Below, one piece after another: positions 1-64,000 of a DNA stretch of 64,000 nt. A model generated the notes under the pieces. The model did no database searches. It saw nothing but the letters and a program-made list of their open reading frames with translations, and was not told where the DNA came from. The stretch covers positions 1,736,001-1,800,000 of the forward strand of contig NZ_CP099966.1 in assembly GCF_025403485.1 (NCBI RefSeq). The letters are read 5' to 3'. Numbering within the stretch: position 1 is the first letter of the stretch; every line of letters starts with the position of its first letter. The stretch is from Chryseobacterium paludis. Its GTDB lineage: Bacteria; Bacteroidota; Bacteroidia; Flavobacteriales; Weeksellaceae. The translations under genes and the position numbers were made by a program.

Positions 1-315
1 ATTTTCAGTTTCCTCTAAAACATAAGATTCCGTTGCTTCCCCCCAATCCTGAGGGGCTTCTACACCCTCATAAATTTCTCCCAGATGTAAAAATTTTATT
101 TCTTTATTGGGTATATTTTTTTCAACACGGCTGTACATTCCATTATTATTGGGATCTAAAAACTTCACAATACTTCCTTCTTCAAGATTTCCCTGATAAA
201 AAGAACCTTCTGTGAAGGCAGCTGTCCATTGCCTATAGGTCATTTTACTCCAAAGTACCGTCCATATCTTTTCAGGGGTAGCATTGATTCGTATTTCATA
301 AGTTAATCTTTCCAT
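1..315 (-). CDS. SRPBCC (AHSA1-like) domain protein, 3' end outside the window
   Basis: The reading frame starts at an ATG at 315 and stays open to base 1, giving 105 codons, so the C-terminus lies beyond the left edge. The N-terminus MERLTYEIRINATPEKIW is the typical opening beta strand and helix of the SRPBCC/AHSA1 hydrophobic-ligand-binding fold. It resembles the second SRPBCC gene at 2497-2910 (DITILAPVEKVW). It is the last visible member of the minus-strand small-molecule-binding cluster, 50 bp after the SDR gene. Ligand unknown. The fold call is good; anything more specific is not supported. Confidence 0.75.
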   Translation of the reverse strand, partial: MERLTYEIRINATPEKIWTVLWSKMTYRQWTAAFTEGSFYQGNLEEGSIVKFLDPNNNGMYSRVEKNIPNKEIKFLHLGEIYEGVEAPQDWGEATESYVLEETEN

Positions 316-365
316 ATATTATTTTTAATTTAGTGTTTATAAATCTATTATTCATGGGTAACCTT

Positions 366-1199
366 CTAACCGCCGACAAAATCACCCCCATTAATGTGAA
401 TGATCTCACCTGTAATAAAACTGGAATCCTCAGAAGCAAGAAAAACATAAGCCGGAGCGACTTCAGAAGGTTGTCCCGCTCTCTTTAAAGGATTATCCTT
501 TCCAAATGTTGAAAGATCATCAAATGTTTCTTTCACCAGTGGTGTCCAGATAGGCCCCGGTGCAACTCCATTCACTAATATTTTCTTTTCAGCAAGATTA
601 GTAGCTAAGGAACGGACAAAGGTAGCAATCGCTCCTTTTGTTGCCGAATAATCGATAAGATGGTCACTTCCCCGATAGGCCGTAACAGAAGTTGTACAAA
701 TAATTCTTGATCCTTTATCCATTAACGGCAAAAAATCCCGTGTTAAAGAAATCATTGAAATGATATTTATGTTAAAAGTCTCCGTTATCTGATCATCTGA
801 GATCTTTTCAATATCATTTTTAGGAAATTGCACTCCTGCATTGTTGACCAGAATATCCAGGCTCTTCCATTCCTTCTTAATTTTCTCAATACATTTGTTT
901 CTAATTGCTTTTTTGGAAACATCTCCCTTAAATAAGAGGCATTTCTGACCTTCTTTTTCTACGAGCGTCAACGTTTCTTTAGCATCTTTATCACTTTCTT
1001 TATAAATAATAGCAATATCAGCTCCTTCTCTGGCATAATGAACTGCAACGGCCTGCCCTATTCCACTGTCACCTCCTGAGATAACGGCTTTCTTATTAAG
1101 AAGTTTTTTACTTCCTATATAATTTTTACGGATAATCTCGGGAAATAATCCTTCTTTAGGCACTTTAGATTTGGATCTTGACTTGTTCTGTGTGTTCAT
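366..1199 (-). CDS. SDR family oxidoreductase (YhdG/YghA-like)
   Basis: A 277-residue short-chain dehydrogenase. The Rossmann motif GGDSGIG is at about residues 42-48, NNAG follows the fourth strand, and the YSATKG catalytic segment and the PGPIWTP loop are intact. The roughly 35-residue basic N-terminal tail ahead of the Rossmann fold is typical of the general-stress GS39/YhdG/YghA subgroup, which are NAD(P)-dependent aldehyde or alcohol oxidoreductases. I chose the ATG at 1199; a TTG two codons upstream is in frame but less likely. Same strand as the following SRPBCC gene. Substrate cannot be read from the sequence. Confidence 0.88.
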   Translation of the reverse strand: MNTQNKSRSKSKVPKEGLFPEIIRKNYIGSKKLLNKKAVISGGDSGIGQAVAVHYAREGADIAIIYKESDKDAKETLTLVEKEGQKCLLFKGDVSKKAIRNKCIEKIKKEWKSLDILVNNAGVQFPKNDIEKISDDQITETFNINIISMISLTRDFLPLMDKGSRIICTTSVTAYRGSDHLIDYSATKGAIATFVRSLATNLAEKKILVNGVAPGPIWTPLVKETFDDLSTFGKDNPLKRAGQPSEVAPAYVFLASEDSSFITGEIIHINGGDFVGG

Positions 1200-1247
1200 A
1201 AGCAAATCTTTTTCTAAAATACCATCAAATGATAAGCCGAAATAGAT

Positions 1248-2105
1248 TTAAGAATTATAAGCTTCTTCCAACTCTTGGATAATAATTTTCTGCATTTTCA
1301 TCATCACCTGTACTACTTTTTGAGCCTTTTCCTGGTTCGAATCGTTCATAAGCTGAATAAGTCTCTTTGGAACGATCTGCCAGCTAAATCCGTATTTATC
1401 TTTCAGCCAGCCACACATACTTTCTCTACCCCCACCCGATATCAGCGTATTCCAAAGAAAGTCTGTCTGTTTCTGGTCATCAGTCATGATCACCATTGAT
1501 ACCCCTTCATTAAAATCGAATTTATGATCATATGAAGAATCCATACAGTAAATATCGTAACCATCAATCATAAAGTTGGCATGCTGAATATTTTCAGGAT
1601 TTTCATTAGGTTCACCACCATCTTTATATTTCAGAATATTTCCAATTTTTGAGTTAGGGAAAGTTTGGGTATAAAACTCCATTGCTTCCATCGCCTTACC
1701 ATTATTCTGATGCATGAACATTAATGTCGGAACAATTTTTTGGTCACTTGTTTTCTCTCCGAAAAATAATTGCCAACTAACTCCATACTGATCATCAAGC
1801 CATCCGAATTTTTTACTCCAGGGATAAGAGTCAAGTGCCATCAATTCCTTACCTCCTACCAATAGCTGATCCCAATATCTTTGAACTTCATCTTCAGTTT
1901 CACATATAACCATAAAAGATACTGATGGATTTTTTTCAAAATGAGGACCACCATCCAGGAGCATTAATTTTTGACCAAAAAGGTCAATATTCATTACTAC
2001 AGGAGTATCTGCAGTAATTCTTCCATTAAATACTTTGCAGTAAAATTCTGCTGATTGTTTTGCATTTCCGTCGCACCAAAGGCATGGAAAAATATCATTA
2101 TTCAT
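1248..2105 (-). CDS. Two-domain VOC family protein (PhnB-like glyoxalase fold)
   Basis: A 285-residue protein with two tandem PhnB/3-demethylubiquinone-like VOC modules. The first begins IFPCLWCDGNAKQSAEFY, the second VPTLMFMHQNNGKAMEAMEFY, and each ends in a YGVSWQ or YGFSWQI motif. The frame continues 71 codons upstream, but that stretch overlaps the next gene and lacks domain sequence, so the ATG at 2105 is preferred. PhnB-type VOC proteins generally have no assigned catalytic function; many travel with SRPBCC and DinB genes, as here. The metal-binding set is not complete enough to claim glyoxalase activity. Confidence 0.87.
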   Translation of the reverse strand: MNNDIFPCLWCDGNAKQSAEFYCKVFNGRITADTPVVMNIDLFGQKLMLLDGGPHFEKNPSVSFMVICETEDEVQRYWDQLLVGGKELMALDSYPWSKKFGWLDDQYGVSWQLFFGEKTSDQKIVPTLMFMHQNNGKAMEAMEFYTQTFPNSKIGNILKYKDGGEPNENPENIQHANFMIDGYDIYCMDSSYDHKFDFNEGVSMVIMTDDQKQTDFLWNTLISGGGRESMCGWLKDKYGFSWQIVPKRLIQLMNDSNQEKAQKVVQVMMKMQKIIIQELEEAYNS

Positions 2106-2226
2106 AATTTTTATTTTTTGTGGTGAGTTGATGTAATTTATGTTGTCAATACAAGCTATTCGATGTATTGAATTTAAGTTCATAAATCTTAGGTGTCGTA
2201 AAAAGAATGACACCAATGGGTATTGG

Positions 2227-2463
2227 TTAATTTTTAAAAGAAATTTGATGCTCTTGCATATAGACTTTAAGCTTCTCCATTGTATTTTTTCCAAAACCAT
2301 GAAGCTGCATGATTTCATCTTCAGAATAATCTGATAATTTTTCTAAAGAATCAATCTTCTCTTTTTCTAAAGCACGTCTTGCAGGCATAGCAACTACGCC
2401 CTGCAAAAAAGTTCCCTGAACAACATGATTAACAGCACAAATGGAACTTAAACATTTTGCCAT
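2227..2463 (-). CDS. Small helix-hairpin-helix protein (RNAP alpha-CTD-like)
   Basis: About 78 residues. The C-terminal half (PARRALEKEKI ... LHGFGKNTMEKLK) matches the small helix-hairpin-helix fold shared with the RNA polymerase alpha C-terminal domain, in which the LHGxG turn contacts DNA backbone or protein partners. The start is uncertain: ATG at 2463 (MAKCLSS) and at 2481 are both in frame. Short HhH proteins of this type are often encoded beside SRPBCC and VOC genes. Role unknown; DNA contact is plausible but not shown. Confidence 0.7.
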   Translation of the reverse strand: MAKCLSSICAVNHVVQGTFLQGVVAMPARRALEKEKIDSLEKLSDYSEDEIMQLHGFGKNTMEKLKVYMQEHQISFKN

Positions 2464-2496
2464 TATTAATAGATTGATCATGATTGTAAAAATATT

Positions 2497-2910
2497 TTAA
2501 TGTTTTTCAACGTATTTGTGGAAATTATCCAAAATAGCATACCATCCATCTCTCTGCATTTCCACGGAGTTTTGTTTTTCAGGATCAAAAACTTCAGTAA
2601 CTTTTGTCGTATCAGGATCTATTTTTTCAAAGATTACATCTACATTTCTCCCATCTTCAAGGTGATATTTTATCCTTTGATTAGGAATAACCTCATCATA
2701 AACACCCGCAAAATCAAATCCGAAACTTCCGTCTTTAGCTTCCATTCTGCTTTTGAATTTGCCACCTACTCTAAGGTCGTTTTCAGAGCTTGGACATTGC
2801 CAGCTTTCGTGAGCAAAATTCCATTTTATAATATGATCAGGCTTATTAAAATAATCCCAAACCTTTTCAACAGGAGCTAAAATTGTAATATCTATTTTAA
2901 TAGGATCCAT
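2497..2910 (-). CDS. SRPBCC family protein
   Basis: A 137-residue single-domain START/AHSA1-like protein. It opens with KIDITILAPVEKVWDYF, has the WNFAHESWQCP and GGKFKSRMEAKDG segments in the middle, and ends in the long helix RDGWYAILDNFHKYVEKH that covers the ligand cavity. The length is normal for the family. It follows a VOC gene and precedes the HhH gene on the same strand. It binds a hydrophobic ligand by analogy; the ligand is unknown. Confidence 0.88.
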   Translation of the reverse strand: MDPIKIDITILAPVEKVWDYFNKPDHIIKWNFAHESWQCPSSENDLRVGGKFKSRMEAKDGSFGFDFAGVYDEVIPNQRIKYHLEDGRNVDVIFEKIDPDTTKVTEVFDPEKQNSVEMQRDGWYAILDNFHKYVEKH

Positions 2911-2933
2911 AATTCTATTTTTAATGATTTAGT

Positions 2934-2964
2934 TAAATAAGGGCAACCATTAAAAAGTTGCCCT
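2934..2964 (-). terminator. Stem-loop terminator after the VOC gene at 2989
   Basis: Inverted repeat GGGCAAC (2941-2947) / GTTGCCC (2957-2963) with a nine-base loop, read on the minus strand into TTATTT. It lies between two minus-strand genes, so it probably separates their transcripts. The T tract is short. Confidence 0.6.
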
Positions 2965-2988
2965 CTAATAATTTAGTTAAATATAAGA

Positions 2989-3420
2989 TTATTTTGCAGA
3001 TTCTTCATTATAGTTCACCATCCAATGAACACCATATTTGTCCTGAAAACTACCGAAATAATCTCCCCAAAACTGGTCTTCAATAGGCATTTCAATATTG
3101 CCGCCATCAGAAAGACCTTTAAAAAGACGGTCTGCTTCTTCCCTTGATTCCGGAAATATAGAAACATAATTATTGTTCCCAACCGTTAAAGTTTGTCCGA
3201 ATCCGGGAACGATATCAGAAGCCATCAGTAAGTCATCGCCAATAGGTAGAGCAATGTGCATAACCCTGTTTTTTTCTTCGTCAGATAGGTTTTCAGTTCC
3301 TGGGGCATTCCCCATTTTATGAACTTCACCGCGAAATTCACCTCCGAAAACAGATTTGTAAAAGTTGAATGCTTCTTCAGCTGTACCATCAAAATTGAGG
3401 TACGAATTTAATTTTGCCAT
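2989..3420 (-). CDS. VOC family protein (PhnB-like)
   Basis: A 143-residue single PhnB-type VOC module: AKLNSYLNFDGTAEEAFNFYKSVFGGEF at the start (cited in part), MHIALPIGDDLLMASD in the middle and the closing FGSFQDKYGVHWMVNY. This is the common bacterial PhnB/YjdN type, whose biochemical role is not established. It has its own candidate terminator downstream and about 130 bp of non-coding sequence upstream. Confidence 0.9.
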   Translation of the reverse strand: MAKLNSYLNFDGTAEEAFNFYKSVFGGEFRGEVHKMGNAPGTENLSDEEKNRVMHIALPIGDDLLMASDIVPGFGQTLTVGNNNYVSIFPESREEADRLFKGLSDGGNIEMPIEDQFWGDYFGSFQDKYGVHWMVNYNEESAK

Positions 3421-3553
3421 GATATTAATTTTAAAAGTTATTGTTTATTTTATAATTTTTAAAAACAGATAGTAAGAATGATTCACAAATAACACTATTT
3501 GATTATTTGTCATTTATCTATGCCGTGTTTTTATTCTTAAAGTCGATTGAGAA

Positions 3554-4330
3554 TTAATGATTTAAGAATTTCACTACTTCATTAGTAGTTAAGCTAATCA
3601 GATTTTCATCTGTATTTCCTTCAAAATCTGCCATCATATAAGAACCATGAGTTGCCGGAAGGATCAATAATTGAGAATCGGGAATCAGGCGCCACATTTC
3701 AACAACATGTTCTGGCTTCATAACATCCTTATCTCCAGAAATGAAAAGTGTAGGTGAGTCTATGGAGGTTAATATCTTTTCGTCCCAATCTTCAAAATTC
3801 TGCATTCTTTTGCTGTCTTTATCAAATAGATTTTCAAGTTTTGAAAAGTCAGGGTTTAATTCAAGAAAATTAATCTTCAAAGGTTCGGGCATTGATTCTA
3901 AAGTCGCTTCAGACATAGACTCAAAAAAGCCGTCTATCATTCCATTTCTTTTGAAAAATGAAGAAGCAACAATCAGTTTTTCTATTATTTCCGGATAAAG
4001 ATGACCAATTTGCATGACCGTATTTCCACCATTACTGAATCCCCAGAATGAGGCTTTTTCAATTTTCAATTCCTTTAAAAGGGCTGCCACATCATGAGCA
4101 TCCTGTTCGAAAGTTTCGGGAATATCTCTATGTTCGGTCTTTCCATGGTTTTGTAAATCTATTCCGATGAGTTGAAATTGAGATTCCAATCTTGAGATGA
4201 CTTCTTTAAAGTCAAATAAAATTGAAGATCCACCACCATGAACGAGAACCAAAGGCTTTCCTGAACCGTAGATCTCATAGTACATTTGAATTCCATTGAC
4301 TGTTTTAAAGCCCTTTTCAGTAGGATTCAT
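3554..4330 (-). CDS. Alpha/beta hydrolase
   Basis: A 258-residue alpha/beta hydrolase. The oxyanion-side HGGG motif is at residues 31-34, the nucleophile elbow GFSNGG places Ser99, the acid Asp lies in SGDKDV, and the His lies in ATHGSY near the C-terminus. No signal peptide, so probably cytoplasmic. It ends 3 bp from the start side of its upstream neighbour, the DinB-like gene at 4334, so the two are probably cotranscribed. Substrate unknown. Confidence 0.9.
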   Translation of the reverse strand: MNPTEKGFKTVNGIQMYYEIYGSGKPLVLVHGGGSSILFDFKEVISRLESQFQLIGIDLQNHGKTEHRDIPETFEQDAHDVAALLKELKIEKASFWGFSNGGNTVMQIGHLYPEIIEKLIVASSFFKRNGMIDGFFESMSEATLESMPEPLKINFLELNPDFSKLENLFDKDSKRMQNFEDWDEKILTSIDSPTLFISGDKDVMKPEHVVEMWRLIPDSQLLILPATHGSYMMADFEGNTDENLISLTTNEVVKFLNH

Positions 4331-4333
4331 TAT

Positions 4334-4858
4334 TTAGTATTTTAAATTATCATCAGTATCATACTTCATTCCAGGATATCCCAGAATTTTTCGCATCAAA
4401 CCTATTTGTCCACATAAATAGTCTTCACGACTGATAGACATTCCCGTAAAATTGAGTTTTGTCTCTGGAACATAAGGTACATTCATTCCGATTTCAAATA
4501 TTTCCTCAAGCTGCTCATCCGTTGCTTCGAGTAATTTTTGATATACTTTTGGTGAAATTGCATGAAAGTTCTTCTTCAATTCTTCCAGACTTGGATAATT
4601 AAAACTCTCATCTAAAGCCTTTCCCTGAAAGAAAAGTTCTGTGTATGGATCCTCTTCCTGAAGTCCTAAAACCCAGCCTAAGCCATAACGCATATTGAGA
4701 AAATTTCCTGCCATCCAAACAATATGGTTGGTTTTACCGTCAATTCTTTTCATTCCATCTTCTTCCAAAATACCATCCAAAACATTTAAAAAGCTTTGGG
4801 AATGCATCCTGTACGCCGGAATAACGATATCTAATTTTTTTGATTTTGGTGTGTCCAT
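4334..4858 (-). CDS. DinB family protein
   Basis: A 174-residue DinB/YfiT-like four-helix-bundle protein. It shows the characteristic long N-terminal helix, NHIVWMAGNFLNMRYGLG as the second helix, and the final helix EDYLCGQIGLMRKILGYPGMK, which ends in the G-Y-LR-like DinB closing motif. A His usually found in the closing helix is replaced here by Cys/Gly, so metal binding may be altered. Probably cotranscribed with the hydrolase 3 bp downstream. Confidence 0.78.
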   Translation of the reverse strand: MDTPKSKKLDIVIPAYRMHSQSFLNVLDGILEEDGMKRIDGKTNHIVWMAGNFLNMRYGLGWVLGLQEEDPYTELFFQGKALDESFNYPSLEELKKNFHAISPKVYQKLLEATDEQLEEIFEIGMNVPYVPETKLNFTGMSISREDYLCGQIGLMRKILGYPGMKYDTDDNLKY

Positions 4859-4900
4859 TATAAATGGTTTTTAGTATTAAAGTTTTAATTCTTTGTGATT

Positions 4901-5362
4901 CTACTTTATAGCTCCCGATTTTCCGAGAATTCTTCTGAGGTAACCAAATTGTCCGCTGTGGTAAATTTCGTGCAGAGAAAGTCCCGAAACATCATTAATT
5001 ATTGCTGGATCAATACTTTCGAGATTATTAAGATTTGATTCAAGTTTATTCTGAGTTTCTTTTAAATATGATTTTAACTCTTCAAAACTTATAAACTCAT
5101 CCTTCCTGTTTAAAGGCGTTTCCCCTCTGTTATAACATGAATATTTTTCATTATCCCAAACTGATTCTTCACCTAAAACATTTAAAAAAGCATTTCTTAT
5201 ATAAATTAAATGTCCTAAGATCCAATTCATGCAATTTGCTTCACCATTAGGAAAAACCATTGCTTCTTCATTGGAGATACCTTCGATATTCATTGAAATC
5301 ACTTTGTAATTGCTAAAGACAAGGTATTTTATGATTTCTATATCGTTTGATTTCGATTCCAT
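4901..5362 (-). CDS. DinB family protein
   Basis: A 153-residue DinB-like protein. NWILGHLIYIRNAFLNVLG carries the first conserved His, and SLHEIYHSGQFGYLRRILG carries HExYHxGQ, which supplies the other metal ligands of the family. It is therefore a more canonical DinB/YfiT member than its neighbour at 4334. DinB-fold proteins include metal-dependent thiol transferases acting with bacillithiol or mycothiol; the actual reaction is not predictable here. Confidence 0.83.
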   Translation of the reverse strand: MESKSNDIEIIKYLVFSNYKVISMNIEGISNEEAMVFPNGEANCMNWILGHLIYIRNAFLNVLGEESVWDNEKYSCYNRGETPLNRKDEFISFEELKSYLKETQNKLESNLNNLESIDPAIINDVSGLSLHEIYHSGQFGYLRRILGKSGAIK

Positions 5363-5385
5363 AATGAATAGGTTTTAGAATTAAG

Positions 5386-5796
5386 CTATTCTGTTGGAAG
5401 TTGAGACATATCCGCGAACATAACTTCCCACTGATGTCCATTAAGATCAGCAAAAGCGTTTTGATACATCCATCCGTGATCCTGAGGTTCACTATATTTT
5501 GAACCACCATTCTCTAAAGCTGTTTTTACCATATTGTCAACTTCTTCGCGACTGCTAACGCCGATGGCTAGAAGCACCTGTGTCGTCTCACCCTGCGCAA
5601 TAGGTCTATTGGTAAATGTTTTGAAAAATTCTTCTTTTAGAAACATGGCGAATATGTTTTGTTCGTTCAAAACCACACATACTGCATTTTCATCAGAAAA
5701 CTGTTCATTGATCGAGAAACCAAGCTTGGTCCAAAACGCTCTTGTACTTTCAACGTTTTTTACGGGTAGGTTTACATAAATTTGATTGACTTTCAT
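5386..5796 (-). CDS. VOC family protein
   Basis: A 136-residue VOC module: KVNQIYVNLPVKNVESTRAFW at the start (partly cited) and a C-terminal GHQWEVMFAD. It is of the glyoxalase/extradiol-dioxygenase-like lactoylglutathione-lyase-relative type, without assigned function. The start ATG at 5796 lies 30 bp downstream of a TAATTTTG -7 box and downstream of a palindrome, so this gene is the probable first gene of the transcript running through the DinB genes. Confidence 0.88.
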   Translation of the reverse strand: MKVNQIYVNLPVKNVESTRAFWTKLGFSINEQFSDENAVCVVLNEQNIFAMFLKEEFFKTFTNRPIAQGETTQVLLAIGVSSREEVDNMVKTALENGGSKYSEPQDHGWMYQNAFADLNGHQWEVMFADMSQLPTE

Positions 5797-5825
5797 TGTT
5801 GTAATTTTAGTGTTAAACTTTAAAC

Positions 5826-5833
5826 CAAAATTA
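5826..5833 (-). promoter_or_regulatory. -7 promoter box for the VOC/DinB transcript
   Basis: TAATTTTG on the minus strand matches the Bacteroidota -7 consensus TAnnTTTG and lies 29 bp before the ATG at 5796. I see no matching -33 TTG at the usual distance, which would fit a promoter that needs an activator. Confidence 0.5.
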
Positions 5834-5852
5834 CCAAGTCAATATCAGAATC

Positions 5853-5872
5853 ATCTTGCCCTATGACAAGAT
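5853..5872. promoter_or_regulatory. Palindromic operator candidate for the adjacent Crp/Fnr regulator
   Basis: Inverted repeat ATCTTG (5853-5858), 8-bp spacer, CAAGAT (5867-5872), placed directly behind the stop codon of the Crp/Fnr gene. Its centre is about 41 bp upstream of the start site expected from the TAATTTTG box, the position of class II CRP-type activator sites. No T tract follows, so it is a poor terminator. Confidence 0.45.
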
Positions 5873-6463
5873 TTAATTTTTCTTTGGATGTGAAACTATT
5901 TCTTTACGAATTCTGCTCAGAGAAGTATCTGTAACACCCAGGTAGGAAGCGATTTGTTTTAAAGGAGCGAATTGAATAACCTGACATTTTTGTTCAAGCA
6001 AATTAAGATAGCGTTTTGTTGCTGAAAGAGTAAACATCTCTACGGAACGCTGTTTGTAGGCAAATAATTGCTGGGACATCCATGATCTTCCCCATTCTCT
6101 AAGATTAGGAATTTTATGAAACAGATCCTGAAAGGTATCATAATCTAGCTTCCAACATTCGCAGTCTGTGATACACATGATATTTTCCTGTGATGGAATC
6201 CTTTGAAAAAGAGAGAGAACTTCTATAATGATTTCATTCTCTGCAAAAAAGTGAGTCGTTACTTCATTACCATTAAAATCATTCACGAATGATCTTGCTA
6301 AACCTTTATCCAAAACATAATATTCATTAGCTGTTTTTCCTTCTTCAAGAATAAAATCCCCTTTTTGAAAACTTATCTTTTCATGAGCTTTGAAGATCTC
6401 ATCCAGCTCATCATGCATGAAGAAAGGAAAATCATATGAAATTTCTAAAGCTTTATTTGCCAT
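5873..6463 (-). CDS. Crp/Fnr family transcriptional regulator
   Basis: A 196-residue regulator. The cyclic-nucleotide-binding-like beta roll covers about residues 15-115 (GDFILEEGKTANEYYVLDKG), followed by the dimerisation helix and a Crp-type winged HTH (APLKQIASYLGVTDTSLSRIRKE). The FNR iron-sulfur cysteine set is absent, so it senses something other than oxygen via Fe-S. It lies immediately upstream of the VOC/DinB genes, with a palindrome in between, and may control them. Confidence 0.9.
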   Translation of the reverse strand: MANKALEISYDFPFFMHDELDEIFKAHEKISFQKGDFILEEGKTANEYYVLDKGLARSFVNDFNGNEVTTHFFAENEIIIEVLSLFQRIPSQENIMCITDCECWKLDYDTFQDLFHKIPNLREWGRSWMSQQLFAYKQRSVEMFTLSATKRYLNLLEQKCQVIQFAPLKQIASYLGVTDTSLSRIRKEIVSHPKKN

Positions 6464-6684
6464 GAGATGAATATTTTTTAGAGTTTTAAAATTAGAATTT
6501 TTATTGGAATTGATATAAAAAAGTTTTATAAATGTAAAATTAGGAATGCTTTACTAACCTCAGTTTATCCGTTGAGTGGACCTTCTGAGAAAGGTATATT
6601 CAGAAATTTTTCATCAATATTTCCGATACATAATCAGCTTCACTTAGATTACAAATGGCTTCAGCCAAAACAATTATTATTACT
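6464..6684. other. Non-coding gap between DUF763 and Crp/Fnr genes
   Basis: About 220 bp with no supported reading frame and no RNA gene that I can recognise. It must hold the promoter of the Crp/Fnr gene; no clean TAnnTTTG box stands out. Confidence 0.5.
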
Positions 6685-7896
6685 TTAAAACAATGAAAGT
6701 TGAATAGAATTTGGTTTTGTTGGTTTTTCAGCATCTCCAAAAACGGTTTTCCCGCCAAACCTCCAGGAGTTCTGCCTTTCTTCTTCTATGACCTCCTGGA
6801 TATCGAAATCCGGAGTGAAATCCTTTTCTGTTGCAGCTACAATCTGATGTAGCTTATTTAATGTCTTCAGTTTATCGGAATTTCCCAATTTTGACTTTTC
6901 AATTCCCTTTCTAAGAATATCTATGCTTTCATCATACACTTTCGTAGGAACAGGAAACGGATGTCCGTCCTTCCCACCATGAGCAAAAGAAAATCTCGCA
7001 GGATCGGAAAATCTTGATGGTGCCCCATGAATCACTTCACTTACCAGAGCTAAAGACTGCATTGTTCTGGGACCAACGCCCTCCAACATCAGTAGATCTT
7101 CGAAATTTTGTGGTTGCTGTTCGCGGGTTACATACAAAAGTGCACCTAAACGTTTTAAATCAACATCAGAAGCCCGAACATCATGATGACTGGGAAGAAT
7201 CAATCTGGAAAAATCACTCATGATCTCAGCAGAATCTGTGTGAGAAATATCCAGAATTCCTTTTCTGCTTTGTGAAGCATTAGCATCAGTAAGATTGAGG
7301 ATCTTGCCTCTATAAACTCCATTGATACCAGTATGTGGCTCTTCGACAAAAGATTTTATATTTTCCGAGTGCCAATGATAACGTCTCGCCGTTCCATCGG
7401 ATTCATGCATTCCCTGTTGAACCACACTCCAGCTTCCATTATCGGCCAGAATAAAGTTATGTAGATATAATTGATAACCATCCTGAATCGCTGTATTATC
7501 AACTTTTGCAGATAGTTTACTAGCCTTTACAAGCTCAGTTCCATTAAGTCCTGTTTTATCAGCAATCTGAATTAATTCCTGAGGTGTATTTCTTGAAAGC
7601 TTTCCTTTTCCGCCACAGATATAGATACCCAGTGATTGAGAATTCGGATTTACGGAACGTTTTAAAGCACCCATTACAGAAGTAGTTATTCCTGATGAAT
7701 GCCAATCCATTCCCATTACAGCACCAAAACTCTGGAACCAAAATGGGTCTGCCAGTCTACGAAGCACCTCATCCTTACCATAATCCATTAAGATTGCTTC
7801 AACTATAGAAAGTCCAAGTATAGACATACGTTCATACAACCACGGCGGTACTTTGCCATAGTGTAAAGGTAGATCTGCTGTTCCTGAACGTTTCAT
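6685..7896 (-). CDS. DUF763 domain-containing protein
   Basis: A 403-residue full-length DUF763 protein: MKRSGTADLPLHYGKVPPWL at the N-terminus, then the MDWHSSGITTSVMGALKR and YQLYLHNFI segments. A helix-hairpin-helix-like stretch (LLMLEGVGPRTMQSLALVSE) and FAHGGKDGHPFPVP are in the second half. The family is widespread in archaea and thermophiles and patchy in mesophilic bacteria; its function is not established, although the HhH-like segment suggests nucleic acid contact. It stands alone, with non-coding gaps on both sides. Confidence 0.9.
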   Translation of the reverse strand: MKRSGTADLPLHYGKVPPWLYERMSILGLSIVEAILMDYGKDEVLRRLADPFWFQSFGAVMGMDWHSSGITTSVMGALKRSVNPNSQSLGIYICGGKGKLSRNTPQELIQIADKTGLNGTELVKASKLSAKVDNTAIQDGYQLYLHNFILADNGSWSVVQQGMHESDGTARRYHWHSENIKSFVEEPHTGINGVYRGKILNLTDANASQSRKGILDISHTDSAEIMSDFSRLILPSHHDVRASDVDLKRLGALLYVTREQQPQNFEDLLMLEGVGPRTMQSLALVSEVIHGAPSRFSDPARFSFAHGGKDGHPFPVPTKVYDESIDILRKGIEKSKLGNSDKLKTLNKLHQIVAATEKDFTPDFDIQEVIEEERQNSWRFGGKTVFGDAEKPTKPNSIQLSLF

Positions 7897-8084
7897 GTAG
7901 TTTAAAATGTAAAGTTAGTAGATATTAAATAAGATTTTGATGATTTGAATCATTAATCCAGGTGCTTTTTAATCACAAATGATATTAATATATGATATAA
8001 ATTTCCGCTGAAAAGCCCTTTTTTATTGAATTTAAAATTGCTGAGGTTCTTCACTTCATTTACATTGCGTTCTGAATGACAAAA

Positions 8085-8489
8085 TCACTCGAATGAATAA
8101 AATTCCAACCCCTTATGTTTCGCTTCATCAAATTTTTCATTAAAAACAATTTTGTTTCCAAAAGGATCATTAACTGTAAAAGACACAGCGTCGTAAAATG
8201 TTTTTTCCAGTCCGGGTCTGTTGTATTTATATTTTTTATCAATCAGCTCTTTATGGTATTCTGCTACCCCTTCTCCCCAGATAAAAACACTGCTTCCGGG
8301 TGTTGAATCTCCATGATGCTCACTTAAATGAAGAATGATATTGTCTTTTTTCACTTCCATATAAACAGGTGTATTTTCTTCGAAACGATGTTCTAAAGTA
8401 ATTTCAAAACCTAACCAATCAACGTAAAACTCTATTGTTTTCTGATAATCAAAAATTCTTAGAATGGGAATAATGTGTTCTGCTTTCAT
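8085..8489 (-). CDS. Glyoxalase/bleomycin-resistance family protein (VOC)
   Basis: A 134-residue VOC protein of the bleomycin-resistance-protein-like group. It opens IIPILRIFDYQKTIEFYVDW, has ILHLSEHHGDSTPGSSVFIW in the middle and closes FTVNDPFGNKIVFNE. Members include drug-binding proteins that sequester bleomycin-type antibiotics, but most are uncharacterised. Its start is 11 bp from the stop of the VOC gene at 8501, so the two probably form one transcript. Confidence 0.88.
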   Translation of the reverse strand: MKAEHIIPILRIFDYQKTIEFYVDWLGFEITLEHRFEENTPVYMEVKKDNIILHLSEHHGDSTPGSSVFIWGEGVAEYHKELIDKKYKYNRPGLEKTFYDAVSFTVNDPFGNKIVFNEKFDEAKHKGLEFYSFE

Positions 8490-8500
8490 TGTATATTTAA

Positions 8501-8848
8501 TTATTGATGTGAAAGAATATTAATTAATTTATCAAACGGATCTTTGACAAAAAATCTACGGACTCCCCAGTCTTCATCAGTAATATCATAAGTTACTTCA
8601 AACCCTGAATCCTTCATCTTGTTATACACTTCATCAACCTCATCAACTTCAATGGACAGATCCGGAACAGGAGTATTATTCCCGCCTTGTGTTGCAAAAC
8701 TTATCTGAACTTTCGATTCTACATCATTTCCAAATGTTTTGATCCACCCATGATCCATCAATATTTCAAGACCTAAAATATGATGATAAAAATAATCTGC
8801 ACGGGACAAATCTTCAGTTTTGATGTTTGTAACAATTCTTTTTACCAT
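8501..8848 (-). CDS. VOC family protein
   Basis: A 115-residue single VOC module: KRIVTNIKTEDLSRADYFYH ... GLEILMDHGW at the start and WGVRRFFVKDPFDKLINIL at the end. It is first in a two-gene unit with the next VOC gene. Glyoxalase-superfamily fold; ligand unknown. Confidence 0.88.
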   Translation of the reverse strand: MVKRIVTNIKTEDLSRADYFYHHILGLEILMDHGWIKTFGNDVESKVQISFATQGGNNTPVPDLSIEVDEVDEVYNKMKDSGFEVTYDITDEDWGVRRFFVKDPFDKLINILSHQ

Positions 8849-8878
8849 TTTTATTTAAAATTATGAAATTATTACCAT

Positions 8879-8914
8879 CAAAAAAGCCCTGCAAAAATAA
8901 AATCTTACAAGGCT
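8879..8914 (-). terminator. Terminator downstream of tpx
   Basis: On the minus strand a stem AGCCTTGTA/TGCAGGGCT (two G-U pairs) is followed by a run of T. It lies between tpx and the VOC pair. Confidence 0.6.
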
Positions 8915-8942
8915 TTCTTTTTAAAAGAGTTTTACTTCAATT

Positions 8943-9440
8943 TTATTTTAATGCTTCTAAAGCAGCACTATAATTTGGTTCGTTTACAATTTCGGAAACC
9001 TGTTCTGTATAAACTACTTTATTATTTTCGTCCGTAACGATTACCGCACGGCTTAAAAGGCCTTTCAAAGGAGAATCTGTAATGGTAACTTCATAATCAT
9101 CTCCAAAGCTACTTCTGAAATCAGAAAGTGTTTCTACGTTATTCAAGCCTTCAGCAGCACAAAATCTTCCTAATGCAAATGGCAGATCTTTAGAAACATT
9201 GATCACAACAGTATTATCTAAACTGGAAGCTTCTTCATTAAATTTTCTTGCTGAAGCTGCACAAGTTCCGGTATCGATACTAGGAAAAATATTGAATACT
9301 TTTTTCTTTCCTTCAAAGTCAGAAAGCGTTTTTACAGCTAATCCAGAATCTACCAATGCAAAATCTCTGATGCTGCTTCCTACGGATGGTAAATTACCTA
9401 ATGTATGTACTTCGTTTCCTTTTAATGTGATATTTGACAT
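8943..9440 (-). CDS. tpx: Thiol peroxidase Tpx (cytoplasmic)
   Basis: A 165-residue atypical 2-Cys peroxiredoxin of the Tpx class. The peroxidatic Cys is in PSIDTGTCAASARKFNEEA, the resolving Cys is in GRFCAAEGL, and the C-terminal part has DSPLKGLLSRAV. It reduces H2O2 and small alkyl peroxides using thioredoxin. No signal peptide. A second, exported copy is encoded at 31618-32190. A TAAATTTG -7 box lies about 20 bp before the start. Confidence 0.95.
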   Translation of the reverse strand: MSNITLKGNEVHTLGNLPSVGSSIRDFALVDSGLAVKTLSDFEGKKKVFNIFPSIDTGTCAASARKFNEEASSLDNTVVINVSKDLPFALGRFCAAEGLNNVETLSDFRSSFGDDYEVTITDSPLKGLLSRAVIVTDENNKVVYTEQVSEIVNEPNYSAALEALK

Positions 9441-9461
9441 AATTTATTTTTTAAGGTTTTT

Positions 9462-9469
9462 CAAATTTA
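9462..9469 (-). promoter_or_regulatory. -7 promoter box of tpx
   Basis: TAAATTTG on the minus strand, 21 bp upstream of the tpx ATG, matches TAnnTTTG. No clear -33 element. Confidence 0.5.
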
Positions 9470-9564
9470 CTTAAATAAGGCATTTTTCTCGTTGAAATAA
9501 AGGTTAAATAATTCTTAAAGTGCAAAAACTTATTTAGGTTTAATCTAAAAAATTTAAATTTTAA

Positions 9565-13114
<3,550 letters not shown>

Positions 13115-13115
13115 T

Positions 13116-13144
13116 AAAAACCTCTCCTTCTGGAGAGGTTTTTT
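13116..13144 (+). terminator. Terminator after the lipoprotein gene
   Basis: Stem AACCTCTCC / GGAGAGGTT with a TTCT loop and a T run, immediately after the stop codon at 13114. It closes the icd-lipoprotein transcript. Confidence 0.85.
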
Positions 13145-13173
13145 GATATAAATTGAATTGAAATTCTAAAACA

Positions 13174-13512
13174 TCAGATCTTGTCTTCTACAATCACCTT
13201 CCGATGCTCTCTACCCCAATTGATCATTTCCATTATAATTTTCCCAAAGGTTCTGCAATAATCTGTAGGTATATATTCAATTAGAACCGGAGTATCCGGA
13301 TACACATTTCTCGTCACCAGTTTATTGAGTTCCATATCTTTCAGTTCCTTTGAAAGCATTCTTGTGGTGATGCCGGGAATACTGCGCTCAATTTCACGGA
13401 AGCGTCGGTTACCATTACAAATCGCATTGATTACCGGAATCCGCCATTTACCCCCTATAAAATATAGGGTATCCTGCAGTGCTCTTAATTCTTCTGTCTG
13501 ATCTCTTTCCAT
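13174..13512 (-). CDS. HxlR family transcriptional regulator
   Basis: A 112-residue winged-helix HxlR/DUF24 protein: LYFIGGKWRIPVINAI at the first helix, RRFREIERSIPGITTRMLS as the recognition region, and LVTRNVYPDTPVLIEY as the wing. The frame is open for 20 more codons upstream, but those run through the divergent promoter region, so the ATG at 13512 (MERDQTEEL) is chosen. It is divergent from an SDR gene and probably regulates it and itself, the usual arrangement for this family. Confidence 0.9.
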   Translation of the reverse strand: MERDQTEELRALQDTLYFIGGKWRIPVINAICNGNRRFREIERSIPGITTRMLSKELKDMELNKLVTRNVYPDTPVLIEYIPTDYCRTFGKIIMEMINWGREHRKVIVEDKI

Positions 13513-13552
13513 TTTGTAAAAATTAAGTTGATATACTCTGTGATACTGATTA

Positions 13553-13586
13553 CAAAAGTATACCATTTTCACTATAACTTTGTCAA
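13553..13586 (-). promoter_or_regulatory. Promoter of the HxlR gene
   Basis: On the minus strand TTGAC (13582-13586), 21 bp, then TACTTTTG (13553-13560): a good match to the Bacteroidota -33/-7 pattern. It predicts transcription starting near 13546 and so supports the internal start codon at 13512. Confidence 0.6.
13575..13582 (+). promoter_or_regulatory. -7 promoter box of the divergent SDR gene
   Basis: TAACTTTG, 16 bp before the ATG at 13599. It overlaps the -33 region of the opposite HxlR promoter, so the two promoters lie face to face on about 35 bp. Confidence 0.5.
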
Positions 13587-13598
13587 AAATTTTAAGAA

Positions 13599-14345
13599 AT
13601 GAATAAATTTAACAACAAACTGGCTATCGTAACCGGTGGAAATAGTGGAATCGGATATGCAACAGCAAAAGAATTAATTGCGGAAGGAGCAAAAGTAATT
13701 ATTACCGGAAGAAGAAAGGAAGCCATAGACAAAGCAGCAGCAGAGTTAGGAGCAGTCGGATTTGTTTCTGATCAGGGAAAATTAGAAGATATCTCTTTAT
13801 TGAAAAAAGAAGTTGAGGATCAATATGGAAAAGTGGATATTCTATTTATCAACGCTGGAATTACAGGAACATTAACCTCTATTGAAAACATGAATGTTGA
13901 AAATTTTGACAGTGTAATGGATATTAACTTCAGAGGTGCTTACTTTACGCTGAGTCAGTTTATTCCTACATTAAATGATGGAGCGTCTGTCGTGTTTTTA
14001 TCATCAATTGTAGCGGCTACACATAATCCAAACAGTTCGATCTATCAAGCCAGTAAAGCGGCACTAAACTCCATTGCAAAAACAGCAGCTGCAGAATTAG
14101 CACCAAGAAAGATCAGAGTAAATATGGTAAGTCCCGGGCCTACAAAAACAGAAATAATGAATAAAGCAGGACTTGATGATGTTACCTTACAAAATATTCA
14201 GGAGCGCCTGATCAATGAAATTCCATTAAAAAAAATGGGAACTGCTGAAGATGTTGCCAAACTTGTAAGCTACTTATCTGATGACAGCATATCAAGTTTT
14301 ATTACAGGTACTGAAATCATCGTTGATGGCGGAATGGTTTTATAA
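13599..14345 (+). CDS. SDR family oxidoreductase
   Basis: A 248-residue classical SDR. TGGNSGIG at residues 12-19 binds NAD(P), FINAGITG follows, the catalytic Ser is in VVFLSSIVA, the YQASK active-site motif and PGPTKTE follow, and the end is the usual FITGTEIIVDGGM. It is divergent from the HxlR regulator, a pairing common for stress- or electrophile-inducible oxidoreductases. Substrate unknown. A long perfect inverted repeat follows as terminator. Confidence 0.9.
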   Translation: MNKFNNKLAIVTGGNSGIGYATAKELIAEGAKVIITGRRKEAIDKAAAELGAVGFVSDQGKLEDISLLKKEVEDQYGKVDILFINAGITGTLTSIENMNVENFDSVMDINFRGAYFTLSQFIPTLNDGASVVFLSSIVAATHNPNSSIYQASKAALNSIAKTAAAELAPRKIRVNMVSPGPTKTEIMNKAGLDDVTLQNIQERLINEIPLKKMGTAEDVAKLVSYLSDDSISSFITGTEIIVDGGMVL

Positions 14346-14357
14346 TAAAATTCTTTC

Positions 14358-14397
14358 AACTATAAAATACCGGAAATACTTCCGGTATTTTATAGTT
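14358..14397. terminator. Long perfect inverted repeat, terminator
   Basis: Two 18-bp perfect arms (14358-14375 and 14380-14397) around a four-base loop, with AT-rich outer parts and a CCGGAA/TTCCGG core. It lies just after the SDR stop codon. Confidence 0.75.
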
Positions 14398-14422
14398 ATA
14401 ACTGAGGGATAAAAATTCTAGT

Positions 14423-14490
14423 TTCACCCTTTAAATTGTCCGGTTCACCATTCTTTACATTTCATCATTCTGAACCAGTATCTACTTTTG
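14423..14490 (+). promoter_or_regulatory. LytTR-type direct-repeat operator and -7 box ahead of the heme-protein operon
   Basis: TTCACC at 14423-14428 and again at 14444-14449, exactly 21 bp apart, each inside a GTTCAC/TTTCAC context, then TACTTTTG (-7) at 14483-14490, 39 bp after the second repeat. The spacing and the GTTNA core resemble LytTR/AgrA-type sites. The same layout recurs at 17853-17920. Confidence 0.6.
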
Positions 14491-14510
14491 AACCATAAAA
14501 TAAAACGATT

Positions 14511-15503
14511 ATGGATTCAGTAAAGAAAAAGAGAACAATAAAACCTATAGCTATACTATTCATAGCGATCCTGGGAACCTTTGCAGGACTGCAGCTTTTC
14601 AATCCACCACTCGAAGGTAAACCTGTAACCGGTACCATTGAAGCGCCTCGTGAAGTGATCTCTATCTTAGAAAGATCTTGCTTCAATTGTCATTCTAATG
14701 AGCAAAAACTCAGTTGGTATGATAAAATTGCTCCTCTATCATGGGCCGTAAAAAAAGATGTGGAAAGGGCGAGAGAAGTAATGAATTTTTCAGAATGGTC
14801 GCAGCTTTCTCCAGGAGAACACAAAGGAAGAATGTATTCCATCCTAAACATGATGCAGGCCGGAAAGATGCCTCTTCATGAATATACTTTGCTACACTCA
14901 TCAGCAAAGATTTCCAGTAAAGATATTGAAGTGATCAGAAAATATACTTTATCTCTTTCCGGAAAAAATCCCACTCCAATAAATAAAAAAATTAATGATC
15001 CACATCAGGATATAAAACAGGCTTCCGCAGGTTATCCGGGTTTTCCTGTGTCACCCAACGGAGTTCGTTATACACCTGAATTTAAAAAATGGAAAGTCAT
15101 CAGCATGAGTACGTTGTTCGACAATTCCATTCGTGTGATCTATGGAAACAATATTGCTGTTAAAGCTGTAGAAACTGATAACTTTCATCCATGGCCAGAT
15201 GGCAGTATTGTGGTAAAAGCAGTATTTAAACAAACCGAATCCGCTGACGGAGAAATAAGACCTGGTGAATTTATTAACGCTCAGTTTATGGTAAAAGATG
15301 CAAAAAAATATACCGATACGGAAGGCTGGGGATTTGCTAAATTTTCCGGAAAAGATCTTCATCCGACAGGAAAAACAGCATCATTTGCAAAGGAGTCATG
15401 TATTGCCTGTCATCGCCAATTGGCAGAACCTACAGGATACCTATTCGATGTTCCCATGAAAGTAAACACAAAAAATCTAATCGAAAAATTACAGAAAAAA
15501 TGA
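14511..15503 (+). CDS. Membrane-anchored heme protein (Haem_bd plus cytochrome P460-like)
   Basis: A 330-residue protein with one N-terminal membrane anchor (about residues 11-30). A c-type heme site CFNCH (57-61) lies in a heme-binding domain (SWYDKIAPLSWAVKKDVERA), followed by a P460-type domain (FKKWKVISMSTLF, IYGNNIAVKAV, GWGFAKFSG) that ends in a second heme motif CIACH (297-301). The chain is exported and presumably anchored in the inner membrane facing the periplasm. P460 proteins oxidise hydroxylamine or detoxify nitrogen species in some bacteria; the role here is not known. Its stop overlaps the next start (ATGA). Confidence 0.85.
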   Translation: MDSVKKKRTIKPIAILFIAILGTFAGLQLFNPPLEGKPVTGTIEAPREVISILERSCFNCHSNEQKLSWYDKIAPLSWAVKKDVERAREVMNFSEWSQLSPGEHKGRMYSILNMMQAGKMPLHEYTLLHSSAKISSKDIEVIRKYTLSLSGKNPTPINKKINDPHQDIKQASAGYPGFPVSPNGVRYTPEFKKWKVISMSTLFDNSIRVIYGNNIAVKAVETDNFHPWPDGSIVVKAVFKQTESADGEIRPGEFINAQFMVKDAKKYTDTEGWGFAKFSGKDLHPTGKTASFAKESCIACHRQLAEPTGYLFDVPMKVNTKNLIEKLQKK

Positions 15504-15943
15504 AAAATATAAACATCGCTTTTTTAGCAATTTTCTTCCTTTTAACGGCATGTAAAAATGAAGATCCCAATAAAGATCATGTACGTCTGGTGTTTGATGC
15601 AGGTCATCTTAAATTTATCGGTTCTTCATTAAACAAAAAGAAAGAAACCATGTCTGCTTTGTATGGAAACAACCAGGCACTGCTATCGCTATCAAAGAAG
15701 AAAACTCAACCGGAAGCAGGAACTAAAATGAAACTTGTCACCTGGAAGTATCATGAAAATCCACAGTACACCGGCGGAACCATCACAGGTGAATTGCTGA
15801 GTATAGAAACTGTTGAAACGAATGCCAAGGGAGAGACATCATATCATAAGGATAACAGTTCTACTAAAGGAAATACCCAATCCTTTGACAAAGAACAAAG
15901 AATACAATATATGCTGGGTTATCAACCCGTCGTTATGCCCTAA
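15500..15943 (+). CDS. Putative lipoprotein of unknown function
   Basis: A 147-residue protein with an SPII signal (AIFFLLTAC) and no recognisable domain. The ATG at 15500 overlaps the stop of the heme-protein gene in an ATGA junction, so translation is coupled. A longer frame upstream would read through the heme gene's 3' end and has no domain support. It probably acts in the same envelope process as the heme protein. Confidence 0.75.
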   Translation: MKNINIAFLAIFFLLTACKNEDPNKDHVRLVFDAGHLKFIGSSLNKKKETMSALYGNNQALLSLSKKKTQPEAGTKMKLVTWKYHENPQYTGGTITGELLSIETVETNAKGETSYHKDNSSTKGNTQSFDKEQRIQYMLGYQPVVMP

Positions 15944-15965
15944 TTGAAAATAAAAATTATCAGGT

Positions 15966-15995
15966 AATCTGGGATTGAAATATCAGTCCCAGATT
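15966..15995 (+). terminator. Probable terminator after the heme-protein operon
   Basis: AATCTGGGA / TCCCAGATT arms around a 12-base loop, followed by an AT-rich run. It separates this operon from the kinase gene. Confidence 0.6.
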
Positions 15996-16058
15996 ATATT
16001 TATTAAAGTATTATGATTAAAAAATATTAATTTAACATTTTTAAAACCTACCTTCTTA

Positions 16059-17072
16059 ATGCATCAGGAAAAAATAAAAATATCGCAGGCTGTCATCTGG
16101 ATAAGCTCCATTTTTTTAGGGATCCTATCGTCAGTTCCCCAGCTTGCTTCTCACGACTTCAATCTCATGGAAGCTGTAGTGAACGCAGCCATTACCTCAG
16201 CTTTTGCGGTAGTCATGTGGTACCTCAACATCTTCCTGCTCAACCGCAACAAAAAAAGACGCCAGGGAATTTCTTACTCCAGGCTATTAGTGGTACTGGC
16301 ATTGGGTATGGTGGTCATGTTTGCATTGGCATGGGTACAACAATTAATTTTATCCCACATCAACTTTGGTCCTGTCATGCTGATGGTAGAAGTCAGAGGG
16401 ATTCTGATCAACCTTGTTTTCTATATGTTTTTAAATCTTGTTCAGCATAATTATACCGGCCAGCAAGTTCATTTGGAATTAGAAAAAGTAAAAAGTGATA
16501 ACCTGGGTGCTCAATATGAATTACTTAAACAACAGGTGAACCCTCACTTTCTTTTCAATAGTTTAAATACACTGAAGTCTATGGTGGAAACGCATGATGA
16601 GGAAACTGTTGATTTTATTATTAAGCTTTCCGATTTCTATCGTTTTACTCTGGAAAGCAGAAAGCTTGATCTAATCACAGTAGAGGAAGAAATGAAAATA
16701 TTAAACTCTTATCTTTTTCTTCAAAAAGCCCGATTTGGTGATGGTTTTACTTTTACCGATACATTGGATAAAGACACTTTAAAGACACTTATTCCGCCTT
16801 TCACTTTGCAGCTATTAGTGGAAAACTGTATCAAGCATAATATTGTTTCACAAAGTAAACCTTTACATATTAAGATATATGACGCAAACGATAAGATTAT
16901 TATTGAAAACCCTATTCAGCGTAAAATGATTCCTGAAGATTCTTTAGGTGTTGGCTTAAACAATGTTAATATGCGTTACAAACACTTATTAGATCAGGAA
17001 ATTGACATTACAGACAACAATCAAATTTTTCAAATAAAACTACCTTTTATCCATGAATATCATCATCATTGA
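16059..17072 (+). CDS. LytS-type sensor histidine kinase
   Basis: A 337-residue kinase. Four predicted membrane helices occupy residues about 8-125, followed by a coiled linker, then the His_kinase segment QQVNPHFLFNSLNTL with the phospho-acceptor His163, and an ATPase domain with LQLLVENCIKHN (N box) and GVGLNNVNMRY (G box). No periplasmic sensor domain, so it probably senses within the membrane. It overlaps the regulator gene by 20 bp, the standard LytS/LytTR pairing. Confidence 0.93.
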   Translation: MHQEKIKISQAVIWISSIFLGILSSVPQLASHDFNLMEAVVNAAITSAFAVVMWYLNIFLLNRNKKRRQGISYSRLLVVLALGMVVMFALAWVQQLILSHINFGPVMLMVEVRGILINLVFYMFLNLVQHNYTGQQVHLELEKVKSDNLGAQYELLKQQVNPHFLFNSLNTLKSMVETHDEETVDFIIKLSDFYRFTLESRKLDLITVEEEMKILNSYLFLQKARFGDGFTFTDTLDKDTLKTLIPPFTLQLLVENCIKHNIVSQSKPLHIKIYDANDKIIIENPIQRKMIPEDSLGVGLNNVNMRYKHLLDQEIDITDNNQIFQIKLPFIHEYHHH

Positions 17073-17820
17073 AGACGAATTCAGAGCGGCAAAATCACTG
17101 CAGAATTTAATCAAAGAATTAAAACCTGAATCTACAATTACCGGAGTTTATGACAGTATAGAATCCAGTGTAGAAGCTTTATCCCAAGGTAACAAACCCG
17201 ATCTTATCTTTATGGATATCCATCTGTCGGACGGGCTTTCTTTTGAAATTTTCAAACAGGTTGACATCACCTGCCCGGTGGTCTTTTGTACCGCATTTGA
17301 TCAATATATGCTGGATGCTTTTAAAAGCAAAGGGGTTGATTATGTTTTAAAGCCATTTTCACGGGATGACATTGCTGAAGCTTTAAGAAAAGTTGACGAG
17401 TTGAAAAAATTTTTCCAAAAGACAGAAATTCCTGAACTGGAAGCTATTTTACAAAAAATAAATCAGCCTCAAGCTTCTACTAAAAGTAGTTTCCTTGTTT
17501 TTAAAAATCAAAAATACACTACGATACTCACAGAAAATATTGCCTATTTCTATATTCATAATGAAATGACCCATCTGGTTACTTTTGATAAACAGCAGTT
17601 TTCACTCACCCAATCATTGGGTCAGGTGGCAGAACTTGTTTCTCCTAAACAGTTTTTTAGAGTAAACAGACAGTATATCGTTAATTTCACAGCCATTAAA
17701 GAAATGGAACATTATTTCCAGCGTAAGATCTATGTTAAATTAGTCATTGACACTCCTGAAAAGCTTCTTATCAATAAAGAAAAAACACATAGCTTTTTCT
17801 CCTGGCTAGAAGACCGGTAA
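17053..17820 (+). CDS. LytTR-type response regulator
   Basis: A 255-residue regulator. The receiver domain (1-120) has the acidic pair E7/D8, the phospho-acceptor Asp55 (FMDIHLSDG) and KPF near 108-110; the LytTR DNA-binding domain occupies about 145-255 (FFRVNRQYIVNF). LytTR domains bind pairs of short direct repeats about 21 bp apart. Such pairs occur ahead of both neighbouring operons (14423 and 17853), which makes those the likely targets. Confidence 0.95.
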   Translation: MNIIIIEDEFRAAKSLQNLIKELKPESTITGVYDSIESSVEALSQGNKPDLIFMDIHLSDGLSFEIFKQVDITCPVVFCTAFDQYMLDAFKSKGVDYVLKPFSRDDIAEALRKVDELKKFFQKTEIPELEAILQKINQPQASTKSSFLVFKNQKYTTILTENIAYFYIHNEMTHLVTFDKQQFSLTQSLGQVAELVSPKQFFRVNRQYIVNFTAIKEMEHYFQRKIYVKLVIDTPEKLLINKEKTHSFFSWLEDR

Positions 17821-17852
17821 TTGCTCAAATCTTAAACTTATTTTTTTCAGGG

Positions 17853-17920
17853 TTCACCTTTCTATTTGTCTGGTTGAGCCCTTTTTTCATTTTTTAACAT
17901 CACTCAGGTATCTACTTTTG
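17853..17920 (+). promoter_or_regulatory. LytTR-type direct-repeat operator and -7 box ahead of the DUF1223 operon
   Basis: GTTCACC (TTCACC at 17853-17858) and GTTGAGC (TTGAGC at 17874-17879), 21 bp apart, then TACTTTTG at 17913-17920, 39 bp after the second repeat. The 15 bases around the -7 box (17908-17922) are identical to those at 14478-14492. Confidence 0.6.
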
Positions 17921-17936
17921 AATAAAATTAAAAGAA

Positions 17937-18716
17937 ATGATATCTAAAAAACTATTGATAGTAGGTGTATTTGTCGCTTTACTATTTACAATTTCTGCAT
18001 TTGTGCAAAAAGATAAGACTAACGAAAACTTTAAAAACATTCCGATTGGAAATAATGGTGGTTTTGCAGTCTTAGAATTATTTACTTCTGAAGGATGCTC
18101 AAGCTGCCCTCCTGCAGATGCTTTAATGGGACAGATTAAGGAAAGCAGCAAAGATCAGCCTGTGTACATCTTGGCCTATCATGTTGATTATTGGAACCGT
18201 CTTGGTTGGAAGGATCGGTTCAGTACTCCAGAAAACTCTGAACGTCAGCAACAATACAGCAGGCTACTAGGTTCTCAGGTTTATACTCCACAACTTGTTA
18301 TCAATGGCAGACAGCAGTTTGTAGGATCAGATAGAGCAGCCGTTGAAAACTCTATTGTTAAAGCCTTAAGTAGTACTGGTGGCAGTATAATAGATCTGAA
18401 AGCTCAATCTGATTCTAAAGCAATCAGTGTTGCCTATAAAGTCTCAGAAAGCAATACTCAAAACAAACTACTGATCACATTGGTAGAGAAGAAATCTTCT
18501 ACTAACGTAGCAAGAGGAGAAAATGAAGGCCGACATTTAGAACACTGGCAGATCGTTCATCAACAAAATCAAATTTCTTTAAAAAGCAGTTCTGAAGGCA
18601 GTTCCAGCTTCCCGTTACCTAAGGATTTTAATATCAACAATTGGGAGATCATAGGATTTATTCAAAATGCAAGAACAGGACAGATTTCGGGAGCTTCAAA
18701 AGCTATATTTCAATAA
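17937..18716 (+). CDS. DUF1223 family exported thioredoxin-fold protein
   Basis: A 259-residue protein with an N-terminal signal anchor (about residues 5-22) and a DUF1223 core: LELFTSEGCSSCPPADALM with the Cys54-x-x-Cys57 pair, YHVDYWNRLGWKDRFS, and YTPQLVINGRQQFVGS. The family is thioredoxin-like and exported, and its substrate is unknown. First gene of a two-gene unit with the DoxX-like gene, under the second LytTR-type promoter. A periplasmic thiol role is an inference. Confidence 0.9.
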   Translation: MISKKLLIVGVFVALLFTISAFVQKDKTNENFKNIPIGNNGGFAVLELFTSEGCSSCPPADALMGQIKESSKDQPVYILAYHVDYWNRLGWKDRFSTPENSERQQQYSRLLGSQVYTPQLVINGRQQFVGSDRAAVENSIVKALSSTGGSIIDLKAQSDSKAISVAYKVSESNTQNKLLITLVEKKSSTNVARGENEGRHLEHWQIVHQQNQISLKSSSEGSSSFPLPKDFNINNWEIIGFIQNARTGQISGASKAIFQ

Positions 18717-18769
18717 ATCTTCAGGAAAGGACTAGACAATAAACAATAATAATTTAAAACAATAAAAAA

Positions 18770-19171
18770 ATGAAAACAAAAACAACAAAAATCATCTATT
18801 GGTCAGGAGCAATTTTTATGTCATTATGGTTTGGAACAAGTGGTATATTTGAACTCATTAAAAGTCCGTTTGTATGGGATATTACTTTACAACTTGGCTA
18901 TCCCCCGCATTTTATTTATATACTGGGAGTCTTCAAAGTTTTAGGAGTTATCGTACTTTTAGTTCCCAATAAGCTATTAAGATTAAAAGAATGGGTATTC
19001 GCCGGAATGTTTTTCGATATTACCTTCGCTTTCTTTTCTAAAATTGCAGTTATTGGATTTCCATCTACCATCGATGCTATTATAGCGTTTACCGTTCTGT
19101 CTATAACGTATTTTATGTTTAGAAAAATTTACAGTTCTGAACTGGTTCTTAATGAGGTTAAATTTAATTAA
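18770..19171 (+). CDS. DoxX family membrane protein
   Basis: A 133-residue polytopic protein with four predicted helices; IIYWSGAIFMSLWFGTSGIF and YILGVFKVLGVIVLLVPN are typical of the DoxX-like family (PF13564 type). Some DoxX members work with thiol- or sulfur-related partners in the membrane. It lies 53 bp behind DUF1223 and before a strong terminator, so it closes the LytTR-linked operon. Confidence 0.85.
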   Translation: MKTKTTKIIYWSGAIFMSLWFGTSGIFELIKSPFVWDITLQLGYPPHFIYILGVFKVLGVIVLLVPNKLLRLKEWVFAGMFFDITFAFFSKIAVIGFPSTIDAIIAFTVLSITYFMFRKIYSSELVLNEVKFN

Positions 19172-19191
19172 ATATGAAAGATTCTTATTAA

Positions 19192-19223
19192 AATAAATCC
19201 TCTCAGTATTGAGAGGATTTATT
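19192..19223 (+). terminator. Terminator after the DoxX gene
   Basis: Perfect arms AATAAATCCTCTCA / TGAGAGGATTTATT around GTAT. The T-rich right arm makes it a credible intrinsic terminator. Confidence 0.8.
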
Positions 19224-19582
19224 GTTGAAACTATATTGTAGGAAATTTTATCTTTTCTTTTGTCTTGAAACAAAAGAAACAAAAGTTCAAGACTGGAATT
19301 TTCGACTAAAATAAACTTTGTTCTCTGAAAATTCTAAACTCGTACGGATATAAAGTGTATTTATTATCAAATTTATGTCCCGTACTCAAACAATAGAATT
19401 TTCTTAACGTTCACAAAATTTATTTTTTTTGACGCCTCAACTTTCTAGGTCGTAACGGAAAAATCTTCGATTTTTTTTAAAGAACTGATGTGCCCTTTTT
19501 TTATACAGCATGAATTAACCTTAAAAAACTTAAGTGTTTAAAAACTTTTGTGACTTTTGTGGTTTAAATCGTTTCTTTTGTC
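19224..19582. repeat. Convergent non-coding gap holding a probable interspersed repeat
   Basis: No gene. From 19257 it carries nested inverted repeats CTTTTGT/ACAAAAG (19257-19276) and GTCTTGAA (19262-19269) / TTCAAGAC (19286-19293). An AT-rich body follows, ending in a 9-bp tandem repeat ACTTTTGTG x2 (19544-19561). I recall closely similar tracts repeated between genes in Flavobacteriales genomes, but cannot check copies here. Confidence 0.45.
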
Positions 19583-20572
19583 TTAGCTCATAAATGATTC
19601 CGGGATCCATTCAAATACACGATCCTTCTTTTTAGTAAAACCTAGACCTGGCCAAGGTAAATGATAGGCAAAAGCTCTGGATCTGGTTTCAGCTAAGTGT
19701 TCAAGGACTTTTTTACGTGATGCTATAGCAATATCCAGATCAGTATCTCCAAAATATCCCCAGTCAGGATGTGGAAACAGAATAACATCAGAGTGCATAA
19801 GATCTGCTATATACAATAGCTTCTCATTTCCTGAGGTTATAGTCACCAAAGTAAGTCCTGGCGTATGTCCTGGAGCTAGTTGAAAGTTAAAATTCTCATA
19901 TAATGTTTTGTCAAGTTCATAAAATTTCAATTTTGGCTTTATTGTTCTCAGAATATTCTGAATACCGGGAATAACCTGATTAAGAAAATCAGGCTGATTC
20001 TTTAATGCACTGTTATTAAAATCTTTGAGTGTCGCCTGCATCCAAAAATCGTGTTCAATTTTTGAAATAAACATTTGAGCATTTGGGAAAACCAATTTGT
20101 TTTGTTTATCTACTACTCCACCGATATGATCGGGATGAGCATGAGAAAGAAATATATCTGTAATATCTGAAGCTGAAAAGCCCGCTTTTTTAAGACTTTT
20201 CAATAAAAATCCGGTTCTGGCATCAGCAAAAATCCCCATTCCGGTATCCATTAGGATCAGCTTATTCTTTGTTTTAACCAGTAAGACATTCATTGCCATA
20301 TCGATAGAATTATCAGAACGAAAATTATCTTTAAGAATCATTTTCATTTCTGATACATTTCCGCGGGGAGCAAAAGAATTAAGATTCTCTTCGTGAATAA
20401 ATCCGTCCGAAAGAATGTACAGATCGAAATCACCCAACTTTATTTTTTTAACACCCGAAAGGTCATCCTCTGTGAGTACCGTTTTCCGCTCACCTGCTAA
20501 AGAGCTTGAAAAAGGAATGACACTGAAAGCCCCGGCTAAAATTCCATTTTTTAAAAGTTCTCTTCTATTCAT
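19583..20572 (-). CDS. MBL-fold metallo-hydrolase, exported
   Basis: A 329-residue protein starting at the ATG at 20572 (MNRRELLKNGILAGAFSV), a twin-arginine-like signal peptide. The metal site HAHPDHIGG, ADLMHSD and LAPGHTPGLT are intact, so it is a metallo-beta-lactamase-fold hydrolase of the general quorum-lactonase/MBL type, acting outside the cytoplasm. It lies 72 bp behind the aldo/keto reductase gene, separated by a terminator-like hairpin. Substrate unknown. Confidence 0.9.
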   Translation of the reverse strand: MNRRELLKNGILAGAFSVIPFSSSLAGERKTVLTEDDLSGVKKIKLGDFDLYILSDGFIHEENLNSFAPRGNVSEMKMILKDNFRSDNSIDMAMNVLLVKTKNKLILMDTGMGIFADARTGFLLKSLKKAGFSASDITDIFLSHAHPDHIGGVVDKQNKLVFPNAQMFISKIEHDFWMQATLKDFNNSALKNQPDFLNQVIPGIQNILRTIKPKLKFYELDKTLYENFNFQLAPGHTPGLTLVTITSGNEKLLYIADLMHSDVILFPHPDWGYFGDTDLDIAIASRKKVLEHLAETRSRAFAYHLPWPGLGFTKKKDRVFEWIPESFMS

Positions 20573-20589
20573 AATTAAATTTGTGATTT

Positions 20590-20631
20590 GGTAATAAAAA
20601 AACATGGATTCCCAAATAATCAGGAATCCAT
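20590..20631 (-). terminator. Terminator after the aldo/keto reductase gene
   Basis: ATGGATTCC (20604-20612) / GGAATCCAT (20623-20631), followed on the minus strand by seven T. Downstream expression of the MBL gene would need readthrough or its own promoter. Confidence 0.75.
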
Positions 20632-20644
20632 ATTTACCTATGTT

Positions 20645-21646
20645 TTAGTTGTTAACCAACTTCATTGAGCCTTCACTATATCTTTCTCCTACATTAGGAT
20701 ATTTCTTTAAAATCATATCAATAGTATCCAAGTCGGATGTAGAAAGTTCAACATTAATTGCTGCGATATTTTCTTCGAGATATTTAATTCGTTTAGTTCC
20801 TGGAATAGGAATAATATCATCGCCTTGATTAAGGACCCAAGCCAAAGCAAGTTGAGTTCCTTTTATTCCTTTTGAAGCAGCCAGATCATTAAATTCCTTA
20901 ACCAGCTTTCTGTTATTTTCAAGACTTTCTTCCTGATAGCGAGGTAATGATTTTCTGAAATCGTCGTCACCAAAATTCTCAACTTCATTAATGTTTGCAA
21001 AAAGTCCTCTTGCTAAGGGAGAATAGGGAACTAAAGAAATTCCAAGCTCTCTGATCGTGGGTAAAATTTCTTTTTCAACATCTTTGGTAAGAATAGAATA
21101 TTCTGACTGCAAAGCTGTAATGGGATGAATATTATTTGCTTTTTTAATGGATTCTGCAGAAGCTTCTGATAAACCAATATATTTTACTTTTCCCGCTTTT
21201 ACAAGATCAGCCATTGCTCCTACGGTTTCTTCAACTGGAATATTTGGATCAACTCTATGCGCATAATACAGATCTATAGTATCAATTTTCAAACGTTGCA
21301 GACTTAAATCTACTGCTTGTCTGATCCATTCTGGAGAACCATCAAAATAGGTTCCTGGAGCTCCACTATGACTCGCTTTACCATCTTTAAATCTAAATCC
21401 GAATTTTGTAGCGATAAAGATTTTATCCCGATTCGGAACTAAAACTTTGGAAATTAGCTTTTCATTTTCTCCATTGGCATACATATCTGCAGTATCCCAA
21501 AAGTTCACCCCCAGATCCAGGGCTTTATGCAATGTATTGATACTTTCCTGTTCATCTGCCGGGCCATATGCAAAGCTCATTCCCATACATCCTAAACCAA
21601 TTGCTGATAGTTGTTCGTCTGTGTTTCCTAATTTTCTAAATTTCAT
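20645..21646 (-). CDS. Aldo/keto reductase
   Basis: A 333-residue AKR of the YajO/AKR13-like group. The catalytic tetrad is visible as Asp and Tyr in DTADMY, Lys in IATKFGF and His in YYAHRVD, and the NADPH-binding end has [15 protein letters not shown]. It reduces aldehydes or ketones with NADPH; substrate unknown. Expression is probably controlled by the AraC-type regulator encoded upstream, since two operator-like repeats lie upstream of its -7 box. Confidence 0.93.
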
Positions 21647-21674
21647 GATTGCTTGTGATTTTAAATTACAGGAA

Positions 21675-21682
21675 CAAAATTA
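21675..21682 (-). promoter_or_regulatory. -7 promoter box of the aldo/keto reductase gene
   Basis: TAATTTTG on the minus strand, 28 bp before the ATG at 21646, matches TAnnTTTG. The two AraC-type repeats lie 23 and 44 bp further upstream. Confidence 0.5.
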
Positions 21683-21705
21683 TAACAACGTAGATTAATT
21701 TTTCA

Positions 21706-21740
21706 TATAGAATTCAAACTAAGAATTATAAAATTCAAAC
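21706..21740. promoter_or_regulatory. Paired direct repeats, candidate AraC-type operator
   Basis: TATAGAATTCAAAC (21706-21719) and TATAAAATTCAAAC (21727-21740), start to start 21 bp, i.e. on the same face of the helix, just upstream of the aldo/keto reductase promoter. An exact copy of the second lies before the regulator gene (22651-22664). Confidence 0.55.
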
Positions 21741-22640
21741 AAGGTCAGTTCTTAAGGCATTGGGTGTACTTCCGGTTTGTTTTTTAAAATAATTGGTAAA
21801 ATAAGCAGGTTCTTCAAAGCCAAGTCCATAAGCAATTTCAGAAATATTCCAATCTGTATGTTTTAAAAGAGCATTGGCTTCCTGAATAATTCTTGCTGTG
21901 ATCTGCTGGGTTGTCGTCTTTCCGGTCATCTCTTTCACAGAACGGTTTAGAGAATTTACATGAACTGAAAGGCTTTCGGCGTAATCATTCGGTGATTTCA
22001 GTTTTAAATAGGATTCAGGGCTGTCGATAGGAAACTGCCGCTCCAACAATTCCATGAACAACGAGGCTACTCTTTGTGAAGCATTCTGATGGTGCTCAAA
22101 ATTCTCAGCAGGATTCATCTTCATGGTTTCATGAATTAAAAGATGAAGGTAATTACGGAGCATATCATATTTATGGATATAATCGGACTCAATTTCAGTC
22201 ATCATTTTATCAAATATATCAGAAACTTTTTTTTGCTGCTCTTCATTAACAAAGAAAACCGGTGTTCCTCCTATTTTGAAAAGCGGTGAGTCCTGAAGAT
22301 TTCCCAAACGGGTTCCATTTTGCATGAACTGATCTGTGAACAGACAGAACCATCCTTTCTGATTATCGTCATCCGCTTCCCATGAATATGGAATAACAGG
22401 GTTAGAAAACAGCAATGCTGGTTTATCTACACGGATCCACTTATCTGCATAATGAAGTTTACCCTTTCCAATAATCAGCGAAACTTTATAAAAATCTCTT
22501 CTGCTGTATGGGGTAACCAATGCACAGTTATCGCGGGAGAAAACATTAAAATGTCCTAAACCCGTATTCGAAAGACAGGAAGGGAAAACTCTTACCTGCG
22601 TACGATGGTAAAATTCTTGTAATGATTCTGATGATTCCAT
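21735..22640 (-). CDS. AraC family transcriptional regulator
   Basis: A 301-residue regulator with an N-terminal cupin-like sensor region (about 20-165; VTPYSRRDFYKVSLIIGKG) and a C-terminal double HTH (about 205-300; YAESLSVHVNSLNRSVKEMTG, IAYGLGFEEPAYFTNYFKKQ). Same strand as, and directly upstream of, the aldo/keto reductase it probably controls. Exact 14-bp repeats in both promoter regions support activation of the reductase and self-control. Confidence 0.92.
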   Translation of the reverse strand: MESSESLQEFYHRTQVRVFPSCLSNTGLGHFNVFSRDNCALVTPYSRRDFYKVSLIIGKGKLHYADKWIRVDKPALLFSNPVIPYSWEADDDNQKGWFCLFTDQFMQNGTRLGNLQDSPLFKIGGTPVFFVNEEQQKKVSDIFDKMMTEIESDYIHKYDMLRNYLHLLIHETMKMNPAENFEHHQNASQRVASLFMELLERQFPIDSPESYLKLKSPNDYAESLSVHVNSLNRSVKEMTGKTTTQQITARIIQEANALLKHTDWNISEIAYGLGFEEPAYFTNYFKKQTGSTPNALRTDLV

Positions 22641-22644
22641 AAAG

Positions 22645-22664
22645 CAAAGTTATAAAATTCAAAC
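22645..22664. promoter_or_regulatory. Regulator promoter with an AraC-type half-site
   Basis: TATAAAATTCAAAC at 22651-22664, identical to 21727-21740, overlaps a TAACTTTG -7-like box (22645-22652, minus strand) only 4 bp from the ATG. Binding there would block transcription, so it fits self-repression, if the box is real. Confidence 0.4.
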
Positions 22665-23104
22665 AAAATCAAAATATTTTATTTTATACAGTCTGGGGAA
22701 TAAAAAATGACTGATCTTACGAACAGTCATCAAGAAAAATTTGAATATATAGTGAAATGTGATTCATTATGGTGTTCATGTCATTTCAATTAAAATGCCA
22801 AAGCGGGGAAATCCTTTATTTATCTTTGTTAAAGGCTTGTAAGCAATTGAAAACGTAGGAAATAAATTTGGGTGGGATTTGAAATTGTGTCGTAAAGAGT
22901 TCGAGGTTATGATATTATAGTTAGATAATTACTACCTTCAAACTCTCCTGCTCTCAAACCTATTTAGCTTAATTTAAAAGAATATAAATTAGACTTAGCT
23001 TATTAAAAATTAGCCTGTTGTATTATTTTAATTTGTAATTTTAAAGAAGAGATCTGATCTTAAGTTCTCAAAATCATTTTTAATTCAACCTAATCTCAAT
23101 ACTT
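22665..23104. other. Non-coding gap between AraC and GNAT genes
   Basis: About 440 bp, AT-rich, without a supported reading frame, RNA gene or strong terminator. I see no repeated element in it. It holds the promoter of the GNAT gene and perhaps distal control sites. Confidence 0.5.
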
Positions 23105-23392
23105 ATGGAAAATGTAAAATTTGAAATATCTCCATATCAAGATGAATTGCAGATATTAATTGGTGAGAAGAAGGCTGGCTATATGTCCATAGCGATTGAT
23201 GGCAGACAATTAATTGTATACTACACCAAACTTAACGAAGATCTTGAGGGGCAGGGATATGCCAAAATGCTTCTAGATGAACTCGTACGATATGCTGAGG
23301 AAAAAGACTTGTTAATAGATCCTGAATGTGATTTTGTAAGACAGCAATTTGAAAATCATCCGAAAAGGTATAAAGATATCTGGCACGCCTGA
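23105..23392 (+). CDS. Small GNAT family N-acetyltransferase
   Basis: A 95-residue compact GNAT of the PF14542 (YjdJ/Gcn5-related) type. The acetyl-CoA loop is LEGQGYAKMLLDELVRYA, followed by a CDFVRQQFENHP end that matches the family's CPFVxxyxxxHP motif. The acceptor is unknown. Its stop lies 2 bp from the convergent MBL gene's stop. Confidence 0.9.
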   Translation: MENVKFEISPYQDELQILIGEKKAGYMSIAIDGRQLIVYYTKLNEDLEGQGYAKMLLDELVRYAEEKDLLIDPECDFVRQQFENHPKRYKDIWHA

Positions 23393-23394
23393 AG

Positions 23395-24492
23395 TTAATC
23401 TTCCCACCATGCTTTGAATTGGTTATCGGATCGATTTAAGTCTACTCTCTCTCCAATCATAGGAGTAAGGATATGTAAATTTTTCTCTTTACCGGAGTTT
23501 GCTATTTTTTTTAGCGGTTCATTCCATGGATGAAGCGCCAAAGCAAATTTTGAAGAATGAACAGGAATAATATATTTAGCATTAATATCTATACTCGCCT
23601 GTATCGTATCTTCAGGAAGCGTATGGATATATCTCCAGGCTGCATTGTATTGTCCGTTCTCCATAATAGCATAATCAAAAGGACCATATTTTTCACCGAT
23701 CATCTTAAAGTGGGTATCATAACCACTATCACCCCCTAAGAACATCTTTTTTGTTGGTGTTTCCAATACATAAGAAGTCCACAAGGTTCCATTTCTTTTT
23801 ATTTTTCTTCCTGAAAAATGTCTTGCCGGTGTAAAAGTTATTTTAATATTATTTTTTAGATTAGAAATACCACCCCATTCTTCTTCGATCAGCTGTTCTT
23901 CTTTGTAGCCCCACTTTTCAAAATGTGCTCCAACACCTAATGGCAAGATAACCTTTGCAACTCTATCTCTTATCTTTTTAACCGTAGGATAATCCAAATG
24001 ATCAAAATGATCATGAGTAATAACAAGGTAATCAAGATTGGGAACATCTTCGGGTTTAAAGATATCAGACCCGGCAAAAGCTTTATTAAAAAACTTAAAT
24101 GGCGATCCGTATGTGCTTAAAACCGGATCAATTAAAAATGAAACACCATCTGTTTGGATAAAATATGATGAATGTCCCAACCAAACAAAAACATTCTGAT
24201 CTTTTGGAATTGTTTTTAAATCGGTATGTATAGCAGGTATATTCTTTAAAGGTTTTAAAAGTGGGTCTTTTTTAGCCAGAAAAAAATCATAAAGAACACC
24301 AGGCATGCTATACCCTTCTGCAATTGATGGTGTATGGCTAAGGTTCTGAAACTGCTCATCTCTGTAATGCTCAGATTTCCTCATTCTTTCCAGTCTTTTC
24401 CCTTTAGGTTCAGCGCCAAAAACGTCCTGATTGATTATTAAAAAATATGCCATCACTAATAAAATGGCTATCGCAATAATTAAATACATCAT
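23395..24492 (-). CDS. MBL-fold hydrolase, NAPE-PLD/UlaG-like
   Basis: A 365-residue protein with an N-terminal membrane helix (residues 1-20) and a metallo-beta-lactamase domain of the N-acyl-phosphatidylethanolamine phospholipase D type: FVWLGHSSYFIQ, THDHFDHLDYPTV, FTPARHFSGR, LGGDSGYDTHF and IIPVHSSKFALALHPW. Bacterial relatives are lipid or phosphodiester hydrolases of mostly unknown substrate. Two adjacent ATG codons (24492, 24489) can serve as start. Confidence 0.9.
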   Translation of the reverse strand: MMYLIIAIAILLVMAYFLIINQDVFGAEPKGKRLERMRKSEHYRDEQFQNLSHTPSIAEGYSMPGVLYDFFLAKKDPLLKPLKNIPAIHTDLKTIPKDQNVFVWLGHSSYFIQTDGVSFLIDPVLSTYGSPFKFFNKAFAGSDIFKPEDVPNLDYLVITHDHFDHLDYPTVKKIRDRVAKVILPLGVGAHFEKWGYKEEQLIEEEWGGISNLKNNIKITFTPARHFSGRKIKRNGTLWTSYVLETPTKKMFLGGDSGYDTHFKMIGEKYGPFDYAIMENGQYNAAWRYIHTLPEDTIQASIDINAKYIIPVHSSKFALALHPWNEPLKKIANSGKEKNLHILTPMIGERVDLNRSDNQFKAWWED

Positions 24493-24638
24493 TTGATAAA
24501 AAAATAAGCATCAAATGTATTAACTTTTGTGATTAAATGATATAGCTAACAAGCAAATAACCTATTTATTTAACGTAACATTATAGGTCATACTTAAAAA
24601 ATTATCATTATTTTAATATTTGAATAATTATAAACACT

Positions 24639-24646
24639 TAAATTTG
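24639..24646 (+). promoter_or_regulatory. -7 promoter box of the S41 peptidase gene
   Basis: TAAATTTG, 21 bp before the TTG at 24668. It lies inside the longest possible reading frame, which argues for the later start. Confidence 0.4.
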
Positions 24647-24667
24647 TTGGTTTTAAACACAAAGGCT

Positions 24668-26167
24668 TTGAAAATTTCATTAATTCTACTCGGACTCATT
24701 TTCCTGTGGTCCTGCTCTTCTGTCACAAATAGTGAGCAACAGGAACGACTTGTCATTCCTCCTGATCAGCTAAAAAAAGATATTGATTATGCTTATGGCA
24801 AATTAAAGGAAATGCATCCTCAACTTTATCGGTATACCACAAGAAAAGATCTTGACCGAAGAATTGACAGCCTTAAACAAACCATTGACACCCCTCTAAC
24901 ACCTGTTCAGTTTTATTTTAAACTACAACCTGTAATTACAACAATAAGAGAAGGACATCTTTCACTAACGATTCCTTTTGATAAATTAAAAAAGGATTTC
25001 CATGGGAAGAAATTATTTAATTATTTTAAATACTATATCAAGGGAGACCACATGTATATAGTGGAAAATAAGGATTCTATTCATCATATTAAACCTGGCA
25101 CTGAAATATTAAGTATTAATGATGTTCCCATAACATCCTATATCAACAGATATAAAAAACTGATTAGCAGCGATGGGCAAAATACTACTTTTACACCCTA
25201 TTATCTAAAAGATACTTTTTTTTACTTTTTCAGTATGGAAAATGGCTTTTTGGATCAGGTAAAACTTGAAACTTTATATAGTAATAAGAAACAAATCTAT
25301 ATTCTGGAAAGAGAAAAGCAAAATGAGGTGGAGCGAGAAAAATCCAGAAGTCAGACTACCGATAATAAAGGAGGCCTCCATTGTTCCACAAACAGAAATT
25401 TTCAATTTTTAGATCATGATAATTCTATTGCTTATATAAGCATAAAGAAATTTTCAGATAATAATTCCGATAAATTCTATAAAGAAACTTTTGAAAGAAT
25501 TAAAGAAGCAAAGTCATCTTATCTTATACTGGATATCAGAAATAATTATGGCGGTTCCTTACAGGAGATCAACAATCTTTACTCCTATTTGGTTTCTGAA
25601 CCTTTTACGCTGATAAAACCTTCAAGATTAAATTCTGGCTTTACCCCACTAAAAACCAATTATTTCAAAAAGAGCACACCTCTTGAGTATGCATTGAAAG
25701 GAATAACCTACCCAACCTATTTTTTTCTTAAAACCCTTCATACATATAAAGGAAAAGATGGTAAATTTTATTATAAAATAAAAGCTGATAAAGTTACCCA
25801 ACCGAATAAAAATGCCTTTAATGGGAAAATCTATGTATTGATTAATGGTGGAAGTTATTCGGCTTCTTCTATTATCAGTTCTAAATTAAAGTTTGATAAA
25901 AAGGCCACACTTGTTGGTGAAGAGACCGGTGGTGCAAATGACGGAACTGTTGCAGGATTTTACTCTTATCAAATACTTCCAAATTCTAAACTGACCCTAC
26001 CTATCGGTTTATTGCTGGTGAACCCAAATATCACACTTACCAACTCTCTAAGAGGAGTAATACCAGATATACCAATCAGTGAAACCTTACAGGATATTAT
26101 TAATAAAAATGATGTTCAGTTAAACTGGATAAAGGATGAGATAGTAAAAGAAAGGGAAAACCGGTAA
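24668..26167 (+). CDS. S41 family peptidase, lipoprotein
   Basis: About 499 residues. No ATG exists in the frame before the signal peptide; TTG codons occur at 24620, 24644, 24647 and 24668. I choose 24668 because it gives a clean lipoprotein signal (KISLILLGLIFLWSC), has AAAGG just upstream and lies after a -7 box. A small PDZ-like piece (PGTEILSINDVPI) precedes the tail-specific protease domain, with LDIRNNYGG and the Ser nucleophile in GGSYSAS. Acts in the envelope. An AraC gene follows after 12 bp. Confidence 0.85.
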   Translation: MKISLILLGLIFLWSCSSVTNSEQQERLVIPPDQLKKDIDYAYGKLKEMHPQLYRYTTRKDLDRRIDSLKQTIDTPLTPVQFYFKLQPVITTIREGHLSLTIPFDKLKKDFHGKKLFNYFKYYIKGDHMYIVENKDSIHHIKPGTEILSINDVPITSYINRYKKLISSDGQNTTFTPYYLKDTFFYFFSMENGFLDQVKLETLYSNKKQIYILEREKQNEVEREKSRSQTTDNKGGLHCSTNRNFQFLDHDNSIAYISIKKFSDNNSDKFYKETFERIKEAKSSYLILDIRNNYGGSLQEINNLYSYLVSEPFTLIKPSRLNSGFTPLKTNYFKKSTPLEYALKGITYPTYFFLKTLHTYKGKDGKFYYKIKADKVTQPNKNAFNGKIYVLINGGSYSASSIISSKLKFDKKATLVGEETGGANDGTVAGFYSYQILPNSKLTLPIGLLLVNPNITLTNSLRGVIPDIPISETLQDIINKNDVQLNWIKDEIVKERENR

Positions 26168-26179
26168 AGTAAGCTGATA

Positions 26180-27013
26180 ATGAAAAGTACATTTTTTTCA
26201 GTCCAAAAATCAGATTCAGAATATTATAAAAATATTTTTAGCGATTCTTGTTATCATATCTTCTTATTTGAGGGCATTGGAAAGATTGTGATAGATTTCA
26301 CAGAATATGATTTTAATGGGAAGATTGTTCTTTTCTCTTCGCCTTTTCAAAATATTCAGATCTTAAGTGATCATTCTATTGGTGTTGAAACCCTTAGTTT
26401 TCATAGTGATTTTTATTGTATAGAATTTCATAAAAAAGAAGTTGCGTGCAACGGTTTATTATTTAATAACATTTATCTCTTTCCTTATATTGGGTTAAAC
26501 AAAGAGGTTTTTGATGAGATTTCAGAGTACTTTTCAAAAATTAAGAAAGTTGATCTTCAGGAGGATTTCTCGGAATCCATTTTGCAATCCTATCTTCAGC
26601 TCATTCTTGCCATCTGCAGTAAAGAAAAAAATAAAATACTTTCCGACAAGGATTTAGTTAATGATGATTTCAAAGAGTTAAAATATTTTCAGAATTTGGT
26701 GGAAAAGCATTTTATTGCTGAGAAAACCTTATCATTCTATGCAGATCTACTGAATATCACACCTAATACCTTAAGTAAAAAGATTAAATCACGCTTTAAT
26801 AAAACACCTTCACAAATTATCCAGGAAAGAGTTATTCTGGAATCTAAAAAGCAGATTCACCTAACCCGTAAATCATTTAAAGAAATTGCGTTAGAACTTA
26901 ATTTCAGCGACGAATTTTATTTCAGTAAATATTTTAAAAAACATACAGGTGTTTCACCTACTCATTTCCGCAAAGAAGCAGGTATTTCGATTGTTGCAGA
27001 TTTGTACAAATAA
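26180..27013 (+). CDS. AraC family transcriptional regulator
   Basis: A 277-residue regulator with an N-terminal half lacking an obvious cupin signature and a C-terminal AraC HTH (YADLLNITPNTLSKKIKSRF, IALELNFSDEFYFSKYFKKH). It starts 12 bp after the S41 peptidase stop and precedes a DUF417 gene. Cys24, Cys80 and Cys90 in the N-terminal part could in principle be redox sensitive, as in RclR, but no homology of that region to RclR is visible. Confidence 0.9.
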   Translation: MKSTFFSVQKSDSEYYKNIFSDSCYHIFLFEGIGKIVIDFTEYDFNGKIVLFSSPFQNIQILSDHSIGVETLSFHSDFYCIEFHKKEVACNGLLFNNIYLFPYIGLNKEVFDEISEYFSKIKKVDLQEDFSESILQSYLQLILAICSKEKNKILSDKDLVNDDFKELKYFQNLVEKHFIAEKTLSFYADLLNITPNTLSKKIKSRFNKTPSQIIQERVILESKKQIHLTRKSFKEIALELNFSDEFYFSKYFKKHTGVSPTHFRKEAGISIVADLYK

Positions 27014-27074
27014 AGTCCATAATCTTCCATTCCCTTGAGTATCCATTCGTTCTAATTTTGTCAAAAAAAATAGT

Positions 27075-27650
27075 ATGATTGAATTCTTAGCCCACTCACA
27101 GAAAAACTTTATTCATATTTTAAGAATAAGTGTGTTCATCGTCATGGCGTGGATTGGAGGATTAAAAGCTTTTCATTATGAAGCTGAAGGAATAATCCCA
27201 TTTGTTGCCAACTCTCCTTTTATGAGTTTCTTTCTTAATAAGAAAGTTTCGGACACTGATAATTATGAGCTTCATAAAAGCAAAGAAGGAGAGGTCATTC
27301 CTGATCATATAAAATGGCATGAAGTAAATGGCACTTATACTTTTTCTTATGTATTAGGAAGTCTTATTCTTGGTATTGGAATTTTAGTTGTATTCGGAGT
27401 ATTCTTTCCTAAGATCGGATTATTATCAGGAATTTTAACTGCTGGAATGTCTATTATTACTCTTTCTTTTCTTATCACAACACCAGAAGTCTGGGTTCCT
27501 GATTTGGGTGGTCCAGATCATGGTTTCCCTTATCTCTCAGGAGCAGGCAGACTGGTTATAAAAGATATTATTATGTTTGCAGCTGGTTTAGTGATAGCAT
27601 CAGATTCGGCAAAAAGTCTCTTAAAGCAGTCTAGTAAATTGACTATATAA
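27075..27650 (+). CDS. DUF417 family membrane protein (YkgB/RclC-like)
   Basis: A 191-residue protein with four predicted helices and family motifs VFIVMAWIGGLKAFHYEAEG, FVANSPFMSF and PYLSGAGRLVIKDI. DUF417 includes E. coli RclC/YkgB, part of a reactive-chlorine response controlled by the AraC-type RclR. Here it sits 61 bp behind an AraC-type gene, so a similar stress link is possible but unproven. Confidence 0.9.
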   Translation: MIEFLAHSQKNFIHILRISVFIVMAWIGGLKAFHYEAEGIIPFVANSPFMSFFLNKKVSDTDNYELHKSKEGEVIPDHIKWHEVNGTYTFSYVLGSLILGIGILVVFGVFFPKIGLLSGILTAGMSIITLSFLITTPEVWVPDLGGPDHGFPYLSGAGRLVIKDIIMFAAGLVIASDSAKSLLKQSSKLTI

Positions 27651-27656
27651 GATTCT

Positions 27657-27677
27657 CGGCGGGCATTCTGCCCGCCG
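27657..27677. terminator. GC-rich hairpin between convergent genes
   Basis: CGGCGGGCA / TGCCCGCCG with a three-base loop, strikingly GC-rich against its surroundings. It has no long T run on either side, so it may block both transcripts by structure rather than as a classical terminator. Confidence 0.55.
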
Positions 27678-27683
27678 AAAATT

Positions 27684-28277
27684 TCACTTCTGAAACTCTA
27701 ATAAGAGCTCTTCTATTTTCATAATATATTTACCATAGAATTTCTGAAACCACCATTTTCCAAGGAGATATAAAAAGAATAATCCAAATACGACAGAACC
27801 TATCAGAATGCTCGCTATTTTAAGATCACTTAAGGGTTGGGGCCGAGGGATAAATTCTAATACAATAATGATCTCACAAACAAGAAAAGGAACGAAACTC
27901 AGATAAAATGAGAGGTAATATTGTTTATTCAGATTGAACTGATGAAGTAAATCTTTTAAACCATCATAAGTCTTCATCACAGGATCGCCCATTTCCTTAT
28001 ATAGCTTAAAGAATTTATTAAAAAAAACAAAGGTAACCAGAGCCATGGAAGCCAATAGTATAGTAAGATAAAATTTAAATTTAAATGGTGCTCCGCATAA
28101 CCAGACTATCACAAAACCAAAAATAAAAATTCCAATTGTGGAGAGAAACTCATGCCTCATATTTTTACGCATCCTTTCCAGAGGAAGATTAATCTTATTT
28201 TTATTTTCAATAGTGATTTCCGGTGTTTTCTCAAAAACATCATCATTCCACGTATTTTTTAGTTCATCTATATTCAT
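27684..28277 (-). CDS. Membrane protein, possible anti-sigma partner
   Basis: A 197-residue protein. A soluble N-terminal part (about 1-45, MNIDELKNTWNDDVF) is followed by four predicted membrane helices. It starts 18 bp after the stop of the ECF sigma gene on the same strand, the usual place for an anti-sigma factor in this phylum, but no anti-sigma domain is recognisable. The role is inferred from position only. Confidence 0.75.
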   Translation of the reverse strand: MNIDELKNTWNDDVFEKTPEITIENKNKINLPLERMRKNMRHEFLSTIGIFIFGFVIVWLCGAPFKFKFYLTILLASMALVTFVFFNKFFKLYKEMGDPVMKTYDGLKDLLHQFNLNKQYYLSFYLSFVPFLVCEIIIVLEFIPRPQPLSDLKIASILIGSVVFGLFFLYLLGKWWFQKFYGKYIMKIEELLLEFQK

Positions 28278-28295
28278 TGTTATTGATTTAAAAAA

Positions 28296-28796
28296 TTAGT
28301 ATTTATTTGAGTTTAAGATATCTTTCAACTTATTTTTAGCGCGATTCATTTTTACTCTCACATTTCCGTCAGAGATTCCCATTTGCTCAGCAATTTCACG
28401 TCCGGGGAAGTCTTCCAGATAATAGAATATAAAAGCTTTATCTATTGGGTTTAACTGATGAATAGCCTGATACATTGCAGATAATTTCTCTTCTTTTTCA
28501 TCATCATACTCATCTTGTACGATCTTGTAATTTGAAAAATCCTCATTAGCGATAAAACTTCTTTTCTTTTCAGATTTTAAAAATACGATCGCCGTATTCA
28601 AAGCTATTCTGTATAACCATGTAGAAAACTCACTTTGTCCTTTGAAACTTGGATATGCTCTCCAAACCTGATAGGTAATCTCCTGAAAAAGATCATCGCG
28701 GTCATCCTTATTATCCATGTACATTTTAGAAATCTTGAAAATGATTCCCTTATGTTTTTCAATTTTTTCTAAAAATTCTTGTTCTAATGCACTCAT
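28296..28796 (-). CDS. ECF-type RNA polymerase sigma factor
   Basis: A 166-residue sigma-70 family protein. Region 2 (MYMDNKDDRDDLFQEITYQVWRA, cited in part; STWLYRIALNTA) and region 4 (LNPIDKAFIFYYLEDFPGREIAEQMGISDGNVRVKMNRAKNKL, parts) are both present, with a normal short linker. Probably controlled by the membrane protein encoded next to it. No autoregulated promoter motif could be identified by eye. Confidence 0.93.
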   Translation of the reverse strand: MSALEQEFLEKIEKHKGIIFKISKMYMDNKDDRDDLFQEITYQVWRAYPSFKGQSEFSTWLYRIALNTAIVFLKSEKKRSFIANEDFSNYKIVQDEYDDEKEEKLSAMYQAIHQLNPIDKAFIFYYLEDFPGREIAEQMGISDGNVRVKMNRAKNKLKDILNSNKY

Positions 28797-28906
28797 GGTT
28801 TTTAGCTCTATAGAGTTAGTGACACTTTAGTAAAAATGTTACAAGTATTTATGAAAATAATAAAAATACATCCACGCATTTAAAAAAGTTCAATATAAAT
28901 TTCGTT

Positions 28907-28922
28907 TTTACCATTTGGTAAA
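28907..28922. promoter_or_regulatory. Palindromic operator candidate
   Basis: TTTACCA-TT-TGGTAAA, a perfect 16-bp inverted repeat, with a further TGGTTTAC half-site 6 bp downstream (28928-28935), about 50 bp before the SDR start at 28973. It resembles a TetR- or MarR-type operator; no such regulator is encoded next to it. Confidence 0.4.
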
Positions 28923-28972
28923 TAGAATGGTTTACAGTTACAAGAAATTTGTACCCATAAAAATAAGTAGTA

Positions 28973-29707
28973 ATGATACCAACAACAAATTCTTTAGATG
29001 GAAAACATGTAATACTAATGGGCGGCAGTGCAGGAATAGGTCTTGCAACAGCAAAAGCAGCGGCCGAAAAAGGAGCTATAATTACTATTGTCGCTTCTAA
29101 TCAACATCGTATTGATTCAGCATTAGCCCAGTTACCTGAAAATGCAACAGGTCAATCCGTTGACTTGAGTAAAGAAGAAAATATCCAGAATTTCTTCACG
29201 AATCAAACTTCCTTTGATCATCTTGTATATACTGCAGGTGAGAATCTTCAATTAACGAATATTAAAGAAACTTCACTTTCAGAAGCACAAAAATTCTTTA
29301 CAATTCGGTATTGGGGTGCTTTGGCAGCTGTAAAATATGGCTCATCAAAAATAAATGCCGGAGGTTCAATCGTTTTAACAAGCGGAATTGCGGGTAACCG
29401 CCCTGGAAAGGGTTGGGGAATTGCAGCCAGCATTACCTCAGCTATGGAAGGTTTTACCAGAGCTATGGCAGTTGAACTAGCTCCAATAAGGGTTAATGTT
29501 GTATCTCCAGGTATTGTAAAAACAGACTTATGGGGAGCTATTCCGAAAGAAGCCCGTGAGGAGATGTATCAACAATATGCAGACAGTTTATTGGTGAAAA
29601 AAGTCGCAATTCCTGAGGACATTGCTCTTGCTTATATTTATCTGATGGAGCAAAGTTTTGGAACAGGAAATACGATTGTTGCAGATGGTGGTGGGGTTTT
29701 AGTTTGA
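28973..29707 (+). CDS. SDR-fold protein lacking the catalytic Tyr/Lys
   Basis: A 244-residue SDR-fold protein. The cofactor motif GGSAGIG (17-23), the VYTAGEN segment and PGIVKTDLW are intact. The region that should hold YxxxK reads GIAASITSAMEGFTRAM: relative to EGFTRA, the Tyr position is Ala and the Lys position is Thr. I recall this substitution in a recurring divergent SDR group whose catalysis is unclear. Divergent from the sigma factor. Confidence 0.85.
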   Translation: MIPTTNSLDGKHVILMGGSAGIGLATAKAAAEKGAIITIVASNQHRIDSALAQLPENATGQSVDLSKEENIQNFFTNQTSFDHLVYTAGENLQLTNIKETSLSEAQKFFTIRYWGALAAVKYGSSKINAGGSIVLTSGIAGNRPGKGWGIAASITSAMEGFTRAMAVELAPIRVNVVSPGIVKTDLWGAIPKEAREEMYQQYADSLLVKKVAIPEDIALAYIYLMEQSFGTGNTIVADGGGVLV

Positions 29708-29760
29708 ACTGGCGCTCCGATTGCGTAATTCAAGTTCTGAAATTTGAGATTAAATTATAG

Positions 29761-29796
29761 AAAAACCGTACTAAGTTTAGATTTAGTACGGTTTTT
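29761..29796. terminator. Bidirectional terminator
   Basis: AAAAACCGTACTAA / TTAGTACGGTTTTT around an eight-base loop, between the convergent SDR and GapN genes. A and T runs on opposite sides serve both directions. Confidence 0.85.
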
Positions 29797-29818
29797 ATTT
29801 TGAATTTATTACTAATCT

Positions 29819-31447
29819 TTAGAAGATATAATCTGTACTTAAGAAATTGGAGTCATGGTCTCTTACGATTGTGTTCAACAATTCTTTATTGGATTCCGTA
29901 AGTTTGGCTGCTACTAAAGATCTTATGGAAAAAGAACGAAGGGCATCAAATACGGAAAGCGTTCCTTCAGCACTATCCTTTCTTCCTGTAAATGGGAAAA
30001 CATCCGGACCACGCTGTGCCTGACAATTGATATTGACACGGCTTACAAGATTAACAAAAGGATCGATGAGTTTTGATACTTCATGTGGATCCTGACTGAA
30101 AATACTTACCTGCATTCCATGAGATGCATTCACTTGATAGTCGATAGGCTCGTCGATACTGTCAAAGGGAACAACTGGAATTACAGGACCAAACTGCTCC
30201 TCATGATACAGTTTCATTTCACTGGTAACAGGATACACAACTGCCGGAAAAACAAAAGAAGCTTCATTATAGCCACCATTCTCATTTAAAACTTTAGCAC
30301 CATGAGCAATTGCATCATCAATACATTCTTTCAGATAAGGCGGTTTATTAACTTCTGGAAGAGGTGTTATTTTAACGTCTTTTTCCCAAGGTAATCCTGG
30401 TTTTAAGGCAGATACTGCTTTGTTCAGTTTCTCAGTAAATTCAGCTGCTACTTCTCTTTGTACAAATAACAGTTTTAGTGCTGTACATCGTTGTCCATTA
30501 AAGGAAAGTGCTCCTAAAATACATTCGCTTACTGCTACATCAAGATCTGCATTCTTAGTGATGATCGCTGCATTTTTTGCATCTAAACTTAAAATAGCCC
30601 GTAACCTGTTTACTTTTGGATGCAGCTTTTTCAATCCATTAGCTACCTTACTGGATCCGATAAAGGCCAGTACATTTACTTTTCCACTTTCCATGATCGG
30701 TGTAATAATTTCCGAACCTTTACCATAAAGTGTATTTACAGTTCCTTTTGGAAAAGCTTCTTTAAAAGCGTTTAGTAAAGGATAATGAGCCAAAACACCA
30801 TGTTTAGGAAGTTTAAATAAAATTGTATTTCCCATAATTAAAGCCGGGATCAACGTCGTAAATATCTCGTTTAATGGATAATTAAATGGCCCCATGCTTA
30901 AAACAACTCCCAGTGGAGCTCTGCGAATCTGAGCAATCGTTCCTTCGGCCTGTTGAAAACGTGAAGATTCACGATCCAGATCTTTTAGTGCATCAATGGT
31001 CTGGTTGATATAATCTACCGTACGATCAAATTCTTTTGTGGAATCCGCCAATGTTTTTCCAATTTCCCACATTAGCAGTTTAATGACCAAATCACGTTGC
31101 TGGATCATTAAGTACACAAATTTTTGCATACATTTTATACGCCCTTCCACCGACATTGTCGGCCACTCACCCAGTCCGTTATCATACGCTTTTACCGAGG
31201 CTTCAAGAACTTCCATTGCATCTGCCGGACTGATGTTTGGAATACTTCCCAACAGCTTTCTTTCAAGCCCGTTTTCTGTACGTATACATACCGGTGAGTA
31301 GATATTCATGACCTCCCCTTTCCATTCTACCAATTCACCATTAAGAAGATAGGTCCGCTGGTGAATTTCCTGAATTTTAAATTCTTCAGGTATTTCGTTT
31401 TCGCTTTTAAAAATCTCGTGAAGGGATGAGTTATGTACTGAATCCAT
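29819..31447 (-). CDS. gapN: GapN-type NADP-dependent glyceraldehyde-3-phosphate dehydrogenase (aldehyde dehydrogenase family)
   Basis: A 542-residue ALDH. GPFNYPLNE and the cofactor-site AFIGSSKVAN precede the catalytic Cys321 in FNGQRCTALK, and the C-terminal QRGPDVFPFTGRKDSAEGTL is the mark of GapN. It oxidises glyceraldehyde-3-phosphate to 3-phosphoglycerate with NADPH formation, bypassing the phosphorylating step. In the segment usually reading LELGGKN this copy has LSLDAKN, so the general-base Glu is not in its usual place. Other aldehydes are possible substrates. Confidence 0.85.
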   Translation of the reverse strand: MDSVHNSSLHEIFKSENEIPEEFKIQEIHQRTYLLNGELVEWKGEVMNIYSPVCIRTENGLERKLLGSIPNISPADAMEVLEASVKAYDNGLGEWPTMSVEGRIKCMQKFVYLMIQQRDLVIKLLMWEIGKTLADSTKEFDRTVDYINQTIDALKDLDRESSRFQQAEGTIAQIRRAPLGVVLSMGPFNYPLNEIFTTLIPALIMGNTILFKLPKHGVLAHYPLLNAFKEAFPKGTVNTLYGKGSEIITPIMESGKVNVLAFIGSSKVANGLKKLHPKVNRLRAILSLDAKNAAIITKNADLDVAVSECILGALSFNGQRCTALKLLFVQREVAAEFTEKLNKAVSALKPGLPWEKDVKITPLPEVNKPPYLKECIDDAIAHGAKVLNENGGYNEASFVFPAVVYPVTSEMKLYHEEQFGPVIPVVPFDSIDEPIDYQVNASHGMQVSIFSQDPHEVSKLIDPFVNLVSRVNINCQAQRGPDVFPFTGRKDSAEGTLSVFDALRSFSIRSLVAAKLTESNKELLNTIVRDHDSNFLSTDYIF

Positions 31448-31593
31448 ATTTTTTATCTTTTTAATAATTAAGTGTCAACTTTTGATAGAATAAAGGTAGA
31501 CGTTACAATTGATTATAAAAATAGGTGATTAATAGATTCGGTCTATTTAAAGACTGTTTGAATTAAAATTAATATTTGAATCTAAAAAAAGAA

Positions 31594-31601
31594 TAATTTT
31601 G
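31594..31601 (+). promoter_or_regulatory. -7 promoter box of the exported tpx gene
   Basis: TAATTTTG, 16 bp before the ATG at 31618. A TTTG lies at 31575-31578, closer than the usual -33 distance. Confidence 0.45.
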
Positions 31602-31617
31602 TTAAAAATAAAATTCA

Positions 31618-32190
31618 ATGTTTTCAAAATTAATTTTCAGCGCATTATTATTTTTCTCTGTATCACATTTCGCTCAAAATACTAAAGCGGAAAATACGAT
31701 TATGATGGGAGGAAAACCAGTACATACTTACTCGAAATTACCGGCCGTAGATAAAGCGGCTCCGAAATTTACGCTTGCAGATGTTGCTATGAAAGATCAA
31801 ACACTAGATTCTTACAAAGGAAAATTCTTAATTCTTAATATTTTTCCAAGTGTAGATACAGGTGTCTGCTCGGCTTCTGTCCGTCATTTCAATGAAGATG
31901 CGGCCAATCTTCCAAACACAGTGGTTCTTTGTATTTCTAAAGATCTACCTTTCGCACAGAAAAGATTTTGTGGTGCTGAAGGCATAAAAAATGTAGTGAT
32001 GCTTTCAGACTTCCGTTCTGACTTTGGGAAAACCTATGGTGTAGAAATTACAGATTCCATGATGAAAGGTCTTTTGAGCAGAGCTGTTGTTGTGATCGAC
32101 CCTTCGGGAAAAATTGTTTATGAAGAGCAGGTTGCAGACATTTCACATGAACCTAATTATGAAGCAGCGATTAAAGCCATAAAAAATTAA
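31618..32190 (+). CDS. tpx: Thiol peroxidase Tpx with signal peptide
   Basis: A 190-residue Tpx. It has the same catalytic core as the 8943 gene (PSVDTGVCSASVRHFNEDA, KRFCGAEGI, KGLLSRAVVV), but an N-terminal signal peptide (KLIFSALLFFSVSHFAQ) and about 20 extra residues place it in the periplasm. It would remove peroxides outside the cytoplasm. The electron donor there is not evident. A strong terminator follows. Confidence 0.93.
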   Translation: MFSKLIFSALLFFSVSHFAQNTKAENTIMMGGKPVHTYSKLPAVDKAAPKFTLADVAMKDQTLDSYKGKFLILNIFPSVDTGVCSASVRHFNEDAANLPNTVVLCISKDLPFAQKRFCGAEGIKNVVMLSDFRSDFGKTYGVEITDSMMKGLLSRAVVVIDPSGKIVYEEQVADISHEPNYEAAIKAIKN

Positions 32191-32214
32191 GCTTCTATTC
32201 TTACAATAGTTTAA

Positions 32215-32251
32215 AAAAAGCTCCAGCGATTTTCAATCGCTGGAGCTTTTT
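32215..32251 (+). terminator. Terminator after exported tpx
   Basis: 17-bp perfect arms (32215-32231 and 32235-32251) with a TTC loop and flanking A and T runs, usable by both convergent genes. Confidence 0.88.
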
Positions 32252-32259
32252 ATTCATAT

Positions 32260-32715
32260 CTAATCTCCATCACATCCTATTCCATTAAATTCTTTGCTGG
32301 AATAATGCAGGAATAATAAGGCTAAAGCATCATCTACAGAATCATCCATTTCAATACTAAAAAAAGGATTTTTAAACCATTTTTTATGCGTTTGGATATC
32401 TATCAGCAATTTTTTATGTTCGAACAGTTGCATTCCTTTACCAAATTTAAAGTGACAAACCTTCGTATTATCGCCTGTTTTCACAATCCTGTCTTTACCA
32501 AAATCTGTGTAGTAGATCACTTTTCTACCGTCTGAAAGTTCTATGTCATTCCATAGAAAACCTACATTTTTGATATCATATCGTTTGGAGTCACACATAA
32601 TGTATTTCTTCCAGGGGATAATTTTATTCACCTCCACAATTTTTCCTATTTCTGAATTACTTTCTGAAAACAGGGTTAATTGTCTCTTTTCGAATTTTGC
32701 AATATATCTTTTCAA
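32260..32715 (-). CDS. Hypothetical protein
   Basis: 151 residues if the TTG at 32715 is used; no ATG precedes it in frame before a stop codon. No signal peptide or membrane segment. Residues about 20-115 look beta-rich (KKYIMCDSKRYDIKNVGFLW, IYYTDFGKD) and the end has an ALALLFLHYSS helix. I do not recognise a family. Convergent with the exported tpx gene. Confidence 0.65.
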   Translation of the reverse strand: MKRYIAKFEKRQLTLFSESNSEIGKIVEVNKIIPWKKYIMCDSKRYDIKNVGFLWNDIELSDGRKVIYYTDFGKDRIVKTGDNTKVCHFKFGKGMQLFEHKKLLIDIQTHKKWFKNPFFSIEMDDSVDDALALLFLHYSSKEFNGIGCDGD

Positions 32716-32883
32716 AGGCTTATTTTAAAATTAAACGGTCTTTTGTGAAAAGTTTATAAAGCTAAAATCTCCATGATAGACAAGGCTCAATTGGCCTTTC
32801 TGATTACGAGTTACATCACTCCGCCATTGACAGCTAGGTTTCGGTGCCGAAATTTTCATTATTCTATTGTTTTGTATAAAAAT

Positions 32884-32915
32884 AAAAAAACTTTGCAACA
32901 AGCAAAGCTTTTTAT
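32884..32915 (-). terminator. Terminator after hutU
   Basis: Minus strand CTTTGC / GCAAAG hairpin followed by seven T, about 20 bp beyond the hutU stop codon. Confidence 0.75.
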
Positions 32916-32933
32916 TGAATATTTTTTACAAAA

Positions 32934-34919
32934 TTATAATAAATTATCATCAACCATATTAGGAAGCGTTACTTTTAAGTTTGGCTCTACTTCCATAGCT
33001 CTCTTTATAGCGAAGATTGCTCCTTCATTTCTTGCCCAGCTTCTTCTTGAAATACCATTATTAACATCCCAGAAGAGCATAGATTTCAATCTTCTGTCAG
33101 CCTCATCACTCCCATCCAACAACATTCCGAAACCACCATTGATCACTTCTCCCCAACCAACTCCACCACCATTGTGAATAGAAACCCAGGTTGCACCACG
33201 GAAACTGTCACCAATTACATTATGAATTGCCATATCAGCTGTAAATCTTGATCCGTCATAAATATTCGAGGTTTCTCTGTAAGGAGAATCTGTTCCCGAT
33301 ACATCATGATGATCTCTTCCCAATACTACAGGTCCGATTTCACCACTTTTAATAGCTTTGTTGAATGCTTCTGCAATTTTCATTCTTCCCTCTGCATCGG
33401 CGTAAAGAATTCTAGCCTGAGAGCCAACAACCAGTTTATTTTCCTGAGCTCCTTTGATCCATTGAATATTATCTTTCATCTGCTGCTGAATTTCTTCCGG
33501 AGAACCTTGCTGTATCTCTTCCAGAATCTGGCAGGCAATAGTATCTGTCTTATGTAAATCTTCAGGCTTTCCACTTGTACATACCCAACGGAATGGTCCA
33601 AAACCATAATCAAAACACATAGGCCCCATAATATCCTGGACATAACTTGGGAATTTAAACTCCCTCCCCAAAGTAGGATTTTCCGCCATTACATCTGCCC
33701 CCGCTCTGGAAGCTTCTAATAAAAAGGCATTTCCATAATCGAAGAAATAAGTTCCTTTTTCAGTATGTTTATTAATAGCTGCAGCATGTCTCCTTAAAGT
33801 TTCCTGAACTTTTTCTTTGAATAATTCAGGATTCTCAGCCATCATAGTATTAGATTCTTCGAAACTTTGTCCGACAGGGTAATAACCTCCGGCCCAAGGA
33901 TTGTGAAGTGAAGTCTGGTCTGAACCGATATCGATTCTTAAATTTTCCTGATCAAATTTCTCCCAGACTTCAACGATATTTCCTAAATAAGCTAAAGAAA
34001 CAGTTTCCTTATCTTCCTGAGCTTTTCTTACTCTGGCTACCAATTCATCAAGATTTTCATGAATTTCGTTCACCCATTTTTGATCGTGACGGATTTTCGT
34101 GATCTTAGGATTAACCTCAGCACATACGGTAATGCAACCGGCAATATTCCCTGCTTTTGGTTGCGCTCCACTCATTCCTCCCAATCCAGAAGTCACGAAT
34201 AAACCACCCTGAGTTTCTTTTTTAATTTTTCTGAAAGCATTCAGCACCGTAATCGTTGTCCCATGAACAATACCTTGTGGTCCGATATACATATAGCTTC
34301 CGGCAGTCATTTGTCCATATTGAGAAACCCCCAATGCATTGAACTTTTCCCAATCGTCAGGTTTTGAATAATTAGGAATAACCATTCCATTGGTTACCAC
34401 GACCCTTGGTGCATCTTTGTGAGAAGGAAATAATCCCATTGGATGCCCTGAGTACATGGTCAAAGTCTGCTCATCTGTCATCTCAGACAAATATTTCATC
34501 GTCAAAAGATACTGAGCCCAGTTTTGGAAAACAGCTCCATTTCCACCATATGTAATTAATTCATGAGGGTGCTGCGCCACGGCATAATCCAGATTATTTT
34601 GAATCATGAGCATAATAGATTTTGCCTGCTCAGATTTTCCAGGATACTCTGATATTGAGCGAGCTTTCATTTCATAATCCGGGCGAAAACGATACATATA
34701 GATTCTACCGTATTTTTCCAGCTCTTCTTTAAATTCTGGTATTAGCTCTGCATGAAACTTCGGTTCGAAATAACGTAAAGCATTCTTCAAGGCAAGTTTT
34801 TTCTCTTCTTCACCTAGAATTTCTTTACGTTTTGGTGCATGATTAATATTAGTTTCGTATGGTTTGGGTTGCGGCAACTGGTTAGGAATACCTTGTTGTA
34901 TTTGTTCTTGGAAAGTCAT
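32934..34919 (-). CDS. hutU: Urocanate hydratase
   Basis: A 661-residue urocanase, the longer Bacteroidota form (about 550 residues in Proteobacteria). Motifs include TYGGNGAVFQNWAQY, MTAGSYMYIGPQGIVHGT, GLGGMSGAQPKAG (NAD+ binding) and WVSIHNGGGVGWGEVINGGF. It converts urocanate to imidazolonepropionate, the second step of histidine degradation. No other hut gene is in the window, so it stands alone with its own terminator. Confidence 0.96.
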   Translation of the reverse strand: MTFQEQIQQGIPNQLPQPKPYETNINHAPKRKEILGEEEKKLALKNALRYFEPKFHAELIPEFKEELEKYGRIYMYRFRPDYEMKARSISEYPGKSEQAKSIMLMIQNNLDYAVAQHPHELITYGGNGAVFQNWAQYLLTMKYLSEMTDEQTLTMYSGHPMGLFPSHKDAPRVVVTNGMVIPNYSKPDDWEKFNALGVSQYGQMTAGSYMYIGPQGIVHGTTITVLNAFRKIKKETQGGLFVTSGLGGMSGAQPKAGNIAGCITVCAEVNPKITKIRHDQKWVNEIHENLDELVARVRKAQEDKETVSLAYLGNIVEVWEKFDQENLRIDIGSDQTSLHNPWAGGYYPVGQSFEESNTMMAENPELFKEKVQETLRRHAAAINKHTEKGTYFFDYGNAFLLEASRAGADVMAENPTLGREFKFPSYVQDIMGPMCFDYGFGPFRWVCTSGKPEDLHKTDTIACQILEEIQQGSPEEIQQQMKDNIQWIKGAQENKLVVGSQARILYADAEGRMKIAEAFNKAIKSGEIGPVVLGRDHHDVSGTDSPYRETSNIYDGSRFTADMAIHNVIGDSFRGATWVSIHNGGGVGWGEVINGGFGMLLDGSDEADRRLKSMLFWDVNNGISRRSWARNEGAIFAIKRAMEVEPNLKVTLPNMVDDNLL

Positions 34920-35038
34920 ATTTATATTAAAGTTCTTCGTTTAAAATTCAAAGTTTTAAAGATATTCAAATTAGAAAATATAATGCAAAGAAAACATAAA
35001 AAATTCCCCTCTTTTACTGGTATGGATCTCAAAATTAA

Positions 35039-35461
35039 TTAGATTTCAGAGGCTGGTACAGATCCAAAATGCAGAATAATAAAACTTTCTAATTCTCCCA
35101 TTACAACAGTAAGGTTATTTTTGATGGCTAAGTCCGTAATTCTAAAAACTTTTAATCCTAATGATTCTAAAAATTCTTGTCTTATACTATCATAACCTTG
35201 TTTTGAATCTTCAATTTCTACAACCAGGCCTAAATTATTCACATAAAAATCTACAATATAATTTCCAATGATTTTTTGTTTATCAAAGTCAATTTTATGA
35301 AATGATCTGGCACGAACCAGCATCCAGAAAAGCACTTCACTTAACATCCCTGTTTTGCGCTTATTTTTTAGGAGAACTTTCAGTTTTGGATTATAGGGTA
35401 AATTATCAACGAAATTTATCTGAATAGGGATTTCATTGATATGTGTAAGAATTTGATTCAT
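35039..35461 (-). CDS. DUF559 family (Vsr/endonuclease-like) protein
   Basis: 140 residues with the DUF559 core: LFWMLVRARSFHKIDFDKQ, IGNYIVDFYVNNLGLVVEIE and the closing LESLGLKVFRITD. This is the PD-(D/E)xK-like fold related to very-short-patch repair enzymes. The usual EIDGxxH active-site stretch reads EIEDSKQG with no His, so nuclease activity is uncertain. Placed between hutU and a small acidic protein gene. Confidence 0.8.
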   Translation of the reverse strand: MNQILTHINEIPIQINFVDNLPYNPKLKVLLKNKRKTGMLSEVLFWMLVRARSFHKIDFDKQKIIGNYIVDFYVNNLGLVVEIEDSKQGYDSIRQEFLESLGLKVFRITDLAIKNNLTVVMGELESFIILHFGSVPASEI

Positions 35462-35572
35462 GTTATGTTTTTATATGGATGTCACAGCTTCTCGTTCACT
35501 TGACAGGTATTTCAAAAGACCAGAATTTTCCATCTTCTAAGTTAAGAATTAAAAACCCAGGATTGAGCAAAT

Positions 35573-35598
35573 AAAAAACCTTACTCAATTGAGTAAGG
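35573..35598 (-). terminator. Terminator of the acidic-protein gene
   Basis: A 20-bp perfect palindrome, CCTTACTCAA / TTGAGTAAGG (35579-35598), with a run of T on the minus strand side. Confidence 0.8.
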
Positions 35599-35604
35599 CT
35601 GGTT

Positions 35605-35892
35605 TTATGTAAGTACATCATCATTTTCTTCTTCATGATCATCATCATTATCACTGGTACTCCAATAATTATTCTCTTCATCTTCTGAGCCGATTTCCTC
35701 CATATCATCATCTTCATCTGCACCTGGAACATCAAGATCCATATCATAATCTTCCGCATTCTCATCGATTATTGGATTTCCGTCCCCATCCAACGGAATA
35801 TGTTTTTCTTTATTAAAAAAGTCTTCATTAGGATTATAATCCATTTCTCTTAACTTTCTATTTTGCTCGTTGATGTTGTCTTCTGGTATCAT
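35605..35892 (-). CDS. Small, highly acidic hypothetical protein
   Basis: 95 residues, very rich in Asp and Glu in the second half (GADEDDDMEEIGSEDEENN), with no signal peptide, membrane segment or known domain. It has its own terminator. Similar acidic short proteins are common in flavobacteria, but I cannot assign a role. An overlapping frame on the same strand is an artefact of the repetitive acidic codons. Confidence 0.75.
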   Translation of the reverse strand: MIPEDNINEQNRKLREMDYNPNEDFFNKEKHIPLDGDGNPIIDENAEDYDMDLDVPGADEDDDMEEIGSEDEENNYWSTSDNDDDHEEENDDVLT

Positions 35893-35946
35893 ACTATTAG
35901 TATTTAAAGTTAAATGTTATAGAACAAAAATAATTCCAAGTTTCAT

Positions 35947-36921
35947 TTAATTATGGTAAACTTCAGGATTCACACAATGAATCATCTTCTCCCCTTTTGA
36001 AAATGCAATGATATTTTCCGCGGCAACTTTTGCCATTCCGTTTCTGGCCTCAATTGTTGCTGAACCAATGTGTGGAAGTATACAAACATTAGATAATCCT
36101 AATATAGGGTCATCTTTTAGAATTGGTTCCGGATTGGTAACATCTAAACCAGCCCCCCAGATTTTCCTTGAAACTAATGCTTCATATAAATCTGTTTGAT
36201 TATGAAAACCACCTCTGGCTGTATTAATGAAGATAGCGTTAGGTTTCATCCTCTCAAAAACCAGGTTATTAAAAAGATCTTTCTGCTCAGGTACAAAATT
36301 AGCATGAATGCTTAAAACATCGGCTTGTTCAACCAGCTCATCAAAAGAAACGTATTTTGCATTCAATTCTTTCTCAGCTTCTTCATTATGACTTCTATTA
36401 TGATAAATGATACTCATATCGAAAGCTTTCAGAGACTTCTTTGCCATTTCAAAACCTATTCGTCCCAATCCGAAAATACCTAAAGTTTTCCCGTACAATT
36501 CCTGACCTAAAGCATGCAAAGGATCAAAATCACCCCAATTTCCTTCTTTTACTTTCTGAAAATTATAGCTGGCTCTTCTTGCTACCGATTGCATCAATAA
36601 AAAAGCAACATCGGAAGTCGCCTTACTTAATACATCTGGTGTATTTCCAATAGGTATATTTCTATGATTAGCTTCCTTTATATTTACATGATCAAAACCT
36701 ACAGAATATAGAGCAATTGCTTTTACATTTGGACATTGTTCAAAAAAATCTTTATCAAATGAATGATTTCCTACATTTAAAATAGCATCTGTATTTTTAC
36801 AATAGCTAAGCCACTCTTCATGAGATAAGTTATCATTTTCAGGTATAGTTATTTCTAATCCTGCATCTTCAAGCATTTTTATTCCAATTTCCGGAATTCT
36901 TTTATTAATGAATACTTTCAT
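35947..36921 (-). CDS. D-isomer-specific 2-hydroxyacid dehydrogenase
   Basis: A 324-residue D-2-hydroxyacid dehydrogenase. The NAD(P) Rossmann motif GIFGLGRIG lies near residue 150, the substrate Arg region is in INTARGG, and the catalytic Glu and His are near the end in NPEPIL and LPHIGSAT. The type is close to glyoxylate/hydroxypyruvate reductases. The exact 2-oxoacid is not predictable. No signal peptide. Confidence 0.92.
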   Translation of the reverse strand: MKVFINKRIPEIGIKMLEDAGLEITIPENDNLSHEEWLSYCKNTDAILNVGNHSFDKDFFEQCPNVKAIALYSVGFDHVNIKEANHRNIPIGNTPDVLSKATSDVAFLLMQSVARRASYNFQKVKEGNWGDFDPLHALGQELYGKTLGIFGLGRIGFEMAKKSLKAFDMSIIYHNRSHNEEAEKELNAKYVSFDELVEQADVLSIHANFVPEQKDLFNNLVFERMKPNAIFINTARGGFHNQTDLYEALVSRKIWGAGLDVTNPEPILKDDPILGLSNVCILPHIGSATIEARNGMAKVAAENIIAFSKGEKMIHCVNPEVYHN

Positions 36922-36945
36922 TGTTTAATATTTATACATTTTTTA

Positions 36946-36977
36946 AATAAAAAACCTCACTCCTTATATAAGTGAGG
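36946..36977 (-). terminator. Terminator of the small gene at 37003
   Basis: Minus strand CCTCACT / AGTGAGG hairpin followed by a T-rich run, between two minus-strand genes. Confidence 0.75.
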
Positions 36978-37002
36978 CCATAACTTTATTATTTAAAAAT
37001 TA

Positions 37003-37260
37003 TTACTTATCTTCTGATTGTTCTTTATTCTTATCCCAGTCCCCGGAAGTCATTTCCTGAATCTCATTCCAAACATCCTTAGCTGATTTTTGCGTGTGGT
37101 TCATAAAACTCTTTGTAGTTTCCTGATTTTTGCTTTTCATATCATTTACATAATCCTTTGCCTGCTGAGCATATCCATCAAGACTATATCCTGGATTATT
37201 GGAGATATTTTTCTGGATATTACTAAAATCGTGTGATGATTTAAATCTGTTTGTGTCCAT
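37003..37260 (-). CDS. Hypothetical small hydrophilic protein
   Basis: 85 residues, hydrophilic and helix-prone (YAQQAKDYVNDMKSKNQ), without signal peptide or membrane segment. No family recognised; composition is reminiscent of small stress-type helical proteins, which is only an impression. It has its own terminator and about 150 bp of upstream non-coding sequence. Confidence 0.65.
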   Translation of the reverse strand: MDTNRFKSSHDFSNIQKNISNNPGYSLDGYAQQAKDYVNDMKSKNQETTKSFMNHTQKSAKDVWNEIQEMTSGDWDKNKEQSEDK

Positions 37261-37411
37261 AATAATAAGATTTAAGTGATTTCGTCATAAGAATACTTCA
37301 ATTTCTATTCCGAAAAACACCTCCGTAATATTATTTTTAATGAACAATTTTGGTGATCTCCTCTAAGAAAAGGATTATAGAATTATTGAAATTTTAAATC
37401 AAAATTACAGT

Positions 37412-37804
37412 TTATTTTAACCGAATCAATTCTCCTTTTCTTTTAACAATATTTTTATAATCCCATTGGATTTGTCGAGATTTTTCAAGCCATCTTTTCA
37501 AATCATCTTCACTGATTTCCTGTTTGGAAGTATATCTTTTCTCTGCTGCCTTAAAAGTTCCTTCTATTTTTAGACCTTCCTCACCAAAGGACTGTCCACT
37601 CCAAAATAGCAGACGCACAGAATCTTTTAATTTACTATATCCCACAATAGGATTTCCATCCAGAAACCATACAGGATGCCTATGCCAGATTTTATTTTCT
37701 GCATCCTGTAATTCAGCATCAATAATAAGAGATAGCTGTATACAGATTTCCTGATCTGACTTCGACTGTGTATTATTATAATCTGTAATATCAGGATGTA
37801 TCAT
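37412..37804 (-). CDS. DUF1801 domain-containing protein
   Basis: A 130-residue DUF1801/YdhG-like protein: AENKIWHRHPVWFLDGNPIVGYSKLKDSVRLLFWSGQSF (key parts HPVWF, VGYS, LLFWSG). The family has a small alpha/beta fold and unknown function. Its start is 2 bp from the stop codon of pcm, so the two are one transcript. Confidence 0.85.
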   Translation of the reverse strand: MIHPDITDYNNTQSKSDQEICIQLSLIIDAELQDAENKIWHRHPVWFLDGNPIVGYSKLKDSVRLLFWSGQSFGEEGLKIEGTFKAAEKRYTSKQEISEDDLKRWLEKSRQIQWDYKNIVKRKGELIRLK

Positions 37805-37806
37805 AT

Positions 37807-38460
37807 TTATGTATTGGTATTATTAAGCATTGGAACAAATTTATATGCTCCGAATTCCTCTTTTTCAATTTCAGTCGGAGAAATTTTTGTGAACCTATAT
37901 AAAACCTGTTCATCGGTTGGACCCAAAGGAATAACCATTTTCCCACCTACTTTTAACTGTTTCAACAATTCTGTTGGTAAGACGGATGCTCCACAAGTAA
38001 CAATGATCTTATCAAAAGGGGCAAACGTTGGTAGTCCGGCAAAACCGTCACCAAAGCTTTGAAATTTTGGAAAAAGATGAAGCTCTCTAAATTTTTTCTT
38101 CGAAAAATCAAATAAATCCTTTTGTCTTTCAACAGTGTATACCAAACCTTTCATAGCCAATAAAACAGCAGTTTGATATCCACACCCTGTTCCGATTTCA
38201 AGTATTTTTTCTCCCGGTGTCACCTGTAAAAGTTCTGATTGCTCAGCAACTGTTGAAGGATGAGAAATAGTTTGATGTGCGAGAATTGGAAAAGCACGGT
38301 CTTCATAGGCAAAATCTTCAAAAATACTTTCTATAAAAAGATGTCTCGGAACTTCATTCATTGCCGAAAGTACATTCTTATCCGTAATCCCAATTCTTTG
38401 CTGAAGGTATTCAACTAAGATTTTTCTTTTTCCTTTATGTACAAACGAATCTTGCGTCAT
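37807..38460 (-). CDS. pcm: Protein-L-isoaspartate O-methyltransferase
   Basis: A 217-residue SAM-dependent methyltransferase. Motif I is LEIGTGCGYQTAVLLAM, the HQTISHPS substrate motif follows the N-terminal helices, and IIVTCGASVLP and GGKMVIPLG follow. It methylates isoaspartyl residues to start repair of damaged proteins. Upstream partner of the DUF1801 gene. Confidence 0.94.
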   Translation of the reverse strand: MTQDSFVHKGKRKILVEYLQQRIGITDKNVLSAMNEVPRHLFIESIFEDFAYEDRAFPILAHQTISHPSTVAEQSELLQVTPGEKILEIGTGCGYQTAVLLAMKGLVYTVERQKDLFDFSKKKFRELHLFPKFQSFGDGFAGLPTFAPFDKIIVTCGASVLPTELLKQLKVGGKMVIPLGPTDEQVLYRFTKISPTEIEKEEFGAYKFVPMLNNTNT

Positions 38461-38620
38461 TAGATAGTAGTTATTAGGTTGCAGGTACTAGTTTATCACA
38501 AAAATAAGGATTAGATTTTAGATTTCAGGAAACAGCAGGAATTTTTGCTGATTAAAGTCAAAAGTGTTTATATCTAAAATCTCGTACCTAATTTATATCT
38601 TTACAAAAATTAAAAAAGCT

Positions 38621-39583
38621 ATGTTGAAAGCAGGTTTGGTAGGTGCCGGACATTTGGGGAAAATACACTTAAAACTTCTCAATCAATCAGATAGGTATGA
38701 TTTTGTAGGTTTCCACGACAAAGATGTAGAAAACGGAAAAAAATTAGAAGCCGAATTCGGTTACAAATATTTCGAAAATTTTGATGATCTATTGGACCAG
38801 ATTGATATGCTGGATATTGTAACACCAACGGTTTATCATTATGATTACGCTCTGAAAGCGATCGAAAAGCGACTGCATTTTTTCATTGAAAAACCTGTTA
38901 CCCAAACGCTTCAGCAAGCAGAAGAAATCCTTTATAAATGTCGTGAAAATGGGATTAAAGCCCAGGTAGGACACGTTGAGAGATACAATCCTGCTTTTAT
39001 GGCAACTAAAGAATACATCAAAAACCCAATGTTTATTGAAATCCACCGATTAGCAGAGTTTAATCCTCGTGGAACGGATGTTTCTGTTGTATTGGATCTA
39101 ATGATCCATGATCTGGATATTTTATTGAGCATGGTTAAATCTAAAGTAAAGGTCATTCATGCCAGTGGCGTTTGTGTGGTAAGTAAAACTCCGGATATTG
39201 CAAATGCACGAATAGAATTTGAAAATGGATGTGTTGCCAATCTTACGACTTCAAGAATCTCTATGAAGGCGATGAGAAAAAGTCGTTTCTTCCAGAAAGA
39301 TGCTTATATCTCCGTTGACTTCCTTGAGAAAAAAGCAGAGGTGATCCGCATGAAAGATGCTCCTGAAGTACCTACTCCATTTGATATGATCATTGAAAAT
39401 GCTGATGGAGAAAAAAATCAGATTTTATTTGAGTATCCAAACATCCAGCCCAATAATGCTATCCTTGATGAATTAAATTCGTTTGCAGATTCTATTACAC
39501 AAAATAAAAATGTAGAAGTATCATTGGAAGATGGAACTGAAGCTTTGAAAATCGCTTTGGAAATTATGAAACTGATCAGCTAG
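38621..39583 (+). CDS. Gfo/Idh/MocA family oxidoreductase
   Basis: A 320-residue NAD(P)-dependent oxidoreductase. The N-terminal Rossmann motif GLVGAGHLGKIHLKLL follows the start directly, so the ATG at 38621 is preferred over a start 19 codons upstream. EKPVTQTLQQAEEIL (EKP motif), GHVERYNPAF and the DLMIHDLDILL active-site region follow. Substrate, probably a sugar or cyclitol derivative, is unknown. Divergent from pcm. Confidence 0.92.
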   Translation: MLKAGLVGAGHLGKIHLKLLNQSDRYDFVGFHDKDVENGKKLEAEFGYKYFENFDDLLDQIDMLDIVTPTVYHYDYALKAIEKRLHFFIEKPVTQTLQQAEEILYKCRENGIKAQVGHVERYNPAFMATKEYIKNPMFIEIHRLAEFNPRGTDVSVVLDLMIHDLDILLSMVKSKVKVIHASGVCVVSKTPDIANARIEFENGCVANLTTSRISMKAMRKSRFFQKDAYISVDFLEKKAEVIRMKDAPEVPTPFDMIIENADGEKNQILFEYPNIQPNNAILDELNSFADSITQNKNVEVSLEDGTEALKIALEIMKLIS

Positions 39584-39673
39584 ATTATATAGATTGTAGT
39601 TTTCAGAAGATCCTAATACTTCATTTCTGAATATGATGATTATCATCTACAAATAATATTCAGCATAAAATTT

Positions 39674-39710
39674 ATTCCTCTTTAAATAGTTCACCTATTT
39701 AGAGAGGAAT
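39674..39710 (+). terminator. Terminator after the Gfo/Idh/MocA gene
   Basis: 16-bp arms (39674-39689 and 39695-39710) with one G-U-type mismatch, followed by TTTTAATTTT. Confidence 0.8.
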
Positions 39711-39737
39711 TTTAATTTTAATTCAATAATTTTTAAA

Positions 39738-39745
39738 TATATTTG
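39738..39745 (+). promoter_or_regulatory. -7 promoter box of the GH5 gene
   Basis: TATATTTG, matching TAnnTTTG, 55 bp before the ATG at 39801; predicts a leader of about 50 nt. Confidence 0.5.
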
Positions 39746-39800
39746 TGATTACTAAACATTTAATTCTAAAAGTAATCCCATAATCTTATAAAATCAAACT

Positions 39801-41531
39801 ATGAAAAGAACCATCCTACTATCCGCACTTTTATTGTCTCAATTTGGGACATCGCAATTATTAAAAACAAATGGTCAAAAAATCGTTAATGACAAAGGTG
39901 AGAATATCCAGCTTAAAGGCTTAGGTTTAGGAGGATGGATGTTGCAGGAAGGCTATATGCTTAAAACAGCAGATTTTGCAGGTCCACAATATAAAATCAA
40001 ACAGAAGATTTCTGAGCTTATTGGAGAGGATGGAATGAATGAATTCTACAAAGCTTATCTGAAGAATGGAATTACAAAACAAGATATTGATTTTCTTGCT
40101 AAATCAGGATTCAATTCTATCAGACTTCCAATGCATTACAATCTGTATACTTTACCTATTGAAAAAGAGTCAGTAAAAGGCCAGAATACATGGTTAGAAG
40201 AAGGTTTTAAAATGACAGATGATTTATTAAAATGGTGTGCAGACAATAAGATATACCTTATCCTCGATCTTCATGCAGCACCTGGAGGACAAGGAAACGA
40301 TGTGAATATTTCTGATAATGACAAATCAAAACCTTCACTTTGGGACAGTGAAGAAAATCAGAAAAAAACAATTGCCTTATGGAAAAAACTTGCTGAACGA
40401 TATAAGGATGAGCCATGGATTGGAGGTTATGATCTCATCAACGAGCCAAACATCAACTTCACAGGGAAAAACCCAAATGGAACGGATGAAATGTCAAATG
40501 CTCCTCTCTGGAAATTACAAAAGGATATTACCACCGCTATCCGGGAGGTTGACAAAAAGCACATTATTATCCTTGAAGGAAATGGCTGGGGAAATAATTA
40601 CAACGGATTGATACCACTTTGGGATAACAATATGGTTTTCAGCTTCCATAAATATTGGAACAATAATGATGATGCCACAATAAAAGGCATTCTCGAGCTA
40701 AGAGAAAAACACAATATACCGATCTGGTTAGGTGAAACAGGGGAAAACTCTAATGTGTGGTTTACAGAGTTGATACAGTTGATGAATAAACACAATATTG
40801 GCTACGCTTTCTGGCCAATGAAAAAGATTGACAACACAGCGGGTATTGCCAATGTAAAGATCACTCCGGAATATCAGAAATTGCTGGATTATTGGAAAAA
40901 CGGTGGTGAAAAGCCATCAAAAGAAATGGCAACAAAAGCTTTAATGAAGATTGCTGATAATTATAAATTCAATAATACTGAAATTAAAAATGATGTTGTA
41001 GATGCTATGTTCAGACAGACAACGGATGACTCTACGAAACCATTTAAAAATCACAATGCACCAGGAAGGGTTTTTGCTACAGATTATGATTTAGGAAGGA
41101 TGGGTTCCGCGTATATGGACAATGATTTCGTTAATCTCTGGGTAAGTGATCCTGCTAAAAGGTCTGAATGGAATGCTGGTCATCAAATGAGAAATGATGG
41201 GGTTGATATTTATCCATGTAACGATAAAATCACTAATCAATACTATGTAGGAAAGACAGAAAAGGGAGAATGGATCCAATATACCATCAATAGCAAAACA
41301 GATAAAAGCTATACTTTCGACATCAGATATGCAAGTGGTAGTGAATCTAAAATAAAAATCTCAGATGCATCTGGAAACGAATTAGCAAGTGTTTCATTGT
41401 CGTCCACAGAAGGTAAAGATAAATGGAAAACAATTTCAGCTAAAGGTATCAACCTGAAAAAAGGTGAAAACAAAATCAGGATCGTTTTTGAAAATGATGG
41501 TGTAAATCTCAACTATTTTGAAGTGAAATAA
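39801..41531 (+). CDS. Secreted GH5 family glycosidase with C-terminal carbohydrate-binding domain
   Basis: 576 residues. After a signal peptide (residues 1-18), the GH5 (beta/alpha)8 domain runs to about residue 375, with acid/base Glu215 in INEP and nucleophile Glu312 in WLGETGEN. The remainder (about 420-576; GEWIQYTINS, YTFDIRYASG, NKIRIVFENDGVNLNYFEV in parts) looks like a CBM6-type beta-sandwich. It hydrolyses a beta-glucan or related glycan; substrate not predictable. A gene for a beta-glucosidase lies further right (63297). Confidence 0.9.
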   Translation: MKRTILLSALLLSQFGTSQLLKTNGQKIVNDKGENIQLKGLGLGGWMLQEGYMLKTADFAGPQYKIKQKISELIGEDGMNEFYKAYLKNGITKQDIDFLAKSGFNSIRLPMHYNLYTLPIEKESVKGQNTWLEEGFKMTDDLLKWCADNKIYLILDLHAAPGGQGNDVNISDNDKSKPSLWDSEENQKKTIALWKKLAERYKDEPWIGGYDLINEPNINFTGKNPNGTDEMSNAPLWKLQKDITTAIREVDKKHIIILEGNGWGNNYNGLIPLWDNNMVFSFHKYWNNNDDATIKGILELREKHNIPIWLGETGENSNVWFTELIQLMNKHNIGYAFWPMKKIDNTAGIANVKITPEYQKLLDYWKNGGEKPSKEMATKALMKIADNYKFNNTEIKNDVVDAMFRQTTDDSTKPFKNHNAPGRVFATDYDLGRMGSAYMDNDFVNLWVSDPAKRSEWNAGHQMRNDGVDIYPCNDKITNQYYVGKTEKGEWIQYTINSKTDKSYTFDIRYASGSESKIKISDASGNELASVSLSSTEGKDKWKTISAKGINLKKGENKIRIVFENDGVNLNYFEVK

Positions 41532-41548
41532 TAATTATATTAAATTAC

Positions 41549-41578
41549 AAATCCCTTTTTAAGTTCTAAAAGGGATTT
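41549..41578 (+). terminator. Terminator after the GH5 gene
   Basis: AAATCCCTTTT / AAAAGGGATTT with an eight-base loop and a T run. It ends 20 bp before the beta-lactamase start. Confidence 0.82.
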
Positions 41579-41597
41579 ATTTTTTAAATTTACTGCT

Positions 41598-42476
41598 ATG
41601 AAAAAAGCAGGCTTATTATTTCTTTTTATTTCGGCATTTTCCTTTGCACAAACAACAGCTCTGGAGCAAACTATAAATTCGATTGTTAATAACAAAAATG
41701 CTACAGTAGGAGTTTCTGTCCTGGGAATTGAAGATCCCTTCAACTACAATAAGAACGGAGAGAAAAAACTTCCGATGCAGAGTGTTTTCAAATTTCATAT
41801 TGCCAGTGCCGTTTTGGACTTTGTAGATAAAGGAAAGTTATCATTACACAAGAAAATCTTAGTGAAAAAGTCTGACCTTCTTGATGATACATGGTCCCCA
41901 TTACGAGAGAAATATCCTAATGGTAATATCGAACTTCCACTAAGTGAAATTATCGACTTTACAGTCGCTCAGAGTGATAATAATGGCTGTGATATCCTTT
42001 TGCGCTTAATTGGTGGAACCGCTACTGTTCAGAAATTTATGAATTCCAAAGGAGTTAAAAATTTCCAGATCAAATTCAATGAGGAAGAAATGCACAAAAG
42101 CTGGGATGCACAATATGAAAATTATAGTACAACCAATTCAGTTGCAGAAGTTTTAAAAAAGTTCTATCAGGGAAAACTACTCTCTAAAAAATCTACTGAT
42201 TATCTGATGCAGGTAATGCTTGGAACAAAAACGGGAACGAATAAATTAATTGAACAGCTTCCAAAAAACACCCCTATTGCTCATAAAACGGGTTCTTCGG
42301 GAAAAAATAAGAATGGACTGACTGGTGCTGAAAATGATATGGGAATTATCACATTATCTAATGGGAAGCATTATGCAATTGCTGTATTTGTAAGCAACTC
42401 AACTGAAACAGATGTTGTAAACTGCAAAATTGTTTCGGATATTTCCAAGGCCGTTTGGGATGATTTTAATAAGTAA
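41598..42476 (+). CDS. bla: Class A beta-lactamase (A2-like, CGA/CIA-type)
   Basis: A 292-residue enzyme with a signal peptide (residues 1-18). The active-site SxxK is Ser62-Val-Phe-Lys65, SDN is at 126-128, NEEEMH around 161-166 covers the omega-loop Glu region, and KTG is at 230-232. The spacing and the NEEEM omega loop fit the A2 subclass typical of Bacteroidota (CIA, CGA, CME, PER), some of which hydrolyse extended-spectrum cephalosporins; the spectrum of this copy is unknown. No mobile element is adjacent, so it appears chromosomal. It lies directly behind the GH5 terminator. Confidence 0.92.
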   Translation: MKKAGLLFLFISAFSFAQTTALEQTINSIVNNKNATVGVSVLGIEDPFNYNKNGEKKLPMQSVFKFHIASAVLDFVDKGKLSLHKKILVKKSDLLDDTWSPLREKYPNGNIELPLSEIIDFTVAQSDNNGCDILLRLIGGTATVQKFMNSKGVKNFQIKFNEEEMHKSWDAQYENYSTTNSVAEVLKKFYQGKLLSKKSTDYLMQVMLGTKTGTNKLIEQLPKNTPIAHKTGSSGKNKNGLTGAENDMGIITLSNGKHYAIAVFVSNSTETDVVNCKIVSDISKAVWDDFNK

Positions 42477-42561
42477 ATTTTAAAGCTTAATTTTAGGACA
42501 AAGAAAAAGACTACAGGTAATCGGTAGAAAACTTTGCTTAAACTTAACTCAATGTATTAAA

Positions 42562-42972
42562 ATGAAAAAAACAGCCATACTTCTAAGCATTTTTTGTTTT
42601 ACATTCTTTTTTTCACAAAAGAATCAAAACTATTTGCAAGTAGGTTACGCAAGTATTTGTTGCGGAACTCCTTCCGAACAACCTGTTATCAATTACATAT
42701 CTCAATTTCAGAAAAAAAACAAGACCAAACCCTTTGAAATATACAGACAAAGTGGCTTAGGAAGAGAAGGCGAGTTTAATCTATATATAGGAATTGATGC
42801 CTTATCAAAAACTAAAAAAAGCAATTTTATATCAGGTCTGAAAACAGCTGTTTCATTACAAAACATGAAAAAAAATAAAAGCAGTGAAGGAAATGTGAAT
42901 TTTGATGAAACACAAATTCTTACAAAAGCTGATTTAGCAAATTCAAGAAATTTAACTATCTATAAAAAATAA
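42562..42972 (+). CDS. Hypothetical secreted protein
   Basis: 136 residues with a signal peptide (AILLSIFCFTFFFSQ). The mature part contains SICCGTPSEQP and a YISQF helix; no family recognised. It lies 85 bp after the beta-lactamase and 16 bp before the hydroxyacyl-CoA dehydrogenase gene, but there is no reason to think it works with either. Confidence 0.7.
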   Translation: MKKTAILLSIFCFTFFFSQKNQNYLQVGYASICCGTPSEQPVINYISQFQKKNKTKPFEIYRQSGLGREGEFNLYIGIDALSKTKKSNFISGLKTAVSLQNMKKNKSSEGNVNFDETQILTKADLANSRNLTIYKK

Positions 42973-42988
42973 TTTAATTTAAGGAAAA

Positions 42989-43882
42989 ATGATCAAAAAC
43001 GTTGTAGTTATCGGAGCTGGAACCATGGGAAATGGTATTGCACATACTTTTGCGCAAAGCGGATTTAAGGTAAACCTGGTAGATGTATCTCAAGATGCTT
43101 TAGATAGAGGATTAAAAACCATTACCACCAACCTCGACAGAATAATTGCAAAGGGCAACCTTACAGAAGAACAAAAAGCAGAAACTCTAGGAAATATAAC
43201 CACTTTTACTGAACTTAAAAATGCTGTTGGATCAGCAGATTTAATTGTAGAAGCGGCTACTGAGAATCAGGATCTGAAATTAAAGATCTTTGGACAAATG
43301 GATGAATTTGCTCCTGAAAACTGTATTCTGGCAACTAATACTTCTTCTATTTCTATTACAAAAATAGCAGCTGCAACAAAAAGGGCTGATAAAGTGATTG
43401 GTATGCATTTTATGAATCCGGTTCCTATTATGAAATTGGTAGAAATTATCAAAGGCTATTCTACTTCTAAAGAGACTTTTGATATCATCTATGATATGAG
43501 TAAAACATTAGGAAAAGTTCCTGTGGAAGTTAATGATTATCCTGGTTTCGTTGCCAACAGAATTCTAATGCCAATGATCAATGAGTCTATTGAAACTCTT
43601 TATAATGGTGTTGCCGGTGTTGAAGAAATTGATACTGTAATGAAGTTGGGAATGGCTCATCCAATGGGTCCTCTCCAATTAGCAGACTTTATTGGTCTTG
43701 ATGTATGTCTTGCAATTCTTAATGTAATGTATGACGGTTTTAAAAATCCTAAATATGCTCCAAATCCATTATTGGTAAATATGGTGATGGCAGGAAAACT
43801 AGGTGTAAAATCCGGTGAAGGGTTCTATGATTATTCTGAAAGCAAAAAAGCAGAGAAGGTTTCAAAAATGTTTTTAAAATAG
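42989..43882 (+). CDS. 3-hydroxyacyl-CoA (3-hydroxybutyryl-CoA) dehydrogenase
   Basis: A 297-residue enzyme: GAGTMGNGIAHTFAQSGF (NAD site), ATNTSSISITKIA, the catalytic HFMNPVPIMKLVEI and NDYPGFVANRILMP. It interconverts 3-hydroxyacyl-CoA and 3-oxoacyl-CoA, the third step of fatty acid beta-oxidation or butanoate metabolism. It is a stand-alone enzyme, not fused to a hydratase. AAGGA lies 5 bp before the start, an unusually good Shine-Dalgarno for this window. Confidence 0.95.
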   Translation: MIKNVVVIGAGTMGNGIAHTFAQSGFKVNLVDVSQDALDRGLKTITTNLDRIIAKGNLTEEQKAETLGNITTFTELKNAVGSADLIVEAATENQDLKLKIFGQMDEFAPENCILATNTSSISITKIAAATKRADKVIGMHFMNPVPIMKLVEIIKGYSTSKETFDIIYDMSKTLGKVPVEVNDYPGFVANRILMPMINESIETLYNGVAGVEEIDTVMKLGMAHPMGPLQLADFIGLDVCLAILNVMYDGFKNPKYAPNPLLVNMVMAGKLGVKSGEGFYDYSESKKAEKVSKMFLK

Positions 43883-43961
43883 TTTTAAATACATAAGTTG
43901 TACGTTATATCGCGATATGGCTAAAAATACTTATAATCGTTAATCAACGAACTGCAGCTTA

Positions 43962-45278
43962 ATGAAAATTAAAGAAAAAAATATTCAGATATCATTGGTC
44001 ATCATTACTATAGTGATGACCATTTTACGTTTTTTACTCAACGAAAAAGGCAGGGTAAATCCGGACTCGATCCGTTACATGAGATTTGCACATGTGTTTC
44101 CAACAATTGATAATACAACCACTCCATTGGGATATCCTTTAAGTATTAAGTTTTTTACTTATTTTGGTTTTGATGAATTCTGGAGCAGTAAACTTGTTGG
44201 AATTCTGGCCTTCCTATTCATCGTTATTTTTTCTTGGAAAAAGAATTTTTATCCTAAGGAATCCATTGTTATCAGTGCTTTGTTCAGCTTTATTTCGATA
44301 TATGCATATACGATGAGTGAAGCATTGATCCTTCCTTTCGTATTTCTATTCTTATACACCGCTCATTTAATTATCATTGGAAAATTAAAGAAATGGAAAG
44401 CCATATTCTACCTTTCTTTATCTTTAATAGCACTATATAATATCCGTTACAGTTCATTATTCATTATTGGTGGAACCGGACTTTTTGGATTAATGGTTTG
44501 GAAAAAAAAATATGCTAAAATATTTATAGTCTCAGCAATGATAGGATGTATTTTCATCGTTGCCTATAAGTTTCTATTTTTAGATTATTTTAATGAAAGC
44601 TATATCAATCAATTTCTGGAAATGGGATTACATCCTACTTCACAACTGTTAAAAGAATTATTTCAAGGGCTTACGACCTCCTTCAACCCGTTTATTCATA
44701 TGGCAGATCCGGGTGGCGGATTGATAAATTATGCAATTTATGGAATTGGCCTTCTCAATATATTGTTGATGGTATTTCTCTTTGTAAGAAGCAAACTTTC
44801 AGAGACGGAATTTTTCTTTATTGGTATTGGTATTTCAGGTATTATATGTTCTTATTTTGTCCAATATTTTTACTCTGTAAATCCATTAGATTATAGATTA
44901 ATTGCGCCATTCAGCTTTCCGATCTGGTTGGTATATTTCAAAAAATTATTTAGCCTTTTTGATATTAAAGTATATGTAATTGGAGCATTGAGTTTATTAT
45001 CTGGTGTCTTTTTCACCTGGCTTTCGAAAGGAAACTATCTTGAAAACAGAAAGAATATAGAACAGTTTTTACAATCCGAAAATTTAAAGAATATCCCTAT
45101 TAAATTCTATATTGAAACTGAAGAAGATCTGGAAAAAATACAAATTGCGGAGTTAATAAGCACGGTAAATCCTAATGTAAGTCTAACTTTTAAGCCAAAA
45201 GACACCTTACAAAAAACCACATTAACGCGATATAAAGTTTTACAAAAAATTAGAATCGACAAGAACAAGTATCAATAA
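43962..45278 (+). CDS. Polytopic membrane protein, possible GT-C-like glycosyltransferase
   Basis: 438 residues with about ten predicted membrane helices and a C-terminal soluble tail (about 360-438). An acidic residue in the first outer loop (NPDSIRYMRFA) resembles the arrangement of GT-C/ArnT-type enzymes that use lipid-linked sugars, but no family motif is strong enough to assign function. It stands alone after the dehydrogenase. Confidence 0.7.
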   Translation: MKIKEKNIQISLVIITIVMTILRFLLNEKGRVNPDSIRYMRFAHVFPTIDNTTTPLGYPLSIKFFTYFGFDEFWSSKLVGILAFLFIVIFSWKKNFYPKESIVISALFSFISIYAYTMSEALILPFVFLFLYTAHLIIIGKLKKWKAIFYLSLSLIALYNIRYSSLFIIGGTGLFGLMVWKKKYAKIFIVSAMIGCIFIVAYKFLFLDYFNESYINQFLEMGLHPTSQLLKELFQGLTTSFNPFIHMADPGGGLINYAIYGIGLLNILLMVFLFVRSKLSETEFFFIGIGISGIICSYFVQYFYSVNPLDYRLIAPFSFPIWLVYFKKLFSLFDIKVYVIGALSLLSGVFFTWLSKGNYLENRKNIEQFLQSENLKNIPIKFYIETEEDLEKIQIAELISTVNPNVSLTFKPKDTLQKTTLTRYKVLQKIRIDKNKYQ

Positions 45279-45314
45279 TTTTATTATCTTTGAGAAAGTT
45301 AAAATATTAAAAAA

Positions 45315-45554
45315 ATGAAATTACCAAAGTTTTTATTAGCAGATAATTCGGAATTTCCTGAGGATTTATTCGTGGTTCATACTGAATACCCAAGATTTAT
45401 CTTAAACGTTGAGGAAGAAGAAGTTGAGTGGCTAGATGATTTGGAAGGCGACGATGAAGAGACCATGGCAGATGAAGCTACTAAAGTGGTAGAAGCAGCA
45501 TTCAAATGGTGTGACGAAGAATTGGCTAAGTACGATGAAGAAGAGGAAGAATAA
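45315..45554 (+). CDS. Small acidic conserved protein of unknown function
   Basis: 79 residues, acidic (LEGDDEETMADEATK; ends DEEEEE), starting MKLPKFLLADNSEFPEDLFVV (cited in part). I recall near-identical short proteins across flavobacteria but no assigned role. It has a strong terminator and is 36 bp behind the membrane-protein gene. Confidence 0.75.
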   Translation: MKLPKFLLADNSEFPEDLFVVHTEYPRFILNVEEEEVEWLDDLEGDDEETMADEATKVVEAAFKWCDEELAKYDEEEEE

Positions 45555-45574
45555 GAAAAAACATTAAAGCATAA

Positions 45575-45605
45575 AAAAGGAACTCAATTGAGTTCCTTTT
45601 ATTTT
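45575..45605. terminator. Bidirectional terminator
   Basis: 13-bp perfect arms without loop (45575-45587 / 45588-45600), with A and T runs on opposite sides, between two convergent genes. Confidence 0.85.
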
Positions 45606-46016
45606 TTATTCTGATTTATTAAATTTCAATAATAAAAGATTGTCTTTGTATAGTTCTAATGTAGTTCCGGAAATTACATATTTGTTAGCTTTCCCCATCA
45701 TATCCATAAAGTTCTGCTCTACATTCATATTATCACAAGCCATTTTTGTAGAACCCATTTGGCCCGCAGCAAAATTACCTGTAGAAGTATCCAACTTCAC
45801 TGTTCCAAAATAATTGTTGCATCCTGCATTTCCATTGATCTTTTCTCCTTCGATATTCAATGTAGGAATTTTTCCTTTTACATTATCTGCTAATGTCCAT
45901 TTCGTATTCACTAATGACGGTTGAGATTTCCCTACTTTTGAAGCAGATGCGCTTGACATAGTTCCGCACGACGCCAAAATCACGGCTGCACTTATACTTA
46001 AAAAAAGATTTTTCAT
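45606..46016 (-). CDS. META domain lipoprotein (HslJ-like)
   Basis: 136 residues. The ATG at 46016 gives a lipoprotein signal (AAVILASC); a start 8 codons upstream would add only Lys residues. The META domain (NTKWTL, AGCNNYFGTV, GSTKMACD) occupies residues about 45-136. META-domain proteins (HslJ type) are small envelope proteins of unknown mechanism, sometimes linked to heat or drug stress. Confidence 0.88.
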   Translation of the reverse strand: MKNLFLSISAAVILASCGTMSSASASKVGKSQPSLVNTKWTLADNVKGKIPTLNIEGEKINGNAGCNNYFGTVKLDTSTGNFAAGQMGSTKMACDNMNVEQNFMDMMGKANKYVISGTTLELYKDNLLLLKFNKSE

Positions 46017-46146
46017 TTTTTTCTTTTTTGATTTAACCAAATTTACGGAAATTATATTATTTAAACGCTTTTCAAAGAATTTTATTATACTGCAGAACTT
46101 TATATTAGTGAAATTATTTAGTATAAAGCTATGGCAATTAGCAACA

Positions 46147-46172
46147 AAAAAGACGGGCTAACCCGTCTTTTT
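46147..46172. terminator. Bidirectional terminator near pheT
   Basis: AAAAAGACGGG / CCCGTCTTTTT with a four-base spacer, about 25 bp beyond the pheT stop. Confidence 0.85.
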
Positions 46173-46197
46173 ACTATATTATTTTTATAATATTCTT

Positions 46198-48600
46198 TTA
46201 TGATCTCAATTCCGCATTAAATTCTTTTTGGAAAGATTTAATTAAAGAATCCATTACTTCTGAGATTTCTTTTTCTTCCAAAGTTTTTCCTTCATTCAGC
46301 AATTCGAAGCTCATAGCATACGATTTTTTTCCTTCAGGAAGGTTTTTCCCTTCATATACATCGAATAAATTAATATCCTTGATAAATGGAGATTTATTCT
46401 TTTTTGCTGTTTGATATAATTCCTGATAAGTAATATTTTTATCAATCAACAAAGCTAAGTCTCTTCTTATTTTATTGAATTTAGGAATATCTTTGAACTT
46501 TAATTCGTTTGTAGAACGTAGTTGCTGAGCCAATTCCAATTCTATTTCAGCATAGAAGCAATCCTGATCAATATCAAAATCTTTCAATAGATTTGTAGAA
46601 ACCTTCCCGATTCTTACTAAAATTTTCCCATCTGCTTCATAAGCTAATGCATCAGAGAATCTTTCATCAGATAAAGCAACTTCTTTATAATCGATTGCCA
46701 ATTTCTCTAATAATACCTTTACGTATGCTTTCAAATTATAAAAATCTGTTGCCGATTTCGGCTGTAACCAGTTTTCTGCTACATCTCTTCCGGAAACCAG
46801 AATAGCCAGTTGCTTTCTTTCTTCATACTGAGCTCTTTTGTGGTAAATTTTTCCAAATTCAAAGAACTTTATATTCTGATTTTTTCTGTTGATGTTATAG
46901 ATGGCATTTTGAAGAAGTCCTTCCAATAAAGATTTTCTCATAAATGCTAAATCACCACTTAAAGGATTCAATAACTTCACAGCATCAGTTTCATCCTTTA
47001 CAGAAGTTAATGAGTTGTTCATTACTTCATTGAAACCTACACTTTGTAAAGTTCTTGCCCAATTGTTTTCCAACTCATCCTGATCATTTGCACTTAATTT
47101 AACAGGTGTAAATGAGATCTTTTGTGGAGCATCAATTTTGTTGTATCCGTAGATTCTTAAGATCTCTTCAATAACATCTATTTCTCTTGTTACATCCGCT
47201 CTGTAAGCAGGAACAGAGATCTCCAGTCCATTCTGAATTTCATTTAAAACCTTTATTTCAAGAGCTTTTAAAATCTCTTTTACTTTCTCTCTATGGATTT
47301 TAGTTCCTAAAATCTGTTCAATTTTAGAAAATCTTATAATCACGTAACTGTCTTCAATTTTCTTCGGATATTCTTCCAATAGTTCACCTACCAGTTTTCC
47401 TTCAGCAATTTCCTGGATCATTTTGATCGCATGGGTGATCGCTGTTCTTGTGATATTGGGATCTACACCTCTTTCGAATCTGAAAGATGCATCTGTATTC
47501 AAACCATGAAGCTTAGCTCCTTTTCTCACTGCTACCGGATTGAAATAAGCACTTTCCAGGAAAATAGTTTTTGTTTCGTTAGAAACTCCAGAATTGGCAC
47601 CCCCGAAAACTCCGGCAATACACATTGGTTTATCTTTTCCATCTTTGATCATGACTTCAGAACCATTTAAAGTTCTTTCAACACCATCTAAAGTAGTAAA
47701 CTTCGTTCCTTTTTTTACCGTTCCAACCTTTACTTTTTTATCTGCTATTTTATCTGCATCAAAAGCATGGAGTGGCTGTCCGAATCCGTGAAGAATATAG
47801 TTTGTAATATCTACAATGTTGTTGATAGGACTTAAACCAATTGCTTTCAATCTGTTTTTTAACCAAGCCGGAGACTCTGCTACTTTTACGTCTTCAATAA
47901 CTGCTCCGATATACCTTGGGCATAATTCAGTATCTTCTACTTCTAAAGTAAAACTGTGAGATCCCTCATTATTTAATGCTTCAGAAGCTACTTTTTCAAA
48001 CTGTGCTTTTTGCTGATTGGTTGAAAGAAAAGCGTATAGATCTCTAGCAACACCATAATGTGACATTGCATCAGTTCTGTTTGGTGTTAAACCAATTTCG
48101 ATAACCTCATCATTTGTCAATTCAAAATAATCTGCAAAATTCTTCCCAACTTCATATTGAGTTTCATCTAAAACCATTATTCCACCATGGTCCTCACTAA
48201 GACCTAATTCGTCCTCAGCACAAATCATCCCCTGAGAAACTTCACCTCTGATCTTTGCTTCTTTGATTTCAAAAAAGTTTCCGGTTTTATCATAGATTTT
48301 TGTTCCAACAACTGCTACAGGAACTGTTTGTCCTGCTTCAACATTGGGAGCACCACAAACAATGTTAAGTACTTTTCCGTTTCCTATATCTACAGTTGTT
48401 TTCTTTAGTTTATCAGCATTTGGATGTTTTTCACAGGTTAAAACTTTACCTACAACAATTCCCTCTAAACTGCCTTTTACACTTTCAAATTTATCTATAC
48501 CTTCAACCTCAAGACCTATATCAGTAAGGAATTCACCGATTCTTTCAGTTTTCAATTCCGTTTTTATGTAATCTCTCAGCCAGTTATTTGATATTTTCAT
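46198..48600 (-). CDS. pheT: Phenylalanine--tRNA ligase beta subunit
   Basis: An 800-residue protein with the full PheT architecture: tRNA-binding OB domain (about 40-150; CEKHPNADKLKKTTVD), B3/B4 editing domain, B5 domain, the catalytic-like core and the C-terminal FDX-ACB anticodon-binding domain (about 705-800; FKDIPKFNKIRRDLALL). It works as an alpha2beta2 enzyme with PheS, which is not in the window. A lone pheT is usual for Bacteroidota. Confidence 0.97.
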   Translation of the reverse strand: MKISNNWLRDYIKTELKTERIGEFLTDIGLEVEGIDKFESVKGSLEGIVVGKVLTCEKHPNADKLKKTTVDIGNGKVLNIVCGAPNVEAGQTVPVAVVGTKIYDKTGNFFEIKEAKIRGEVSQGMICAEDELGLSEDHGGIMVLDETQYEVGKNFADYFELTNDEVIEIGLTPNRTDAMSHYGVARDLYAFLSTNQQKAQFEKVASEALNNEGSHSFTLEVEDTELCPRYIGAVIEDVKVAESPAWLKNRLKAIGLSPINNIVDITNYILHGFGQPLHAFDADKIADKKVKVGTVKKGTKFTTLDGVERTLNGSEVMIKDGKDKPMCIAGVFGGANSGVSNETKTIFLESAYFNPVAVRKGAKLHGLNTDASFRFERGVDPNITRTAITHAIKMIQEIAEGKLVGELLEEYPKKIEDSYVIIRFSKIEQILGTKIHREKVKEILKALEIKVLNEIQNGLEISVPAYRADVTREIDVIEEILRIYGYNKIDAPQKISFTPVKLSANDQDELENNWARTLQSVGFNEVMNNSLTSVKDETDAVKLLNPLSGDLAFMRKSLLEGLLQNAIYNINRKNQNIKFFEFGKIYHKRAQYEERKQLAILVSGRDVAENWLQPKSATDFYNLKAYVKVLLEKLAIDYKEVALSDERFSDALAYEADGKILVRIGKVSTNLLKDFDIDQDCFYAEIELELAQQLRSTNELKFKDIPKFNKIRRDLALLIDKNITYQELYQTAKKNKSPFIKDINLFDVYEGKNLPEGKKSYAMSFELLNEGKTLEEKEISEVMDSLIKSFQKEFNAELRS

Positions 48601-48754
48601 CTGCTTAAATCTATTTTTTTATCATTCAGACTCAACCATTAAGCGGTTTCATCTGTATTATTTTGAAAAACTTTACTTCAAATTTTGCGTTTACAAAGGT
48701 CGTGTTTTTTTAAGAAATAACGAAATTTTTAACTTCTCAACTCAATGTAAAAAC

Positions 48755-48787
48755 AAAAAAAGAGGTCTTGAAAATTCAAAACCTCTG
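48755..48787 (-). terminator. Terminator after dnaN
   Basis: Minus strand AGAGGT...GACCTCT hairpin followed by seven T, about 20 bp beyond the dnaN stop. Confidence 0.75.
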
Positions 48788-48807
48788 TTATTTCATTTAA
48801 CTTAATT

Positions 48808-49938
48808 TTACAACCCAATTACTGGCATTGATAACATTAAGATATTTTCGTTTTCTTCAAGACCATCCAGAGGTTCAATAATTCCGGGTCTATTTGGTTG
48901 AGACATTTTCATGGTGATATCATCAGAACCAAGAATCGTCAACATTTCAGTTAAGAACTTCGAACTAAATCCGATGTTGATATCTTCACCATTGTAATCA
49001 CAAGGAATCTGCATATCAGCCTTGTTTGCATATTCTGTATCTTCTGCGTGAAGGTGAAGAATGTTTGCAGACAATTTAAATCTAACCTGATTAGTTGATT
49101 TATTGGACATAATTGATGCTCTTTTGATCGCACCTAATAAAAGGTTTCTGTTGATCGTTAATACATTCGGGTTTTCTTTTGGAATTACCGCTGTATAGTT
49201 AGGATATTTTCCATCGATCAATCTACAGATCCAGATATGTTTGCCAAAAGTAAATTTAGCCATGTTTTCATTGAAATCGATGGTAACATCTTCATTCGAA
49301 CTTGCTAAAATATTTTTGAAAATATTTAAAGGTTTTTTAGGCATGATGAATTCCATTGGTTCAGCATTCATCAGATCCATTCTTTTGTAAACAACCAATC
49401 TGTGAGAATCTGTAGAAACAAAATTTGTTTCATTTTCTCCAAACTGGAAAAGAACTCCTGTCATTACAGGACGAAGAGAATCGTTACTAGTTGCAAAAAG
49501 CGTATTGGTAAGTGCTTCAGATAAAACTCCTGCAGACATTGTCACACTTTGAGAAGCATCAAATTCCGGTAATTCAGGATAGTCATCTGCATTATCCAAT
49601 GCTACCGCAAAATTATCTTTCTCATCCAAAATCTCCAGTTGGCTGCCTGTTCCTTCCGCATTATCTTTTACAGACAATGTTAGAGGTTGTTCACCATACG
49701 TTTTGATAAAATCTTGAAAAATTTTAGCAGGAACAGCAAATTTACCCGAATCATCAGACTTCACTTCCAAAGAAGTTACAAGAGTTGTTTCGCCATCAGA
49801 TGCTGTAATGGTAACTTGAGTTTCGTTTAACTCGATAAGATAGTTTTCTAAAATCGGTCTCGATTGAGAGCTTGATATTACGCCACTTACAGTTTGCAAA
49901 GCCTTCTGCAGTTCCCCACTTGAAATAATAAATTTCAT
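48808..49938 (-). CDS. dnaN: DNA polymerase III sliding clamp, beta subunit
   Basis: A 376-residue sliding clamp of normal length with three repeated domains, MKFIISSGELQKALQTVSG at the N-terminus and the C-terminal MLSMPVIGL, the equivalent of MPMRL that closes the partner-binding cleft. It forms the dimeric ring that tethers polymerase to DNA. No dnaA, recF or DnaA-box cluster is adjacent, so no origin is implied. A TATATTTG -7 box lies 22 bp before the ATG. Confidence 0.97.
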   Translation of the reverse strand: MKFIISSGELQKALQTVSGVISSSQSRPILENYLIELNETQVTITASDGETTLVTSLEVKSDDSGKFAVPAKIFQDFIKTYGEQPLTLSVKDNAEGTGSQLEILDEKDNFAVALDNADDYPELPEFDASQSVTMSAGVLSEALTNTLFATSNDSLRPVMTGVLFQFGENETNFVSTDSHRLVVYKRMDLMNAEPMEFIMPKKPLNIFKNILASSNEDVTIDFNENMAKFTFGKHIWICRLIDGKYPNYTAVIPKENPNVLTINRNLLLGAIKRASIMSNKSTNQVRFKLSANILHLHAEDTEYANKADMQIPCDYNGEDINIGFSSKFLTEMLTILGSDDITMKMSQPNRPGIIEPLDGLEENENILMLSMPVIGL

Positions 49939-49959
49939 AGATTTAAAAATAAATTTTTA

Positions 49960-49967
49960 CAAATATA
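49960..49967 (-). promoter_or_regulatory. -7 promoter box of dnaN
   Basis: TATATTTG on the minus strand, 21 bp before the ATG at 49938, matches TAnnTTTG. Confidence 0.5.
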
Positions 49968-50137
49968 ATAAATAGAAAATAGATTAAAAAATATAATTCT
50001 GAGAGTTATTAACAACGAGTAAAAGATTTTTAAAACTACTTCCGGTACATTTTTTTGATAGCAAAACTATCATAAAGGACTAAAGATAGGCATTTTCTTT
50101 AAGCAATTAATTATATTTGTACATAATCTTATTTATC

Positions 50138-50493
50138 ATGCGTAAACCACCTATTCATAAAAGTTTCCAGAATGCTTTTCGAGGTGTTTTTTGATGATAA
50201 AAACAGAAAGAAACTTCCAAATCGAGTGTGTTGCTCTTCTGGTTAACCTCATTCTTATCTTTTATTTTCAGCTTTCCGGCATTGATGCGACTCTAATTCT
50301 TATTGTTTCTTTCGGGGTTTTAACTGCTGAAATTTTCAATACAGCCATCGAAAGAATCTGTGACATTATCCAACCTGAATTTGACAAGAGAATAGGTTTT
50401 ATTAAGGATATTTCTGCGGGAGCTGTTATCCTGATGAGTATTGTTTCGGTTATTGTTGGGATTTTGGTTTACTGGAAATATATTTTCAGCTAA
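50138..50493 (+). CDS. dgkA: Diacylglycerol kinase family protein, split by a -1 frameshift
   Basis: The gene begins at the ATG at 50138 (MRKPPIHKSFQNAFRGVF, 18 codons) and stops at a TGA (50192-50194). The rest of the enzyme continues in the -1 frame as MIKTERNFQIE from 50194 to the stop at 50493. The second part holds three membrane helices and the DgkA active-site motif AEIFNTAIERICD. The break sits in six T (50187-50192); one T more would rejoin the frames. The family phosphorylates diacylglycerol or undecaprenol in the inner membrane. Either a real or sequencing indel, or frameshifting; if only the 50194 start is used, the N-terminal amphipathic helix is lost. Confidence 0.75.
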
Positions 50494-50514
50494 GGTTTTC
50501 ATTTTGATTTCTTG

Positions 50515-50541
50515 CAGATTATACAGATCAAGCAGATTTTT
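50515..50541. repeat. Short 9-bp-period tandem repeat
   Basis: CAGAT recurs at 50515, 50524 and 50533, a strict 9-bp period, in the gap behind the dgkA gene. I recall similar degenerate CAGAT-type tracts between genes in flavobacterial genomes. Confidence 0.35.
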
Positions 50542-50722
50542 GCACCTTAGTAAAACGCACCTGTCATTAAGAACCTAGTACAATAGAGTGACAAATATTT
50601 GATCGTTTTCATAAGAATATCTTCTATTCCTTTATCGTTATCTATTGATTTTATACTTATGAAATACACAACACAACACTCAGCACACTGACTTTTTATC
50701 ACTAGATAATGATATAAATTAA

Positions 50723-50730
50723 TATATTTG
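50723..50730 (+). promoter_or_regulatory. -7 promoter box of the 50755 gene
   Basis: TATATTTG, 24 bp before the ATG at 50755. It overlaps an in-frame TTG at 50728 and so rules that codon out as the start. Confidence 0.5.
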
Positions 50731-50754
50731 TTTCAAACTAATTATATCATTAAT

Positions 50755-51126
50755 ATGAAAATCAAACTGTTTTATGCTATCATCATAGCATCATTGGTTT
50801 CTTGTGCTACAGAAACCTCGGTACCTAATCCAATTGAAATCACAAAAAGTAAAGAAATTTTAGATTTTGAAAAATCCATCAAGAGTCTTTCGAACCCCGA
50901 AAACCGTGAGACTCCTGAAGAAATAAGAAATAAAAAATCACTTGAACTTAATGACAGACGCAAGAATATTCTTATTCCATCAGCCTTGGAGTTAATAAAA
51001 TCTACTGGTCCGAACGAAAAAGAAATCACCAACACAACAAAAGGAGATCGGGACAAAATTTTAACCTGGGCTGTAAAAATCTACAATGAAAAATTAAGCA
51101 AAATCAAACAAAATTCTAAAAACTAA
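50755..51126 (+). CDS. Putative lipoprotein of unknown function
   Basis: 123 residues with a lipoprotein signal (AIIIASLVSC), followed by a hydrophilic, Lys/Glu-rich helical body (EEIRNKKSLELNDRRKN). No domain recognised. The ATG at 50755 is supported by the -7 box just upstream. It is 5 bp from the next gene, so the two form an operon. Confidence 0.75.
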   Translation: MKIKLFYAIIIASLVSCATETSVPNPIEITKSKEILDFEKSIKSLSNPENRETPEEIRNKKSLELNDRRKNILIPSALELIKSTGPNEKEITNTTKGDRDKILTWAVKIYNEKLSKIKQNSKN

Positions 51127-51131
51127 TAAAC

Positions 51132-51674
51132 ATGAAAAAGATATTTATTATTCTCGGATTGAGTTCAGGCCTTGCCATCTTTGCACAAAACAATCCAATT
51201 GATGGTACTGAAAATATACATATATTTAATGACAAAGCAAATCATACATTAGAATTACATTATACATTATTCACAGTCAATCCAACTACATGTGGTGGTG
51301 GTTTTCAAGCGCAGGGTCCAAGTATCATTTTACCTCCCGGAGGTTTAACAGATTACAAAACTTTTGAATCATCAACTACAGCTGCAGCACACCCCTATCC
51401 AATAGATAATTGGTTTAATGGAAACATAATACCTGCCGCTTCCATTACGCCAGCTATGGCATATAATGAACGATGGGCTTATATGAAGTTTCAGCTGAGA
51501 GATCCACAGAATCCTGGTAACATTCCACTTTTAAGCGGATCTGTTGGATATTATCAAAACTGTACAGGAGCACAGCCACACATAAGTGATTCAGGAACAC
51601 TAAATGGTGTTACTTATTCATTTTTTGCTGAAGCTTTTACAGTTGGGACCGATTTATGGATCAATGTTCAATAA
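51132..51674 (+). CDS. Hypothetical secreted protein
   Basis: 180 residues with a signal peptide (KKIFIILGLSSGLAIFAQ) and a mature part of Gly/Pro-rich loops and beta strands (CGGGFQAQGPSIILPPGG; YYQNCTGAQPH). Two Cys (in CGGGF and QNCTG) could form a disulfide. No family recognised. Encoded 5 bp behind the lipoprotein gene, before a strong terminator; probably expressed with it. Confidence 0.72.
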   Translation: MKKIFIILGLSSGLAIFAQNNPIDGTENIHIFNDKANHTLELHYTLFTVNPTTCGGGFQAQGPSIILPPGGLTDYKTFESSTTAAAHPYPIDNWFNGNIIPAASITPAMAYNERWAYMKFQLRDPQNPGNIPLLSGSVGYYQNCTGAQPHISDSGTLNGVTYSFFAEAFTVGTDLWINVQ

Positions 51675-51680
51675 ATCTAA

Positions 51681-51710
51681 AAAAAGCCTGTTAAATTTAA
51701 CAGGCTTTTT
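51681..51710 (+). terminator. Perfect palindromic terminator
   Basis: 30-bp perfect inverted repeat with 15-bp arms (AAAAAGCCTGTTAAA and its complement), A run before and T run after, usable from both sides. Confidence 0.88.
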
Positions 51711-51731
51711 TATAATATATTCTAACAATAA

Positions 51732-52064
51732 CTATTTTCCCACGTAAATAAATCCCCTCTTTCCTGATTTGAAAGTGGTTTCTATTCTTTTATAATCATC
51801 CACCTCATATTCATCAGCCTTAAGAATTTCTTCCTCTGTCACTTCGAAAAGTACTCCTTCCACTTCATCTTCAGGGATCCCTGAAAATTTTAAAATCGGA
51901 TGGTACTTCTCATTGCTTTTTCTTAACACTTCCGGATCAGTAATTTCCAGCATTTTAAGCGTATAATTTGTCAGAATATCTTTTTCACCTTTCAGTAATC
52001 TTCCGAATGTTTCGATCTGAACCTGTTCTTTCTGTAAGGTTCCATAAGAGAATAAGTAGGGCAT
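51732..52064 (-). CDS. Gamma-glutamylcyclotransferase-like (AIG2 family) protein
   Basis: A 110-residue GGCT/AIG2 fold protein: PYLFSYGTLQKEQVQ with the YGTL substrate-binding motif, the catalytic-type Glu in ADEYEVDDY, and GKRGFIYVG at the end. Members cyclise gamma-glutamyl peptides or amines. Its start shares the last base of the GDSL gene's stop, so translation is coupled in the barstar-GDSL-GGCT operon. Confidence 0.88.
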   Translation of the reverse strand: MPYLFSYGTLQKEQVQIETFGRLLKGEKDILTNYTLKMLEITDPEVLRKSNEKYHPILKFSGIPEDEVEGVLFEVTEEEILKADEYEVDDYKRIETTFKSGKRGFIYVGK

Positions 52065-52690
52065 TACAAATATTTTTCGATGATTGGTATAGCAATTTCG
52101 GCCATTATTCCATAGCCTTTTTCGTTGGGATGAACTCCATCCTGAGAAAGTAAAATCTCTTTATCTTCCAAAAATGCGGTATAAAAATCGATATAGATAA
52201 ACGTGTTTTCAATAGCAATATCCTGAAGGATTGTATTGTATATCAATACCTCAGCATTGGTTCTAAGCTTTCCTGAAGCTACTACAACTCCATCTACATT
52301 TTTAGAAAATGGTAAGATACTTACCAGATAGATATCATTTGTAAATTGTTTTGCATGCTGGATAGCCTTTTCAATATTAACTTTAAACTGCTCAGGACGT
52401 ACCATTTGTTTTCCTTCTTTTATGGCCAGATCATTGGCTTCGTAAGCCAGAAAGACAATATTTCCTTCTGAAGAATTCCTGGCTTTTAATTCATGTGGAA
52501 TCCTTTTTATCAATCCTTCCGTTGTTTCGCCACCAATTCCTAAATTATAAATAATAACTTCATTACTTCCTTCATGAAATTTCTGTAATGCATACCTTTT
52601 CAGAATATCCACCCAGCCTCCAAATACACCATCATATTCTCCGTAAGTGATACTGTCTCCGAAGAACAGTCCATATATCATTTTCTTCAT
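52064..52690 (-). CDS. SGNH/GDSL family hydrolase
   Basis: A 208-residue SGNH hydrolase without signal peptide. Block I FFGDSITYG (catalytic Ser), block II NLGIGGETT (Gly), block III reads AYEANDLAI in place of the usual GxND, and block V SQDGVHPNEKG has the catalytic Asp and His. An esterase or lipase-like hydrolase; substrate unknown. The start overlaps the barstar stop, and the stop overlaps the GGCT start. Confidence 0.88.
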   Translation of the reverse strand: MKKMIYGLFFGDSITYGEYDGVFGGWVDILKRYALQKFHEGSNEVIIYNLGIGGETTEGLIKRIPHELKARNSSEGNIVFLAYEANDLAIKEGKQMVRPEQFKVNIEKAIQHAKQFTNDIYLVSILPFSKNVDGVVVASGKLRTNAEVLIYNTILQDIAIENTFIYIDFYTAFLEDKEILLSQDGVHPNEKGYGIMAEIAIPIIEKYL

Positions 52691-53082
52691 TATTGTTTTA
52701 CCTCATCTAAAATGAGTTCAATATTTTTATGTGATTCAATAATTTCTATTAGAATATCAAACAACGTTTGCCCTTTTCCTGAAATCAATTCATGTAATTG
52801 TTGTTGAATCATTTCAACATTAAAAGGTTTTCCTTGTTTGATTTTTCTTTCATAAAATTCACGGGTAGCTTTTAATCCTAAATCATTTTTTGACTTTTCA
52901 GATTTCATCCAAGTTAATTCAACCTCATCATTGTTTTCAAAAATTCCGAAACCTCCATAAAGGATATCATCAAAACCATCCAGTGTGCCCACTTTCCAAT
53001 CTACATTTTTCATTAAAACCCTGGAAGCTTCTTCATAGAATTCTGATAGATTAGAAAAATGATCGCCATTAATGGCGATCAT
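52690..53082 (-). CDS. Barstar family RNase-inhibitor-like protein
   Basis: 130 residues with the barstar fold: IAINGDHFSNLSEFYEEASRVL, then LDGFDDILYGGFG and a C-terminal FDILIEIIESHKNIELIL. Barstar inhibits barnase by covering its active site, but no barnase-like gene is nearby, so the partner is elsewhere or the protein has another use. The ATG at 53082 fits the family start; an ATG at 53118 inside purL is also in frame. The chosen start lies in the purL terminator hairpin. Confidence 0.83.
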   Translation of the reverse strand: MIAINGDHFSNLSEFYEEASRVLMKNVDWKVGTLDGFDDILYGGFGIFENNDEVELTWMKSEKSKNDLGLKATREFYERKIKQGKPFNVEMIQQQLHELISGKGQTLFDILIEIIESHKNIELILDEVKQ

Positions 53083-53085
53083 TTT
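53056..53085. terminator. 30-bp palindrome: purL terminator on the barstar start codon
   Basis: Perfect 15-bp arms without loop (core ATGATCGCC / GGCGATCAT), ended on the minus strand by a five-T run (53050s). It begins 11 bp after the purL stop and contains the barstar ATG and codons 2-8. Confidence 0.7.
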
Positions 53086-53095
53086 CTTATGAGTT

Positions 53096-56000
53096 TTATT
53101 TGAAGTATTCGACTCCATTTTTAAAGATATTATGGTAATTCGCAGTTGGAATATTTTTCATTAGCCCTTCTGCAAAACGCTCAGGGTGTCCCATTCTACC
53201 AAATATTTTTCCACATGGACTGGTAATTCCTTCAATTCCGAATAGCGAATTATTTGGATTGAATGGCATTCCATGGGCAATATTCCCTTCAAAATCTATA
53301 TATTGAGTTGCAATCTGACCATTCTTATATAGCTTTTCAATCTCTGCTTCAGAAGCCATAAAACGGCCTTCACCATGAGAAATCGGAATTGTAAAAGTCT
53401 GATCTTTCATTCCTTTCAACCACGGACTTTCATCATTTATCACTTTTACAGTAACCATTTGAGAAATATGCCTTCTTATTGCGTTATGGGCGAGTGTTGG
53501 AGAATTTTCATCGAGATCTTTAATTTGCCCGTAAGGCAACAGTCCTGATTTGATCAATGCCTGGAAACCATTACAGATTCCAATGATCATCCCGTCCCTA
53601 TCCAATAGATCATGAACAGCATTTTTCATCTTTTCATTCTTCAGAACATTCACGATAAATTTAGCAGATCCATCCGGTTCATCTCCTGCTGAGAATCCAC
53701 CTGAGAATGCTAAGATCTGAGATTGTTTAATTTCTTCCACCCATGCATCGATACTTTCATCAAGCAATTGGTGATTGATATTTATTAATGGTAAACTGTT
53801 TACAACAGCACCTTCTTTGTGGAATGCATTTAGTGTTTCATACTCACAATTCGTTCCCGGGAACAAAGGAGCAAAAACTCTAGGTTGAGCAATTCCATGT
53901 TTTTTAATGATAATATTTCTTGGAGTTGTTGAATTTAATTTCTCATCCAGTTCAACCGTGATCTTTTCTTTTTCAACCGTTGGAAAAAGATTTTCGAAAG
54001 TTTTGGTATGTGCAGATTCGAGTTCCGAGATTTTAGATTCAAGATTATTTATTTTCAAAGTACCAGAATCTTTTACTTCTCCAATCAACTGAAGACCCGT
54101 TGAACTTAATTCTTCTTTTGCTTCAATGATCAGGCTGCCTATATTTTTAGCTAATAAAGTATTATCTTCAACATTGACCTCAGCCCCAAGTCTGTTTCCA
54201 AAACTCATTTTTGCTATTGCTACAGCGACCCCACCATCTTTAACAGTCTTTACGGAAACAATTTTTCCAGCTTTAATATTTTCAAAAATGAAATCATAAA
54301 CTGCTTTTAAACTGTTATAATCCGGAAGGCCATTTTCCTGAGCAATATGGTTATAGAAATACAGTTTATTTCCGGCTGCTTTAAATTCCGGAGAAATGAC
54401 ATTTTTCTTTTGTCCATCAGCACAAGCAAAAGAGATCAGTGTTGGCGGAACATTCAGATCCTGATATGTTCCACTCATAGAATCTTTACCTCCGATTGCA
54501 GCTAATCCAAGATTAATTTGAGCATCATAAGCTCCTAAAAGAGATGCCAAAGGTTTACCCCATTTTTCAGGGGTTTGTCCTAATTTTTCAAAGTATTCCT
54601 GGAAACTTAATCTTATATTCTTATAATCACCACCCATGGCAACGATCTTAGCTACACTTTCTACTACGGCATACGATGCTCCAAGTAATGAATTTTGTTT
54701 TGAAATTTCAGCATCAAATCCCCAACTTGCCAAAGAAACAGTTTCTATATTTTTTGCTCCCAGGATAGGCAGTGTCTGAGCACTTCCTTCCATCAGGGTC
54801 TGCTGATATTTACCTCCAACCGGCATAGCAACTGTTGTTGCACCAATGGAACCATCAAACATCTCTAACAATCCTTTTTGAGAAGCTACATTTTTATCAC
54901 TTAAGATCTTTAAAAAGGCTTCTTCTGAGAAAGCTTTGTCATCAAGCTTTACCTCTTCAAGATGAGTAATTTTTACCTCCTGACTTTTAGCACATCCATT
55001 GGTATCTAAAAATGCTCTTGAAAGATCAACGATCTTATCTCCTTTCCAGAACATCTGCATTCTTCCTGAATCTGTAACTTTCGCTACTTCTACAGCTACG
55101 ATATTTTCAGCCTCACAGTATTTGATGAATTGTTCTTTATCTCTTGGATCCACAACCACCGCCATTCTTTCCTGAGATTCAGAAATAGCAAGCTCTGTTC
55201 CGTTAAGTCCTTCATATTTTAATGGTAATACATCTAAGTTTACCTCTAAAGAGTCTGCAATTTCTCCAATCGCTACAGAAACACCCCCAGCACCAAAGTC
55301 ATTTGATTTTTTAATCAATCTGGTAACTTCAGGATTTCTGAACAATCTCTGAATTTTACGTTCTTCAACAGCATTTCCTTTTTGAACTTCAGTGGACATG
55401 GTATGAATACTGTTTTCATCCTGTACTTTTGAACTTCCACTCGCTCCTCCTACTCCATCTCTTCCTGTTGCTCCTCCTAAGATGATCACAGAATCCCCAT
55501 CAGCCGGCTTTTCACGTCTTACCCAATCTACGGGAACAGCTCCGGTAACGAAACCAACTTCCATTCTTTTTGCTTTATACCCTTCATCATAAATTTCAGA
55601 GACCATGGTAGTTGCTAAACCAATCTGGTTTCCATAAGATGAATATCCGTTTGCAGCTTGTTTTGTAATCGTTTTCTGAGGTAATTTTCCAGGTAGAGTC
55701 TGATCCACTGATTCTAAAACATCAGCAGCACCCGTTAATCTCATTGCCTGAAAAACAAAAGATCTTCCAGATAACGGATCTCTGATCGCTCCACCTAAAC
55801 AAGTCGAAGCCCCACCAAAAGGTTCAATTTCTGTCGGGTGATTATGAGTTTCGTTTTTAAATAATAAATACCAAGGTTCTTTTTTACCATCGTATTCGGC
55901 TTCAATCTGAATAGTACAAGCATTTATCTCATCAGAAACAACTAAGTTGTCCAGATTACCTGTTTTATGGAAATATCTACCACAAACTGTTGCCAGATCC

Positions 56001-56791
56001 ATTAAAGAGATCGGCTTTAATTCACGACCCAAGAATTTTCTTTTTTCAATATAGTCATTGAAAATAGTTTCCAATGTATGTTTAAATTGTCCTTCAAACT
56101 GAATGTCTGACAATTCTGTTTCAAATGTTGTATGACGACAATGATCACTCCAATAGGTATCTAAAACTTTAAGCTCAGTTTCCGTTGGATCCCTTTCTTC
56201 AGTTTTAAAATATTCCTGAATAAATTTCAAATCATCCAATCCTAATGCAAATCCGTGTTGATTATAGAAATCCTCTAACTCAGCGTCATTGAAGTTGATG
56301 AAATTTTCGTGAATTAAAACTTTCGTTGGAACTTCATCTGCAGGAATGTCTAAAACCGCTAAGTCTTTTACCTGAGACTCCACCTTATTGATAAGCAAAT
56401 CTTTTATTTTTGAAAGATCAGCCTCTGAAATACCTTCAAATTCGATCAATTTTCCACTTCTCACTTTAGACTTTTCATTTTCAGTCAGCAAAGCAATACA
56501 CTGTTGTGCAGAATCAGCACGTTGATCATACTGGCCAGGTAAAAATTCCATGGCAAAATAGATCATCTCTGCGGGATTCTCCGTGTGTAAAATATCAGTA
56601 ACAGGGTCTACGAAAGTGCTGTTAACCACTTTTTCGAACTCACCATCATTCAAATTAAAAATATCATATACATTGTATACTTTTACGTTTTTGACTGACG
56701 GAACAACCGTTTTTACTTCATCAAAAATTTTTGGACTTTCAACATCGAAAATTCCTCTTTTTTCTACGAAAATTCTTTTGTTATTAGACAT
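53096..56791 (-). CDS. purL: Phosphoribosylformylglycinamidine synthase
   Basis: A 1231-residue single-chain PurL: N-terminal domain, two FGAM-synthetase/AIRS units (FKNETHNHPTEIEPFGGAST in parts; GGKDSMSGTY) and a C-terminal glutamine amidotransferase with the Cys nucleophile in GICNGFQALIK and the His/Glu in GHPERF. It turns FGAR, Gln and ATP into FGAM in purine synthesis. Full length. Its terminator overlaps the next gene's start. Confidence 0.97.
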   Translation of the reverse strand: MSNNKRIFVEKRGIFDVESPKIFDEVKTVVPSVKNVKVYNVYDIFNLNDGEFEKVVNSTFVDPVTDILHTENPAEMIYFAMEFLPGQYDQRADSAQQCIALLTENEKSKVRSGKLIEFEGISEADLSKIKDLLINKVESQVKDLAVLDIPADEVPTKVLIHENFINFNDAELEDFYNQHGFALGLDDLKFIQEYFKTEERDPTETELKVLDTYWSDHCRHTTFETELSDIQFEGQFKHTLETIFNDYIEKRKFLGRELKPISLMDLATVCGRYFHKTGNLDNLVVSDEINACTIQIEAEYDGKKEPWYLLFKNETHNHPTEIEPFGGASTCLGGAIRDPLSGRSFVFQAMRLTGAADVLESVDQTLPGKLPQKTITKQAANGYSSYGNQIGLATTMVSEIYDEGYKAKRMEVGFVTGAVPVDWVRREKPADGDSVIILGGATGRDGVGGASGSSKVQDENSIHTMSTEVQKGNAVEERKIQRLFRNPEVTRLIKKSNDFGAGGVSVAIGEIADSLEVNLDVLPLKYEGLNGTELAISESQERMAVVVDPRDKEQFIKYCEAENIVAVEVAKVTDSGRMQMFWKGDKIVDLSRAFLDTNGCAKSQEVKITHLEEVKLDDKAFSEEAFLKILSDKNVASQKGLLEMFDGSIGATTVAMPVGGKYQQTLMEGSAQTLPILGAKNIETVSLASWGFDAEISKQNSLLGASYAVVESVAKIVAMGGDYKNIRLSFQEYFEKLGQTPEKWGKPLASLLGAYDAQINLGLAAIGGKDSMSGTYQDLNVPPTLISFACADGQKKNVISPEFKAAGNKLYFYNHIAQENGLPDYNSLKAVYDFIFENIKAGKIVSVKTVKDGGVAVAIAKMSFGNRLGAEVNVEDNTLLAKNIGSLIIEAKEELSSTGLQLIGEVKDSGTLKINNLESKISELESAHTKTFENLFPTVEKEKITVELDEKLNSTTPRNIIIKKHGIAQPRVFAPLFPGTNCEYETLNAFHKEGAVVNSLPLININHQLLDESIDAWVEEIKQSQILAFSGGFSAGDEPDGSAKFIVNVLKNEKMKNAVHDLLDRDGMIIGICNGFQALIKSGLLPYGQIKDLDENSPTLAHNAIRRHISQMVTVKVINDESPWLKGMKDQTFTIPISHGEGRFMASEAEIEKLYKNGQIATQYIDFEGNIAHGMPFNPNNSLFGIEGITSPCGKIFGRMGHPERFAEGLMKNIPTANYHNIFKNGVEYFK

Positions 56792-56867
56792 TAGATGTCA
56801 GATTTTAAATATTAGATTTATTACTTTCTTTTTATCTTCTAGAACCAAATGCATGATTCTTTATATT

Positions 56868-58292
56868 TTACAGCTTCAATAGCAGATTATTGTATTTTGA
56901 TCCATCTGTATTGGAAGCGTTTTTTGGGGTTGCAAGCCACCCGTTATTATTGATTACAAATTTAAAAGAATAAGGTTTCCCTTTTTCAAAATTTAATTTG
57001 GGAATTTCTAGTTCAAAACGGTTATTTTCTCTTTTCAGTAGCTGATAATTTTTACTTTCAGGTTTCCAATCGTTGAAAGATCCTACTACAGAAACTGTAT
57101 TAACCAGTTTTATATCTAAATTTTTTGGATGGATATAAGTAAAAACTATATGATCTCCTTTTATTTCATAGCCATAAATTTCTTTTTTACCCGATGGAAT
57201 AGTTAGATCTTCTACTAAACTATAAGCTGCATTCTGAAGATCTGGAAAAGTCTCCATACCACTGACATTTACGGTCATACAGATTCCTAAATTAAGTTCA
57301 GGGTATATAGCAAACCAAGTCTGATATCCAAAAGAACCACCATGTTTACGCCCATTTTTCCCTTTATCTGTTACCCCAAAATCATCCCAAAAATATCCAA
57401 ACCAGTTTTCTTTACTGTCACTGATATTTCTTTGAGATTCCTGAGCAATTTTGTTTCCTGAATCAAGTTCATACTTTAAAAACTTCACCATATCTCCCAT
57501 TGTAGATTTGGTTTTGGAACCTCCAGAGCCCCATAAAAGACTTTTCGATTCCGGCATCAATCGACCACTGGTATGATAACCATTCGCTAAAACCTCATTT
57601 TTCCCTAGTTCAAGCTTGGTGTGATCCATTCCTGATTTTGAAAAAATATTTTCTTTAAGCAATGTCTCATAGTTTTTTCCGTAGATGTTTTCTAATATCA
57701 ATCCTGTAAGTTCGAGACTCAAATTACTATACTTATAACGACTTCCAGGAAGAGTGTCCAGCTTTACTTTTCCTAGATCCTGCTTAAACTGATCTTTTGA
57801 ATAGCTTTCGCCCAGTTTATTATATAAAAAAGGAGTTTCATTTGTCATATTCTTCCTTAGTTCAGTATCATCAGGCAAATTACGAGGCAACGCTGTTTTG
57901 TAGGAAATAAGATCTTTAATTGTAATAGCTCTTCCATTATATTCTAAATTCGGGTAAGGTGCTTTCAGATATTTACGAATATCATCATCAAGATTAATTT
58001 TGTTTTCCAAAACTGCCTGTGCCAGCAACTGTCCCGTAAAAAGCTTAGTAACAGAAGCTATTTCAAAATAGGTATTATCATCTGCTTTGTTTCCTTTTCC
58101 TTTATCTATTTCTCCAAAATGTTTTGTATAAACTTTACCATCTTTCACTATTCCAAAAGATACTGAGTAAGCTCCCGATTTTTCCTTTAACTTTTTTGCA
58201 TTGGCATCTATAATAGAATACACTTCTTTCTGGTTTTGTGAAAAACTTTTCACAGACAGAAGAATCAATAAAAAAACCGAAAGTCCTTTCAT
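56868..58292 (-). CDS. Serine hydrolase (class C beta-lactamase/PBP-like) with C-terminal glycogen-binding-like domain
   Basis: 474 residues with a signal peptide (residues 1-18). The beta-lactamase-related domain (about 25-365) has SxxK as Ser80-Val-Thr-Lys83, YSN at 188-190 and HGGSFGY as the third motif. The C-terminal ~90 residues (VSVVGSFNDWKPESKNY, YSFKFVINNNGW) look like a CBM48/AMPK-beta glycogen-recognition sandwich. Exported peptidase, esterase or cell-wall enzyme; the last domain suggests a glucan or surface target. Overlaps the WG-repeat gene by 4 bp. Confidence 0.85.
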   Translation of the reverse strand: MKGLSVFLLILLSVKSFSQNQKEVYSIIDANAKKLKEKSGAYSVSFGIVKDGKVYTKHFGEIDKGKGNKADDNTYFEIASVTKLFTGQLLAQAVLENKINLDDDIRKYLKAPYPNLEYNGRAITIKDLISYKTALPRNLPDDTELRKNMTNETPFLYNKLGESYSKDQFKQDLGKVKLDTLPGSRYKYSNLSLELTGLILENIYGKNYETLLKENIFSKSGMDHTKLELGKNEVLANGYHTSGRLMPESKSLLWGSGGSKTKSTMGDMVKFLKYELDSGNKIAQESQRNISDSKENWFGYFWDDFGVTDKGKNGRKHGGSFGYQTWFAIYPELNLGICMTVNVSGMETFPDLQNAAYSLVEDLTIPSGKKEIYGYEIKGDHIVFTYIHPKNLDIKLVNTVSVVGSFNDWKPESKNYQLLKRENNRFELEIPKLNFEKGKPYSFKFVINNNGWLATPKNASNTDGSKYNNLLLKL

Positions 58293-59260
58293 GGGTTATT
58301 GTTATTTATAAATTTATTCGGATTATCCGGATGTTCCTTTTGATATTCTTCTGCCTCTTTCATTTCTTTCTTTAACCATTTATCAAAAGGGAGTTTCTCC
58401 ACATCATAGTCAAGTGCATAAAACTGTTTACCATCTTCTGAAATGATGAATTTAAACCGGAAATCGGTTTCCATTTTTCGGTAATCATAACTTTCAACTT
58501 TAAAGAACGGAAAATTTTCTTTTGGCCTCTCCGTGATCTCAAAGAATAACTTCTTCTCATCATTGGATAATTTATTATAAAGGTTCACATAATAGATACT
58601 AGAGAGCATCTTATTTTGTTTTTTGAAAAATTGAAGAATATTCCTCTCCTTTTCATTGTATTCAAAAGGATAGGGATAAAATACTCCATTCACTTCCACA
58701 TCATTTTCAGATAATTTAGTTCTGGATTGAACAATTTCTCCTTTAAAGTTCATCACTCCCCATGTTCCGCCAACAATTGCTTTATGCTCATCTTCAGTTT
58801 TCTCCCAGTCACAGCCGTCACAAAATGCAGCATATCCATAATTAAAAGGAGAAACGAAATCATGTTTTGCTTCAATAATGGCTTTACCATTTCTATCTGC
58901 AAAACCAACTTTCCCATTTTTTACAAACCTTCTTACACCTTCAGCGAAATAATCAGCTCCGTTATCATAAAAGAAAGGTCTGTATAGAAAGTTTCCTTTT
59001 TTATCATAGACATATCCCCATGCATTCTTCTCTCTAGCTTCACCTTCTTTAGGACCATCAAAATAAATGGTTTCCTCTTTTACCTGTTCACCATCTTCAA
59101 GAATAGAAAACACCTTAAATTGCGCAGGAATTATAATTTTCCCGTTCTGATCTTTTACTCCAACTAAAGAATCTTTCGATTTAAAATACGTTAAGACATC
59201 CTTTTTTTGCGAAAAGGAAATTATAGGTAATAATAAAAGTAAAAAAGGCATTTTACTCAT
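58289..59260 (-). CDS. WG-repeat-containing exported protein
   Basis: 323 residues with a signal peptide (FLLLLLPIISFSQ). WG repeats follow (LVGVKDQNGKIIIPAQF, VGFADRNGKAIIEAKHDFV in parts, WGVMNFKGEIV), then a roughly 120-residue C-terminal part without a match. WG repeats form a beta-propeller-like or solenoid surface for binding partners. ATGA overlap (4 bp) with the serine-hydrolase gene means translational coupling. Confidence 0.85.
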   Translation of the reverse strand: MSKMPFLLLLLPIISFSQKKDVLTYFKSKDSLVGVKDQNGKIIIPAQFKVFSILEDGEQVKEETIYFDGPKEGEAREKNAWGYVYDKKGNFLYRPFFYDNGADYFAEGVRRFVKNGKVGFADRNGKAIIEAKHDFVSPFNYGYAAFCDGCDWEKTEDEHKAIVGGTWGVMNFKGEIVQSRTKLSENDVEVNGVFYPYPFEYNEKERNILQFFKKQNKMLSSIYYVNLYNKLSNDEKKLFFEITERPKENFPFFKVESYDYRKMETDFRFKFIISEDGKQFYALDYDVEKLPFDKWLKKEMKEAEEYQKEHPDNPNKFINNNNP

Positions 59261-59273
59261 TCTTTGGATGAAA

Positions 59274-59300
59274 TAAAAAATGCAGCCGAAAAGACTGCAT
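59274..59300 (-). terminator. Terminator after purB
   Basis: Minus strand ATGCAG / CTGCAT hairpin followed by six T, just beyond the purB stop. Confidence 0.75.
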
Positions 59301-59306
59301 ATGGTG

Positions 59307-60734
59307 TTATACTTTTAGATCAGCTTCCAGTCCTATCAGGTCTTTGTTTTGATCGAGAATTGGTTGAACTTCATTATTAATGAACTCTTCCGTTTGAATC
59401 GGTGCAAAGCCAATGAAATTTTTAGGATCTAAAACTTCTTTTAATTTCGATTTATCAAGTTTTAAAGAATCATCATTTAAGATTCTTTCAATAAGGTCAT
59501 TTTCTTTTCCTTCTTCTTTTACTTTTTTAGAAGCTTCCATAGAATGAACTCTAATTACCTCGTGGATCTCCTGACGGTCTCCACCTGCTTTTACTTCTTC
59601 CATGATGATATATTCAGTTGCCATGAAAGGTAGTTCTTCTTCGATATGCTTGTTGATTCTGTTTGGATATACTACAATTCCATTCATGATGTTGTTCCAG
59701 ATCAATAGGATGGCGTCAACGGCTAAGAAAGCCTGAGGAATCGTTAATCTTTTGTTTGCAGAGTCATCCAAGGTTCTTTCAAACCATTGTGTAGAAGCTA
59801 CCATTGCAGAACTTGTCGTTAAAGACATCACATATTTTGCCAATGCTCCGATTCTTTCACTTCTCATTGGGTTACGTTTGTAAGCCATTGCAGATGAACC
59901 GATTTGATTTTTTTCAAATGGCTCTTCAACTTCCTTAAGGTTTTGAAGTAAACGTAAATCGTTACTGAATTTATGTGCTGACTGGGCAATGTTTGACAAT
60001 AACGCCACCACTTTTGCATCAATCTTTCTATCGTAAGTCTGTCCTGAAACTCCAAAAACTTTATCGAAACCGAATCTTTTTGAAAGTTCTTTATCTAAAT
60101 GTTTTACCTTAGAATAATCTCCGTTGAAAAGCTCCAGGAAACTTGCTGCAGTTCCTGTAGTTCCTTTTACTCCTCTGAAACGCAATGTTTCCAGGAAGAA
60201 ATCAAGTTCTTCTATATCAAGAACCAAACTCTGTAACCAAAGTGTTGCTCTTTTTCCTACCGTTGTTAGCTGAGCCGGCTGGAAGTGAGTGAATCCTAAA
60301 GTAGGAAGATCTTTATATTGAATTGAAAAATCAGCAAGATTTTTCATTACGTTAACAAGCTTTTTCTTTAAGATCAAAAGCCCGTCACGGATTTGAATTA
60401 AGTCTGTATTATCACCTACAAAAGCTGAAGTAGCTCCTAAATGTATAATTCCTTTTGCTGAAGGTGCCACATCACCATATGTGTGAACGTGAGCCATTAC
60501 ATCATGACGGAATTTTTTCTCATACTCGGCTGCTTTTTCATAATCGATATTTTCAGCATTAGCTTTCAACTCTGCGATTTGCTCATCAGAAATTTCAAGG
60601 CCAAGATCTTTTTCGATTTCAGCAAGAGCGATCCAAAGTTGTCTCCAAGTACGGAATTTATTATTATGTGAGAAATTAAATAACATTTCTTCGCTGGAGT
60701 AGCGCTCTTCCAATGGATTTTTGTAGGAATTCAT
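59307..60734 (-). CDS. purB: Adenylosuccinate lyase
   Basis: A 475-residue fumarase/aspartase-superfamily enzyme. The signature loop GSSAMAYKRNPMRSERI holds the catalytic Ser, and HLGATSAFVGDNTDL and TLGFTHFQPAQLTTVGKR supply the substrate and His regions. The signature has Ala where many relatives have Pro (SSxMPxKxN). It acts twice in purine synthesis, on SAICAR and on adenylosuccinate. The length and type match the non-E. coli-like PurB group. Confidence 0.96.
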   Translation of the reverse strand: MNSYKNPLEERYSSEEMLFNFSHNNKFRTWRQLWIALAEIEKDLGLEISDEQIAELKANAENIDYEKAAEYEKKFRHDVMAHVHTYGDVAPSAKGIIHLGATSAFVGDNTDLIQIRDGLLILKKKLVNVMKNLADFSIQYKDLPTLGFTHFQPAQLTTVGKRATLWLQSLVLDIEELDFFLETLRFRGVKGTTGTAASFLELFNGDYSKVKHLDKELSKRFGFDKVFGVSGQTYDRKIDAKVVALLSNIAQSAHKFSNDLRLLQNLKEVEEPFEKNQIGSSAMAYKRNPMRSERIGALAKYVMSLTTSSAMVASTQWFERTLDDSANKRLTIPQAFLAVDAILLIWNNIMNGIVVYPNRINKHIEEELPFMATEYIIMEEVKAGGDRQEIHEVIRVHSMEASKKVKEEGKENDLIERILNDDSLKLDKSKLKEVLDPKNFIGFAPIQTEEFINNEVQPILDQNKDLIGLEADLKV

Positions 60735-60905
60735 TCTTTCTTATTACTTTTTAGATGTACAAAAATACGGATTTTCGTTGAGAGAGAAAAATTGTAACCA
60801 TGGTTTTAAGCATTGATTAAAGTCAAAGGTTTATATGTTATTATTAAATAAGGGAAAGTCTTTTCCTATCAATTGAAAAACCCAATGAATTATCTGTTAA
60901 ATTAC

Positions 60906-62651
60906 TTATTCATTTAAAACCGGAATTTTCACATAACTATCATTATACCATTTAATGACCAAAGGTATTGAAGCATCCTTTATCGTTTCAGTACTTACTT
61001 CTTTTCCAGTTCCATAATTAAGTTGAGAAAATGGATTTTTATTTACGTTGATGGTCACAACAATTCTGCTGCCTTTTTGAATCTGTTTGCTAATAAAATG
61101 TGTATTGCTAAATTGTATTAACGTTTTTTCCTCGGGCTTAATTAAATTTCTTTTTGTAATATCTTTTGCATAACTGGCCCTACCTATATAATACGACAGA
61201 TGAAAATATTTACCTTCAGGGGTTAATTCATATAACGTTATTCCCAAATCCACATCTTTTTTATTAATAGCAATATTTAAAGCTCCTAAAAAAGAACCAT
61301 TGATGATCATTGACTTTTTTAGGGGATCACTCATAAAGACAAATCCATTACTTTTATTAATTTCATCTTTTTCGATAGGATCTGGATAGTATTCATCATT
61401 AGTAGTATTTTCACGATCTGCATAATTTACAGTCTGGGATAAGTATGTATTTTTGTCAGACAATTTGGGATCGAGAAAATAACAATCATTTCGTTTTTGT
61501 CCTGAAAGATAAAATTGCCATATCTCATTATGCATACTTTCAAAAGAAGGTGCACTTCGCCATTCATTTGCTCCCATAACTTCATAATTGATCTTATTTT
61601 TGAGAATTTGAGGTTTTTTCCCTTTTTTCAAAATAAAATCAAACCATTCATATGTAATCTTCTTGATATCGACCAGAGATAGGCTGTCAACTTTATATCC
61701 GTTTACTATTTTTTCGCCGCCAGCTTGCGTTCCGTAATGACTGTACGGGCCAATTATTAAATAAGATGAGTTTCTTGGATTGTATTTATCCAATTCTTTG
61801 AGATAATAAAGACTTGAATTTTGCGAATCATTATAATAGCCGTCAAAAGCAAGAACAGGAATATTAATTTTCTTAAAATCTTCTTTGTAGGGTGCCATTT
61901 TTTGCCAGTAGACATCAAATTCCGGGTGTGAGATCCATCGTTGAAATGATCGGTTTGGCTGTCCATCAATACTGTCCATTTTATTATAAGGAACACCTGT
62001 TTCCCACCATTTAAACATCATTTTTCTAAAACGTTGTCTGTCATTACCCACTTCGTTATCCAGATATTTGTTATTTCCAACATAAAATGCCCACTCATAG
62101 TTAGGATTTATGAAAATATTGTTTTCCATAGGAAGCCCCATTCCGGGTCTGTTTGCAACATAGGGAACAATAGTTTTAAGAGCCGGATGCAGTGTTTTAC
62201 AAGCAGCCCATTGGGTAAAACCATTGTAACTTCCACCATACATTCCTATACTTCCATTATTCCATTTTTGTTTACTTATCCAATCAATTACATCATATGT
62301 ATCATTGGCATCAAACTCATATGGATAAATTTCACTTGTACTGAATCTTTTTCCGCGAGTATAAGCAATAACACCAATATAGCCTTTATCCGCAGCATCT
62401 TTCAAGCTTTGAAGATCTCCTCCTTTATCACGGACATATATTGTAAATTGAAAAATAACCGGAAGGGGCTGCGAAACTTCTTTTTTCTTTACTATCATTG
62501 CGGAAATTTCCGCTCCATCCCGTGTTTTTATCATCACGCTATCCTGAATATCATAAAGACTTTCTTTATCTTTTATACGGGTTTCTTTTGTTTGCTGACT
62601 ATAAAATATTCCAGATATACATAAGAAAAGAAAGAGCAGATATTTTAACAT
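60906..62651 (-). CDS. CocE/NonD family hydrolase
   Basis: 581 residues with a signal peptide (KYLLFLFLCISGIFYSQ). An alpha/beta-hydrolase with Ser in YGGSYNGFTQW, Asp in LAFDGYYND, His in GPYSHYG, and a C-terminal beta-jelly-roll part (about 380-581) typical of X-Pro dipeptidyl-peptidase/CocE/glutaryl-7-ACA acylase relatives. Exported acylase, esterase or peptidase; substrate unknown. No neighbour suggests a pathway. Confidence 0.9.
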   Translation of the reverse strand: MLKYLLFLFLCISGIFYSQQTKETRIKDKESLYDIQDSVMIKTRDGAEISAMIVKKKEVSQPLPVIFQFTIYVRDKGGDLQSLKDAADKGYIGVIAYTRGKRFSTSEIYPYEFDANDTYDVIDWISKQKWNNGSIGMYGGSYNGFTQWAACKTLHPALKTIVPYVANRPGMGLPMENNIFINPNYEWAFYVGNNKYLDNEVGNDRQRFRKMMFKWWETGVPYNKMDSIDGQPNRSFQRWISHPEFDVYWQKMAPYKEDFKKINIPVLAFDGYYNDSQNSSLYYLKELDKYNPRNSSYLIIGPYSHYGTQAGGEKIVNGYKVDSLSLVDIKKITYEWFDFILKKGKKPQILKNKINYEVMGANEWRSAPSFESMHNEIWQFYLSGQKRNDCYFLDPKLSDKNTYLSQTVNYADRENTTNDEYYPDPIEKDEINKSNGFVFMSDPLKKSMIINGSFLGALNIAINKKDVDLGITLYELTPEGKYFHLSYYIGRASYAKDITKRNLIKPEEKTLIQFSNTHFISKQIQKGSRIVVTINVNKNPFSQLNYGTGKEVSTETIKDASIPLVIKWYNDSYVKIPVLNE

Positions 62652-62735
62652 TTAAATTTTATTTGGAGGTTATTAAGTTAGATCTCTGTTTATGAAAACA
62701 ATTGAGAAATTCAAATCATTACATATTTTTATAAA

Positions 62736-62766
62736 AAAAGAAGCCATTCATAAGAATGGCTTCTTT
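62736..62766 (-). terminator. Terminator of the gene at 62769
   Basis: AAAGAAGCCATTC / GAATGGCTTCTTT arms around a four-base loop; the minus strand continues with a T run. Confidence 0.82.
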
Positions 62767-62768
62767 AT

Positions 62769-63182
62769 CTATTGGTAGATTACGACATCATCTTTTTTAA
62801 TTTGATAGCCTTTTTTCTTGTAGGGAACTAAAACATAACTTTCTTTAATATAGCTTCCGCTTTTCCAGATTTTACCTTTTCCTTCTTTTGTAAGGATGAT
62901 ACTTTTCGCATTTCCATTTGGAATGAAAATCTCAGCTCGTTTCATATCTTTACTAAAAATAACAGCTGTCATTGTGGAGTAACTTTTATCTGAGCTTACT
63001 TCATTTAATTTGATTTTCTGTTCGAAAACTCTTACACAATCATTCTTGATTTGTGAATAGGTATAACCTGCAGAACCGATACAGCCATGCACATCTCTGT
63101 CACCTCCCAAAACGGGCTTTTTTTGTTGTGCAAAAACTAAAGAACCTAGGAACATCGCGCTGAATAAAATTGTTTTTTTCAT
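62769..63182 (-). CDS. Hypothetical secreted protein
   Basis: 137 residues with a signal peptide (TILFSAMFLGSLVFAQQ). The mature part has VHGCIGSAGYTYS and a second Cys in NDCVRVFEQ, so a disulfide is possible. The rest is beta-rich and Lys-rich. I recall similar short flavobacterial proteins with this CIGSAGYTYS motif but no function. It has its own terminator. Confidence 0.75.
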   Translation of the reverse strand: MKKTILFSAMFLGSLVFAQQKKPVLGGDRDVHGCIGSAGYTYSQIKNDCVRVFEQKIKLNEVSSDKSYSTMTAVIFSKDMKRAEIFIPNGNAKSIILTKEGKGKIWKSGSYIKESYVLVPYKKKGYQIKKDDVVIYQ

Positions 63183-63258
63183 ATTTTAATTATTAATGTT
63201 TTTCATTTGCTAAAAAGTGTGCCAAAAATATGGTATTAGTTAATTTAATTGTAAGATA

Positions 63259-63288
63259 CAAAAAAAGCCATTCAAAATGAATGGCTTA
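63259..63288 (-). terminator. Terminator after bglX
   Basis: Minus strand AAGCCATTCA / TGAATGGCTT hairpin followed by a run of T, about 9 bp beyond the bglX stop. Confidence 0.8.
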
Positions 63289-63296
63289 TAATAATA

Positions 63297-64000
63297 TTAT
63301 TTACTCCAATTAATTTTTGAATGTTTTACATCCTCTGAATTGGTTCCGATCATCAAATCAAACTCTCCCGGTTCCCAATCATACTTCAGATCTCCATTGT
63401 AGAATTTCAGATTTTCAGGTGTAATATCGAAAGTAACTTTCTTAGACTCTCCTTTTTTCAGGAAAACCTTCTGAAATCCTTTCAATTCTTTTACCGGTCT
63501 GGTAATGCTTCCTACCATATCCCTGATATACAACTGTACAACTTCTGCTCCATCATAATTTCCAGCGTTTGTTACCGTGACAGAAGCCTGAACAGTCTGG
63601 TTTCCTTTTGGATTGGAATTAGAAACACTAAGATCAGAATAATTGAATTTTGTATAACTCAAACCATAACCAAACGGATATAGAGGGGTATTACACTCGT
63701 CCATATAATTGGAACGGAATCTTTGATATTCACATTTATCTACAAGATCCTGACTTAACGGGCGACCAGTATTTTTAGCGTTATAATAAATTGGAACCTG
63801 ACCGAGACTTCTTGGGAAGGTCATTGGTAATTTCCCTGAAGGGTTTACTTTTCCGAACAGAACATCTGAAATTGCATTTCCTGCTTCTGAACCTGAGAAC
63901 CAAACATTCAAAATAGCGTCGGGAGTATCTTTCACATTCGTTAGTGCCAAAGGACGTCCCGTGAAAAGAACCATTGCTATTGGCTTTCCTGTTTTCTTTA
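63297..64000 (-). CDS. bglX: GH3 family beta-glucosidase, C-terminal part
   Basis: The 3' end of a gene whose start lies beyond base 64000; 234 codons are visible and open at the edge. The end of the second GH3 domain (FTGRPLALTNV, AWF-like NVWFSGSEAGNAISDVLFG, GKLPMTFPRSLGQVPIYYN, LYPFGYGLSYTKF) is followed by the fibronectin-III-like domain (SITRPVKELKGFQKVFLKKGE, in parts). Matches BglX, a periplasmic exo-beta-glucosidase. It could work downstream of the GH5 enzyme encoded at 39801. Confidence 0.93.
   Translation of the reverse strand, partial: KKTGKPIAMVLFTGRPLALTNVKDTPDAILNVWFSGSEAGNAISDVLFGKVNPSGKLPMTFPRSLGQVPIYYNAKNTGRPLSQDLVDKCEYQRFRSNYMDECNTPLYPFGYGLSYTKFNYSDLSVSNSNPKGNQTVQASVTVTNAGNYDGAEVVQLYIRDMVGSITRPVKELKGFQKVFLKKGESKKVTFDITPENLKFYNGDLKYDWEPGEFDLMIGTNSEDVKHSKINWSK

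Follow-up and report, generated by a model that had tools for sequence, protein, structure and literature searches.

Two promoters of the same repeat layout flanking a LytS/LytTR gene pair of Chryseobacterium paludis: probable target sites of a detoxification regulon in Bacteroidota

In the stretch of DNA analysed here (the window, 64,000 nucleotides of the Chryseobacterium paludis genome), the genes of a histidine kinase and a LytTR response regulator lie between two operons whose promoters, A and B, resemble each other (Table 1). Are these promoters the targets of the regulator encoded between them, and what would such a system control? A preliminary description had linked the promoters to the adjoining regulator and regarded the two operons as a compact regulon, an interpretation that our analysis partly supports. 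The accessible parts of the open-licence literature yielded no paper that defines which targets a Bacteroidota LytTR regulator controls or at which sites it acts.

Table 1. Genes and promoter elements of the locus (window positions).
Feature	Position	Strand	Details
HxlR-type protein	13174-13572		gene in 41/44 Chryseobacterium loci and several distant loci
Promoter A, distal direct repeat	14413..14428	+	AAATTCTAGTTTCACC; genus consensus AAATTCCnnATTCACC; TTCACC columns 83-100% in the 42 loci used
Promoter A, proximal direct repeat	14434..14449	+	AATTGTCCGGTTCACC; 21 bp after distal; TTGTC columns 97-100% in 42 loci
Promoter A, -7 box	14483..14490	+	TACTTTTG (TANNTTTG type); 33 bp past proximal repeat in pattern-fitting loci
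Haem-binding domain and cytochrome P460 protein, 330 aa	14511..15503	+	Pfam PF14376 3.8e-35, PF16694 2.8e-28
Small P460-like protein, 147 aa	15500..15943	+	overlaps preceding gene; Pfam PF16694 0.0006, below cut-off
Terminator-like hairpin between operon A and kinase gene	15964..15997	+	15 pairs; z -4.6, in a terminator scan that taken whole is at shuffle level
LytS-type histidine kinase, 337 aa	16059..17072	+	Pfam His_kinase PF06580 6.8e-26
LytTR response regulator, 255 aa	17053..17820	+	Pfam Response_reg PF00072 4.8e-13, LytTR PF04397 1e-14, both above cut-off
Promoter B, distal direct repeat	17843..17858	+	TTTTTCAGGGTTCACC; genus consensus AATTTCCGGGTTCACC
Promoter B, proximal direct repeat	17864..17879	+	ATTTGTCTGGTTGAGC; with box at <=1 mismatch in 43/44 loci, the last at 3
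Promoter B, -7 box	17913..17920	+	TACTTTTG
DUF1223 protein	17937..18716	+	Pfam PF06764 1.5e-56; CSSC motif by eye
DoxX-like protein	18770..19171	+	53 bp after DUF1223; Pfam PF13564 6e-13

Promoter A adjoins the haem-binding/P460 operon and promoter B the DUF1223-DoxX genes. The small P460-like protein has a lipoprotein-like start by eye, and its gene adjoins the haem-binding/P460 gene in all 44 Chryseobacterium loci. A thioredoxin-like fold is given for the DUF1223 family in the portion of PMC3091736 consulted. The kinase has long invariant N-terminal stretches among 20 aligned sequences, all of which share the NPHF motif, and its gene overlaps that of the regulator by 20 bp. Receiver and LytTR domains, a predicted phospho-acceptor D55 that is invariant in 30 of 30 aligned sequences (the window's and those of 29 of 80 loci) and a PF06580 partner kinase together identify the latter protein as a LytTR response regulator. 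The host genome holds 18 further matches to it at E <= 0.001. Among the matches listed, solved structures align with its receiver part, while the DNA-binding domain alone matched no solved structure.

By direct reading, promoter A has TTCACC at 14423 and again 21 bp later at 14444, with TTGTC at 14436 (13 bp past the first start) and the box 39 bp past the second. Promoter B repeats this arrangement with TTCACC at 17853, TTGAGC 21 bp on at 17874, TTGTC at 17866 (13 bp) and the box again 39 bp after the second-repeat start, and the two promoters have the 15 bases GTATCTACTTTTGAA in common. All of this agrees base for base with the preliminary description; the GTTNA cores that it assigned to the repeats are found in three of the four, the first repeat of A reading TTTCA in register. 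The consensus of LytTR half-sites is [TA][AC][CA]GTTN[AG][TG], with which the window half-sites agree in the GTT-N-A core of three of four repeats and agree poorly in the flanks. In both promoters, as expected of the LytTR type, a pair of roughly 9-bp direct repeats lies upstream at a period of 21 bp, and among 32 lags 21 ranks first for A and second for B, with lag 23 just above. A repeat-pair scan of the window at up to 2 mismatches gave 7 matches against 2.84 expected and, as had been claimed, none in the gap upstream of the kinase gene (start 16059). A scan for sigma-70-type promoters was at shuffle level.

Genome-level statements come from pattern searches of the 5.05-Mb genome, which weaker sites may escape. 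The pattern KTTSASC-N7-TTGTCYGGTTSASC found A and B at 0 mismatches and three other places, all at 3, against one match for the reversed control. With TTGTCYGGTTNANC-N33-TANNTTTG, A and B again stood at 0, two other matches had 2 mismatches and 14 had 3, a total of 18 against 16 for the reversed control; therefore, only the 0-mismatch level is informative here. Matches of the single-repeat pattern at 3 mismatches were set aside because they were at control level. The second repeat plus box had no match besides A and B at 0-1 mismatch, and the genome-wide search, set beforehand as a test of refutation, did not find the pattern at random level. Because their distal repeat is degenerate, A and B themselves fail the strict two-repeat pattern even at 3 mismatches. 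A two-repeat match at 1209456 was discarded, as the search for two repeats plus box found no box there.

The second test of refutation, loss of the repeats from orthologous loci that keep the genes, did not refute either: such loci also keep the repeats, in the 44 Chryseobacterium loci and 36 more distant Bacteroidota loci examined. Within the genus, a site at <=4 mismatches precedes 42 (A) and 44 (B) of the 44 genes, at least 3 mismatches being found in 8/44 haem/P460 promoters, and A and B each follow a separate conserved consensus, the two differing outside the repeats and box. Among the distant loci, all with a LytTR gene, 30 of 36 have sites (52 against 0.5 expected), including those of DUF1223 and DoxX genes on the other strand; the remaining six have none at the threshold used. 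DoxX has its own site in nine of the 36, the box scoring poorly in three (L096, L097, L098). The kinase gene has one in five, which counts against a restriction of the site to the two operons.

Site and regulator also occur together. Across 148 genus genomes, every one of the 62 with a LytTR orthologue has a site at <=1 mismatch, as do 3 of the 86 counted without; in one of these three, G056, contig ends divide the orthologue. The 62 genomes and G056 together hold 119 of the 121 sites found at this level, a number that retains a few apparent unrelated conserved matches (e.g. G076:C9, G131:C58, G106:C5, G055:C34); the reversed control gave one match. The counts were taken at 1 mismatch because at 2 an unrelated conserved stretch, TTGTCTAATTTATCC..., crowds the search and makes up much of the matches listed. 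The orthologue is present in 7 of 296 phylum genomes, and these 7 contain 12 of the 13 two-repeat sites at <=2 mismatches (10 at most about 6 kb away from the LytTR gene, 2 distant) and 21 of the 34 at up to 3, where the reversed control gave 3. Sites are also present in one genome (G003, L186) without an orthologue match. Part of this co-occurrence is common inheritance, since most sites lie by eye in or near the LytTR cluster.

The predicted regulon extends beyond these two operons. Two distant genes of the host genome, for an alpha/beta-hydrolase and an epoxide hydrolase, have the full layout in front of them as well, and probably a third, that of a second hydrolase, more weakly, so that the regulon is not the compact one first described. 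Another family is represented by five genomes, in which LytS-LytTR forms a cluster with abH, Ohr, DUF1223 and DoxX; the first alpha/beta-hydrolase belongs to this cluster in 5/5 and the epoxide hydrolase in 1/5. Distant sites were chosen by eye from the 1- and 2-mismatch genus searches and are a sample. In nine of 13 such stretches (L171-L180, L188-L190) the site is followed by an abH, Ohr, abH2 or EHN frame; L190 has only a short abH-like frame, and no frame of the four kinds follows the site in L179 and L180 (G090 and G130, no orthologue) or in L189. No LytS or LytTR gene was found in any of the ten 20-kb stretches examined around distant sites that precede such genes. The abH promoters of the second group mostly lie outside the strict pattern (24/26). 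In the host genome and G139, the epoxide hydrolase site has a remote LytS/LytTR pair (24-26% identity) at a distance of about 3.5 kb.

Direct repeats of a different kind accompany each of three other LytTR classes whose genes lie beside haem/P460 paralogues, and in each class period 21 is first of 32 lags. In G004, a class II site stands upstream of a haem/P460 gene with no LytTR gene in the 7.5 kb viewed. Together with the co-occurrence, the 21-bp period of these classes supports the LytTR-type geometry and the probable link to the adjoining regulator.

Related systems are known from other bacteria. BtsR and YpdB of Escherichia coli likewise pair a LytTR regulator with a LytS-type kinase, but their sites and targets differ. 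In NCBIfam, the first match of the window regulator is LytR of the LytSR system of Gram-positive bacteria (NF010684, 94 bits, below the cut-off of 375) and the second BtsR (76 bits, below 246). The domain order is that of LytR, and the window kinase matches only PF06580 in Pfam. AgrA of Staphylococcus aureus is likewise a LytTR response regulator with a direct-repeat pair upstream of its promoters P2 and P3, centred at about -60 according to the part of PMC4227749 consulted. However, it differs in phylum, half-site and targets, and quorum-sensing genes were not recognised among the genes examined here. The LytTR Regulatory Systems have the LytTR DNA-binding domain in common with the window regulator. 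PMC6193735, which mentions direct repeats 25 times, presents these systems as a separate sensory class, whereas the window encodes a kinase/response-regulator pair.

Sequence shows the geometry and conservation of the sites, their joint occurrence with the LytTR orthologue, and the gene content. We consider it quite likely that promoters A and B, on either side of the LytS/LytTR genes, are targets of the two-component system that these genes encode, and that this system activates a detoxification regulon. Our confidence is lowered by the degeneracy of the distal repeats, by the remote pair close to the epoxide hydrolase site and by the class II site of G004. For binding, activation rather than repression, phosphotransfer, signal and physiological role, we infer the following course. 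The membrane kinase would sense a signal and phosphorylate Asp55 of the regulator, two monomers of which would occupy half-sites 21 bp apart on the same DNA face. The best form of the half-site is TTGTCCGGTTCACC, the distal one being degenerate in Chryseobacterium. From the repeat pair, whose centre lies about 52 bp upstream of the -7 box, the bound monomers would recruit RNA polymerase to the TANNTTTG-box promoter. The predicted regulon comprises the haem/P460 proteins, DUF1223 and DoxX, and in trans the alpha/beta-hydrolases and epoxide hydrolase; relatives would add Ohr-type peroxide reductases. The regulon would probably serve, mainly in the cell envelope, to detoxify reactive organics such as organic peroxides or epoxides.

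It is rather unlikely that the system as described represses its targets instead, or serves another theme such as the breakdown of a foreign signal molecule by exported hydrolases, readings that overlap with the preferred one and are not exclusive of it. Several downstream hydrolases do look exported by their N-termini (by eye), but the repeats stand upstream of the promoter at an AgrA-like distance, as far as the AgrA source consulted goes, and Ohr, P460, epoxide hydrolase, DoxX and DUF1223 jointly fit detoxification. It seems improbable that these sites, though genuine and conserved, are occupied by some other regulator that travels with the cluster, for example the HxlR-type protein or another LytTR paralogue. 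The frequent presence of the HxlR gene (Table 1), the further LytTR matches of the genome and the remote pair would favour it. However, HxlR proteins bind inverted repeats, sites occur in stretches of distant loci with no HxlR match (L094, L095, L096, L101, L104, L112), and genomes free of the orthologue can hold many candidate regulators yet no site, as in G234 with 55 first-look candidates. Recent copying of one promoter, leaving repeats of no regulatory role, would account for the identical bases around the -7 box but is scarcely credible, being already contradicted by the separate A and B consensuses of the Chryseobacterium loci, by the distant loci and by the same layout upstream of unrelated genes at distant places.

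On the reading of activation by LytS/LytTR, the genome has an uncharacterised system for sensing that probably governs a response to stress. More tentatively, at somewhat under even confidence, Bacteroidota LytTR activators may have a common promoter grammar, with a fixed 21-bp period, a distance to a TANNTTTG-like box that is fixed in most classes and half-sites of each class's own (TTGTCCGGTTCA, TTGTCCGATTGA, TTTCCCTTTCA, with the GAACGTTTCA class nearer the box), and one such system may run a detoxification regulon across several Bacteroidota orders whose membrane kinase reads one conserved lipophilic or reactive signal. The site model predicts about five target units, which makes the LytS/LytTR system directly testable, and it can guide the decoding of further Bacteroidota LytTR systems from their half-sites. 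It also connects DUF1223, DoxX-like and Haem_bd/P460 proteins, families whose function is unclear, with enzymes acting on hydroperoxides and epoxides.

The promoter layout is real, conserved and of the LytTR type, and as judged from sequence it belongs to a wider predicted regulon of an uncharacterised two-component system. The preliminary description had placed two promoters of this layout, a pair of direct repeats with a 21-bp period followed by a -7 box, at 14423-14490 (A) and 17853-17920 (B), and the window sequence bears out its coordinates, spacings and identities. The GTTNA core that it gave to the repeats is found in all but the first repeat of promoter A, which in register reads TTTCA. 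Downstream of promoter A are genes for a haem-binding/P460 protein and a small P460-like protein, and downstream of promoter B genes for DUF1223 and DoxX-like proteins. Between the two promoters lie a PF06580 kinase gene and a LytTR response regulator gene, which overlap by 20 bp; the latter is 100% identical to its counterpart in Chryseobacterium sp. ISL-6, which puts the window in that genus. A hairpin ahead of the kinase gene is possibly a partial terminator setting the kinase/regulator level. The HxlR gene adjoining the cluster is present in 41 of 44 Chryseobacterium loci. Random-level occurrence, a concern raised at the outset, was not seen, as promoters A and B are the only matches with 0-1 mismatch to either tested pattern in the whole genome, a single contig of 5.05 Mb in which the window spans 1736001-1800000. 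With up to three mismatches, the second pattern gave 18 matches against 16 in the control, which is control level.

Features, candidate targets and repeat classes in the window and in sampled genomes (G) and loci (L)
Feature	Location	Detail
Hairpin	window 15964-15997	between operon A and kinase gene; z -4.6
HxlR regulator and short-chain dehydrogenase genes (divergent pair)	window 13174-14345	adjoin the cluster
Alpha/beta-hydrolase gene	window's genome, 3256126	pattern start 120 bp before ATG; 2 mismatches
Epoxide hydrolase gene	window's genome, near 835552	pattern start 117 bp before ATG; 2 mismatches
Second hydrolase gene	window's genome, near 257433	pattern start 103 bp before ATG; 3 mismatches
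Remote LytS/LytTR pair	L234, 9033-10504	
Remote LytS/LytTR pair	L242, 7645-9212	
Class II (49-51% regulator)	L184, L201, L290, L291	repeats TTGTCAGATTCA / TTGTCCGATTGA
Class with 43-44% regulator	L202, L292	near-identical upstream DNA; repeats GAACGTTTAAAG / GAACGTTTCAAC
Class sharing mainly the DNA-binding domain	L200, L285-L288; L289 deviates	repeats TTCGCTTTyA / TTTCCCTTTyA
Haem/P460 paralogue of G004	L185, 4565-5639	class II-type repeats
Second haem/P460 pair, divergent from a LytTR-domain gene	G000:C1:2241493-2243697 (L200, 8123-10695)	window's genome
Near-identical 55-bp stretch	e.g. G017:C3:982410-982464 (L141)	TTGTCTAATTTATCCTGTAAACTATTAAACAT...TATAGGTTTG

Loss of the repeats from orthologous loci had been named as a second concern; in the 44 Chryseobacterium loci with the regulator (among 80 loci taken from 301 found), the site is kept upstream of DUF1223 and, in most of them, of haem/P460. 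Scored on the proximal repeat and box at the best-matching position within about 260 bp upstream of the gene, DUF1223 has at most one mismatch in 43 loci and three in the remaining one, and haem/P460 has at most two in 36 and at most four in 42, the other two standing at five and six. Column by column, TTGTC (97-100%), the box (92-100%) and the repeat TTSA/TTCA (about 69-100%) are conserved at both promoters. From repeat to box, conservation is uneven: TTTCA at A (93-100%) and TATTCTTTTGC at B (70-100%) form a conserved block particular to each promoter, which may be the -33 region, and the other columns at A are mostly 30-70%. The consensus of promoter A is AAATTCCnnATTCACC - N5 - ATTTGTCCGGTTCACC - N33 - TACTTTTG. 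Many genomes of the genus also carry the 55-bp stretch of the table, which was set aside and not counted as a LytTR site.

The site also travels with the regulator. A regulator match (E <= 1e-60) was found in 66 of 148 genus genomes, G120 being a second genome of the window's species, and 62 of these reach at least 80% identity. Each of the 62 carries a site at no more than one mismatch, compared with three of the remaining 86: G090 and G130, which have a single site apiece, and G056, where the regulator gene is divided over two contig ends. Thus 119 of 121 sites fall in 63 genomes (reversed control, one match), and DUF1223 (E <= 1e-20) is found in all 62 as well as in G042 and G056. Across 296 genomes of the phylum, seven have the orthologue (E <= 1e-70), and a pattern of two repeats and box, allowing up to three mismatches, gave 34 matches in 19 genomes, 21 of them in the seven (reversed control, three). 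At up to two mismatches, 12 of 13 were in the seven, the exception being G285; promoters A and B are absent from these matches, the pattern being too strict for their degenerate distal repeat. Of the 12, ten have the orthologue no more than about 6 kb away and two are distant, both in the window's genome; the co-occurrence is therefore partly shared inheritance of the cluster.

Beyond the genus, we turned to 36 loci from Mucilaginibacter, Pedobacter, Chitinophaga, Flavobacterium and others, with LytTR proteins of 63-70% identity. Scanning with a weight matrix built from the Chryseobacterium sites gave 52 sites versus 0.5 expected (one match in two first-order randomised copies of each strand), with at least one in 30 loci and none in L088, L092, L093, L111, L113 and L118. 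In these loci, sites with two complete repeats are common (TTGTCTNNTTCA ... TTGTCCGGTTCA). The sites accompany genes: opposite-strand DUF1223 has one in L087, L091, L094, L100 and L104, opposite-strand DoxX in L115, L120 and L122, and many others lie upstream of alpha/beta-hydrolase-like frames. That the kinase gene lacks repeats upstream, as first described, holds for the window, unlike L087, L105, L108, L116 and L122, where it has its own site.

The restriction to two operons did not survive, as the layout also precedes distant hydrolase genes in the window's genome (table). In nine of 13 examined stretches from other Chryseobacterium genomes, a distant site lies upstream of a frame for an alpha/beta-hydrolase (abH, abH2), Ohr-type peroxide reductase or epoxide hydrolase. 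LytS/LytTR matches (E <= 1e-5) are absent from all ten 20-kb stretches around distant sites (L191-L199, L203), and none was found in the shorter L235 and L236. At the epoxide hydrolase locus of the window's genome (L234) and of G139 (L242), there is a remote pair (24-26% identity) some 3.5 kb past the site, and an Ohr gene, before which no separate site was found, is divergent from the epoxide hydrolase gene. Five genomes from a different family of the order (G167, G171, G319, G351, G366) all have abH, Ohr, DUF1223, LytS, LytTR and DoxX clustered with sites, G319 adding epoxide hydrolase. In Chryseobacterium G042 (54% regulator), short-chain dehydrogenase, epoxide hydrolases, DUF1223, haem/P460, abH, DoxX, LytS, Ohr and abH2 stand together. 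Distant targets in one genome are therefore cluster members in another, which is independent support for the predicted regulon.

Homologues of abH (E <= 1e-90) occur in 39 of the 148 genus genomes, 38 among the 62 regulator genomes and one in G042. Eleven of the 12 nearest homologues (76-100% identity) have the site upstream, six recognised with the strict pattern (at most four mismatches) and five by weight-matrix score (26.8-36.2); the twelfth (G131) lies directly behind a frame that by eye resembles an epoxide hydrolase end. Among 26 further abH promoters, the strict pattern fits only L252 and L265, the other 24 having 7-12 mismatches, which is shuffle level. A related form, ATATGACCTGTTCA followed by TAATTTTA at 32-36 bp, is found in 22 of the 26 (L251-L276) with an expression devised post hoc and without a control. 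The predicted targets comprise Ohr (TIGR03561, above cut-off), epoxide hydrolase (PF06441), alpha/beta-hydrolases, cupin, P460, DoxX-like and DUF1223 proteins, the last with a thioredoxin-like fold according to PMC3091736. Their shared theme would be detoxification of reactive organic compounds.

As for the mechanism, the N-terminal part of the kinase holds stretches invariant in 20 aligned sequences (W14, SSVP 24-27, E38, N42, QQLIL 94-98, FGP 103-105, EVRGILINL 111-119), which suggests that it reads one conserved signal, perceived at the membrane. The NPHF box is invariant in the same number (19 of the 80 loci plus the window), as is Asp55 in 30 aligned regulators (29 of the 80 loci plus the window). 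The invariant stretches in the membrane part of the LytS kinase (16059-17072) span several Bacteroidota orders. The repeat pair is centred about 52 bp upstream of the box start, resembling AgrA sites, centred at about -60 (PMC4227749). The two window promoters have no TTG in the stretch from repeat to box; since many relatives carry TTTTG there at promoter B, the missing -33 element is weak evidence for activation.

Neither the kinase nor the regulator is named above cut-off by NCBIfam. In literature on LytTR with Bacteroidetes, Chryseobacterium, Flavobacterium, TANNTTTG, organic hydroperoxide or epoxide hydrolase, represented mostly by titles and opening abstract lines, the regulon was not found, nor in the available parts of PMC10197871, PMC10710014, PMC10057207 and PMC5395568. 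The first of these reports Flavobacterium johnsoniae LytTR and kinase genes (FJOH_RS09515, FJOH_RS09520) mutated in evolved lines. The kind of system is already known; the individual two-component system is new.

Elsewhere in the genus, haem/P460 paralogues adjoin other LytTR genes and have different repeats (table). The best 12-base self-match was taken at every lag from 13 to 44 (32 lags); lag 21 came first in each of three other classes (n=5, 2 and 6, class members being related) and at promoter A, and second at promoter B, behind 23. By eye, the distance to the box is kept in class II and in the TTCGCTTTyA class, the latter having 8-9 mismatches to the strict pattern, which is shuffle level. 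The promoter of the second haem/P460 pair in the window's genome carries a different set of 21-bp direct repeats (TTCGCTTTCA / TTTCCCTTTTA), at equal distance to a -7 box. The G004 paralogue has no LytTR gene in 7.5 kb, and in orthologue-free genomes the layout is absent from three of eight paralogue promoters tested (L278, L279, L283). Subject to these caveats, the strongest sign in these data that LytTR proteins would read the repeats is the way regulator class and repeats pair up. The other LytTR classes, each with its own 21-bp repeats, form a ready-made set from which LytTR specificity could be worked out.
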